A stretch of 39,794 nucleotides of DNA from Planctomycetia bacterium. GTDB lineage: Bacteria; Planctomycetota; Planctomycetia; Planctomycetales; Planctomycetaceae. The stretch covers positions 1 through 39,794 of the forward strand of contig JACQFH010000368.1 of assembly GCA_016200145.1 (NCBI GenBank), in the 5' to 3' direction. The notes under the pieces were generated by a model. That model was not told the origin of the DNA, searched no databases, and saw only the letters and a list, made by a program, of their open reading frames with translations. The position numbers were made by a program, and so were the translations under genes. Positions 1 through 39,794 of the stretch are shown here, in pieces. Positions within the stretch are counted from its first letter, which is position 1. Every line of letters begins with the position of its first letter.

Positions 1-667
1 CCTGCGTCATGGCCTGCATCGGCCGCAAGATCGCCTGCGTCATGTACCACGTCGAGAATCCGGCGACGGCAATCGCCGACGCCAGACCGGCCATGAACCA
101 TCCCAGCGAATGCACCGAAATGCGACGGGCTTCCTGGCTGGCATCCTCCATGTTGTTCTGATTGATGCGCAGGATCTGCCCCGACACCTGCTTGATTGCG
201 TTGAACGTCTCGAGCAGCCCGTCGGGTTTGCCAAAGTAGGCCTGCTGTTGCGCTTCGATCGCGACGTCCTTCGAGAAGAACCCGTCGCCCCGCGACTTGT
301 ATTTTTCCGTGAGCTCATCGAGCCGCTGTACGAGATCGCCCTCTCCCTCGAGCGTAATGTTCTTCCGCTCGACGCCCAGCGCCTCGAGAAAATTCGTCCA
401 GTTCTGGTCGTACTGCTGCCGGGCCCGCTTGAGCAGCTCTTCGTCGTGGCGCCCGTTCAGCGCGAATTGAAACGACGAGTCGATGCGCTCCAGCGCCTCG
501 TTGAGACGCTCCATGGCGATCACACTGTCGTAGTTCTCGCGCAGAATGGCTCGGGCGCTGTTTCCCAGCCGCAGCAGCAATGCGACGCCCGCCGAACCCA
601 GCACCACCAGCACCATCAGCAGCGGTGCGAGCGTGAGAAGAATGCGCTGACGAAGTGTAAGACTCAT
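1..667 (-). CDS. Sensor histidine kinase, N-terminal part (cut by window edge)
   Basis: The minus-strand frame opens with ATG at 667 and stays open to the left edge, giving about 222 residues. A first membrane segment lies at about residues 9-32. A helical sensor region of about 150 residues follows, with motifs such as MERLNEALERIDSSF and EARRISVHSLGW. A second membrane segment (about 185-205) ends in ILRPMQAMTQ, the usual entry into a HAMP linker. The dimerisation and ATPase domains must lie outside the window. This layout resembles KinB/NtrB-type two-component sensors. The gene lies about 105 bases downstream of an AlgB/NtrC-type regulator on the same strand, so the two are very probably partners. 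The ligand cannot be inferred. Identity as a histidine kinase rests on architecture and neighbour, because the catalytic half is not visible. Confidence 0.8.
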   Translation of the reverse strand, partial: MSLTLRQRILLTLAPLLMVLVVLGSAGVALLLRLGNSARAILRENYDSVIAMERLNEALERIDSSFQFALNGRHDEELLKRARQQYDQNWTNFLEALGVERKNITLEGEGDLVQRLDELTEKYKSRGDGFFSKDVAIEAQQQAYFGKPDGLLETFNAIKQVSGQILRINQNNMEDASQEARRISVHSLGWFMAGLASAIAVAGFSTWYMTQAILRPMQAMTQ

Positions 668-710
668 GAGAACATTTCATCGCAGCGCGTGCTTGCCTCT
701 TCGCGCCGCC

Positions 711-774
711 CCAATTCGGATTTCCGATTTCAAAATTCGGATTTGAATAGACATCTGTCATTCGACATTCGTCA
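711..774. repeat. Dispersed AT-rich text-like repeat (copy 1)
   Basis: The spacer between the regulator and kinase genes carries a block built from two word types: CGGATTT / CCGATTT / CAAAATTCGG, then TCATTCGACATTCGTC. The reverse complement of the same word set, in the same order, recurs at 7750-7837 between kdpA and kdpB. The stop codon of the regulator (772-774) lies within the edge of the block. The block is far richer in A and T than the flanking genes. I recognise this as one of the short intergenic repeat types common in planctomycete genomes; its function is unknown. Confidence 0.55.
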
Positions 775-2106
775 GAGCCCGTGCCGCTTGCGTTTCCGGT
801 ACAGCGTGCTGGGGTCGATCCCCAGCAGACCCGCGGCATCTTCCATCGTCGCGGCGTTGGCGAGCACGCGCCGGATGTGCTCGGCTTCGAGCTGGTCGAG
901 TGTGACTTGGCCGCCGAGCTCGGTGACGCTGCCCGAAAATGACGCCCCCACCTGGGCCGGCAGATCGGCAGGGCCGACTTCCGGTCCCGAGGCCAGGATC
1001 ACGCCGCGCTCGATCGCGTTGCGCAATTCCCGGACGTTGCCCGGCCACGGATATTTGATGAGGACAGCGCGGGCTTCCGCTGTCAGCGTGCAATCCGGCT
1101 TGCCCGTTTGTTTTGCGAAAAACTGGAGAAGGTGTTCCGCCAGGGGCAGAATATCATTCTGCCGCTGCCGCAGCGGCGGCAGCACGATTTCAATGACATT
1201 CAGCCGGTAGAGGAGGTCCTCGCGAAACGTTCCCCTGGCGACCGCCGTCTGCAAGTCGCGGTTCGTGGCCGCGAGAATGCGTACGTCGCAGACCCGCGTC
1301 CGCGTTTCCCCCACGCGCTCATAGCGTTTTTCCTGCAAAAGACGCAGTAGCTTGGGCTGCAGCCCCAACGGCAGGTCGCCAATTTCATCGAGGAACAGCG
1401 TGCCTCCCTCGGCGGCGGCGACTTTTCCTTCGGTGTCGTGCACGGCGCCGGTGAACGCGCCCCGCACGTGTCCAAACAGCTCACTTTCCAGGAGTTCGGC
1501 GGACAGGCTCGGGCAATTGACGGTAATGAACGGAGCGCCGGCCCTCTGGCTGCGGGCGTGAATGGCTCGCGCCAGCACCCCCTTGCCTGTGCCGCTCTCG
1601 CCGCGCAAGAGAATTGTGGCTTCTGTCGGCGCCGCTCGAAACGCGATGTCGAGCGCCTGCCGCATCGCCGCGTCGTTCGTCTGCAGGTCGGCTTCGGGCA
1701 CGATCGACCGCACCTGTTCCTCGAGTTCTTCGACGTGCGACTGCAGGCGGCGGATCTGCACCACGCGATCGAGCACGCGCCTCAGCTCATCGGGGGTGAA
1801 CGGCTTGGGAAGGAAGTCGAATGCGCCGCGGCGCATGGCCTCGACCGCCGTTTCGATCGTCGCATACGCCGTGATCACGATCACCGCCAGCCCCGGCGCC
1901 AGGCGCAGCAGCGACAGCAGCACGTCGAGTCCTTTTTCCTGCCCCAGCTTGAGGTCCAGGAACGCGACGTCGAATAGACTGCGGCCCAGCACGTCCTGGG
2001 CTTGTGCCCCGCTGGCGGCTTCTGTGACGCGGTGGTTCATCGTTTCCAGGGCCAGCCGGATCGACTTGCGCAAGCTCTGGTCGTCGTCAATCAGGAGGAT
2101 ATTCAT
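772..2106 (-). CDS. Sigma-54-dependent response regulator, AlgB/NtrC type
   Basis: A 444-residue activator with three domains. The receiver domain (1-115) has an acidic DDD cluster (7-9), phospho-acceptor D51, T79 and K101. An AAA+ domain (about 135-370) has Walker [12 protein letters not shown], the sigma-54-contacting GAFTGA loop and the Walker B stretch [12 protein letters not shown] Fis-type helix-turn-helix closes the protein (about 400-444, ending [12 protein letters not shown]). When phosphorylated by a sensor kinase, such proteins remodel sigma-54 RNA polymerase at -24/-12 promoters. The C-terminal wording ([22 protein letters not shown]) is closest to AlgB, the partner of KinB in Pseudomonas. 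That fits the KinB-like sensor gene immediately downstream. Target genes are not evident. Confidence 0.93.
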
Positions 2107-2421
2107 GACATACGGGCAATTGCATTCTGCATACCGGCGCGCCCATCATTCTCGCGACCGGCCATAACCACCTGATCTGAAAGGAGTTCTAAGATCCCCA
2201 TCGTAACCGTGCTGGTTCTGGACCGCACCAGGAATCTTGCAAATTGCAATGCCCGGCTTCTGCTATGAATCCTCGCGAGTTGCATCAGCCGTCGCGCAAA
2301 TTGCTCGTTCCGTGAGCAGTCTCACAACTGCGTAAAATTGCAAACCATTAATCAGAAATAAGTTACGCCAAACAGACATTGCCGGCACAGCAATTGCTAA
2401 CGATTTCTTAAGAATCCAGTT
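2107..2421. other. Divergent intergenic region, AT-rich, with short palindromes
   Basis: This 315-base spacer separates the minus-strand two-component genes from the plus-strand membrane-protein genes, so promoters for both are expected here. It contains GCAAATTGC at 2239-2247 and again at 2296-2304, and GCAATTGC at 2390-2397. All are near-palindromic and AT-rich compared with the surroundings. I could not identify a convincing -24/-12 or -35/-10 promoter by eye, and no gene is evident. Confidence 0.4.
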
Positions 2422-2805
2422 ATGGGAAACCAGATCATGTTGGCCAGTGCAAATAGATTGACGCCAATCCCGCTGCTTCGCCTGCTGTGCTCGATTCTCA
2501 TCGATGGGTTTCTGGGTGCAATTTGCGGCGGGCTGTTTGGATTTGTGTTCGGCGGCCTGGGAAGCCTGACACGCACCGATTCCGGGCACCTTCTGATTCT
2601 GGCTGCCGCGTTCGCGATTTGCGGCGCGATTGCGGGTGCTCTCTTTGGCGCGCGGGAACTCATTCCGGACACCAGCAAAACGGCGTCGAGTCCATCCGCA
2701 TCGGTTTCCGATCTGATCGGCGGGAAGCCGGTGGCTCCGCCAACCGTGTTAGGAGTGATCGGAACGAATCCGGTACCGCAGCCGAGTCGCCAATTGGTCG
2801 GCTAG
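2422..2805 (+). CDS. Small Gly-rich membrane protein (paralogue of the gene at 3865)
   Basis: A 127-residue protein of unknown function. Residues about 14-80 hold two hydrophobic, glycine-rich helices (FLGAICGGLFGFVFGGLG and LLILAAAFAICGAIAGALFG) joined by a short polar turn. A hydrophilic Ser/Pro-rich tail of about 45 residues follows. The G-x3-G spacing resembles tightly packed helix pairs. The same pattern, with recognisable residue matches (LxGAxxGxxxGLxxGGLG, then FxxCGxxAGAxLGA), occurs in the protein at 3865-4290, so the two look like diverged copies. ATG at 2422 is the start used; the next in-frame ATG is only five codons on. No known family was recognised. Confidence 0.6.
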   Translation: MGNQIMLASANRLTPIPLLRLLCSILIDGFLGAICGGLFGFVFGGLGSLTRTDSGHLLILAAAFAICGAIAGALFGARELIPDTSKTASSPSASVSDLIGGKPVAPPTVLGVIGTNPVPQPSRQLVG

Positions 2806-2883
2806 TGCCGGACAGCGGTTGCGAATCGGGTTTAGAGTGTGACGGTCGGCGTGCGAAGTGGCGTCAACATCCTGCAACAACCC

Positions 2884-2909
2884 GCAACAGCCGTATTCAC
2901 GGCTATTGC
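2884..2909 (+). terminator. Hairpin, possible terminator
   Basis: An 11-base stem with one C/A mismatch (left arm 2884-2894, right arm 2899-2909) closes a four-base ATTC loop. It lies 80-100 bases past the stop of the first Gly-rich membrane gene and before ynfA. No T tract follows, so Rho-independent termination is not assured; it could equally be an mRNA-stabilising structure. Confidence 0.45.
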
Positions 2910-2966
2910 GTGGTTAACCGGATTCACTGATGGCGACAGGTGCAACGGACACGTTAATATCGTGTC

Positions 2967-3293
2967 ATGAAAATCCTTTCCACAACGGCGCTCTTCGTCG
3001 TCACCGCGCTTGCCGAAATCGTCGGCTGCTATCTGCCTTATCTCTGGTTGCGGAAAGACAAATCATGCTGGCTGCTGATCCCCGGGGCTGCCAGCCTGGC
3101 GTTGTTCGCATGGCTGCTGTCTCTTCATCCAACTGCCGCCGGGCGAGTCTATGCAGCATACGGTGGGATCTACATCACCGTTGCGCTGGCGTGGCTCTGG
3201 GCCGTCGATGGAATCCGACCTGGTCGATGGGATTTCGCCGGGGTTGCGCTCTGCCTGGCTGGCATGGCTGTCATCATGTTTGCTCCGCGTTGA
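2967..3293 (+). CDS. ynfA: YnfA-family (UPF0060) small membrane protein
   Basis: A 108-residue protein with four predicted membrane helices, the usual length for the family. Typical family wording is present: the N-terminal helix with [20 protein letters not shown], a central [20 protein letters not shown], and a C-terminal [22 protein letters not shown]0060 proteins are distant relatives of small multidrug resistance transporters. Their physiological substrate is not established, so no transport reaction is assigned. The gene stands alone with about 160 bases upstream, and a possible small gene starts 3 bases after its stop. Confidence 0.92.
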
Positions 3294-3296
3294 ATC

Positions 3297-3629
3297 GTGT
3301 TTCGACAGCACCGCGATTGCATGCAGCAGAATGGTTGTTCGCAAGAATCAAACAACCGGAATACGCCTGACATGCCGCCTGACTGGCGCAATTTTATCGA
3401 TGATCTTCGGGCAAAGCTGGTCCGCGAGTCGCAGATTTCGATGACTGTCGATGAGATCATTGCGAAATCCCGCTGTGATGATTCGGCGATCCGTGAACGA
3501 TGGTTCTGGCGAGCGGAACAGCTCGGTTCGAAAGACTACGAGGACTTCACAACCGCCGGCGTGCAGTTGGAGTTCTTTCCCGACAGGCACGGACGAGACG
3601 TGGAATCGGTGACCTTCTTTTCTCGGTAG
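3297..3629 (+). CDS. Small hypothetical protein
   Basis: An open frame of 110 codons, starting with GTG 3 bases after ynfA. ATG codons at 3321 and 3372 are alternatives. The part after codon 26 (MPPDWRNFIDDLRAKL...) reads as a plausible soluble protein: mixed-charge helices, then a beta-like C-terminus VQLEFFPDRHG. The N-terminal 25 codons read poorly, so the 3372 start (about 85 residues) is more likely. No family recognised. The opposite-strand frame over this stretch is compositionally a shadow. Confidence 0.5.
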   Translation: MFRQHRDCMQQNGCSQESNNRNTPDMPPDWRNFIDDLRAKLVRESQISMTVDEIIAKSRCDDSAIRERWFWRAEQLGSKDYEDFTTAGVQLEFFPDRHGRDVESVTFFSR

Positions 3630-3864
3630 CCCGCTCGTCCCGGTGCAGGCGTAAACGGACCGGTCGAGCCAGGTCGATCGTGCAGTCTGCATGCCTCGAC
3701 CGTGCAACTTGCAAGCTGCCAGTTTCCCGTTGCCACGAGCGAGTAGCCGACATCCGGGAAATTGCGGTGTTTGGACCTCGACGCCGCACGGGCACGCCAG
3801 TTGCGATACCGAATTCAATGGATCCGCTTCAAATCGAAACGGCCCATTCGCGTGGAGGCCTGCC

Positions 3865-4290
3865 ATGAGAATCCAAACGCAGAAATTGGCATTGAGGATC
3901 ATTAGATTCACCGCACGGCAGATCATGCGCTGGCTGACAGCCACGTTGATCGGCGCCGTCGGTGGCGCGGTCTATGGGCTGTTGTACGGTGGGTTGGGGA
4001 TGCTGCTGCAGAGCAATCCGGCGGGCGTCCTGTCCGTTGTGCTCTACTTTTCGGCCTGCGGCGTCGCCGCGGGCGCCATGCTAGGCGCGTTCGTTGCGAT
4101 TGCAGACGCTGACACTGACGCGCTGGCCGTACGCGATGGATTGCCGCAGATGACATGCGACTCGACTGTGTCGCCCTATCCCAGGCTTCCCGGTCATACG
4201 GTCGAGCCACGCGGGCGGACTGTAAATCGTCTCGTCAATTTATTCGCGAGGCACAATCGGCACGCAACCGGAAAGCCATCCCGGAATTGA
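3865..4290 (+). CDS. Small Gly-rich membrane protein (paralogue of the gene at 2422)
   Basis: A 141-residue protein. The start at 3865 is supported by a GTGGAGG ribosome-binding site 6 bases upstream. The frame is open further upstream (ATG at 3691), but that extension reads as non-coding. Two hydrophobic Gly/Ala-rich segments (about residues 24-48, GAVGGAVYGLLYGGLG, and 54-80, VLYFSACGVAAGAMLGAF) are followed by a long polar tail rich in Arg and Asn. The hydrophobic core matches that of the protein at 2422-2805. Function unknown. Two tandem terminators follow the gene. Confidence 0.65.
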   Translation: MRIQTQKLALRIIRFTARQIMRWLTATLIGAVGGAVYGLLYGGLGMLLQSNPAGVLSVVLYFSACGVAAGAMLGAFVAIADADTDALAVRDGLPQMTCDSTVSPYPRLPGHTVEPRGRTVNRLVNLFARHNRHATGKPSRN

Positions 4291-4339
4291 CAGCCGCAGA
4301 CCGCTTCTGAGCAACAGTCGGTCTTCTGGTTGGCAAGCG

Positions 4340-4377
4340 CCCTTCGACACAGCGCGCTTGTGTTCGAAGGGTTTTTT
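4340..4377 (+). terminator. Intrinsic terminator 1
   Basis: An 11-base GC-rich stem (CCCTTCGACAC pairing with GTGTTCGAAGGG, one bulged T) with a nine-base loop is followed at once by six T residues. It is placed to end transcription from the Gly-rich membrane gene at 3865, about 50 bases past its stop. Confidence 0.85.
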
Positions 4378-4417
4378 GTCAAAGCGTCTTCCATCGCGTT
4401 CAATCCGCCTGTGAGAG

Positions 4418-4460
4418 CCCTTCGGCACGATTGTCCGTGCTCGAAGGGTCTTTTTTTTTT
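4418..4460 (+). terminator. Intrinsic terminator 2, near copy of terminator 1
   Basis: A second stem (CCCTTCGGCACG pairing with CGTGCTCGAAGGG, again with one bulged T) ends in TC followed by ten T residues. The outer stem bases match terminator 1, and the two begin about 78 bases apart. It lies about 75 bases upstream of the slipin start, so it also insulates that gene from upstream transcription. Confidence 0.88.
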
Positions 4461-4533
4461 GCATGCAGGATACAATGCGGACACGAACTGCGGACGCCCG
4501 ATTTTTCCACCACTCAAATCCGGTGCATTTGCC

Positions 4534-5331
4534 ATGACGCCTCTTCAAGTGATTTATGTCGTCGTTGCCGTCCTCGCGATCCTGCTGCTTTCCGGACTTC
4601 GGATTTCACAAGAGTATCAGCGAGGTGTGGTTTTCCGGCTGGGGCGCTACAAAGGGCTGCGCGGGCCAGGGCTGTTCTGGATTATTCCGCTCGGCATCGA
4701 GCGCGCGGTGATCATCGATATTCGCACGCGAACGGTCTCGGCCGAGCAGCAGGAGAGCATCACGCGCGACAGCGTGACGATCAAGGTGAACGCCGTGCTC
4801 TGGTACCGAGTTGTGGACGCGGCGAAGTCCGTCATTGCCGTTTCGGACGCTTCGCATGCGGTCTATCAACTGGCGTTGACGGGCTTGCGGAACATCATTG
4901 GTCAACATGATCTGGACGAGGTCTTACAGGAACGGAACAAAATCAATGGACTGCTGCGGGAGAATATCGCCGGTTCAACCACGCAGTGGGGTCTCGAGGT
5001 GGAGAGGTTCGAGATGAAGGACGTGGAATTGCCGGAAGCGATGCAACAGGTGATGGCGATGCAGGCCGAAGCCATTCGTGAAAAAAGAGCGCGCATCATC
5101 AAGGCGGAAGCCGAGCTGGAAGCGTCGGAAAAGCTGTCGGCGGCGTCCGCCCAGATGGCCGGCAATCCAGCGGCACTCGAACTGCGGCGAATGCAAATGA
5201 TTGCGGAAGTCGGCGCGGAGAACAACAGCACGACCGTCCTGATGATCCCGTCAGACTTCGTGACGCTGTCCAAGACGCTCTCGGAATACCTCCATGAGCT
5301 CGCTGCCGAAAAACCCCATTCCAAGACGTGA
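4534..5331 (+). CDS. Slipin family SPFH/band-7 membrane protein
   Basis: A 265-residue protein. An N-terminal membrane hairpin (about residues 4-24) leads into an SPFH domain: EYQRGVVFRLGRY, then GPGLFWIIPLGIERAV, a beta-rich core with QESITRDSVTIKVNAVLWYRV, and GLRNIIGQHDLDEVLQER. A charged coiled-coil helix (AIREKRARIIKAEAELEAS) and the typical ending LMIPSDF...TLSKTLSEYL follow. Slipins are bacterial stomatin homologues that oligomerise at the membrane and organise microdomains. They are often encoded beside a membrane-bound NfeD-type protease, but none is seen here. I start the protein at 4534, because the frame upstream of this ATG crosses the terminators. The kdp operon follows after about 300 bases. 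Confidence 0.93.
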   Translation: MTPLQVIYVVVAVLAILLLSGLRISQEYQRGVVFRLGRYKGLRGPGLFWIIPLGIERAVIIDIRTRTVSAEQQESITRDSVTIKVNAVLWYRVVDAAKSVIAVSDASHAVYQLALTGLRNIIGQHDLDEVLQERNKINGLLRENIAGSTTQWGLEVERFEMKDVELPEAMQQVMAMQAEAIREKRARIIKAEAELEASEKLSAASAQMAGNPAALELRRMQMIAEVGAENNSTTVLMIPSDFVTLSKTLSEYLHELAAEKPHSKT

Positions 5332-5629
5332 GCGCACCACCGGTGAGCGCCATGGCGTTCGGCTTACCTCGTGAACGCGATGACTGCGTCGCGGTCAGCA
5401 CACTGTGTGTAACGCGCCATGGGAATACGGCGCTCGTCAGCGAGCATGCAATTTGCAATCAGAAAACGTTCAATCGTGCAGAATGCATTCTCGATGGGAA
5501 GCAGGACGGCGCGGGGGTTGATCGCAACTCAGCCCTGGAGAACTGTTTGCGGCTTCACGTCCGCAGTGGCATAGCCCTTGCATTCCGTTCAATCCAACCG
5601 ATTGCGTCAACGGTCACGGAGAGTTTTCT
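5332..5629 (+). promoter_or_regulatory. Leader region of the kdp operon
   Basis: About 300 bases between slipin and the first kdp-linked peptide. The operon promoter must lie here if it is not cotranscribed with slipin. A GCAATTTGC palindrome is at 5448-5456. I see no recognisable c-di-AMP riboswitch fold, KdpE site or terminator, so this call rests on position only. Confidence 0.35.
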
Positions 5630-5725
5630 ATGAATCTCGCGATTTGGATTCCGGCCATGGTCATCCTCGGTCTGGCGACTCTGGGTCTCATGTTCGCGTT
5701 CGTCGTCGGATGCGACAAAGTTTGA
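5630..5725 (+). CDS. 31-residue membrane peptide at the head of the kdp operon
   Basis: A short frame starting with ATG at 5630, with a GGAGAG ribosome-binding site at 5618-5623. It encodes a single hydrophobic helix (AIWIPAMVILGLATLGLMF) ending in a short polar tail, VGCDKV. Its stop is 12 bases before the kdpF start, so the two are surely on the same message. Good ribosome binding, clean hydrophobic content and position argue that it is real. It resembles KdpF in size and topology but not in sequence. A role in stabilising the Kdp complex is inference only. Confidence 0.7.
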   Translation: MNLAIWIPAMVILGLATLGLMFAFVVGCDKV

Positions 5726-5737
5726 AAGGTGATCTCC

Positions 5738-5818
5738 ATGTTGCTGCTCACCGCGATTGTGACATTGCTGTTGTTCATCTACCTGCTGGCTGCGCTGCTG
5801 CGCCCCGAGTGGTTTTGA
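5738..5818 (+). CDS. kdpF: KdpF, small subunit of K+-transporting ATPase
   Basis: A 26-residue peptide with one membrane helix, ending in LLAALLRPEWF. The final xxYLLxALLRPExF pattern is characteristic of KdpF. An AGGTGA ribosome-binding site sits 5 bases before the ATG. In E. coli, KdpF stabilises the KdpABC complex through membrane contacts with KdpA. The gene lies before kdpA as expected, but 115 bases of repeat DNA separate the two. Confidence 0.88.
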   Translation: MLLLTAIVTLLLFIYLLAALLRPEWF

Positions 5819-5821
5819 TGC

Positions 5822-5915
5822 AGGTCAGGCTTTCCAGCCTGACAAGCGGTGCCGGGGCTGGGAACTGCAAACTTCGATCGAAGGCACATTGCTGTCAGGC
5901 TGGAAAGCCTGACCT
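5822..5915. repeat. REPIN-like inverted pair of hairpins
   Basis: Two 23-base arms, 5822-5844 and 5893-5915, are perfect reverse complements separated by 48 bases. Each arm is itself a hairpin: GTCAGGCT and AGCCTGAC around a four-base loop (TTCC or GGAA). A palindromic unit repeated in inverted orientation is the layout of REPINs. The block lies inside the operon between kdpF and kdpA. A related pair is at 23142-23182. No RAYT transposase is seen in the window. Confidence 0.85.
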
Positions 5916-5933
5916 ACTGAGAGGCATTTCATC

Positions 5934-7748
5934 ATGTGGTCTCTTCCGCTGCTGATCATCGTCACCACGATCTTGCTGTCATTTCCGTTCGGCCGGTATC
6001 TGGCGTGGATCATGGACGGCAAATACAACCCGCCGGGCTGGCTGCGATGGATTGAAGATCGGCTGGACACGGGTGCGCAGAACTGGAAGCAGTACACCGT
6101 GGCCCTGATGCTCTTCAATACGATGGCATTCGTCGTTGGCTATGCGGTCCTTCAACTCCAGGCGTTCCTGCCGCTCAATCCTGATCATCGGGGGACGCTC
6201 AGTCCGACGACAATATTCAATACGGTGACGTCGTTCATGACGAACACCAACCTGCAGCACTACTCGGGCGACCAGCACCTGTCGCATTTCAGCCAGATCG
6301 GGTTCATTCTGTGGAACATGTTCACATCGGCCGCCGTGGGGTTTTGCGTCCTCGCGGCGATCATTCGCGGGCTGCGCGGCGATTCCCACATGGGAAATTA
6401 CTACAAAGACATGTGGCGCGTGATCGTGTACGCGTTCATTCCCGTGAGCCTCGTCATGGGCGTGCTGCTGATGGCCGAGGGGCAGCCGATGACGTTCGAA
6501 GGGCAGGCCCAGATCGCAACCGTTGAAGACGGAGCGATGGGGACCGCGCCCGACGGGAAGCCAAATCCGCAAATGATCGTCCGCGGACCGGTCGCGGCGA
6601 TCATGCCGATCAAGCATCTGGGGACCAACGGCGGCGGTTTCTACGGCGCCAATTCGGCGCATCCCTACGAAAACCCCACGGCCTGGAGCAACTTCCTGAC
6701 GTGCGTCAACATCCTCATCTTCCCGCTGTCGCTGATCGTCATGTTCGGCCGGATGCTCAACAACATGCGGCATGCGATGGTCATCTACGCGGTGATGACG
6801 ATCATGTTCTTCGGCATGGCCGGCTGGGCGATCTATTGGGACACGCTGCATCCAAATCCCGGATTGACAGCTCATGAAATGCAGACCTACGAGGCCGCCG
6901 ACGCAACAGCTCCCGGCGGCAAGCGAACGATCGACAGTCCAATGATTGCGGGACTGCCCGTCGACCAGGAACTGGGAAACCTCGAGGGCAAGGAACTGAG
7001 ATTCGGAACTTCCGCCGGGGCGACATTCGCGGCCATTACGACGGCTGTGACCTGCGGCTCGGTGAACTGCATGCACGACAGCCTGAACCCTCTGGCCGGC
7101 ATTACGCCGATGACCGGAATGTGGCTGAACTGCGTGTACGGCGGTAAGGGGGTCGGCATGGTGAACATGCTGGTGTACCTGATCGTCGGCGTCTTTCTGG
7201 CCGGTCTGATGGTGGGCCGGACCCCCGAATACCTCGGCAAAAAGGTCGAGGCGCGGGAGATGAAGCTGGCCATGCTGGCGCTGTTGATTCACCCGATCAT
7301 GATCCTGGGACCGACCGGCCTGTTCGCCGCCCTCGATTGGGGACGCGGCGCGACCAACAACCCTGGTTCACATGGCTTCTCCGAGATCCTGTACGAATTT
7401 TCTTCGGCCTCCGCCAACAACGGCTCGGGATTTGAAGGACTGGGAGACACGTATGGCTACTACGACAACCAGGCCCCGGCCCCGTTCAGCCCGCATTGGG
7501 ACATTGCCACGGGTCTGGTGATGCTCATCAGCCGCTACATTCCCATCATCGCACCGATCGCGCTGGCAGCGAGCCTGGCCGCGAAGAAACTGACCCCATT
7601 CACGGCCGGCACGATGCGGACCGATAACGTGACGTTTGCGTTCGTCCTGCTGGGAACCGTGCTGCTCGTGGGCGCCCTGCTGTTCCTGCCGGCCGCCGTC
7701 CTTGGCCCGGTGGCCGAACACCTCGGGCCACTGCCGTTCGGCGGGTAG
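5934..7748 (+). CDS. kdpA: KdpA, K+-binding and channel subunit of K+-transporting ATPase
   Basis: A 604-residue polytopic membrane protein that selects and conducts K+ in the high-affinity KdpFABC pump. It starts MWSLPLLIIVTTILLSFPFGRYLAW. Conserved family stretches include FNTVTSFMTNTNLQHYSG, the filter-region loop LGTNGGGFYGANSAHPYENP, TCGSVNCMHDSLNPLAG, and FSSASANNGSGFEGLGD. The protein ends with two hydrophobic helices. The first is preceded by FTAGTMRTDNVTFA. Length is at the upper end for the family because of a polar extracytoplasmic loop around residues 315-345. ATG at 5934 fits the family N-terminus. kdpB follows after an 89-base spacer that contains a dispersed repeat. Confidence 0.97.
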   Translation: MWSLPLLIIVTTILLSFPFGRYLAWIMDGKYNPPGWLRWIEDRLDTGAQNWKQYTVALMLFNTMAFVVGYAVLQLQAFLPLNPDHRGTLSPTTIFNTVTSFMTNTNLQHYSGDQHLSHFSQIGFILWNMFTSAAVGFCVLAAIIRGLRGDSHMGNYYKDMWRVIVYAFIPVSLVMGVLLMAEGQPMTFEGQAQIATVEDGAMGTAPDGKPNPQMIVRGPVAAIMPIKHLGTNGGGFYGANSAHPYENPTAWSNFLTCVNILIFPLSLIVMFGRMLNNMRHAMVIYAVMTIMFFGMAGWAIYWDTLHPNPGLTAHEMQTYEAADATAPGGKRTIDSPMIAGLPVDQELGNLEGKELRFGTSAGATFAAITTAVTCGSVNCMHDSLNPLAGITPMTGMWLNCVYGGKGVGMVNMLVYLIVGVFLAGLMVGRTPEYLGKKVEAREMKLAMLALLIHPIMILGPTGLFAALDWGRGATNNPGSHGFSEILYEFSSASANNGSGFEGLGDTYGYYDNQAPAPFSPHWDIATGLVMLISRYIPIIAPIALAASLAAKKLTPFTAGTMRTDNVTFAFVLLGTVLLVGALLFLPAAVLGPVAEHLGPLPFGG

Positions 7749-7749
7749 T

Positions 7750-7837
7750 CGGTGAATAACGAATGCCTAATGACGAATCCCGGCGCGCCGGGAAAGAAAT
7801 CCGAAATCCCAATTTCGAAATCCGAAATCAATTTCCC
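7750..7837. repeat. Dispersed AT-rich text-like repeat (copy 2)
   Basis: The kdpA-kdpB spacer is made of the words AATAACGAATG, AATGACGAATC, a GGCGCGCC palindrome, and then GAAATCCGAAATC, AATTTCGAAATCC. It is the same word set, inverted, as at 711-774. Read in the kdpB frame it gives an artefactual N-terminal extension ([14 protein letters not shown]), which argues for starting kdpB after it. Confidence 0.6.
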
Positions 7838-10027
7838 ATGTCACAAGCCACACTCGTCCAGCCTCCTCCGGTGCATCCCGGATCACCTGAGGATCTCAAG
7901 TTCAGCCGGCGCGAGAGCCGCCGCTACGGATTGTTTGCGCCGCATCTGCTGAAGGCGGCGTTCAGGCAGTCGTTCGCGATGCTCCGGCCCGACATCCAGT
8001 GGAAAAATCCGGTGATGTTTGTCGTCGAGATCGGGACGATTTTGAGCATCATCTTTACGTTCATCGCTCCCGGCGCGCAGTTGAAGTACCTCATCCAGCT
8101 CGACATCTGGCTGTTTGCCACGGTGCTGTTCGCCAATTTCGCCACGGCGCTGGCGGAAGCCCGCGGCAAGGCCCAGGCCGATACGCTCCGCAAGACGCGC
8201 AAAGAAACGCCTGCGTTTCGGCTGCGCGAAACGGGCCAGATCGATCAGGTCGTGTCGACGGCCCTGCAGGCGGGTGACCGCGTCGTCGTCGAGGCGGGAC
8301 AGGTCATCCCCGGTGACGGCGAAATCGTGGAAGGGGTCGCCTCGGTTGACGAGTCGGCGATCACCGGCGAATCGGCCCCCGTCATCCGTGAAGCAGGTGG
8401 AGACCGGTCGGGGGTCACCGGCGGGACTCGCGTGCTCTCTGACCGGATCGTCGTCAAGATCACAGCCAGCGCCGGCAAATCGTTTCTCGATCGCATGATC
8501 GCCCTTGTCGAAGGGGCCATCCGCCAGCGCACTCCCAACGAGATCGCCCTGTCGCTCGTGCTCTCTGCATTCACGCTCATCTTCTTGATCGTCACGGCCG
8601 CGCTTTGGCCGATGGCGCTGAATGCTGAAATGTATATGCAATCGTCACCATACCTGGATGCGACGCAGCCCCTGAAAAGCCTGGGGACCGACGTGCCGAC
8701 GCTCGTCGGCCTGCTCGTGTGTCTGATCCCCACGACAATCGGCGCGCTGCTGGCGGCGATCGGGATCGCCGGAATGGATCGAGCGTTGCGGGCGAATATT
8801 CTCGCCAAGAGCGGCAAGGCGGTCGAAGTCGCCGGCGACGTCGATACGCTGCTGCTCGACAAGACCGGCACAATCACGGTCGGAAATCGCCGGGCCACGC
8901 AGTTTATTCCCCTCGACGGCTACACGGCCGCCGACGTGGGTCGCCTGGCCGCCATGGCCTCGGTCGCCGACCAGACGCCGGAAGGCAAGAGCATCGTCGA
9001 CCTGTTCCAGAAGCTGCCGGTCGAAGCCGGCGCGAGTCGCCTCTCGGCCGGCACGTTGCCGCTGGAAATGGTGATCCCACAGGGCGCACATTTCGTCGAA
9101 TTCACGGCGCAGACGCGCATGAGCGGGCTCGACCTTCCCGACGGCCGGAAGATCCGCAAAGGCGCGCCCGACTCGGTCTTCAAATATGTCCAGCACTCGA
9201 ATGGCCGCATCGCTCCCTCGGTGCAGCAACAGGTCGATGAAGTCGCCTCGCGCGGCGCCACGCCGCTGGTCGTCTGCGAAGAGAGCAAACTTGCGGGGCT
9301 CGTCGTGCTGGAAGACATCCTGAAACCCGGCATGCGCGATCGCTTCGAACGCCTGCGCCGCATGGGACTGCGGACGGTCATGGTCACGGGCGACAACCCG
9401 CTCACGGCCAAGGCCATCGCCGAGCAGGCGGGCGTCGACGCCTTCATCGCCCAGGCCACCCCCGAAGCCAAGCTCGAGTACATCCGCAAAGAGCAGGCGG
9501 ACGGCAAGCTCGTCGCCATGATGGGGGACGGCACGAATGACGCCCCCGCGCTGGCGCAGGCCGACGTGGGCGTCGCCATGAATTCGGGGACCCAGGCCGC
9601 AAAAGAGGCCGGCAACATGGTCGATCTCGACAGCGACCCCACGAAGCTCATTGAAGTCGTCGAAATCGGCAAGCAGCTTCTGATGACGCGCGGGGCGCTG
9701 ACCACGTTCTCGATCGCCAACGACCTCGCGAAGTATTTTGCCATCGTCCCGGCCCTGTTCGCCGGCACGCTGCCGTGGCTCAAGGCGTTTGACGTAATGA
9801 ACCTGCATTCGCCGACCTCGGCGATTCTCTCGGCCGTGATCTTCAACGCGATCATCATTCCGCTGCTGATTCCAATCGCCCTCAGGGGGGTCGAATACCG
9901 CCCCGTCGGCGCCGATGCGCTGCTTCGGCGGAACCTGCTGATCTGGGGCCTGGGGGGCGTGGTCGTTCCGTTTGTCGGAATCAAACTGCTGGATGTCGTC
10001 CTGTTTGCAGTCGGTGTCATCCAGTGA
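7838..10027 (+). CDS. kdpB: KdpB, P-type ATPase subunit of K+ transporter
   Basis: A 729-residue P-type ATPase that hydrolyses ATP to drive K+ uptake through KdpA. It has the actuator motif TGES (176-179), the phosphorylated aspartate D341 in [13 protein letters not shown], the nucleotide-binding domain, [20 protein letters not shown], and the hinge [24 protein letters not shown]. Membrane helices occupy both ends. [20 protein letters not shown] precedes the P domain, as in other KdpB proteins. I use ATG at 7838 ([10 protein letters not shown]). An upstream in-frame ATG at 7763 would add 25 residues encoded by repeat DNA. No clear ribosome-binding site is visible at either start. Confidence 0.97.
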
Positions 10028-10112
10028 GGCCGGCGTTCGACCGGTTGTGTTGCTCAACGGACTTTCGCAGTCGGCCGCCAATTGCAGCCGCGGCAAATTT
10101 TGAAATCGAGAC

Positions 10113-11117
10113 ATGCTCATGAACGCTCACCTGCGTGCCAACTTCCTGCTCCTCGTCGTCACCATCGTCTTGTGCTGCGTCGTCTATCCGGCAATCCTGT
10201 TCGGGATCGGGCAGACGGTGTTTCACGACAAGGCCGAGGGGAGCCTGATCTACGACAAGCAGGGCAAGCCCATCGGCTCGCACCTGATCGCCCAGCCGTT
10301 TTCCGGGGAAGGCTACTTCCAACCGCGCCCTTCGGCTGTTTCCTACAACGCAGCCGGATCGGGCGGTTCAAACTGGGGAGCGAACCAGTACTTGCTTCGC
10401 GAACGCGTCGCCCGCCAGCTCGGCCCGATCGTCAAGTACGCCGGCGCCCGCAAGGGACAGCCCGTCGGGCCCGACGTCGAAGCCTGGTTCCAGAAGGACC
10501 AGTACGACGGTAAGCCCGGAATCGTCGCGCAATGGGCCGCCGCTCACGGTACGGTGGCCTCCAACTGGGCCAAGGCGGACCCGCTCAATGGAGGCTACGT
10601 GCTCGCCTGGATGAACGACCACGCGGACGACATGGCGCAGTGGAAGAAAGACAACCCCGACAATGCCGCTCCGAAGCCGGAAGACATGGCGGTTACCTTC
10701 TTTTCCAGTTTCTCGAAAGTGCATCCGGGCGAATTTCCGAGCGCCGTGGAATCTGCCACCGCAGACGGCAAAAGTGAGAAAACAATTCAGCCAGTCAAAG
10801 CGGGAACCGACATTCAGGGAATCTTCTTCGACTTATGGCGGCAGGAACACCCTACAGCCGACCTTGAACCCGTACCTGCCGACATGGTGATGGCATCCGG
10901 GTCGGGGCTCGACCCGCACATCACGCTCAAAAACGCGCTGTACCAGCTCGACCGCGTGGCCGCCAGGCGCGCCGCCGACACGAACCGCAACGTGAATGAG
11001 GTGCGCAAGGAAATCGAAGCTCTGTTGCAGCAGAAAAAGGAAGCTCCGCTGGGAGGGCTGGTCGGGGTTGATCTTGTGAACGTTCTCGAAGTGAACCTGG
11101 CCCTGCGCGATCGGTAG
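10113..11117 (+). CDS. kdpC: KdpC, enlarged subunit of K+-transporting ATPase
   Basis: A 334-residue protein with one N-terminal membrane helix (about 9-32). Standard KdpC motifs flank both ends: QPFSGEGYFQPRPSAVSYNA plus GSGGSNWG (61-89), and PADMVMASGSGLDPHIT (255-271) plus LVGVDLVNVLEVNLALRDR. Ordinary KdpC proteins have about 190-200 residues. Here a segment of roughly 140 residues (about 105-250) separates the two conserved halves. That insert is hydrophilic and Trp-rich (NWAKADPLNGGYVLAWMNDH, FFDLWRQEHP) and belongs to no family I recognise. ATG at 10119 is an alternative start. KdpC caps KdpA and aids ATP affinity and complex assembly in the characterised system. No kdpD or kdpE follows. 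Confidence 0.95.
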   Translation: MLMNAHLRANFLLLVVTIVLCCVVYPAILFGIGQTVFHDKAEGSLIYDKQGKPIGSHLIAQPFSGEGYFQPRPSAVSYNAAGSGGSNWGANQYLLRERVARQLGPIVKYAGARKGQPVGPDVEAWFQKDQYDGKPGIVAQWAAAHGTVASNWAKADPLNGGYVLAWMNDHADDMAQWKKDNPDNAAPKPEDMAVTFFSSFSKVHPGEFPSAVESATADGKSEKTIQPVKAGTDIQGIFFDLWRQEHPTADLEPVPADMVMASGSGLDPHITLKNALYQLDRVAARRAADTNRNVNEVRKEIEALLQQKKEAPLGGLVGVDLVNVLEVNLALRDR

Positions 11118-11969
11118 GGAGAAGAATTATGTCAGTGACCCATAACAGCGCAAATTGCGTTGTCATGAACACGTACGGGCAGCACCGTCTATGCTGCGCA
11201 CTGCGCCCCCTTCAGGAAACTTTACGATGACGGAACTGCTCCCTTCGCAACTGCAACCGCCTTTGCGTCGATCGACGCGATTCTGGTTGTTCGCAACGAC
11301 CGCCACCGCATTCGTTAACCCATCGCCTCCCGTTGCCTCGGTGACGAAACTAAAAGAAAAGTGGTATCTCGTCCGGTATGGCGCCGGCTAGGTTGGCACG
11401 TGGTTGCGCGACGAGCGACGGGTAGTGCGAGGACTTTGGCTTCGCCATGCACGCATGCGTGGAGATAAGCTGGCCACTCTGGTCGAAGGACGCTCATCTC
11501 GCTCGCCTGCGGGGCACCGAGTTCCGATCGCCGCGCTGCGTCCGGCGCGTGCTTGTGATCGCGTCGCGCGGGTAGACAAGGCTGTGCAGCAGTGCGTGAA
11601 CGGTCATGTCGACGGCTCGCATCTCCGCCCGGCTCCAGCCTCCGGCAGCTTTCAGCCCGGCCATAAATTCCGCTACGCTGGCCACGACGTCGTGCACGCC
11701 GTGGCAATGCTGCAGGCAATCCCGGACGGAACGATTGACTTTTTCCTGGTCGATTTCGCTCACGATCATCTCTCGATTCGCGGCATCGGCCCGCCGGGAA
11801 AAGAAGGCTGCAATCCCGGTGCCACGACGCCGCAATCGAATGCGGGTCGCCAGGCGATCTTCCGGTCCCCGGCACCGATCGCGCGACGACCAGCTCAAGC
11901 CCGCTGCATTTACTCCGAACTCCGCACTGCGAATTTGAAATATTTCCGTGATCAACAAGATTTGCCGCG
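11118..11969. other. Long gene-poor stretch after kdpC
   Basis: About 850 bases between kdpC and the convergent ABC permease gene contain no confident gene. On the plus strand, a frame from ATG 11227 to 11391 begins like a membrane protein (MTELLPSQLQPPLRRSTRFW, then LFATTATAFV) but loses that character and stops after 54 codons. It could be a gene remnant. On the minus strand there is one small candidate gene (11494-11769, listed separately). GCAAATTGC occurs at 11150-11158. Confidence 0.4.
11494..11769 (-). CDS. Possible small hypothetical gene
   Basis: A 91-residue frame beginning MIVSEIDQEKVNRSVRDCLQ. The first 65 residues read like a helical soluble protein (HGVHDVVASVAEFMAGLKAA, then WSRAEMRAVDMTVHALLHSL). 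The end is Arg-rich and less convincing. The frame is open further upstream, but that extension looks like non-coding translation. A weak CGAGAG precedes the ATG. No family recognised. It could be a decayed gene. Confidence 0.35.
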   Translation of the reverse strand: MIVSEIDQEKVNRSVRDCLQHCHGVHDVVASVAEFMAGLKAAGGWSRAEMRAVDMTVHALLHSLVYPRDAITSTRRTQRGDRNSVPRRRAR

Positions 11970-12848
11970 TCATTCCGTCGCGATCAGCGTCCTGCTGGCC
12001 AGGAACAGAACGGTCAAGCCGTAGATCGGCAATGCCACCAGGCTCCCCCACGAATTGACGAATGATCCGTCGGCTTTCAGCAGCTCCTGGATCACGTTGT
12101 TGGCGTAGTACAGCGGAGTCAGGAAGCTGGCCCACTGCGCCCAGGTCGGCAGCTTGTCTGCGGAAATGATCACGCCCGAAAGCAAAATCGAGGGGACTGC
12201 CACCATGGGAATGAACGGCAGGATCTGCCCCTCCGTCCGCGCGAAGTTCGAAACGAAAATGCCGAGCGCGACGCTGGTCACCGCCAGGAGCCAGATGACG
12301 AAGTAGATTGACACCAGCGTCCCGCCGCCCAGCCGCAGTTTGAAGAGGAATGTGAGCTCGATCAGCACCAGCAGGCTTTGCAGCGTCGCCAGTCCTGAAT
12401 AGGCGAGCACATAGCCGCCGATGATCTCAAACTGCCGATAGCCGCTCACGAACATCCGCCCGAGCGTCTGTGCGGTGCGCTCGCGGACCAGCACGAGCGC
12501 GCACAGGAGATAGGTAATCAAGTGCACGATGAACGCGCCCAACGGGACGGCGATCTGAGTGGGCTCGGTGGTCTGTGGCCGGGAACCGGGCGCAAATGGC
12601 GGCAGTGTTTGCAGAACAGTCTGCCGGAGCTCGTCTGGCAAGTCCTGCTGTTCGAGTAGAGCTTGCAGGGCCTCCGGGGACGGCATCGGGGAAGCGGCCG
12701 TCAGCCCGAAACTGTCGACAAAAATCTTCACAACGTAGATCACGACGACCGGCACAACCAGCGACAGTCCCAGAAAACGGCGATCGTGGCGCAGTTGGCG
12801 GAGCACCCGTCCGGCGACAGAGATCAGACGGTGGAATCTAGCGGGCAT
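11970..12848 (-). CDS. ABC-2 type transporter permease
   Basis: A 292-residue membrane protein. An N-terminal helix (LGLSLVVPVVVIYVVKIFV) is followed by an extracytoplasmic stretch of about 80 residues. A bundle of about five helices follows, with family-typical wording: LVRERTAQTLGRMFVSGYRQFEIIGGY, the helix LPFIPMVAVPSILLSGVIIS, and LPTWAQWASFLTPLYYANNV. ATG at 12848 overlaps the last 11 bases of the ATPase gene, which supports this start and translational coupling. The frame runs on upstream inside the ATPase gene, but that part is a shadow. Such permeases dimerise with an ATPase to export drugs, polysaccharides or other substrates; the substrate here is not predictable. Confidence 0.92.
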   Translation of the reverse strand: MPARFHRLISVAGRVLRQLRHDRRFLGLSLVVPVVVIYVVKIFVDSFGLTAASPMPSPEALQALLEQQDLPDELRQTVLQTLPPFAPGSRPQTTEPTQIAVPLGAFIVHLITYLLCALVLVRERTAQTLGRMFVSGYRQFEIIGGYVLAYSGLATLQSLLVLIELTFLFKLRLGGGTLVSIYFVIWLLAVTSVALGIFVSNFARTEGQILPFIPMVAVPSILLSGVIISADKLPTWAQWASFLTPLYYANNVIQELLKADGSFVNSWGSLVALPIYGLTVLFLASRTLIATE

Positions 12849-13725
12849 GCCTGTCTTCCATTTTGACCAGACGCAGAACAATCGTTTCCAGCGAATCGGC
12901 TTCCAGCTCAATTCTCGTGACGGCCGCGTCCAGGTTGTGCTGCTGGAGCAGGACCGGAAGTTGATCCGCATAATTCTCGACCATTGTCGATTCGACCCGG
13001 CCGGCACGCGTGACGTGAATCGTCGTCCGGCCCAGTCGCAAGAGATTCTTCGGAGTCTCGCAGACAAGGATCACCCCATCGCGCATCACGGCGACGCGAT
13101 CACAGTGCAGCACCTCGTCCATCTGGTGGGTGCTGACGAGGAGCGTGGCGCCGGCAGAAGCGAGAGCGCGAAAGTGCTGCCAGAACGTCTCGCGCAAGCG
13201 CGGGTCGACGCCTGCCGTGGGCTCGTCCAGCAAGAGTACCTGCGGGCGATGCACGAGCGCACAGGCCAGCGAGACGCGCTGTTTCATTCCGCCTGAGAAG
13301 CCGTACACCGGATCGGTCTCCCGCGATCGCAGGTCGATGAACGACAGGACCTCGTCGAGTCGCGGCTCGAGATCGGGTGGCCCGTGCGGAATCCCGAAGA
13401 AGCGCAAGTTCTCGCGGGGGGAGAGGTCTTCGTAGAGCGCCGGCGCCTGCGGCATATAACCGATACTCGGCCTGAGGGCGTGGGCCTGTCTGATCGGATC
13501 GAGCTCCAGCACCGAGACCGTGCCGGCGGTCGCTCGCAGGGCGCCGATCAGCGTCTTGATCAGTGTCGTTTTACCCGCGCCGTTCGAGCCCAGCAGGCCG
13601 AAGATTTCCCCCTGCGTCACCGTGAGGCTTACGCCTTTCAGAGCCTCGACGGCGCCGAACCGCTTTTGAAGCCTGTCAACGACGATCACCGGCCGGCGAT
13701 CTGATGTGAGGTTCATTGGACGCAC
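12838..13725 (-). CDS. ABC transporter ATP-binding protein
   Basis: A 295-residue ATPase with Walker A GSNGAGKTT (46-54), a Q-loop in YMPQAPALYEDLSPREN, a signature motif FSGGMKQR (F in place of the common L), Walker B VLLLDEPTAGVDP and the switch histidine in STHQMDE. After the nucleotide-binding domain, a C-terminal extension of about 75 residues (from about 220) resembles the regulatory tail of DrrA/CcmA-type exporters. ATG codons at 13725 and 13716 are both possible. It is the first gene of a two-gene unit with the permease. It ends about 40 bases from the stop of the protease gene upstream on the same strand, so read-through from that cluster is possible. Confidence 0.95.
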   Translation of the reverse strand: MRPMNLTSDRRPVIVVDRLQKRFGAVEALKGVSLTVTQGEIFGLLGSNGAGKTTLIKTLIGALRATAGTVSVLELDPIRQAHALRPSIGYMPQAPALYEDLSPRENLRFFGIPHGPPDLEPRLDEVLSFIDLRSRETDPVYGFSGGMKQRVSLACALVHRPQVLLLDEPTAGVDPRLRETFWQHFRALASAGATLLVSTHQMDEVLHCDRVAVMRDGVILVCETPKNLLRLGRTTIHVTRAGRVESTMVENYADQLPVLLQQHNLDAAVTRIELEADSLETIVLRLVKMEDRHAR

Positions 13726-13764
13726 TGGAGCTGGCCGCGATTCAGATGACGATCTTACCGCACG

Positions 13765-15168
13765 TTATCGTACTGGTATCAATGGATTTCGTCTTCTCGA
13801 AGAGGGTGGGACATCCGTTATTTCCGTCAGGCCGTCACCTCGAATCCCGGACAAAACGACAAGAGTCGGGCGACCAGCGCTGCAGCCGGGGCAGCGCTCG
13901 TACCGGCGGGTGCCCATATTGACGGCGAGCAAGCGTCGGTCGTAAATCAGGCCGCATTCCGGACATTTGGCTTGTCCCAGCAGGCGGTGCCGCAAGCCGC
14001 GCCATCCCGCGGGATCGGCGGACTTGAAAAAGTGGTTCAGCAGGGCAACCATGCCCGAGAAAAACAGAAGGAGCCACGCTTGCATGAGCACAGTCCAGAC
14101 AGAGTGACTGAGTCCACCAACATTCCAGGCCATCAGTGCATTTGGAAAGTTGCCGAGATAGTGCAGGCCCATCGCGCACAGGATGCCGCGCAGCGGCGCT
14201 TGGGGAAACAGCCGCAAGGCCGCCGCCGTCATCGCGCCGTGATGGATGCAGACCATAAGCCTCTCGACGATGAAGCCGCCAAGTGTCATGAACGAGTACC
14301 AGGGAATGCGGCCCAACTGAGGGTCCTGGGAAACGAATCCTGCTGTCGCCCAGGCCTCGCCAATACCGAAGCCCAAGCCGATTGCCATTGCGATTCCTGG
14401 GGCATTTTCTTTTCGCAATCGGCCGACAAACGCGGGGACGAGCAGGAGCCAGAGCTTCGCCGGTTCTTCAGTCAGCGGCGCGAAGCAAGTGTCGAGGACG
14501 GCGAACGCCCGCGAATCGGCCTCTAGAACTTCGGCGAGCCACGCTTTCACTGGAAGCCGCACCCAGTAGAAAGCGATGGCCCACATCGGGACGTGCACCG
14601 CCATAACCTGCGTAAGGAATCGCCAGTCGGCGCGCGGCGTTGCGGCGAGGATGAAACGGCCGATCAGGAGAATGGCAAGCAAACTGGTGATTGCAGCCGC
14701 GACATACACCCCTGCCGCCGTTGCCGCCTCGAATTCGGGGGCTCGATCGACCCGCACGAGCCTGAGAGGCCGTCTTCCGCCGGATTGCTGCCACTCACCG
14801 ACCAGCTCTTGCTTGTCCGGGTTGAGTTCTCCTGTAAAAGCCCGATCGCCGTCGATTTCGACGCGAAGACGGCCATTTTGCCAGTCAATTTTCGTGATGG
14901 GCAGGTCCTTCCTTCCCCGATCGGGACTGTCCATCGTGCCTGCCAGAGCCCCGGCGGAGTCCCTGGATATTTTGATGACGACGCGGACCCGCTCGCCCTC
15001 CGGGTCCAATGTTCCCAGCCAAATTCCCACGATCTCCGTGTCTGGGGTTGACGACGGCTGGCTGTGCTGCGCTGACGCCGACGAAATCATGCAGTACATT
15101 GCGCAAGCGAGGACTACGACTCCAGCCGCAAGTCTCGGACAACCGGATTCTGAAAAACGATTGAGCAT
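13765..15168 (-). CDS. Exported beta-domain / PrsW-YhfC-like intramembrane protease / zinc ribbon fusion
   Basis: A 467-residue protein in three parts. A signal sequence (about 12-33, ending ASA) leads to a beta-rich domain (about 44-140; IVGIWLGTL, LAGTMDSPDRG, LVGEWQQSG). This type is often found attached to exported hydrolases. Residues about 150-385 form a multi-helix membrane domain with the hallmarks of PrsW/YhfC glutamic or metallo-type intramembrane proteases: EExxK (E234, E235, K238), E271 in GFGIGEA, ER at 302-303, HH at 309-310 in CIHHGAMTAAAL, and H336 in LHYLGN. The tail has a CxxC...CxxC zinc ribbon (C402, C405, C426, C429). The gene is last in a collinear cluster with an ECF sigma factor and a receptor-like kinase. 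Protease assignment is by motif only. Confidence 0.78.
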   Translation of the reverse strand: MLNRFSESGCPRLAAGVVVLACAMYCMISSASAQHSQPSSTPDTEIVGIWLGTLDPEGERVRVVIKISRDSAGALAGTMDSPDRGRKDLPITKIDWQNGRLRVEIDGDRAFTGELNPDKQELVGEWQQSGGRRPLRLVRVDRAPEFEAATAAGVYVAAAITSLLAILLIGRFILAATPRADWRFLTQVMAVHVPMWAIAFYWVRLPVKAWLAEVLEADSRAFAVLDTCFAPLTEEPAKLWLLLVPAFVGRLRKENAPGIAMAIGLGFGIGEAWATAGFVSQDPQLGRIPWYSFMTLGGFIVERLMVCIHHGAMTAAALRLFPQAPLRGILCAMGLHYLGNFPNALMAWNVGGLSHSVWTVLMQAWLLLFFSGMVALLNHFFKSADPAGWRGLRHRLLGQAKCPECGLIYDRRLLAVNMGTRRYERCPGCSAGRPTLVVLSGIRGDGLTEITDVPPSSRRRNPLIPVR

Positions 15169-15194
15169 GATGCGTTGTCTCGGTCCCAGTCTCT

Positions 15195-15524
15195 TTAATC
15201 AACGCTGCGGAGATGTCCGCGATTCAGGTAGCGGTCCTTGAGCTCGACCTCGTACTGGTACGATTTTGTTTGCCCGTCTCGAAGCGGTTCGATACCCGCT
15301 TCGGCGCCGCACATGCGGAGCACATCGAACACGCGGAAGTACACCTCAAGTTTGTGGCGCTGTCCCGCAGCCACTTCAATGTCCGTTGATCCGTTCCACT
15401 TCAGCTTGATCTCCTGGCCATCGACCAGCCCATGCGGGGGATGAAACGAGTTGTTAAGCCTGCCTGCCCACTCCCACCCCTGGGGTATCGCGTAGTTGCA
15501 CGTGATTCGGATTGTCGCTGACAT
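15195..15524 (-). CDS. Small hypothetical protein, beta-rich
   Basis: A 109-residue soluble protein with no signal sequence or membrane helix. It has alternating hydrophobic strands (ATIRITCNYAIP, EIKLKWNGSTDIEVAAG, KLEVYFRVFDVLRMCGAE, SYQYEVELKDRY) that suggest a beta-sandwich. It lies 82 bases downstream of the PH-like gene and 26 bases upstream of the protease gene, on the same strand. No family recognised. Its conserved-looking coding pattern and tight spacing support a real gene. Confidence 0.7.
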   Translation of the reverse strand: MSATIRITCNYAIPQGWEWAGRLNNSFHPPHGLVDGQEIKLKWNGSTDIEVAAGQRHKLEVYFRVFDVLRMCGAEAGIEPLRDGQTKSYQYEVELKDRYLNRGHLRSVD

Positions 15525-15606
15525 TTATCTCTCCTGATGTGGAACTGCGAAAACGACCATCAACCAGCGCTGAGCACGCCCCGATTAGCACCAGATTCCC
15601 CGGCGT

Positions 15607-15993
15607 CTAGGACGTGAGCAACCGAATTACCTCTTCCGGATACTCAACCTCAACGATCATTTCGTCAAAGTGCTCGTGGTCGAGGTCGATGCGGATCGCT
15701 TTCTCCGGATGTCGTACGTCCCAGAAGATCCGCCTGCCATCCTGGAGAAAAGTACCGTAGGCGAATCGGCCGGGAATGCTAGTGCCCCCGAGCACTGGCG
15801 TGAGCCAGCCCGGCTTGGATTCGGAGATTGAAGGGTCGCGCCGCGCGCCGCGGATATGCGCCCGTGGGACCTCCAGGCGAGCCTTGAACGACCAGAGATT
15901 TGCCGTGAGCTTTTCCCAGAAGGCCAGGTCGTGTGTGTCGATCCCGCCTGCCTCGAACACGATTTCGTCGTTCTGCCTGCTAACCGTAACCAT
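15607..15993 (-). CDS. Hypothetical protein with bacterial PH-like fold pattern
   Basis: A 128-residue soluble protein. Wording such as LEVPRAHIRGARRDP, GTSIPGRFAYGTFLQDG, RIFWDVRHPEKAIRIDL and MIVEVEYPEEVIRLL matches a widespread uncharacterised bacterial group. In that group, strand-rich domains carry a GTF...G...FWDVxxPxxAI core, which I associate with PH-like folds. The function of that group is not known to me. It is separated from the upstream kinase gene by 82 bases and from the downstream 109-residue gene by another 82 bases. Confidence 0.75.
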   Translation of the reverse strand: MVTVSRQNDEIVFEAGGIDTHDLAFWEKLTANLWSFKARLEVPRAHIRGARRDPSISESKPGWLTPVLGGTSIPGRFAYGTFLQDGRRIFWDVRHPEKAIRIDLDHEHFDEMIVEVEYPEEVIRLLTS

Positions 15994-16075
15994 CGAGTGT
16001 CTCCTTGCTTGAGGACTTAACTGACGTGATCGCGTCGGGTGACGCCGTTGTTGGGTTCAACGATCGCCTTGCGGT

Positions 16076-19000
16076 CTACGGAAGTGTCAGAACCTCCAGG
16101 GCCACGAGCGAATGTCTGTGGCTGATGACGATCGGCAGCGTTTCGGGAGACTTCGCGGGCAGCCAGAAGTGATTTGCCGAATAAGGCCGGTTTCCGATTT
16201 CGCGGGGCAAGCCGCTGGCGCGACGCAACAAACGCCCGGTGCCGGCGGCCAGTTCGAAAAACTGAGAGCCGAATTGCACGACAAGTGACCGTTGGCCGCC
16301 ATCCGCCGAACAAAGTTGAATTCCTCCCGGGGCGATCGACGGTCCGTCAGGCGAGGTCCATGTCCAAAGCTCCTGCTGGACGCCGTCGATCGCGCGCAGG
16401 GCTCCGTTATTCCAGGCGATCAGCTCGTCGCGTCCATCGCCATCCAGATCGGCGACAGGCGACAAACCCATCACATTGTCGGCGACGGCTGCCGGGGAGT
16501 GCCACCGAACCGCGCCATCAGCTCCAATGACAGTCAGTCCGGTCCTCAGGGCGTCGTATTGGCCGACAAGCACGACTGAGGAACCATCGTTGTCTGCCAG
16601 ATCGGCCAACAATGGCACGGGCGTCGGAAGTTGCGCGTCGACTCCCTCCCAAGTGTGAAGAACTCTGGCCTTTCCGACGTCGGCGGCGAGAAGGATGACG
16701 GCATACCGCGGCGCGGCCGAGTCATTCTCGGTCGCCTGACGCTCGATGAGAACAATTTCCGACTTGCCATCGCCGTCGAGATCGCCGACAACCGGAAGAG
16801 GAACAAGGTCGAGGAACCTCGCCGCGTCGTTTCGTCCAATCTGAGTGGGCAAAGCATACGTCCACAACAATGCCCCGTCACTTCCGCTGCGCGCCTGAAT
16901 TTCGGCGGTGCAAGTCTGTGCATCGTCCAATCGTGGCACGACCAGAATCAGGTCGCTGCGTCCGTCTCCGTTAACGTCGGTTTGATTCGCGACATGTCGC
17001 GGTTGAGCGTGACGATCGAGCGGCTCTGTCTTGAGAGCGCCCTCAGTGAGGGGTGCGGCCCAGATGACCGAGCCCGTGGCTCCCTTCACGAGAGCCAGCC
17101 AATACTGAGCGCTCCTGTCGTCGTTCCCCCATTGCAGTTGGAAGCAACACAGAACTTCCGGCCGCTGATCTCCGTCGAGATCGACGGCTGTTCCGAACGT
17201 GTCATACGCGAACAGCAGCGACTTCGCCGCCTTGACCTGTTGAATAATCGGTTCGGGAACTGCGAACATGGGCGTATCCCACAAAATGTCCCCAGTCTCG
17301 GTAGAAACAGCCCGAAATGGGATTTCCATGGTCTTGTCCAAACGGGGGGCGGTATCGTGAAAGCGGTTTTGAAAGTAGCGAGCCAGAATGTCGGGAATTC
17401 CCCGGCCATCGAGGTCGCCGTGCGGCCCGGCCAGCACCTGATTGTTAAAGCTGGTCTGCGTGCGGATGCGGCGAACGATGCTGCCGTCGCGACCCGAATA
17501 GATTCGGGTCCACGCGTCGATTAAAGCGCCCGGTGGGCGCGTTTCCAGGAGGTCGGCGACACCGTCGCCGTCACAGTCGTGGATGGGGACGGCTCCGCCG
17601 GTCCTGCGCCAGAGTTCGCGCGGCGTGCCGCCCAGCGCCTGCACGCGATCGCCTTCGACCGTGTGGCGCCGATACCAGAGATCGATCAACCCGTCGCCAT
17701 CAAAGTCAGCCGGATAAGCCACATCGACATCCAGCAGCTTTTCGGTTTCGCGCTGCTGTTCCAGAGAGACGACGGCCAGTCGCTTCTCGTCCGGGTTTCC
17801 GTAACGCGAACGAGCAATCGACACCAATAAGTCCGGCCAGCCGCGGCTGCTCCGCGCCCACCAGGTCGCGCCGTCGAACCGACCTGCCAGCACCGACGGC
17901 ATGAACCCGCCCACATTGTCGTGGCGCCAGCGCGCCAACCGCTCTCCGTCGCGGCCTGAAAGCCCATCAACAAACAGGTCCATTCGATTCCATTCGCCGG
18001 ACTGAGAAGGACCGGTCGAAATGACTACGAGCTCGCGGTGCCCGTCGTCACTCACGTCGGGAGCGACCAGCAATTGACGAAATACGGGAGTTTGCCCTCC
18101 TGCCTGGTACAGAACGCGCGACCAGCGTCGTTTCCCGGATGTCCCGTCGAATACGTGGATCCCAAAACGGGAATCATTGTTCGCCACCGTTGCACGAGGA
18201 GAATCGACCACGCCCGGCATGACGATTTCGGGCCGTCCATCAAGTTCCAGATCGACGACCAGGGGCCAATTGGCAAATTGAGCGGCCTTTCGGAAGTGGT
18301 GCGCGTGGGCTGCATCCGCCGTCAACTCGATTCGTCGCGAGACGTTCTGTGTCCAGAGCACGCCCTTGGATTTCAGGTCCATGGCTGTCAACACGGCATC
18401 GCCTCGCGAGTCGTGAAACAGTAGAGCATCGGTGTTTCCATCCGCGTTGAGGTCAATCCACTGCGTCGCGTGCAGCAACAGGAACTGGCCGTCGGTATGG
18501 TGGACCTGTTCACTGAGCAGGAGAGGCCATTCGAAAGCACCCTCCAGCGGTGTTCCGGTCGACGCGCTCACCAGCAGCATCCGAGTCCCCAGATCGACGG
18601 AAACATGCGCCCGGCCGTCCAGAGTAACCAGGGCAGTCGTCGGGACGTGATCGGTCCCGTTACTGTTCGCTGCCCCCCGATCGACGTCGTATTGCCACAG
18701 TGAAGTTCCATCGCTGCCACGAATGGCTTCGATCCAAGTTCGCTGGGGGCTCTGAAACGTGGCGATCAAATCAGGACGTGCATCTCCGTCCACATCGGTG
18801 ACGAGCGGCTGACCGAGCACTCTGCGGCCATTCCCCACCTCGCTGCGAAATCTCCACAAGAGGCTGCCGTCTGCACCGGAGACGGCCAGCACCGAAGTGG
18901 CGTCTCGCAGCACCCAGACGAGATCGCCCGTTCCGTCGGCGTTCAAGTCGGGGGGAAGCGCTCGTTTGTTTGGCGGTTCGAGCTGGATGTTCGCGTCCCA

Positions 19001-20788
19001 CGTGGCACGCGCCAGTGGCTTGAGCAACTCCGGCGGATTCGCCGCGTTGAAGTTGCGTTCGAGCTCAATCAGTTGATCTGCCAGCGGTCGCTCCCAGACG
19101 ACATTCGTCGTGCGACCCTCCAACCGGCGGAGCATCGTCCGGCCGAATCGGCGTTCGAGCACAATTACGGCATCCTGATCTGCCAGGCGAATGACGTCAG
19201 CAAAGTCGGCCGGCCCGATCTGGATCGGCTTCCAAAGCTGCCGGTCCCGCAGGTCCACAGTGTATTCAGGACTCCATCCACGATCGACCGTAAGCAGTTG
19301 CGTCTGACTCCACTCGCCGGGAGCGGAAAATTGCACGCGATACTCGCCTGCCGGCAGTGGGACAAGCTGTTCGGTGGGTACCGTGAACGCCGGCACGACC
19401 AGTTCGCCGTGGTCGTTGCGCACCTCTGCCGTGAGCGGGTAACCATCGGTCTTCAGGCTGATTCGTCCAAGCTGCATCTCGTAGTAGGCGTGCCGGCCGA
19501 ACCACGCGCCTGTAGCAATGAGCAATGATGTGGCCGCCGTGGCGGCTGTGCGGATGAGCGTTTTGCGGTGTTTGCGAGCCAGCCGCAGCGCCTTCTCCAC
19601 AAGACCGAGCGGGCGGGCGACGATCGCTTCGCCGTCGAGATACCGCTGGAGATCGTCCGCCAGCGCTTTCGCGCTGTCGTATCTCCGGTGGGGCTCCTTT
19701 TCGAGGCACTTCAGGCAGATGGTTTCGAGGTCGCGCGGCACCGCCGCATTGAGTGCCCGCGGCGACACAGGTTCTTTTTCGAGCACCTGCAGCAGCGTAT
19801 CAACTGGACTGGCGGCCTGAAACGGGGGTCGCCCGGCCAGAAGGCAGTAAAGCAGTGCCCCCAGCGAATAAACATCGGCCAAGGGGCCGATCTCGGCCGT
19901 CCTGCCGGCAGCCTGTTCGGGCGGCATGTAACTGGGCGTTCCCAACACCTGACCGGTCACGGTCAACTGGGCCGGTGATTCGTCGTCTACCTCGCCGGTC
20001 CCCACGCGCTTGGCCAGCCCAAAATCGGTGATATGCGGCTCACCGGCGCGATCCATCAGGATATTGGCCGGCTTAAGGTCCCGATGAACGACTCCTTCCA
20101 CGTGTGCATAAGAGATGGCCCGAACCACTTTGAGGATGATCGCTGCCGCTTCACGAGGCGGCAGCACTTCGCGCGAAACGCGATGCGCCAGGCTCTCGCC
20201 GTCGATGAATGCCATCGTGAAGTAATGCTGCTGCTCGTGCTGACCGATCTCGAAAATCGGCACGATATGGGCATGCTCGAGTCTGGCCGCCGCCTGGGCT
20301 TCCGCGTAGAACCGCTTGATTTCCTCGTCGTTCGCCAACTGGCCGACGAGAATCATCTTGAGCGCCACAATCCGTTTGAGATTGGCCTGCCGCGCCTTGT
20401 AGACGACCCCCATCCCGCCGCGGGCGATCTCTTCGAGCAGCTCGTAGTCGCCGAAGTACCGGACGCGTATGCCGGGTTGCGGCGGCGGGGCCGACGTTCC
20501 CACGATCAACGTCGGCGTTTCCAGCAGCGCCGCGTGACTTTTGCCTTCGGTGTCGTCGTTCGCGGGCAACGGCTGTTGCCCCACGGCCGGTTTGTAGGGC
20601 GCGACGACGCGATCGAAACGTTCTTTGTCGCCGAAGAACTCCTCGAGTTGCGAGGCAAACTCGGGATGCCGCGCCACGAACTCCTGCCTGTCCGGTACCG
20701 TGCCGGCTTCAACCGCCTGCATGTACTCGGCCAGAACGGCATCGAGCCGGCTGTCCGAACCAGTCTGGTCGCTTCCAGAATTCGTCAC
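16076..20788 (-). CDS. Receptor-like Ser/Thr protein kinase with FG-GAP/VCBS-like repeats
   Basis: A 1570-residue protein. A short N-terminal region (1-105) has the motif REFVARHPEFASQLEEFF, common in planctomycete kinases. The kinase domain (about 110-390) is intact: glycine loop IARGGMGVVY (121-130), K144 in VALK, catalytic HRDLKPAN (D237), DFG (255-257) and the GTPSYMPPEQ activation-segment end. A membrane helix follows (about 410-430). The rest, over 1100 residues, is presumably outside the cytoplasm. It contains many D-x-D/N-x-D-G-x-x-D repeats (DLNADGTGDLVWV, DVDGDARPDLIATF, DLDGDGKSEIVLI, DLDGDGRDELIAW) typical of calcium-binding beta-propeller blades. It starts 3 bases after the ECF sigma gene, so the two are cotranscribed. 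Ligand and substrates are unknown. Confidence 0.96.
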   Translation of the reverse strand: MTNSGSDQTGSDSRLDAVLAEYMQAVEAGTVPDRQEFVARHPEFASQLEEFFGDKERFDRVVAPYKPAVGQQPLPANDDTEGKSHAALLETPTLIVGTSAPPPQPGIRVRYFGDYELLEEIARGGMGVVYKARQANLKRIVALKMILVGQLANDEEIKRFYAEAQAAARLEHAHIVPIFEIGQHEQQHYFTMAFIDGESLAHRVSREVLPPREAAAIILKVVRAISYAHVEGVVHRDLKPANILMDRAGEPHITDFGLAKRVGTGEVDDESPAQLTVTGQVLGTPSYMPPEQAAGRTAEIGPLADVYSLGALLYCLLAGRPPFQAASPVDTLLQVLEKEPVSPRALNAAVPRDLETICLKCLEKEPHRRYDSAKALADDLQRYLDGEAIVARPLGLVEKALRLARKHRKTLIRTAATAATSLLIATGAWFGRHAYYEMQLGRISLKTDGYPLTAEVRNDHGELVVPAFTVPTEQLVPLPAGEYRVQFSAPGEWSQTQLLTVDRGWSPEYTVDLRDRQLWKPIQIGPADFADVIRLADQDAVIVLERRFGRTMLRRLEGRTTNVVWERPLADQLIELERNFNAANPPELLKPLARATWDANIQLEPPNKRALPPDLNADGTGDLVWVLRDATSVLAVSGADGSLLWRFRSEVGNGRRVLGQPLVTDVDGDARPDLIATFQSPQRTWIEAIRGSDGTSLWQYDVDRGAANSNGTDHVPTTALVTLDGRAHVSVDLGTRMLLVSASTGTPLEGAFEWPLLLSEQVHHTDGQFLLLHATQWIDLNADGNTDALLFHDSRGDAVLTAMDLKSKGVLWTQNVSRRIELTADAAHAHHFRKAAQFANWPLVVDLELDGRPEIVMPGVVDSPRATVANNDSRFGIHVFDGTSGKRRWSRVLYQAGGQTPVFRQLLVAPDVSDDGHRELVVISTGPSQSGEWNRMDLFVDGLSGRDGERLARWRHDNVGGFMPSVLAGRFDGATWWARSSRGWPDLLVSIARSRYGNPDEKRLAVVSLEQQRETEKLLDVDVAYPADFDGDGLIDLWYRRHTVEGDRVQALGGTPRELWRRTGGAVPIHDCDGDGVADLLETRPPGALIDAWTRIYSGRDGSIVRRIRTQTSFNNQVLAGPHGDLDGRGIPDILARYFQNRFHDTAPRLDKTMEIPFRAVSTETGDILWDTPMFAVPEPIIQQVKAAKSLLFAYDTFGTAVDLDGDQRPEVLCCFQLQWGNDDRSAQYWLALVKGATGSVIWAAPLTEGALKTEPLDRHAQPRHVANQTDVNGDGRSDLILVVPRLDDAQTCTAEIQARSGSDGALLWTYALPTQIGRNDAARFLDLVPLPVVGDLDGDGKSEIVLIERQATENDSAAPRYAVILLAADVGKARVLHTWEGVDAQLPTPVPLLADLADNDGSSVVLVGQYDALRTGLTVIGADGAVRWHSPAAVADNVMGLSPVADLDGDGRDELIAWNNGALRAIDGVQQELWTWTSPDGPSIAPGGIQLCSADGGQRSLVVQFGSQFFELAAGTGRLLRRASGLPREIGNRPYSANHFWLPAKSPETLPIVISHRHSLVALEVLTLP

Positions 20789-20791
20789 GGC

Positions 20792-21388
20792 CTACTCCAA
20801 GTTCCTGAGTGACTCTCGCAATTGCTTGAGTCCCCGTTTGATCAGTCCCGCCACGGCCGCGGGACTGCGTCCCATCTCCTCGCCGATCTGTGCCAGCGAT
20901 CGCCCGTGCCAGTTCTGAAGCACGAGCGCCTCGCGCTGCGCGTCGGGCAACTGGCCGAGCGCGTCGGCTAACCGCACCGCCTGTTCATGACTGTGGGCCT
21001 TGTGACTCGGGGATGATTCCTGCGTCGTAAGCCACGAACCGAGCCGCAGGGACGATGTTTCCAATGCGGCCTCCAATGATCGCTCTCGCCCGATATCGCG
21101 TTTCGCGCGGCCCAGTCGCCGGAGCGCGTCGACCAGATTCCGCGCCAGAATCTGACGGAGCCACGCCGCCAGCTCCCCCGAATTCTGGCCCCGGAACTGT
21201 TGCCGTTTTTCGTGCGCGTCGAGGAGCGTCTGCTGGACGAGATCCGACGGGTCAAACTGGCCCCTGAGTTGCGACTGGAATTCCAGGCGCGCCAGTATCA
21301 GCAGATACTCGCGGTATCGTTCCAGTTGCGAATTTCGCTGCTCGTCGGTTCGGCCCATCGGCACAGCCTCTCCAGAGACAGACGCCAT
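20792..21388 (-). CDS. ECF-type RNA polymerase sigma factor linked to a Ser/Thr kinase
   Basis: Up to 198 residues. Region 2 (about 25-95) has DPSDLVQQTLLDAHEKRQQF and AAWLRQILARNLVDALRR. Region 4 (about 140-195) has LPDAQREALVLQNWHGRSLA with the helix-turn-helix MGRSPAAVAGLIKRGLKQLR. A GGAGAGG ribosome-binding site 8 bases before ATG 21358 favours a 188-residue product over the start at 21388. Sigma factors of this kind encoded directly before Ser/Thr kinase genes are known from planctomycetes (ECF-STK groups). The kinase is thought to replace a classical anti-sigma factor. No anti-sigma gene is seen here. The gene heads a minus-strand series running to 13765. Confidence 0.94.
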   Translation of the reverse strand: MASVSGEAVPMGRTDEQRNSQLERYREYLLILARLEFQSQLRGQFDPSDLVQQTLLDAHEKRQQFRGQNSGELAAWLRQILARNLVDALRRLGRAKRDIGRERSLEAALETSSLRLGSWLTTQESSPSHKAHSHEQAVRLADALGQLPDAQREALVLQNWHGRSLAQIGEEMGRSPAAVAGLIKRGLKQLRESLRNLE

Positions 21389-21680
21389 TCTTGCACGAAT
21401 TGGGCGCGAATTCTCTCATGAATTCCAGAGTTGCCGCCGGAAGTCCGGCAGCTCCTTGAACTTCCTCGCGTTTTGTGGAAACTGCGGGCGGGAAACACCA
21501 ATTGTTGCGACAGCAGGCGAACCTCCCACCTCGATCTACTATCCTAATTGCTTTGGGATGGGAGGATGGAAGATGGAGGATCGAAGATGGCGAGATGCGA
21601 ATACTGTCTGTCGCCATCCTCCATCTTCGATCCTCCATCCTCGCCTCACCCCTCTCGTTGTCCACTCACGGAGACGACCG
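21389..21680. other. Divergent promoter region between sigma factor and rtcB
   Basis: A 292-base spacer holding promoters for the sigma-kinase unit (minus) and rtcB (plus). Its right half is occupied by an inverted repeat made of GGAGGATGGAAGATGG-type words. No specific promoter boxes could be assigned by eye. Confidence 0.4.
21572..21639. repeat. Inverted repeat of the ATGGAGGAT word family
   Basis: A perfect 19-base inverted repeat (21572-21590 and 21621-21639) is separated by 30 bases and embedded in longer purine-rich and pyrimidine-rich runs of the words GGAGGATGG, GAAGATGG and ATCGAAG. It sits in the rtcB leader, ending about 40 bases before the start codon. This word type is another short dispersed element I associate with planctomycetes. 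As RNA it would form a strong hairpin in the 5' untranslated region. Confidence 0.75.
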
Positions 21681-23141
21681 ATGAAATCCGCATACACCGG
21701 GCCGCTCGAGCGGGTCAGCGAGTGCTGCTGGCGGATTCCAAAATCGTACAAGGCCGGTATGCGCGTCGACGGGCTGATCTATTCCAGCGAAGAGATGATC
21801 GAGCAGGTCAAGGGGGACCAGGCGCCCGAGCAGGTCGCCAACGTGGCCTTTCTGCCCGGCATTCAGGTCGCCAGCCTGGCCATGCCCGACATTCACTGGG
21901 GATACGGCTTTACGATCGGTGGCGTGTGCGCGACCGATCCGGCGGAAGGGGGCGTGATCTCGCCGGGCGGTGTCGGCTATGACATCAACTGCGGGGTGAG
22001 GCTGGTCCGGTCGAACCTGTTCTATCGAGACGTGAAACCTGAGTTGCAGAACCTGGTGGATGATCTGTTCACGCACGTGCCGACCGGCGTGGGGCGCTCG
22101 GGTAAGTACAAGTTCAACCGCAAAGAGCTCAGACGGCTGATGGAAGAGGGAGTTCCGTACCTGCTCTCGCGCGACCTGGCCGATCCCCACGACGTCGAAT
22201 TCGCCGAGGCGCACGGTCATCTCGACGGGGCCCAGCCCGACTCTGTCAGCGACCGGGCCGTCGAGCGGGGCTCCGACCAGTGCGGCACGCTCGGATCGGG
22301 AAACCACTTCATGGAAGTGCAGGTGGTCGACGCGGTGTTCGACGCCGAGGCAGCCGGCGTGATGGGGCTCGAAAAAGACATGGTCTGCGTGATGATCCAC
22401 TCGGGATCGCGAGGACTGGGTTACCAGGTCTGCGACGACGCACTCCACTCGCTGCGCGGCGTTCCCGAACGCTATGGTATCGCGTTGCCCGACCGGCAAC
22501 TGGCCTGTGCGCCGGTCGACAGCCCCGAAGGAAAAGCCTATATCGGTGCGATGCGGGCGGCGGCCAACTTTGCCTGGTGCAACCGGCAGCTTCTGCTGTG
22601 GCAGGCCCGCGAAGCGTTCGAGCGGGTGTTTGGACGCCCGTGGCGCGATCTCGACATGGACCTCGTTTACGACGTCGCCCACAACATTGCCAAGTTCGAA
22701 GAGCACCAGGTGCATGGCGTCGCCAAGCGGCTTTGGGTGCATCGCAAGGGAGCGACCCGCGCGTTTCCGCCGCAGCACGCCGAAATCCCTGAAAAGTACC
22801 GCGAGATCGGCCAGCCGGTCCTGATCCCGGGTGACATGGGGCGCGCAAGCTGGGTGCTGGTGGGCCGACAGGGAAGCATGGAGCAGACATTCGGCACCAC
22901 GTGCCACGGCGCAGGCCGGGCCATGAGCCGTACGGCGGCCGTCAAGCACGCCCAGGGCCGTCGCATCGACAAAGAGCTGGCCAGTCGCGGTGTGATCGCC
23001 CGCGCCCAGAGCTGGAAAGGTCTCGCCGAAGAGCAGCCCGCCGCCTACAAAGACGTCAACCTCGTCGTCGACGTGGTGCACCGCGCGGGACTGTCGCAGA
23101 AAGTGGCGCGGATGCGCCCGATTGGGGTGATCAAAGGGTAG
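21681..23141 (+). CDS. rtcB: RtcB RNA-splicing ligase
   Basis: A 486-residue GTP- and manganese-dependent RNA ligase that joins 2',3'-cyclic phosphate or 3'-phosphate ends to 5'-OH ends. Characteristic parts are present: MPDIHWGYGFTIGGV (D70, H72), GGVISPGGVGYDINCGVRL (metal ligand C104), CGTLGSGNHFMEVQ (H209), MIHSGSRGLG (H240), DVAHN (H334) and TCHGAGRAMSR, whose H409 is the expected guanylated histidine. ATG at 21681 is favoured by a GGAG site 7 bases upstream and by the family N-terminus. An in-frame ATG at 21456 would translate the hairpin repeat. No archease or rtcA gene is nearby. In bacteria the enzyme is linked to repair of cleaved RNA. Confidence 0.97.
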   Translation: MKSAYTGPLERVSECCWRIPKSYKAGMRVDGLIYSSEEMIEQVKGDQAPEQVANVAFLPGIQVASLAMPDIHWGYGFTIGGVCATDPAEGGVISPGGVGYDINCGVRLVRSNLFYRDVKPELQNLVDDLFTHVPTGVGRSGKYKFNRKELRRLMEEGVPYLLSRDLADPHDVEFAEAHGHLDGAQPDSVSDRAVERGSDQCGTLGSGNHFMEVQVVDAVFDAEAAGVMGLEKDMVCVMIHSGSRGLGYQVCDDALHSLRGVPERYGIALPDRQLACAPVDSPEGKAYIGAMRAAANFAWCNRQLLLWQAREAFERVFGRPWRDLDMDLVYDVAHNIAKFEEHQVHGVAKRLWVHRKGATRAFPPQHAEIPEKYREIGQPVLIPGDMGRASWVLVGRQGSMEQTFGTTCHGAGRAMSRTAAVKHAQGRRIDKELASRGVIARAQSWKGLAEEQPAAYKDVNLVVDVVHRAGLSQKVARMRPIGVIKG

Positions 23142-23182
23142 GTCAGACTTTCCAGTCTGACATGTCAGGCTGCAAAGCCTGA
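23142..23182. repeat. Pair of REP-like hairpins
   Basis: Two adjacent hairpins begin right after the rtcB stop. GTCAGACT/AGTCTGAC with a TTCC loop is at 23142-23161; TCAGGCT/AGCCTGA with a GCAA loop is at 23165-23182. They belong to the same word family as the REPIN-like element at 5822-5915. They occupy the 42-base gap between convergent genes and could act as a bidirectional transcription barrier, although no T tracts follow. Confidence 0.8.
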
Positions 23183-23183
23183 A

Positions 23184-23603
23184 CTACCACGTTTCTTCCC
23201 AGGAAGGGACGTAAACGATGGCGCGGCGGCCGGAGGCGAAGCGCTTCGGGGGAAAGGCGAGGATCCGCAAGCAGACGTCCTGGTCGCCGTACTGCCCCTC
23301 CACGGCGATGTGCGGCCCCAGTTCGTCGTCCTCTCCGATTTCATGGGCCTGCCACAACACGTTCTTGACGTCGGCGAACAGCTTCATGAGCCCCGGGACG
23401 TCGAGCGTAAAGCGGGACCGGCGGACTTCGCCGTCCTGCCCGCCCCCCACGATCTGCGTGCTGGAAGCAAACAACGTGATCTCCCAGACGCGATCGACGT
23501 AGCAGTAGTGACACCCGATCGGGGCGATCACGTCTGCCGGAATCATCAACAGCGCCGCCGAGTCGGCCAGTTCCTTCAGCCATGCGGGTGGGGACATGGG
23601 CAT
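23184..23603 (-). CDS. Hypothetical protein, soluble
   Basis: A 139-residue protein without signal sequence. It starts MPMSPPAWLKELADSAALLM and contains a Cys pair in GCHYCYVD, strands such as VWEITLFASSTQIVGG, and a C-terminal RILAFPPKRFASGRRAIVY. Coding character is good and the gene is compact against rtcB (convergent). No family recognised. It may be restricted to planctomycetes, which a search would decide. Confidence 0.75.
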   Translation of the reverse strand: MPMSPPAWLKELADSAALLMIPADVIAPIGCHYCYVDRVWEITLFASSTQIVGGGQDGEVRRSRFTLDVPGLMKLFADVKNVLWQAHEIGEDDELGPHIAVEGQYGDQDVCLRILAFPPKRFASGRRAIVYVPSWEETW

Positions 23604-23881
23604 TTTCGCATGCGATTCCTGGGGCCCTATCGGAAAGTCAAACGACGACGTCGTGGCTTGGGCCGACTGCGCGTAGTGTGTTCAACCGCCTCCGTGCGCA
23701 CTCTGCGCGTGGCATTCGCTGCGCTCCGGTCATGCAAACCCGATGCCTGTCATGTGGCGAAAATGCACCATACACAACTCTCAAGCCGGCCGTGACTTGC
23801 GTGAAGCCGCCACGGCGCGTCGCCGGCCGTGTTAAGTCTCTGCAACATCGGCGCTGTCAGGCCGTCAAGGCTCTGTAACGA
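23604..23881. other. Intergenic region, nothing recognised
   Basis: A 278-base gap between the 139-residue gene and the leuS stop, both on the minus strand. No credible gene, terminator or RNA was seen. Small open frames on either strand read as non-coding. Confidence 0.4.
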
Positions 23882-26833
23882 CTACTTGACGACGAAACTC
23901 AGCAGCCGGCCCGGGACATAGATGATTTTGACGATCTGCTTGCCGGCGAGTTGCTCGGCGATGCGCGCGTCGGCTCTGGCGGCAGACTCCACCACGGACT
24001 GATCGGCGTCGGATGGAACCCGAATCTTCCCGCGCACTTTGCCGTTGATCTGCACGGCGATTTCGACTTCGGATTCGACGAGCAGGGCCGGGTCAAACGT
24101 CGGCCAGGCTTCGTATGCTAAGGTTCCAGAGCCCCCCAGCAGTTCCCATGCCTCTTCCGCCAGATGCGGCGCAAATGGGGCCAGCAGCAGCACGAACGGT
24201 TTGACGATCGACCGCGGCCTGCATGCCTGTCCGGCGACAGCATTCACGAACTCCATCATCCGGCTGATGGCTGTGTTGAAGCCGAGGTTTTCGACGTCGT
24301 TCGTCACCGCCTGGATCGTCTTGTGGAGCAGTCGCAACTGTTCGGGAGTGGGCTCAACATCCTGCACGGCCGGGTTGAGACGAATCTCATCAGCCGACTC
24401 GTCTGTAATCATCCGCCAGACGCGGGCCAGAAAGCGGCTGACCCCTTCGACACCACTCATGCTCCAGGGTTTGACCGCTTCCAGCGGGCCCATGAACATC
24501 TCGTACAGCCGCAGCGAATCGGCCCCGTACTCGTCGACGACTTTGTCCGGGTTGATCACATTCCCACGCGATTTTGACATCTTGAACGCCCGGCTCTCGA
24601 CGACGATGGCGGGGTCGTCCGCCAAAACGAAGTCGTTCCCTTTCTTGACGACCTGGTCGGCCGACAGCTTGACGGCCTGGACTGGGCGACCCGTGGAAGT
24701 TTCGACGTCGTCGCGAACGGCACGGGCGGAAATCCATTCAAGTTCGGTGTTTGGTGTTTGGTGTTTGGTGTTTTCAGATGGCGCGAGCCGATAACCAGTG
24801 AGCTCGGCTTCGCCGAGGATCATGCCTTGATTCACGAGGCGGCGGAAGGGCTCGTCGCACGACAAATGGCCACGATCGAACAGCACCTTGTGCCAGAAAC
24901 GGGAATATAAGAGGTGCAGAACCGCGTGCTCGGCGCCGCCGATGTAGAGGTCGACCGGCATCCAGGCCCGTTCTTTCTCCCGATCGACGAACGCTTGTCC
25001 GTTTTTGGGGTCGATGAACCGCAGATAATACCAGCACGACCCGGCCCATTGGGGCATGGTGTTCGTCTCGCGAGCGAGTCGCATGCCGTCGGGAGCCGTT
25101 TTGAAGAGCCACTCCTGCGGCGCCTCGGCGAGTGGCGGCTCGGGGCGGCCGTGGGGCTTGAAGTGGGTCATCGCCGGCAGCGTCACCGGGAGTTCGGCTT
25201 CCGCATCGGTCCGCATCAGGCCAGTGGGCTTGCCGTCGGCGTCCAGCTCGTGCCAGATCGGAAACGGCTCTCCCCAGAAATGCTGCCGGCTGAAAAGCCA
25301 GTCGCGCAGACGGTAATTCACGGCGCCGCGCCCCAGGCCGGCCGACGACAGGTCGGCGCTGATCTTCTGCTTGAATTCGCTCGTCGCGAGGCCGCTGTAA
25401 GGTCCGGAGGCCAGCGCATTCCCTTCGCCGGCAAACGGAGTTTCGGTCTTGCCGGCAACCATGCGGGTCTGCGCCAGCTCGTCTTTTGTTGGCTCATACC
25501 CGGTTGGAGGTTGTACAACCGGAATGATCGGCAGTTGGAATTTCACCGCGAATTCCCAGTCGCGCAGGTCGTGCGCCGGGACAGCCATAATGGCCCCGGT
25601 ACCGTAGCTGATCAGCACGTAGTCGGCGATCCAGACTGGAATCGGCTCGCCGTTCACGGGATTGACGGCGTAGCTGCCGGTGAAAACGCCAGTCTTGTCT
25701 TTAGCCAGGTCGGTGCGGTCGAGGTCGCTCTTCGTTGAGGCCTGGCGGCGGTAGGCATCGACTGCGGCTTTTTGATCGGCAGTCGTCAGCCTGTCGACGA
25801 AGGGATGTTCCGGCGCGAGAACCATGTACGTGGCGCCGAACAGCGTATCGGGGCGCGTCGTGTAGATGCGAATGCATTCATCGGCCGGTGCTTTAGGAAA
25901 ACCCGACCGCTTGCGCACCACTTTCCAGGCCTCGAAACTCTCAGCCCAGACCGATCGCTGTGCGATCGACAGCGCTTCTCCCTTCCCGATATAGAAATCG
26001 ACTTCGGCGCCGTCGCTCTTGCCGATCCAGTTGCGCTGCAGCAGCTTGATCGAGTCAGGCCAGTTGACCGAATCGAGATCCGACAACAACCGCTCGGCGT
26101 ACGCCGTGATCCCGAGCATCCACTGCCGGAGGGGAATGCGAACGACCGGATGGCTGCCGCGCTCGCTCTTGCCGTCGATCACCTCTTCGTTGGCGAGCAC
26201 CGTGCCCAGCGCCGGGCACCAGTTGACGGGGGCTTCGGTCTGGTAGGCCAGGCGGTGCGCATCCTGAAAGCGCCGCACGGCGGCAGGGCCAGCGGCGTTG
26301 ACTTCGGGGGGAATCGGCAGCTCGGCGATCGGGCGACCTTTGCCAACGTGCTTTTTTCCCGCCCCATCGGTCCATCCAAAGTCGGGATCGTGCCAGGTGT
26401 CGAAGATCTGCAGGAAGATCCACTGCGTCCAGCGGAAGTATTCGGGGTCGGTCGTCGCCAGCTCACGGCTCCAGTCGTAGCTGAAACCGAGCATTTTGAG
26501 CTGCCGCCGGAACGTGGCGATGTTTTTGTAAGTCGTCTCGCGCGGATGCGTTCCCGTCTTGATGGCATGCTGCTCGGCCGGCAGACCGAACGCGTCCCAT
26601 CCCATCGGGTGCAGCACCGACTTCCCGCGCATGCGCTGATAACGGCAGGTGATGTCGGTGGCGGTGTACCCCTCGGGATGACCGACGTGCAATCCGTCGC
26701 CGGACGGATACGGAAACATATCGAGCACATACAGCTTTTCACCGGCCGGCAGGGGGGAAACTGCGAACGTGCGGTTCTGTTCCCAGTAATCCTGCCACTT
26801 CTTTTCGATGCGCCGGGGGTCGTAACGAGGCAT
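23882..26833 (-). CDS. leuS: Leucyl-tRNA synthetase
   Basis: A 983-residue class I synthetase that charges tRNA-Leu. The HIGH motif appears as HVGHPEG (49-55) in [20 protein letters not shown]. The editing domain includes [21 protein letters not shown] and [25 protein letters not shown] motif ([16 protein letters not shown]) lies near residue 749. The anticodon-binding region and the C-terminal [14 protein letters not shown] domain are complete. It is longer than the E. coli enzyme (860). Part of the excess is a loop shortly before KMSKS (residues about 686-697, [12 protein letters not shown]), encoded by four perfect copies of a 7-base repeat. Start ATG 26833 ([17 protein letters not shown]) fits the family. 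Confidence 0.98.
24746..24773. repeat. Four tandem 7-base repeats inside leuS
   Basis: Four perfect tandem copies of GGTGTTT (AAACACC on the coding strand) occupy 24746-24773 inside the leuS reading frame. They encode part of the [10 protein letters not shown] stretch. The same AAACACC word array is a common intergenic filler in planctomycete genomes, by my recollection. The frame is maintained on both sides. Confidence 0.9.
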
Positions 26834-27181
26834 GCGGGTGTCTGACTTTCAAATCGAAGGACCAAGATAATGTGCCGGTAAGTGTATTGAAGCCGGTGAG
26901 GTTTGCAATTGCCCGTGACGGCCCCTTGCTCACGCGGCGGACTACAGAGTTGGTTCCACGCTGGCAGCCCGACGCGTAAGTGAGGGATGCATCGAGTTCC
27001 TCGGCGTCCGGCCAGTGCCCCGGCCGCTGCGAGCGGCACTTACGCCGCGCCCGGCAGGGCGGCCGAATTTTCGCGTCCCGCTTTCCACCCGGCTCCGGCT
27101 TGGGCACAATAGCTGTTTCCGGCGGTATGGCCGTTCATGCCACAGGCCACGAGGCGAATACTCGAAGCGGGGGAGCCAGCC
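26834..27181. other. Intergenic region with dispersed-repeat fragment
   Basis: About 350 bases between the divergent leuS and the 44-residue gene, so promoters for both are expected. A 9-base inverted repeat (GCGTAAGTG at 26974-26982, CACTTACGC at 27037-27045) lies in a block of wording (GCCCGACGCGTAAGTGAGGG) that I recognise as another planctomycete dispersed repeat. GCAATTGC occurs near 26907. No gene is evident in the repeat itself. Confidence 0.45.
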
Positions 27182-27316
27182 ATGTTCGGCGTCGGCTTGA
27201 TTGAAGCAATCATCCTGGGAATCCTCTGTCTTGTCCCAACCATCGCGGGGATCGGCGTTGTGGTCTGGCTGGTAACGAAAAACAAACGGTCGTCAGGGGA
27301 GAATAGAGATGAATAA
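27182..27316 (+). CDS. 44-residue single-helix membrane peptide
   Basis: ATG at 27182 is preceded by a strong GGGGGAG site with 6-base spacing. The product has one long hydrophobic helix (about residues 4-33; LIEAIILGILCLVPTIAGIG, then VVVWLV) and a charged tail TKNKRSSGENRDE. Its last 8 bases overlap the start of the Tat TIM-barrel gene, which suggests translational coupling. Function unknown. The inside-positive tail suggests an N-out orientation, but this is only a topology rule. Confidence 0.68.
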   Translation: MFGVGLIEAIILGILCLVPTIAGIGVVVWLVTKNKRSSGENRDE

Positions 27317-28277
27317 TGGTAATTTGCCCGCGGGGAACTGCCCGGTCACGCGCCGTGGATTTCTTGCGACTGCGGGTGCAGGCGCGGCGCTGCTGGCAGT
27401 TTCGGGCGATCAATTATCGGAAGCGGCCCCGCCGATCCGGCGGAATGGCAAGCCACACATGAAATTGAGCCTGGCGGCCTATTCGTATCGCGACTTTCTG
27501 CCCAAAGCGCCGCCGAAGGAACCCCCCAAAGAACCGGCTCCGCCTCCCGAAATGACGCTCGACGGTTTCATCCGGCTTTGTGCCGATCTCGGTCTCGACG
27601 GCACCGAACTGACGAGTTACTACTTCCCGCACGATTTCGGCGAAGCGTACCTGATCCACCTCAAGCAACTGACGTTTCGGCTGGGGCTCGACATCTCGGG
27701 AACCGCGATCGCCAACGATTTCTGCCTGCCCCCCGGAGACGAGCGAGACAAATCGCTTACACACACGCGCAAGTGGATCGACCACGCCGCCCTGATGGGG
27801 GCGCCGGTCATCCGCATTTTCGCCGGGACGGTCCCGAAAGGGAGCAGCGAGCAGGAAGCGATCGAACGCTGCGCCGCGGGGATTAATGAGTCCCTCGAAT
27901 ACGCGGCCCAAAAGGGCGTTTGTCTGGCGCTCGAGAACCACGGCGGGATCACCGCCACGCCCGACCAGATGCTGCGGATCATCGAGCGGGTGCAGGATTC
28001 ACCCTGGTTCGGCGTGAATTTCGACGGCGGCAACTTCAGCACCGACGACCCGTACCGCGACCTGGCTCGAATCGCTCCCTACGCGATCAACGCCCAGATC
28101 AAAACCGATATGAAGGTCGGCGGCAAGCAGCAGGATGCCGACCTGGAGCGGGTGGTGAAGATTCTGGCCGACGCCGGATACCGCGGTTACGTCGTGCTCG
28201 AATACGAGGGGAAAGAGGACCCGAAAACGGCCGTCCCCCGGCACATCGAAACGCTCCGCAAAATCATCCGCGCTTGA
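27309..28277 (+). CDS. Tat-exported sugar phosphate isomerase/epimerase-like TIM-barrel protein
   Basis: A 322-residue protein. A twin-arginine signal (TRRGFLATAGAGAALLAVSG, about residues 14-33) indicates folded export. The mature part is an AP-endonuclease-2-type TIM barrel: LSLAAYSYRDFL, LCADLGLDGTELTSYYFP, ISGTAIANDFCLP, VIRIFAGTVPKGSSEQEAIE, LALENHGGITATPDQMLRII, GVNFDGGNFSTDDPYRDLAR, and the closing GYRGYVVLEYEGKEDPKTAV. Conserved E and D/H residues at strand ends (in LENHGG, NFDGGNF and LEYEGKED) fit a divalent metal site. Substrates of such exported planctomycete barrels are rarely known. The next gene follows after 15 bases. Confidence 0.92.
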   Translation: MNNGNLPAGNCPVTRRGFLATAGAGAALLAVSGDQLSEAAPPIRRNGKPHMKLSLAAYSYRDFLPKAPPKEPPKEPAPPPEMTLDGFIRLCADLGLDGTELTSYYFPHDFGEAYLIHLKQLTFRLGLDISGTAIANDFCLPPGDERDKSLTHTRKWIDHAALMGAPVIRIFAGTVPKGSSEQEAIERCAAGINESLEYAAQKGVCLALENHGGITATPDQMLRIIERVQDSPWFGVNFDGGNFSTDDPYRDLARIAPYAINAQIKTDMKVGGKQQDADLERVVKILADAGYRGYVVLEYEGKEDPKTAVPRHIETLRKIIRA

Positions 28278-28292
28278 CCGCGCCGTGCCTGC

Positions 28293-31200
28293 ATGCCCGA
28301 CACGACCTTCCTGCCCGATCCGGACTTCGACGACGCGCCCCGGAAGCAAGGGGACGGTTTTAAGACCGTCGCGATTGCGCTGTCGATCGTGGGCGGCATT
28401 CTCATGATGACGTGCTGCGGAGTCGGCGCGGTCGTCTATTTCACGATGCGCGAGCAGTTTCAGCAGTTTCAGCAGGCGATTCTCGACAACAAGATCGTCA
28501 TGCCGCCGGCGGAGTACGAGTCGATCGAGCAGCGGCGCGCCGATTTGAAGGCGGGATTCGGCGCGGATCAGCCGCAGGTCGACCCGGCGACGCTGGCCGG
28601 CGTGACGTCGTTCTTCGAGCGCGTCGTCCAGGCCACTCGCGATTCGGACGAGGTCAAATTCCGGGCGCTGGTGGACGGCCGGCGCTTCATGGACGAAGTG
28701 AAAAAGCGAGGCGTTCTCAAGGAGCTGACGGAATTCTCCGAATCGTACCTGATCAGCGATTTTCAGAATCGCTGGATTTCGATTCCCGGTTCCTGGACAC
28801 GATTTCATATTGCCAACGTCAAACTGGCGGGCAACGGAAACGACGCCGTGGTTTACGTCTACTTCTGGGACGAGACACAGTGGATTTTCGAAGTGCGATT
28901 CTGGATCACTCGTACGGGAATCGATTGGCGCGCTTATGACTGGGAAGTGCTCGAATACGGAATCCGTGTGTCGCTGGAAGCCGCCGTCTATACTCAATAC
29001 GGCGAACACGAGGCCGCCGAGCACTTGAAGGCGCTCGGTGAACTCCACGAAGCTTATGAGCTGTTCAACAAGGGGGACGCCAAGGCGGCCGTCGGGAAAA
29101 TGAATCAGGCCGAAAAGCGGGTCCCGATTCCGGAACTTGCCGACAATCTGGCAGTGCAGTCCGCGTACACGTGGCGCAGCCTCGGAAAACCTCGCAGTGC
29201 GCTGGCCGCCGCCCGCAGAGTGCGCGTGCCGGGCATCGCCGCAGGAGCGCTGCACGCTCAGGCTTCGGTCTACCGGGAGTACGGGTTGTACCGTCGGGCC
29301 CTGGAATTCGCCCTGAAATACGAAGAGGCCGTCGGCGGAGGGCCCGGCAGCGACGATCTGCTGGCAGCCCTCAACGACAGCCTCGATAACCGGCAATCCG
29401 CGTTCGAGTGCCGCACGAGACTTTTGCGCATAGATCCCGACAACGCCGGCGCGCTGACGTCTCTCGCCCTGGCGGCCGATGAATCGCAGCGGCAGATCGT
29501 GATCGAGCTCGTCCAGCGGACAAGTCAACCGGCCGATCGCGCCGCCGGCCTGGTGACCTCGGTGGCGTCGGGCGGCGATCTGGCCGTCGCTCGGGCGCTC
29601 GTCGAGTTCCTGGTTCAAGCCGAGCCCGATTCGGCACGGGCGGCGCTGGCGCAAGGCCGAATGGCCTCAGCCGAGGGTGAGTTTGAGAGGGCCGCGGGGT
29701 TCTACCGAACGGCCCTGGAACGGAATCACGACGACGAATCCCGCGAAGAGTATCTTTCGGCATATCTCGATGCCATGACGGCAGCCGGCAAAGCCCGCGA
29801 AGCGTACGAGCAGTCGCCGGATCAGAAGGCCGCGTTCCGGCATCTCGTCGGCGGAACAGGCGACGATGACGATCGGGATGACAGCAATCTGCCGCCGGAA
29901 ACGTTGCGGGCTTTGTGCGACGCCCATCGCGCGTCGCATGCGAATGATCCCTGGCTGCACTATCAGGACGGCCTGAATTTCGAACGGGAGTCGAATACGG
30001 AAGCGGCCGAGCGCGAATTCCGGGCCGCAATCGAACACGGTGAAGAAGCCGAATTGCCGCTCTTTCGCGGCGCACTGTTTTCTCTGCTCGATCAAGCCGG
30101 ACGCACGCTCGACGCTTACACGGGCGTTTTCCCCGCGGACGAATCTTTCCCACGGCTCGTCCAGATCCATCGCTGGAAACATGTTGCGGGTGATCTGGAA
30201 GAAGTTTGCCGGCGGCATCGGGAGACACATCCTGGCGACCCGTGGCTCGACTCCTGCGCCGCCATCCTGCAGCAAAAAGCCGGCAATTCGCACGAAGCGC
30301 TGCGGCTGGCCCGGCATGGCTACGAGGCTGCTGCAGACGACTCGATCAAGCTGCAATACCGATGGCAGGTCGTCGACCTGGCCATTGAAGCCGGTGATCT
30401 GGAGGCGGTCTATCAGGTCGCCGAGACGGCCGACGAAGCGCTGCGCATCCTGACGCGGCACGCGCAAAATCCCGATTCGAAACTCACGATGCAATCGATC
30501 CTCGACCAGCACCGGAAAACCCGCCCGATCACCTCGCTGTGGAAGGCATTGCAGGCACAGGAACAATGGAAGCTGCGCGACTTTCAGGGTGTCGTGAACA
30601 CCGTCGGGCCGAATCCCGAGCAAGTGCTTCGAGATCTGTCGGACTGGGATGCCGGAGATCTGGCGAACGTCGAATTCCAGAGTCTCTGGCAATTGGGCCT
30701 GGCTGATTCTGCCCGGCGCCTTGCAGAAACGGTCTATGACGACTGGGGCAAAGCCAGGTCGCTGCTGTACGTCCACGCCCGGGGACGCAACCTCCCTGCG
30801 GTGGAACGGCTGCTGAGCGAATTCGGGAATGACACCTGGAAAGTCAGCGCCACCTACAACGAGCCCGAGGTCGGCGCCATCCTGCGGAGCGCCGAATTCT
30901 TGCCTGTGCGGCGTCTATTTCCGCCGCCGGCAGCGGTCCCGAGTTCCGCAGTGGGCGTCGTGCTGCTTCTCGACGGACCGGCCAATGTCACTGCGGAATC
31001 GCTGCAGGCGGCCGCACGCATTGTCCTGGGGGACGACGTTGCGGTCGAGCAGCTCGCAGCGCCCCCCGGTGTGGCGGACTCCGGAATTGCCGGGCGCTGG
31101 TTGCTTGCCTCGGATCGCGGCCGGATCGCAATCGCCGCCGGTACCAATCGGTACTTCGTCGAATCCGACGTGCGCGGCGTTCGTCCGCAGAGCGAGTCGC

Positions 31201-31799
31201 TCAGCGGTGCGATCGCGCGGCACAATGGATGGATCAGCCTGTGCGATCCGGGATCCAAGGTCGACGCCGAGAATAACCGCGCTGCCTCCTCGCAGGTTGA
31301 CCGCCTGGCCGCGCGCTTGCGCGACGATCACTGCCTGGCGATCCAGCTCTTGCCTGAGTACCGGCTGATCGAGAATTCACCGGAACTGGCGGCCAAACTG
31401 GAAAGCGACGACCCGCGGCACGAGCTTTCCGAACTGGGCGAAGTGCTGTGGCTGGAACGCGGCAAGGATCCTCAATCGCGAACCCAGAGGCCCGAAGACC
31501 TGTCGTTCCGTCGTTCGCTCGCGACATTCGACAGGGCGTTTGAATCGCGGACGGAGGAGCAATCATTCGAGCTCGGCATACTTCTCAGCCACGAAGATCT
31601 ATCCGAGGTGCTGAAGCTGCAAGTGACATCCGCATCGCGAGCGCCCTACCGTGGCAGGACGTACCGGGGCACGCTTGTGGCGGGCTCGAAACTGTGGCCT
31701 GAGCTGGCCGCCGGAGAACCGGTCTCGGTTTCCGAGTACCAGATCGTCGAGTGGTCGTACACGAAAGGCGATCAGGTCGAACGCGCGACGCGCTGGTGA
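28293..31799 (+). CDS. Large membrane-anchored TPR-repeat protein
   Basis: A 1168-residue protein. A short N-terminal cytoplasmic part is followed by one membrane helix (about 24-48, VAIALSIVGGILMMTCCGVG). A domain with strands (about 100-220) has IDWRAYDWEVLEYGIRVSLE. Long helical arrays of tetratricopeptide type follow from about 220 to 850 (for example HLKALGELHEAYELFNKGDA, GEFERAAGFYRTALERN, NTEAAEREFRAAIEHGEEAE). The C-terminal 300 residues are mixed alpha/beta and end with GTLVAGSKLWPELAAGEPVS, then EYQIVEWSY, loosely like DUF2314; I regard that as a guess. TPR arrays usually scaffold protein complexes. It is 15 bases after the TIM-barrel gene and 4 bases before the zinc-ribbon gene. 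Confidence 0.88.
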   Translation: MPDTTFLPDPDFDDAPRKQGDGFKTVAIALSIVGGILMMTCCGVGAVVYFTMREQFQQFQQAILDNKIVMPPAEYESIEQRRADLKAGFGADQPQVDPATLAGVTSFFERVVQATRDSDEVKFRALVDGRRFMDEVKKRGVLKELTEFSESYLISDFQNRWISIPGSWTRFHIANVKLAGNGNDAVVYVYFWDETQWIFEVRFWITRTGIDWRAYDWEVLEYGIRVSLEAAVYTQYGEHEAAEHLKALGELHEAYELFNKGDAKAAVGKMNQAEKRVPIPELADNLAVQSAYTWRSLGKPRSALAAARRVRVPGIAAGALHAQASVYREYGLYRRALEFALKYEEAVGGGPGSDDLLAALNDSLDNRQSAFECRTRLLRIDPDNAGALTSLALAADESQRQIVIELVQRTSQPADRAAGLVTSVASGGDLAVARALVEFLVQAEPDSARAALAQGRMASAEGEFERAAGFYRTALERNHDDESREEYLSAYLDAMTAAGKAREAYEQSPDQKAAFRHLVGGTGDDDDRDDSNLPPETLRALCDAHRASHANDPWLHYQDGLNFERESNTEAAEREFRAAIEHGEEAELPLFRGALFSLLDQAGRTLDAYTGVFPADESFPRLVQIHRWKHVAGDLEEVCRRHRETHPGDPWLDSCAAILQQKAGNSHEALRLARHGYEAAADDSIKLQYRWQVVDLAIEAGDLEAVYQVAETADEALRILTRHAQNPDSKLTMQSILDQHRKTRPITSLWKALQAQEQWKLRDFQGVVNTVGPNPEQVLRDLSDWDAGDLANVEFQSLWQLGLADSARRLAETVYDDWGKARSLLYVHARGRNLPAVERLLSEFGNDTWKVSATYNEPEVGAILRSAEFLPVRRLFPPPAAVPSSAVGVVLLLDGPANVTAESLQAAARIVLGDDVAVEQLAAPPGVADSGIAGRWLLASDRGRIAIAAGTNRYFVESDVRGVRPQSESLSGAIARHNGWISLCDPGSKVDAENNRAASSQVDRLAARLRDDHCLAIQLLPEYRLIENSPELAAKLESDDPRHELSELGEVLWLERGKDPQSRTQRPEDLSFRRSLATFDRAFESRTEEQSFELGILLSHEDLSEVLKLQVTSASRAPYRGRTYRGTLVAGSKLWPELAAGEPVSVSEYQIVEWSYTKGDQVERATRW

Positions 31800-31803
31800 A
31801 CTC

Positions 31804-32625
31804 ATGGAAATCGCGTGTCCAGTCTGCCAACTGGCGATTGATGTCCGGCGATCATCATTCGGGATGCGGATCGATTGCCCGGGCTGCGGAGAGACGTTCC
31901 GCGTCCCTGCCGAGCAGGGGCTCGTCGACCCGGCCGAGGCCTGGATCTCCGACGCCCACGAGCCTCCCGCCGCGGCCCAGACTGAACCAGTGGCGCCCCC
32001 GCCGATCCCGCAACGGACCAAAACCTGCCCCATGTGCGGCGAGCAGGAAGAACCCGACGCCCGTCGCTGCCGGGCGTGTGGTGAACTGCTGGCGGGATTC
32101 CAGGGGGCTGACGGCTACTCAATTCAGGGCATCTGGCGCAACGGCAGTCAGCTCGTCATGACAAAAGACGCCATGCTTCCCGCCATCTGCGTGCAGACGA
32201 ACCAGCCCGCCACCGAGCGCCTGCGGAGGAAACTGTACTGGCACCATCCGTTGATCTATTTGCTGGTTTTCCTCGGTCCGATCGGAGTGCTGCTGCTGAT
32301 TATCATTTCGCTGATCGTCCGCCAGGCGGCCGATATTCAGATCGGCCTGTCGCACGCGAGAATTGTGCGGCGGCGGTGGGTCATCGCCCTGGGTTGGACG
32401 GGAAGCGTGCTGGGGATTGGGATGAGCTTCTCGAGCGGCGCAGCAAACTACCAGCACGCATCGTATCTCTTGCTTGGCGGAATGGCGCTGCTCCTGGGCT
32501 CGATGATTACCGGCATCATCCTGGCCCGAATCGTGACGCCGACGCGCATCACGACGCGCTACGTGTGGTTGAAAGGCGTCCATCCCGGATATCTGGCCGC
32601 GCTGCCGCCATTCCCCGGGGAATAG
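31804..32625 (+). CDS. Zinc-ribbon membrane protein
   Basis: A 273-residue protein starting MEIACPVCQLAIDV. The first zinc ribbon is CPVC...CPGC (about residues 5-25). A second is CPMCGEQEEPDARRCRACGE (about 75-95). Two or more membrane helices follow (LIYLLVFLGPIGVLLLIIIS, WVIALGWTGSVLGIGMSF, and LLLGGMALLLGSMITGIILA). The frame is open upstream inside the TPR gene, but the start at 31804, 4 bases after the TPR stop, is consistent with the ribbon motif at the N-terminus. Function unknown; ribbon-plus-membrane proteins of this kind are common in planctomycetes. Confidence 0.88.
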   Translation: MEIACPVCQLAIDVRRSSFGMRIDCPGCGETFRVPAEQGLVDPAEAWISDAHEPPAAAQTEPVAPPPIPQRTKTCPMCGEQEEPDARRCRACGELLAGFQGADGYSIQGIWRNGSQLVMTKDAMLPAICVQTNQPATERLRRKLYWHHPLIYLLVFLGPIGVLLLIIISLIVRQAADIQIGLSHARIVRRRWVIALGWTGSVLGIGMSFSSGAANYQHASYLLLGGMALLLGSMITGIILARIVTPTRITTRYVWLKGVHPGYLAALPPFPGE

Positions 32626-32637
32626 CTGGCCAATCGG

Positions 32638-33100
32638 CTACTTCCACGCTGACTTGAGTTCCGAGATTGTCAGCGCCTTCAACTTGGCGCCGCGGCCGAC
32701 GACTTCGGTCTTGATCGACCGCTGCTGTGCGGGAACGACACCGCCGACCGACAGGGCCACGCGTCCGGCGTTGCCGAACACTTCAATGGAACCCCGGTCG
32801 ACGAGAATCTCGACCGTCACCAGCCCGTCGACCGGCGCCAGAGGCGCCGCCACGTTCTTGCAGACGAGCTGGTGCTTTCGCGCGTCGTAGCGCACGCTCA
32901 CGCCGCGCACAACGAGTCCGACGGACTCGGCCTGGCCGGGATCAAACGCAGCAACAATTCTCAGCAGCTCCCCGCGCACATCGCCGAGCGGGTTCTCGCC
33001 CGGCACGAGAGCCACGTCGGACCAGCGGCGCGGCGTGCTTTCGAGGCCGGACAATTCACGGACCGGCTCGGCGAACATCCGGGGCCTCCCCGAGAACAAC
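32638..33100 (-). pseudogene. C-terminal remnant of a GH32 (levanase/invertase-like) hydrolase
   Basis: The last ~150 residues of this frame match the beta-sandwich end of glycoside hydrolase family 32: GRPRMFAEPVRELSGLE, GELLRIVAAFDPGQAESVGL, VTVEILVDRGSIEVFGNAGR and VALSVGGVVPAQQRSIKTEV. The catalytic five-bladed propeller is absent. The frame continues upstream to 33321, but from about 33100 it no longer resembles the family. Position 33091 is also where an imperfect direct repeat begins. The next gene upstream is unrelated. The remnant is probably not expressed as a working enzyme. Family assignment of the fragment is fairly sure; the deletion mechanism is unknown. Confidence 0.75.
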
Positions 33101-33232
33101 TCTCTTCGTAACCATACTCTTTGGGGGTGTTTTCGTAACCGTTGTTCGCAGAATGACTTAAAAATTCCGCGACCATCTCGGTGTCTCGCGCGAGACCAAC
33201 TCTCCTCGGAATTGTGGGGGTGTTGGTTAACA
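33091..33232. repeat. Imperfect direct repeat next to the GH32 break
   Basis: The segment beginning at 33091 (CGAGAACAACTCTCTTCG, then GGGGGTGTT at 33123 and CGTAACC) recurs at 33191 (CGAGACCAACTCTCCTCG, GGGGGTGTT at 33216, GGTTAAC). The offset is 93-100 bases. The intervening DNA has no coding character. Two copies only; not a CRISPR. Confidence 0.6.
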
Positions 33233-33281
33233 GGCAAAGAGACTTTCGCCGGGCAAGGGTGTCGGAGATGGCCCGCCAAAC

Positions 33282-34688
33282 CTACTGCACTACCCGCCAC
33301 GCCGTCTCCAGCACATCGCACCGCAGGCCGCGCGGCGCCAGCACGGTTTCCACCCCTTTGCGCACGTCCTCCCAGTCCCAGTCGTCCCCCACGATGACCG
33401 CTGACGGGAAGAGATCGAGCGCCGCCGTCAGATCGGCGACGACGCTTTGGAAGCTGTGGTCGGCGTCGATGTATAAGGCATCCGGGACGAGCCCCGCCTG
33501 CGCGACGGCCCGCAGCCCCGCGAGGGAGCTCGAACGCACCGGAATGATTCGCTCACGATCGGCCCAGCAGTCGGCGAGAAACGTCTCGTACAGGCGGGGC
33601 AACGCTTCCCGCAGCTCGGGATCGTTGTGGTGCTCAGGGCTTCCCTCCCAGTGATCGACCGCCACGATCGTCGCGGAGGGCGCTAACTCGGCCAGAAATC
33701 GCGTCGAACGTCCCGTCCAGGAGCCCAGCTCCACGATCAGCTTCGAAGTCTGCGGCACCGTGTTCCGCAACAGCCCTTCGGTCGCCGGGAACAGCCAGTT
33801 CCTGTCGGGAAATGGCGGGACGGCTGGTTTCTCGTTCGGCCACGGATGCTTCGCAGCGAACGCGGCGATTTGAGGAGGCCTTTTGACCGCGACCGACACA
33901 TCGGCGTTCCCTTCGGCCTTCCCCGACTCGATGATCGTAAAGTTGTACGAGCTGGATTCGACCCGCGGCGTGGCGGCGTCTTCCCACGTGTAGCGCTGCC
34001 GGCCGATGTGCCACAGCCGGAACGTCGTGTCGGCGTAGATTCTGTAGCCGCACTCCCGGACGCGGTGGCAGAAGGCGTAATCCTCCCCCAGATACCAGTG
34101 CCCCCCTTCGACCGCGCGCACCAGTGGGAGGAAGTACGGCGTCAGTGGCGGACCGAACCGCTCGTTGCACGTCGGCAACTGGAATTTCTTCTGCACGGCC
34201 TGGTACACCGCCCGGCGCACGAGCAGAAATCCGGTCGCCAGGTACTCGACCTCGACCAGCCCGCCCTTCTCGCCGAACGAAAGGGATGGCGTGCCCGGCA
34301 GCAGATGACAGGCGAAACCCGGCGTTCCCTTCCGGGCGTAAAGCCCGCCCACCACGCCATGCGGTTGCATCCGCAACCGTTCGACCGAATCGGCCTGAAA
34401 CATAATGTCGGAATCGATCCACAGCGTCTCTTCAAAACCGTCGCGGAGCGCATCGCTGGCCATATGATTCCGGGCCACGTCTATCTGCGAGTAACCCCCC
34501 ACCCGCCGGACTGTGTAGCCGCGCCGCTCCAGATCATGCAGCGCGCTCTCGCACTCCGGAAGAATCGCCTGCAGATACGGCACGAGCACCACACACCGCC
34601 GCGGATCAAACCGCCCCCCGCTCGCAACCTCACCATCCCCCCCGCTTCGCAACGAGGAGCGCAAGGGAGCGTTGCTCGGCAAGCTCAC
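33282..34688 (-). CDS. Glycosyltransferase-like / class I methyltransferase fusion
   Basis: Up to 468 residues. The N-terminal half (about 30-250) resembles nucleotide-sugar glycosyltransferases: CVVLVPYLQAILPECESAL, a DSD motif (92-94) in LWIDSDIMFQADS, GGLYARKGTPGFA and GEDYAFCHRVRECGYRIYAD. The C-terminal half (about 300-468) is a SAM-dependent methyltransferase: LIVELGSWTGRSTRFLAELA, VAVDHWEGSPEH, DALYIDADHSFQSVVADL and VGDDWDWEDVRKGV. GTG at 34688 overlaps the DUF4279 stop by 4 bases. GTG codons nearer CVVLVPYLQ are alternatives, and the first 25 residues read poorly. A joint role in making a methylated glycan is plausible but inferred. Confidence 0.88.
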   Translation of the reverse strand: MSLPSNAPLRSSLRSGGDGEVASGGRFDPRRCVVLVPYLQAILPECESALHDLERRGYTVRRVGGYSQIDVARNHMASDALRDGFEETLWIDSDIMFQADSVERLRMQPHGVVGGLYARKGTPGFACHLLPGTPSLSFGEKGGLVEVEYLATGFLLVRRAVYQAVQKKFQLPTCNERFGPPLTPYFLPLVRAVEGGHWYLGEDYAFCHRVRECGYRIYADTTFRLWHIGRQRYTWEDAATPRVESSSYNFTIIESGKAEGNADVSVAVKRPPQIAAFAAKHPWPNEKPAVPPFPDRNWLFPATEGLLRNTVPQTSKLIVELGSWTGRSTRFLAELAPSATIVAVDHWEGSPEHHNDPELREALPRLYETFLADCWADRERIIPVRSSSLAGLRAVAQAGLVPDALYIDADHSFQSVVADLTAALDLFPSAVIVGDDWDWEDVRKGVETVLAPRGLRCDVLETAWRVVQ

Positions 34689-35182
34689 TCCTCACTCTCC
34701 TCTACGTGGTCATTCGTCTCCCAACACGTGAAACTGATCCATTCGGACAGCGCGGCCAGCCTCGCGAAAATTGGCGATGGAAGTTGAAAACCGGACGGGC
34801 CCACATGCCAGCAGATGATTCCTACTGTATACTCAGAATCGCTAATTAGCTCACGAATTGCCTCGGCGGCAGGTTCAAGATTCGTGAGCAAGAATTCTGC
34901 GTGGTCGAGAAGGCTTTCACTCAATACAAGCCCTTCCGTACGAAAATGCCAAGTTCCGTAAGGCGGCCGTCGCCTTTCAATGGTTCGGATTTCTTCACCG
35001 ACTCGTTGCGTCGCAAGAAACCGATCTCTTGGTTCGAAACCGTGCGTTGGTTGCATGCGCAACCGTTGTGATATTTCGTCCAATCGAAGTCTGTCGCTCC
35101 GCACGCAAAAATCGATGTGCGTGTGGACGTCAGTTTGGCTTTGTTCACTCGACAAGCTAATTTGATTCATCGCGTTCCTCAA
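34685..35182 (-). CDS. DUF4279-domain protein, probable immunity protein
   Basis: A 165-residue soluble protein. The pattern HIDFCVRSDRLRLDEISQRL, RMQPTHGFEPRDRF, PPYGTWHFRTEG, LLDHAEFLLTNLEPAAEAIR, VGIICWHVGPSGFQLP and LAALSEWISFTCWE matches DUF4279. That domain is repeatedly found next to polymorphic toxin genes, in the immunity position. Here it starts 6 bases after the stop of a gene whose product ends like such a toxin. It overlaps the following glycosyltransferase gene by 4 bases. ATG 35182 is used; a second Met four codons on is possible. Family assignment is good; the immunity role is inferred from context. Confidence 0.8.
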   Translation of the reverse strand: MRNAMNQISLSSEQSQTDVHTHIDFCVRSDRLRLDEISQRLRMQPTHGFEPRDRFLATQRVGEEIRTIERRRPPYGTWHFRTEGLVLSESLLDHAEFLLTNLEPAAEAIRELISDSEYTVGIICWHVGPSGFQLPSPIFARLAALSEWISFTCWETNDHVEESEE

Positions 35183-35188
35183 AAGCGA

Positions 35189-35935
35189 TCATTGTTGCAA
35201 ATTGCCAATCCAATTGCCATTCATGTCGAAAATGTCGCCATTGTCAATGATCGTATTGTTGTGGTCCGCTGAGCCCCAACCAGCGTCTTCCTTCGCACGT
35301 TCCATCGCTTGCTTTGCCTGACTTCTCGTGAGTTTCAGTTCTCGGAGAACTTTGGCGTTTATCGTATGACCACCTTGCTGCAACACGCGCCGTCCGGCCC
35401 TTAGTGCCTGGTCCAAGGTGTGAAACATCTCTTCTGCATCCCCTCCCGGAGCTGCAACCGGACCACCACCACCGCCGCCGCGTGGCGGATTGGCAGTGGC
35501 GCCACCGGCGGGAAAGGTACTGCCGGGTGCGGGAAGGTTGGCTTTGACACCTTTGTTTCTCGCTGCGATTCGATCGCGTTCGACTTTTTTTTCTGCTTCG
35601 AGCGCTTCGTTCATGATGCAGACGACTTCCTTGTGGGTATCTCGCGGCTGCCCGGACGGTCGGTATCCTTTATCAACGGCCTCCAGGCCGCGGAGAATCA
35701 CCCGGTCCGCCATGTCTTTCGTGATGAGTCCGCTGTCGACTTGTTTCTTGAGCTCCCAAGCCATGATGCTGGCAACCGTCATTTCCGCTGACGGCATGCC
35801 CTGGTGAACTTTCATGGCGACTAGGATATTGTTCAAGATCCCGGCCCCCTGAGCTGCCGTTCCCATGAGATTACGACGAAGGTTCGCCGCCGACGTTCCT
35901 ACCGGCTGCGGTGTGCACCCTACATAATCTTGTCA
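35189..35935 (-). CDS. C-terminal part of a probable polymorphic toxin, 5' end lost at mobile element
   Basis: From ATG 35866 the frame encodes 225 residues: an Ala-rich helical part, a Gly/Pro-rich linker (about 110-145), and a compact end with LRELKLTRSQAKQAMERAKE and DIFDMNGNWIGNL. This final pattern resembles the tips of RHS/CDI-type toxins. The same frame stays open upstream of the ATG through QPVGTSAANLRRNL to a TGA at 35933-35935, which lies in the mobile element. The original gene therefore probably began further upstream and lost its delivery domains. Whether the remnant is translated is unknown. The toxic activity cannot be named. Confidence 0.6.
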
Positions 35936-37299
35936 CACTTTCGGCGAGTTAATACCGGAGCAATTCGTCTCCTCGTGACGTAAAGATAACCACCACTTTC
36001 CATGACAGGTTGCAACGCCAGACGTAACAGTTCCGACTCCTGACGATGATCGAGAGGCATGTCGGGGTCGACCTCCCGCTCGCGGCACAACACACGGCGT
36101 GCCAGGTCCAACTTTTCAAAGAGCACGTCGCGCTCGTCCATCGTGAGCGGCGATCGCGAGTCCCACGTCTCTTCCGGGGTCGGTCCGTCGGCTCCCCAGG
36201 GTCGATTCCAGCGGTTGAGTCGCAGCCGGGCCGTATGCAAGTCGGCACTGGTCCAGTACGCGGCGTGACCCGCGTGCTCTGCCACGTGCTCCGTAATGTC
36301 TTTTAGGCTGCGGTTGGCCCGTTCGACGGCCCCATTGTACCACGGCGCGTAAGGCGGGGAATACAACGTCACCACTGACCAGTCCCGCAGGAACTGTTTC
36401 AACCCCGCCGCCACGAACCCCGGTCCGTTGTCACACTTGAGCACCAGAGGCGCGCCGTGCTCGTCGAACAGTTCGTGCAGCCCGCAGATCACCGTGTCGG
36501 CTGTCTCGTCCGCCACCGGCAGCCATAGCAACTGCTGGTGGCTGGCCAGGTCGCGTACGGTGAAGATCGCCGGGAAGCAACCGTCGATCGCTCCCAGCGG
36601 ATGAGAGAAGTCCATGGCCCACACGCTCCCCGGACACTGCCAGTGCAGCACGGATTGCTGGCGGGCATGTGCCTGCCGGTAATCTCCGCGGTACGTGGTT
36701 AACAGTTCGATCAGTTCCGCACGGGTCACCTGCGGATAATGATTCTGCAAGGTGGGAAGCCCGGTCGCCGGACCGGCCTCGTCCAGGAAGGCCACGACAT
36801 CGTTGCGGATTTCGGGCGCGGCACACCGGCAGGGCCGTCCACGCGGACGCAGCGCCAGCCGGTCGGAGTGCCAGCTCAGGCGCCAGCGACGCAGAGTTCG
36901 CGGCGAGACGTCGAGCGCCGCGGCCGCGGCTGACAGCGTCTGACCGTGCCGCTGTGACCAGCGGCTGAAGGCCACCGACCGTTTGCGGACTTCACGCTCG
37001 GCCCGGCGGGAATCGGCCTGGCGTTCCCACGCCTGCGGCTGCCGGTCGAGTCGCATCGCATCGGACTCTGGCAGACCGTGGCGGTGTCCTGGCGCGCCGG
37101 GATCCGGCTGCGCTGCCGCAGGCGAGACGCCTGCACCACAAGGAACGATGCCGCCCGCGCACGGTTCCCGCGATTCGATCGTAGCAACGGCACTCCTCAC
37201 GACGCTCAACTCCTCGGTCTGCATGTCGTCAACTTCATTGTTCGCAACTGCTGTCTCTTGTCCATTCCTCACAGCCGTGAGCTCCTGCTCGAGTGTCAC
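35920..37299 (-). CDS. DDE integrase 2 (rve-type transposase)
   Basis: GTG at 37299 gives 459 residues. The frame is open further upstream inside the preceding gene. An N-terminal helix-turn-helix (about 112-145; LSAAAAALDVSPRTLRRWRL) precedes an integrase core with D230 (WAMDFSHP), D290 (LKCDNGPGF) and E326 (WYNGAVERANRS). The last two are separated by 35 residues, the canonical DD(35)E spacing. The tail ends LTRRKCDKIM at the element edge. Residues 47-75 (CAGGIVPCGAGVSPAAAQPD) are encoded by a dispersed hairpin repeat. Expression may be by GTG initiation or by frame slippage from the upstream gene at an A9 tract. Confidence 0.85.
   Translation of the reverse strand: MTLEQELTAVRNGQETAVANNEVDDMQTEELSVVRSAVATIESREPCAGGIVPCGAGVSPAAAQPDPGAPGHRHGLPESDAMRLDRQPQAWERQADSRRAEREVRKRSVAFSRWSQRHGQTLSAAAAALDVSPRTLRRWRLSWHSDRLALRPRGRPCRCAAPEIRNDVVAFLDEAGPATGLPTLQNHYPQVTRAELIELLTTYRGDYRQAHARQQSVLHWQCPGSVWAMDFSHPLGAIDGCFPAIFTVRDLASHQQLLWLPVADETADTVICGLHELFDEHGAPLVLKCDNGPGFVAAGLKQFLRDWSVVTLYSPPYAPWYNGAVERANRSLKDITEHVAEHAGHAAYWTSADLHTARLRLNRWNRPWGADGPTPEETWDSRSPLTMDERDVLFEKLDLARRVLCREREVDPDMPLDHRQESELLRLALQPVMESGGYLYVTRRRIAPVLTRRKCDKIM
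37118..37134. repeat. Dispersed hairpin repeat inside the integrase 2 gene
   Basis: GCAGGCG-AGA-CGCCTGC forms a 7-base stem with 3-base loop. With its flanks (CGCTGCC before, ACCACAAGG after) it matches a repeat I know as scattered through planctomycete intergenic DNA. Here it is read in frame near the N-terminus of an integrase. Confidence 0.6.
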
Positions 37300-37315
37300 G
37301 GTGACTTCTCTGTGT

Positions 37316-37873
37316 TCACCGCGCCCCCCCCCGCTCCCGATGCGCCGGGCGAGCGGCCAGTCCCGTTTTTTTTTGCGCTGGTCGCGCACGCTTGGGCCGC
37401 GACAGGCCCAGCGCGGCCAGTTCTTCGCGCAATTGGGAGGTTCGCAACTCCCAGCGCGTCTGTGCCACAAGATCTTCCAGCTCGGCGATCCGTCCGAGAG
37501 CTCCCACAGAACCTACGGAGACGCCATTTCCGGACGTATCAGGAGTCGGACCGACCTCTCCGGACGCGTTATAAGCGATCCTGGGAGGTCGTTTTTCTCC
37601 GTCGCCCCCCGTTTCGGGGGGGAGGCTCTCTGAGGACGCTCCCACAGGCCGCCCGGCCGGTTCGGGCTCCAGCGCCTCCACCGAACCCTGCAGCCACTGT
37701 TTACGCAGCTCGAAGAACCGTGACCTGTGCAGGCCCAGCTCCTGACACGCTTCGTCCACGCTCAGTTCGCCGGCCACATTGGCCAGCAGCACCGCCAGCC
37801 GCCGCCTGGCGGCTTCCGATCCCAAGAGCAGGTCGACTTGTTCGATTCCCATCGGCTTTCGTCCGGCTGGCAT
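37316..37873 (-). CDS. HTH/coiled-coil accessory protein (OrfA-like) of the mobile element
   Basis: ATG 37873 gives 185 residues; it starts 4 bases after the previous stop, with GGGAGGG as ribosome-binding site. A helix-turn-helix (about 25-60; ELSVDEACQELGLHRSRFFE) is followed by EALEPEPAGRP, a variable Pro/Gly linker, and a coiled coil (about 125-155; RIAELEDLVAQTRWELRTSQ). The build matches OrfA of IS3-like elements. An A9 tract (37366-37374) and a G9 tract (37324-37332) on the coding strand lie near the end. A shift of +1 at either would fuse this protein to integrase 2. It resembles the preceding gene product in architecture and wording. Confidence 0.75.
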   Translation of the reverse strand: MPAGRKPMGIEQVDLLLGSEAARRRLAVLLANVAGELSVDEACQELGLHRSRFFELRKQWLQGSVEALEPEPAGRPVGASSESLPPETGGDGEKRPPRIAYNASGEVGPTPDTSGNGVSVGSVGALGRIAELEDLVAQTRWELRTSQLREELAALGLSRPKRARPAQKKTGLAARPAHRERGGAR

Positions 37874-37877
37874 GGCG

Positions 37878-38579
37878 TTACCCTCCCTGTGCGCCTTGCG
37901 TTGCGAGATACGCGGCGTCCGTGCCGGCCAAGTGATTCCCATCGCCGGTCGACGGAGCGTCACCCGCTGGAATTTGTACCTCCCCGACAGCAGACGGGAT
38001 AGATGAGCTGTTTTTCAGGACGCGCGCCGCGCGCAACGCCCGCACGACCGGCCTCCGCTTGCGCGTCCTCTTCGCGCCAGGGCCCGCGCTGCTCGTTTTT
38101 CCCCGGGGGGGGGCGCCGGGTTTTGTCGGCGCGACGGCGGGAGCCGCCGTCTTCAGCCCCAGCACGCGATGCGCGGCGCGAGCCAGCGCCTGTTGCCGTC
38201 CCAGTTCGCGCCGACAGGTCGCCAGTTCCCGTTCCAGCCGGGCGATCTGTCGATCGCTGCTGGCGACTCGCCCCCTGGGCCGCGGCTCGCAGGCTGACAG
38301 CAGGCCTTCCAGGGCGTGCTGCTCCAGCAGATAGTAGCGCGGCGCGCCGATTCCCAAAGCTTGGGCCGCGCTGGTCGGCGTCTGCACGCCCGCCAGCACC
38401 TCCAGGATCACCGCCGCACGCCGCCGGGCTTCGCTCCCGGCGGCGGTTTTTCCGGAACGGGAGGCCGTACCCTCCCCGCCCATGAACTGACGATACGGCG
38501 CTCGCGTTCGCTTGCGAGAGGCAGGGGCAGTCGGCGCAGTCACCGGACCCGTGGCAGTCGTTACGGTCTGAGCAGTCAT
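37878..38579 (-). CDS. HTH/coiled-coil accessory protein 2 of the mobile element
   Basis: 233 residues. The start ATG overlaps the stop of integrase 1 as ATGA, with GGAGGTG just upstream, so translation is coupled. After a Thr/Ala-rich leader come a helix-turn-helix (about 50-95; TPTSAAQALGIGAPRYYLLE), the link SACEPRPRGR and a coiled coil (about 107-140; RQIARLERELATCRRELGRQ), then a basic tail (GAKRTRKRRPVVRALRAARV). The order HTH, xxEPxPxGR, coiled coil is shared with the next gene, so they are probably paralogues. A role in DNA binding during transposition is inferred. Confidence 0.75.
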   Translation of the reverse strand: MTAQTVTTATGPVTAPTAPASRKRTRAPYRQFMGGEGTASRSGKTAAGSEARRRAAVILEVLAGVQTPTSAAQALGIGAPRYYLLEQHALEGLLSACEPRPRGRVASSDRQIARLERELATCRRELGRQQALARAAHRVLGLKTAAPAVAPTKPGAPPRGKTSSAGPGAKRTRKRRPVVRALRAARVLKNSSSIPSAVGEVQIPAGDAPSTGDGNHLAGTDAAYLATQGAQGG

Positions 38580-39794
38580 TGCGCACCTCCGTTCTCAGTG
38601 GATTCTGGTCCAGGTCCTGACTGCCCCTGATCACCCTCGGGGCGCCTTGAGCCCGGCGACAGAAAGTCGTCCAGCGGCGAGACACCGGGGGCCGGCTCGT
38701 CACCGTCTGAGTCTGCGCTGCTGTCGTCGGTTGCCGGTGAGCCATCCGGACAGACGGGCGCAGGCATCACGTTGTCGGTGACCTCCTGCGCAGGGGGTGC
38801 CAGATCCACTTCGCGGCGCTGCTGTCCGTCCTGCGTCAGGAACACACGCTCTCCCTCGGCGTGCAGACTGAAATTCTTGCCCCCCACCTGGCCGGTCACA
38901 TAGAACGGCGGCCGCGGAACCCCATTGCGGGCCAGCTCCAACGCGTTGGCCGCCACCTGTTCGCGCAGCGTTCGCAGCACGTCGGGCGCTGCGCCGAAGA
39001 ATCGGTCGGCCGGCGCCAGGCTGTCGATGCCGCTGTGCGGGCGTCGGAAGTTGTACCAGTCGATGAAGTGACCGATCCGGGCCCGCGCATCGGCCAGATC
39101 GATGAACACGGCCGCTTCCAGACATTCCCGCCACAAGGTTCCCCAGAACCGTTCGATCTTCCCCAGGGTCTGCGGGTGGCGGGGTCGGGCCACCACCTGC
39201 TGGATGCCTCGCTTCTCCAGTTCCTTGGTGAACTGGCTCTTGCCCCGCCAGGTCACATATTGTGTGCCGTTGTCGGTCAGCACCTCTCGGGGAGCGCCAT
39301 AAGACGTGATCCCCGCCCGCAGCACCTCCAACACCAAAGCCGTCGATTGGCTGGCGTGCAGGCCGAAGCTGACCAGGAATCGGCTGTGATCATCCATGAA
39401 GGCCACCAGATAGACCCGCCGGTTCTGGCGCTTGAGCACGAATGTGAAGAGATCGGTCTGCCAGAGTTGATTGGGAGTGGCCCGCTCAAAGAAACGCACC
39501 TTGTCCGGGTGCGGATGGGTGGGCGCCTCTTCCAGCTCATACCCCGCCTCGTGCAGGACGCGCGCCACGGCTCCCGGACTGGCCCCCAGCCCCGGTCCCC
39601 GGGCCAGCATGGCGCTGATCCGTTCACAGCCCCAATCGGGATGGGCGTGTTTGAGCATCAGGATCGAACGCTGGGTCAGTTCGGGCAGCCGACTGCCGGG
39701 TTTGGCGCCGCGCTGTCGTTCCATCAGTCCGGCCGGGCCATGCTCGGTGAACGCCTTCTTCCAGGCATACAGCGTGTGCTTCGAGACCCCCACC
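38576..39794 (-). CDS. DDE integrase 1 (rve-type transposase), N-terminus outside window
   Basis: The frame reaches the right edge; at least 405 residues are visible. The first visible residues (GVSKHTLYAWKKAFTEHGPA) are the second half of a helix-turn-helix, so some 20-40 residues are missing. The integrase core has D114 (WQTDLFTF), D174 (LTDNGTQYV) and E214 (GKIERFWGTL), with 39 residues between the last two. HFIDWYNFRRPHSGIDSLAP follows, as in IS481/IS3-type enzymes. The C-terminal 100 residues (YVTGQVGGKNFSLHAEGERV, then an acidic Ser/Pro tail) are additional. It differs clearly from integrase 2. Confidence 0.88.
   Translation of the reverse strand, partial: VGVSKHTLYAWKKAFTEHGPAGLMERQRGAKPGSRLPELTQRSILMLKHAHPDWGCERISAMLARGPGLGASPGAVARVLHEAGYELEEAPTHPHPDKVRFFERATPNQLWQTDLFTFVLKRQNRRVYLVAFMDDHSRFLVSFGLHASQSTALVLEVLRAGITSYGAPREVLTDNGTQYVTWRGKSQFTKELEKRGIQQVVARPRHPQTLGKIERFWGTLWRECLEAAVFIDLADARARIGHFIDWYNFRRPHSGIDSLAPADRFFGAAPDVLRTLREQVAANALELARNGVPRPPFYVTGQVGGKNFSLHAEGERVFLTQDGQQRREVDLAPPAQEVTDNVMPAPVCPDGSPATDDSSADSDGDEPAPGVSPLDDFLSPGSRRPEGDQGQSGPGPESTENGGAQ

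Follow-up and report, generated by a model that had tools for sequence, protein, structure and literature searches.

The window analysed here is a 39,794-nucleotide stretch of a planctomycete genome (contig JACQFH010000368.1), in which five minus-strand open reading frames follow one another at positions 13765-21388. Re-calling the open reading frames reproduced exactly the five collinear genes described in a first-pass annotation, together with their gaps of 3, 82, 82 and 26 bases. The features of the run are as follows.

20792..21388, minus strand: ECF sigma factor, 198 aa, ATG start, of the planctomycete subfamily TIGR02984
21245..21247, minus strand: codon of sigma factor Ser48, in the DPSD motif of region 2.2; proposed phospho-acceptor, placed by alignment
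16076..20788, minus strand: Hanks-type Ser/Thr kinase with an FG-GAP/PQQ-like propeller region, 1570 aa, GTG start
15607..15993, minus strand: p128, 128 aa, ATG start, possibly bacterial-PH-like; adjacent, membership in a system with the pair not supported
15195..15524, minus strand: p109, a 109-aa orphan protein, ATG start; adjacent, membership in a system likewise not supported
13765..15168, minus strand: protease fusion, 467 aa, ATG start
14728..15168, minus strand: N-terminal part of the fusion, a hydrophobic segment and a beta domain
13765..14718, minus strand: PrsW/APH-1/CPBP-superfamily membrane domain of the fusion, with a C-terminal zinc ribbon (CPEC...CPGC)

The same-strand run extends past the protease: an ABC ATPase gene starts at 13725, 39 bases after the protease stop codon, and is followed by an ABC-2 permease gene whose open reading frame overlaps it (window 11970-13725). 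Shine-Dalgarno-like sequences (AAGGAG/AGGAG) precede both p128 and p109.

The sigma factor scored 192 bits against TIGR02984 (cut-off 183.75) and contains ECF sigma domains 2 and 4 by Pfam and NCBIfam. The kinase matched the Pfam models Pkinase (1.9e-50) and FG-GAP_3 (7.7e-20); its kinase domain spans residues 115-377, with intact catalytic motifs (HRDLKP at 235, DFGLA at 255), and the propeller region covers residues 600-1500 or thereabouts. Relatives of the sigma factor at E<=1e-25 were found in 36 of 59 genomes, and among 30 sigma proteins drawn from 30 genomes (the window included), 26 are encoded near a similar kinase gene on the same strand. Pairs also occur at loci L057-L061, L063 and L064, with differing kinase C-termini. 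Where longer stretches of a locus were read, sigma factor and kinase are again paired, but what follows the pair varies, as does the C-terminal part of the kinase: L057, the nearest of the sigma-linked relatives that were read from end to end, has WD40 in its kinase, and the kinase of L063 has no added domain match. On another contig of the same genome (L232) and in genome G043 (L229), a sigma gene adjoins a near-full-length relative of the FG-GAP kinase, about 32% identical to the window kinase over the C-terminal region; in G049 (L230), a sigma gene adjoins a partial relative, matching the C-terminal region. The gene order at all three loci is kinase, then sigma. Because the pair recurs with varying kinase C-termini and downstream genes, we conclude that it is a genuine, modular unit, and that the first two genes of the run are a recurrent planctomycete pair of known kind. 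The first-pass view of a kinase-linked ECF sigma factor is thus borne out by this pairing and by the TIGR02984 and Pkinase matches. The genome as a whole has a large ECF complement, with 70 sigma matches in 8.3 Mb (G000, L027), many of which adjoin kinases.

No anti-sigma family was among the Pfam and NCBIfam matches of the five proteins, which supports the earlier suggestion that the kinase replaces an anti-sigma factor. The same annotation had given the kinase a huge extracytoplasmic FG-GAP sensor. The large FG-GAP region is real; membrane anchoring is weakly predicted, with a best 19-residue hydropathy of 1.16 near residue 410. We infer that the propeller probably faces outside the cytoplasm and would respond there to a ligand. 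Planctomycete Ser/Thr kinases with periplasmic WD40/TPR arrays (PMC11032199) likewise place a C-terminal repeat or propeller region after the kinase domain, whereas the propeller of the window kinase is of the FG-GAP type.

In region 2.2 the sigma factor reads DPSD where canonical ECF sigma factors read DAED, with Ser48 at the Glu position. By alignment, Ser48 is the third position of the motif, the same one that is phosphorylated in the STTA motif of EcfP. Of the 30 sigma proteins aligned (30 genomes, the window included), 27 have Ser here. Within the window's own genome, 70 ECF matches yielded 59 aligned sequences and 49 with a readable residue at the motif position; Ser was present in 8 of 19 kinase-linked and 3 of 30 unlinked ECF sigma factors (Fisher p 0.014; the test takes no account of relatedness, and one pair at a contig end was manually assigned to the linked class). 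In these alignments, the enrichment of Ser beside kinases is suggestive only.

Precedents for kinase control of such sigma factors exist. EcfP is reported to stay inactive until PknT phosphorylates a Thr within its substitute for the DAED motif, and several planctomycete ECF groups are predicted to be kinase-controlled, some with Ser or Thr in or near the motif (PMC8999054, PMC8103513); EcfP/PknT and EcfK/PknS are the precedent pairs (PMC8999054, PMC13147305). As in ECF43 (EcfP-PknT of Vibrio, EcfK-PknS of Xanthomonas) and the planctomycete groups ECF59/61/62/217, the ECF gene of the window lies beside a Ser/Thr kinase gene. The window sigma factor also resembles phosphorylation-activated ECFs in lacking an adjoining anti-sigma factor and, in part, in its altered DAED motif, which has Ser at the acceptor position. 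Unlike ECF43, it keeps both Asp residues of the motif (DPSD, not STTA), its kinase has an FG-GAP propeller as sensor, and its phosphorylation is a prediction.

The recurrent pairing, the intact kinase motifs and the Ser substitution are the observations behind the switch that we propose, and from them we infer that the sigma factor is phosphorylated, at which site and with what sign. The kinase, with its FG-GAP beta-propeller sensor, would phosphorylate the adjacent sigma factor, most likely on Ser48 of DPSD. Phospho-Ser48 would supply the negative charge that the DAED Glu gives canonical ECFs and would favour binding of the sigma factor to core RNA polymerase; neither an anti-sigma factor nor proteolysis would be needed. 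Because the acidic residues D46 and D49 are retained, phosphorylation may tune rather than create sigma activity, and the unphosphorylated protein may not be inactive. The two Asp residues also leave room for a different arrangement, in which the sigma factor could bind RNA polymerase unmodified and the kinase acts as an anti-sigma scaffold, controlling it by binding and not by phosphorylation. We consider this quite unlikely, since the catalytic motifs of the kinase are intact and Ser is largely conserved at the EcfP phospho-position across the kinase-linked family. The first lead to come from this locus is that Ser, conserved at the position of the EcfP phospho-acceptor in a large family of planctomycete sigma factors for which activation by phosphorylation is a proposal.

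The protease fusion itself had no Pfam or NCBIfam match, and neither did p128 or p109. A profile of the protease family aligned motif by motif with 17 PrsW domains (hhalign probability 95.7, E 9e-9), with the EExxK, GF..E and His motifs in register. Invariant in a 20-member family alignment were EExxK, GxGFxxGE, ER, two His, an Asn and the four zinc-ribbon Cys; several members outside this alignment have no zinc ribbon. An AlphaFold2 model of the protease (pLDDT 86) resembled APH-1 (Z 15.5 over 218 residues) and TMEM147 (Z 14.2), with the next unrelated chain at Z 8.6 and Rce1 at Z 5.7. By sequence profile and predicted fold, then, the membrane domain belongs to the PrsW/APH-1/CPBP superfamily, with its motif residues intact, and it would probably cleave some membrane protein. 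The earlier label of a PrsW/YhfC-like protease stands as to superfamily, motifs and fold, but the window protein does not reach the cut-off of either family: 9 of the 20 family members matched PF13367 (PrsW) at E<=1 (best 5e-6) and 4 of the 20 matched PF10086 (YhfC; best 0.0011), the window protein matching neither.

PrsW of Bacillus subtilis, the site-1 protease of RsiW, has the EExxK, GF..E and His motifs in common with the window protease. Unlike it, the window protease has no RsiW-type anti-sigma partner and no Pfam match of its own, and it carries a C-terminal zinc ribbon and an N-terminal beta domain. The closest solved folds, APH-1 of gamma-secretase and TMEM147 of the BOS complex, resemble the window protease at the level of predicted fold; neither of these eukaryotic proteins is known to act as a protease. 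PrsW proteins joined to a zinc ribbon, and others fused to further signalling domains, have been reported (PMC3482391), but the window protease differs from those fusions in its N-terminal beta domain.

Using a two-sequence alignment, we found 39 relatives of the membrane domain in species-representative genomes across many phyla, including Coatesbacteria, Ignavibacteria, Lentisphaerae, Verrucomicrobia, Planctomycetes and Alphaproteobacteria, with further relatives in a Nostoc, an archaeal MAG and others; a scan with the window protease alone found none. A phylum search with the 20-row alignment returned the window and fragments only, and is an undercount because the best six candidates per genome were scored. 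Nearly all relatives are standalone proteins of roughly 240-310 residues, usually with the zinc ribbon, and one (L073) has a long C-terminal repeat-like extension. This widespread, hardly annotated and mostly zinc-ribbon branch of PrsW-type proteases, for which APH-1 and TMEM147 are the nearest matches to the predicted fold, is the second lead. Three Ignavibacteria (L071, L072, L080) keep the same neighbours around the zinc-ribbon PrsW-type gene, which is preceded at 15-53 bases by a gene for an S9 peptidase and followed by one for a UvrD-type helicase. Upstream of the PrsW-type gene, a Cloacimonadota and a WOR-3 MAG (L083, L086) encode PAS-GGDEF proteins.

In the window, the protease is fused to a secreted-type beta domain: a hydrophobic segment at residues 13-31 is followed by the beta domain at about 37-147. 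The fusion was not seen at the 39 other protease-family loci. Relatives of the beta domain precede alpha/beta hydrolases in 12 of 13 cases and a beta-lactamase-like enzyme in the other, these partners being assigned by reading the sequence and not by a family scan.

The first-pass annotation had proposed that the five genes form one envelope-signalling system, and had named a neighbourhood comparison in which the protease and PH-like genes fail to travel with the sigma-kinase pair as the outcome that would speak against it. That is what we found. Among 99 genomes of relatives, the protease membrane domain occurred in one (G049), where it forms a protein by itself, encoded at the edge of a contig and followed by a gene that, from reading the sequence, is DUF1080/dehydrogenase-like. 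Genome G001, of the same genus and 96% complete, carries the sigma gene and the N-terminal part of the kinase at the end of a contig; in the whole of that genome, no relative of p128, p109 or the protease membrane domain was detected. The three other pairs of sigma factor and FG-GAP kinase (L229, L230, L232) are likewise without protease, p128 and p109. Conversely, a sigma profile that recovered the sigma gene at 11 of 11 loci known to hold one detected no ECF sigma factor at any of the 39 loci of the protease family, in flanks that reached 10 kb at most and less where a contig ended. A single one of these 39 loci (L076) has a kinase, 1.4 kb from the protease-family gene and on the opposite strand. 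The full five-gene combination was seen in no genome except that of the window, and nothing found in these sequence comparisons ties the substrate of the protease to the kinase or the sigma factor.

Thus, the striking five-gene 'system' falls apart once neighbourhoods are compared. The best explanation, to which we assign a probability of about 0.7, is that an ordinary planctomycete signalling pair, working as a sigma-kinase phospho-switch, lies side by side with an unusual and separate PrsW-superfamily protease. Collinearity and short gaps, with 26 bases before the protease, fit co-transcription and count against this separation. Promoter-like and terminator-like sites within the run did not exceed those in shuffled sequences (in a scan covering sigma-70-type promoters), and the RNA folds of the two 82-base gaps were unremarkable (z -0.73 and 1.05). 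The collinearity, the short gaps, the lack of excess promoter-like or terminator-like sites and a protease with the intact motif residues of the PrsW superfamily speak for a single envelope-signalling operon, where cleavage of the kinase or of some other membrane partner by the intramembrane protease would control the sigma factor. Since no relative has the same five genes to compare, such an operon could be recent and lineage-specific; we nevertheless regard it as very unlikely, because the protease accompanies the pair in no relative examined, nor the reverse, and G001, from the same genus, holds the pair but not the protease. A more specific version, in which this lineage recruited the PrsW-type protease, zinc ribbon and extracytoplasmic beta domain included, into the sigma-kinase operon and the protease sheds or activates the FG-GAP kinase to give a proteolysis-gated phospho-sigma switch, strikes us as highly improbable.

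The genes downstream of the pair might also be its outputs. If p128, p109, the protease and the ABC transporter formed a regulon of the sigma factor and not parts of the switch, their position directly downstream on the same strand, including the ABC ATPase 39 bases past the protease, would be accounted for. We consider this unlikely: no sigma-specific promoter motif was derived, the related loci read have other downstream genes, and ABC genes near two other pairs belong to other types. A candidate association of ABC transporters with sigma-kinase pairs (window, L229, L230) was dropped, as the ATPases compared were 28% identical, the permeases were unrelated and the ABC genes at L230 were of another type.

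For p128 and p109, the best explanation is that they are lineage-specific passengers or local accessories alongside the pair and the separate protease. We found no credible relative of p128 in 149 genomes; partial planctomycete matches (E 0.002-0.009, one with a stop codon) were judged to be chance. Searches of viral contigs found none either, and plasmids of Streptomyces and Limosilactobacillus did carry relatives. The sole Pfam match of these plasmid relatives was bPH_5, below cut-off (E 0.12 and 0.037), and p128 itself had no bPH_5 match, so the PH-like assignment of the first reading is only faintly echoed in the relatives and not in p128. A single-sequence model of p128 had a pLDDT of 34, too low for fold reading. 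For p109, no relative was found in the 149 genomes or in plasmids, and no PDB match was significant.

Two further features of the window lie outside the run. Between the sigma gene and a divergent RtcB-like gene, GGAGGATGGAAGATGGAGGATC-type units form a 37-base inverted repeat with 81% complementarity (window 21557-21647); one more similar site (L206) was found in the 485 kb of the same genome that were read, and none in the loci of other genomes. On the other side, genes for KdpA, a KdpB-like protein and KdpC lie at window 5934-11117; the KdpC protein has 334 aa, and the 182-position Pfam KdpC model matched it in two separate stretches.
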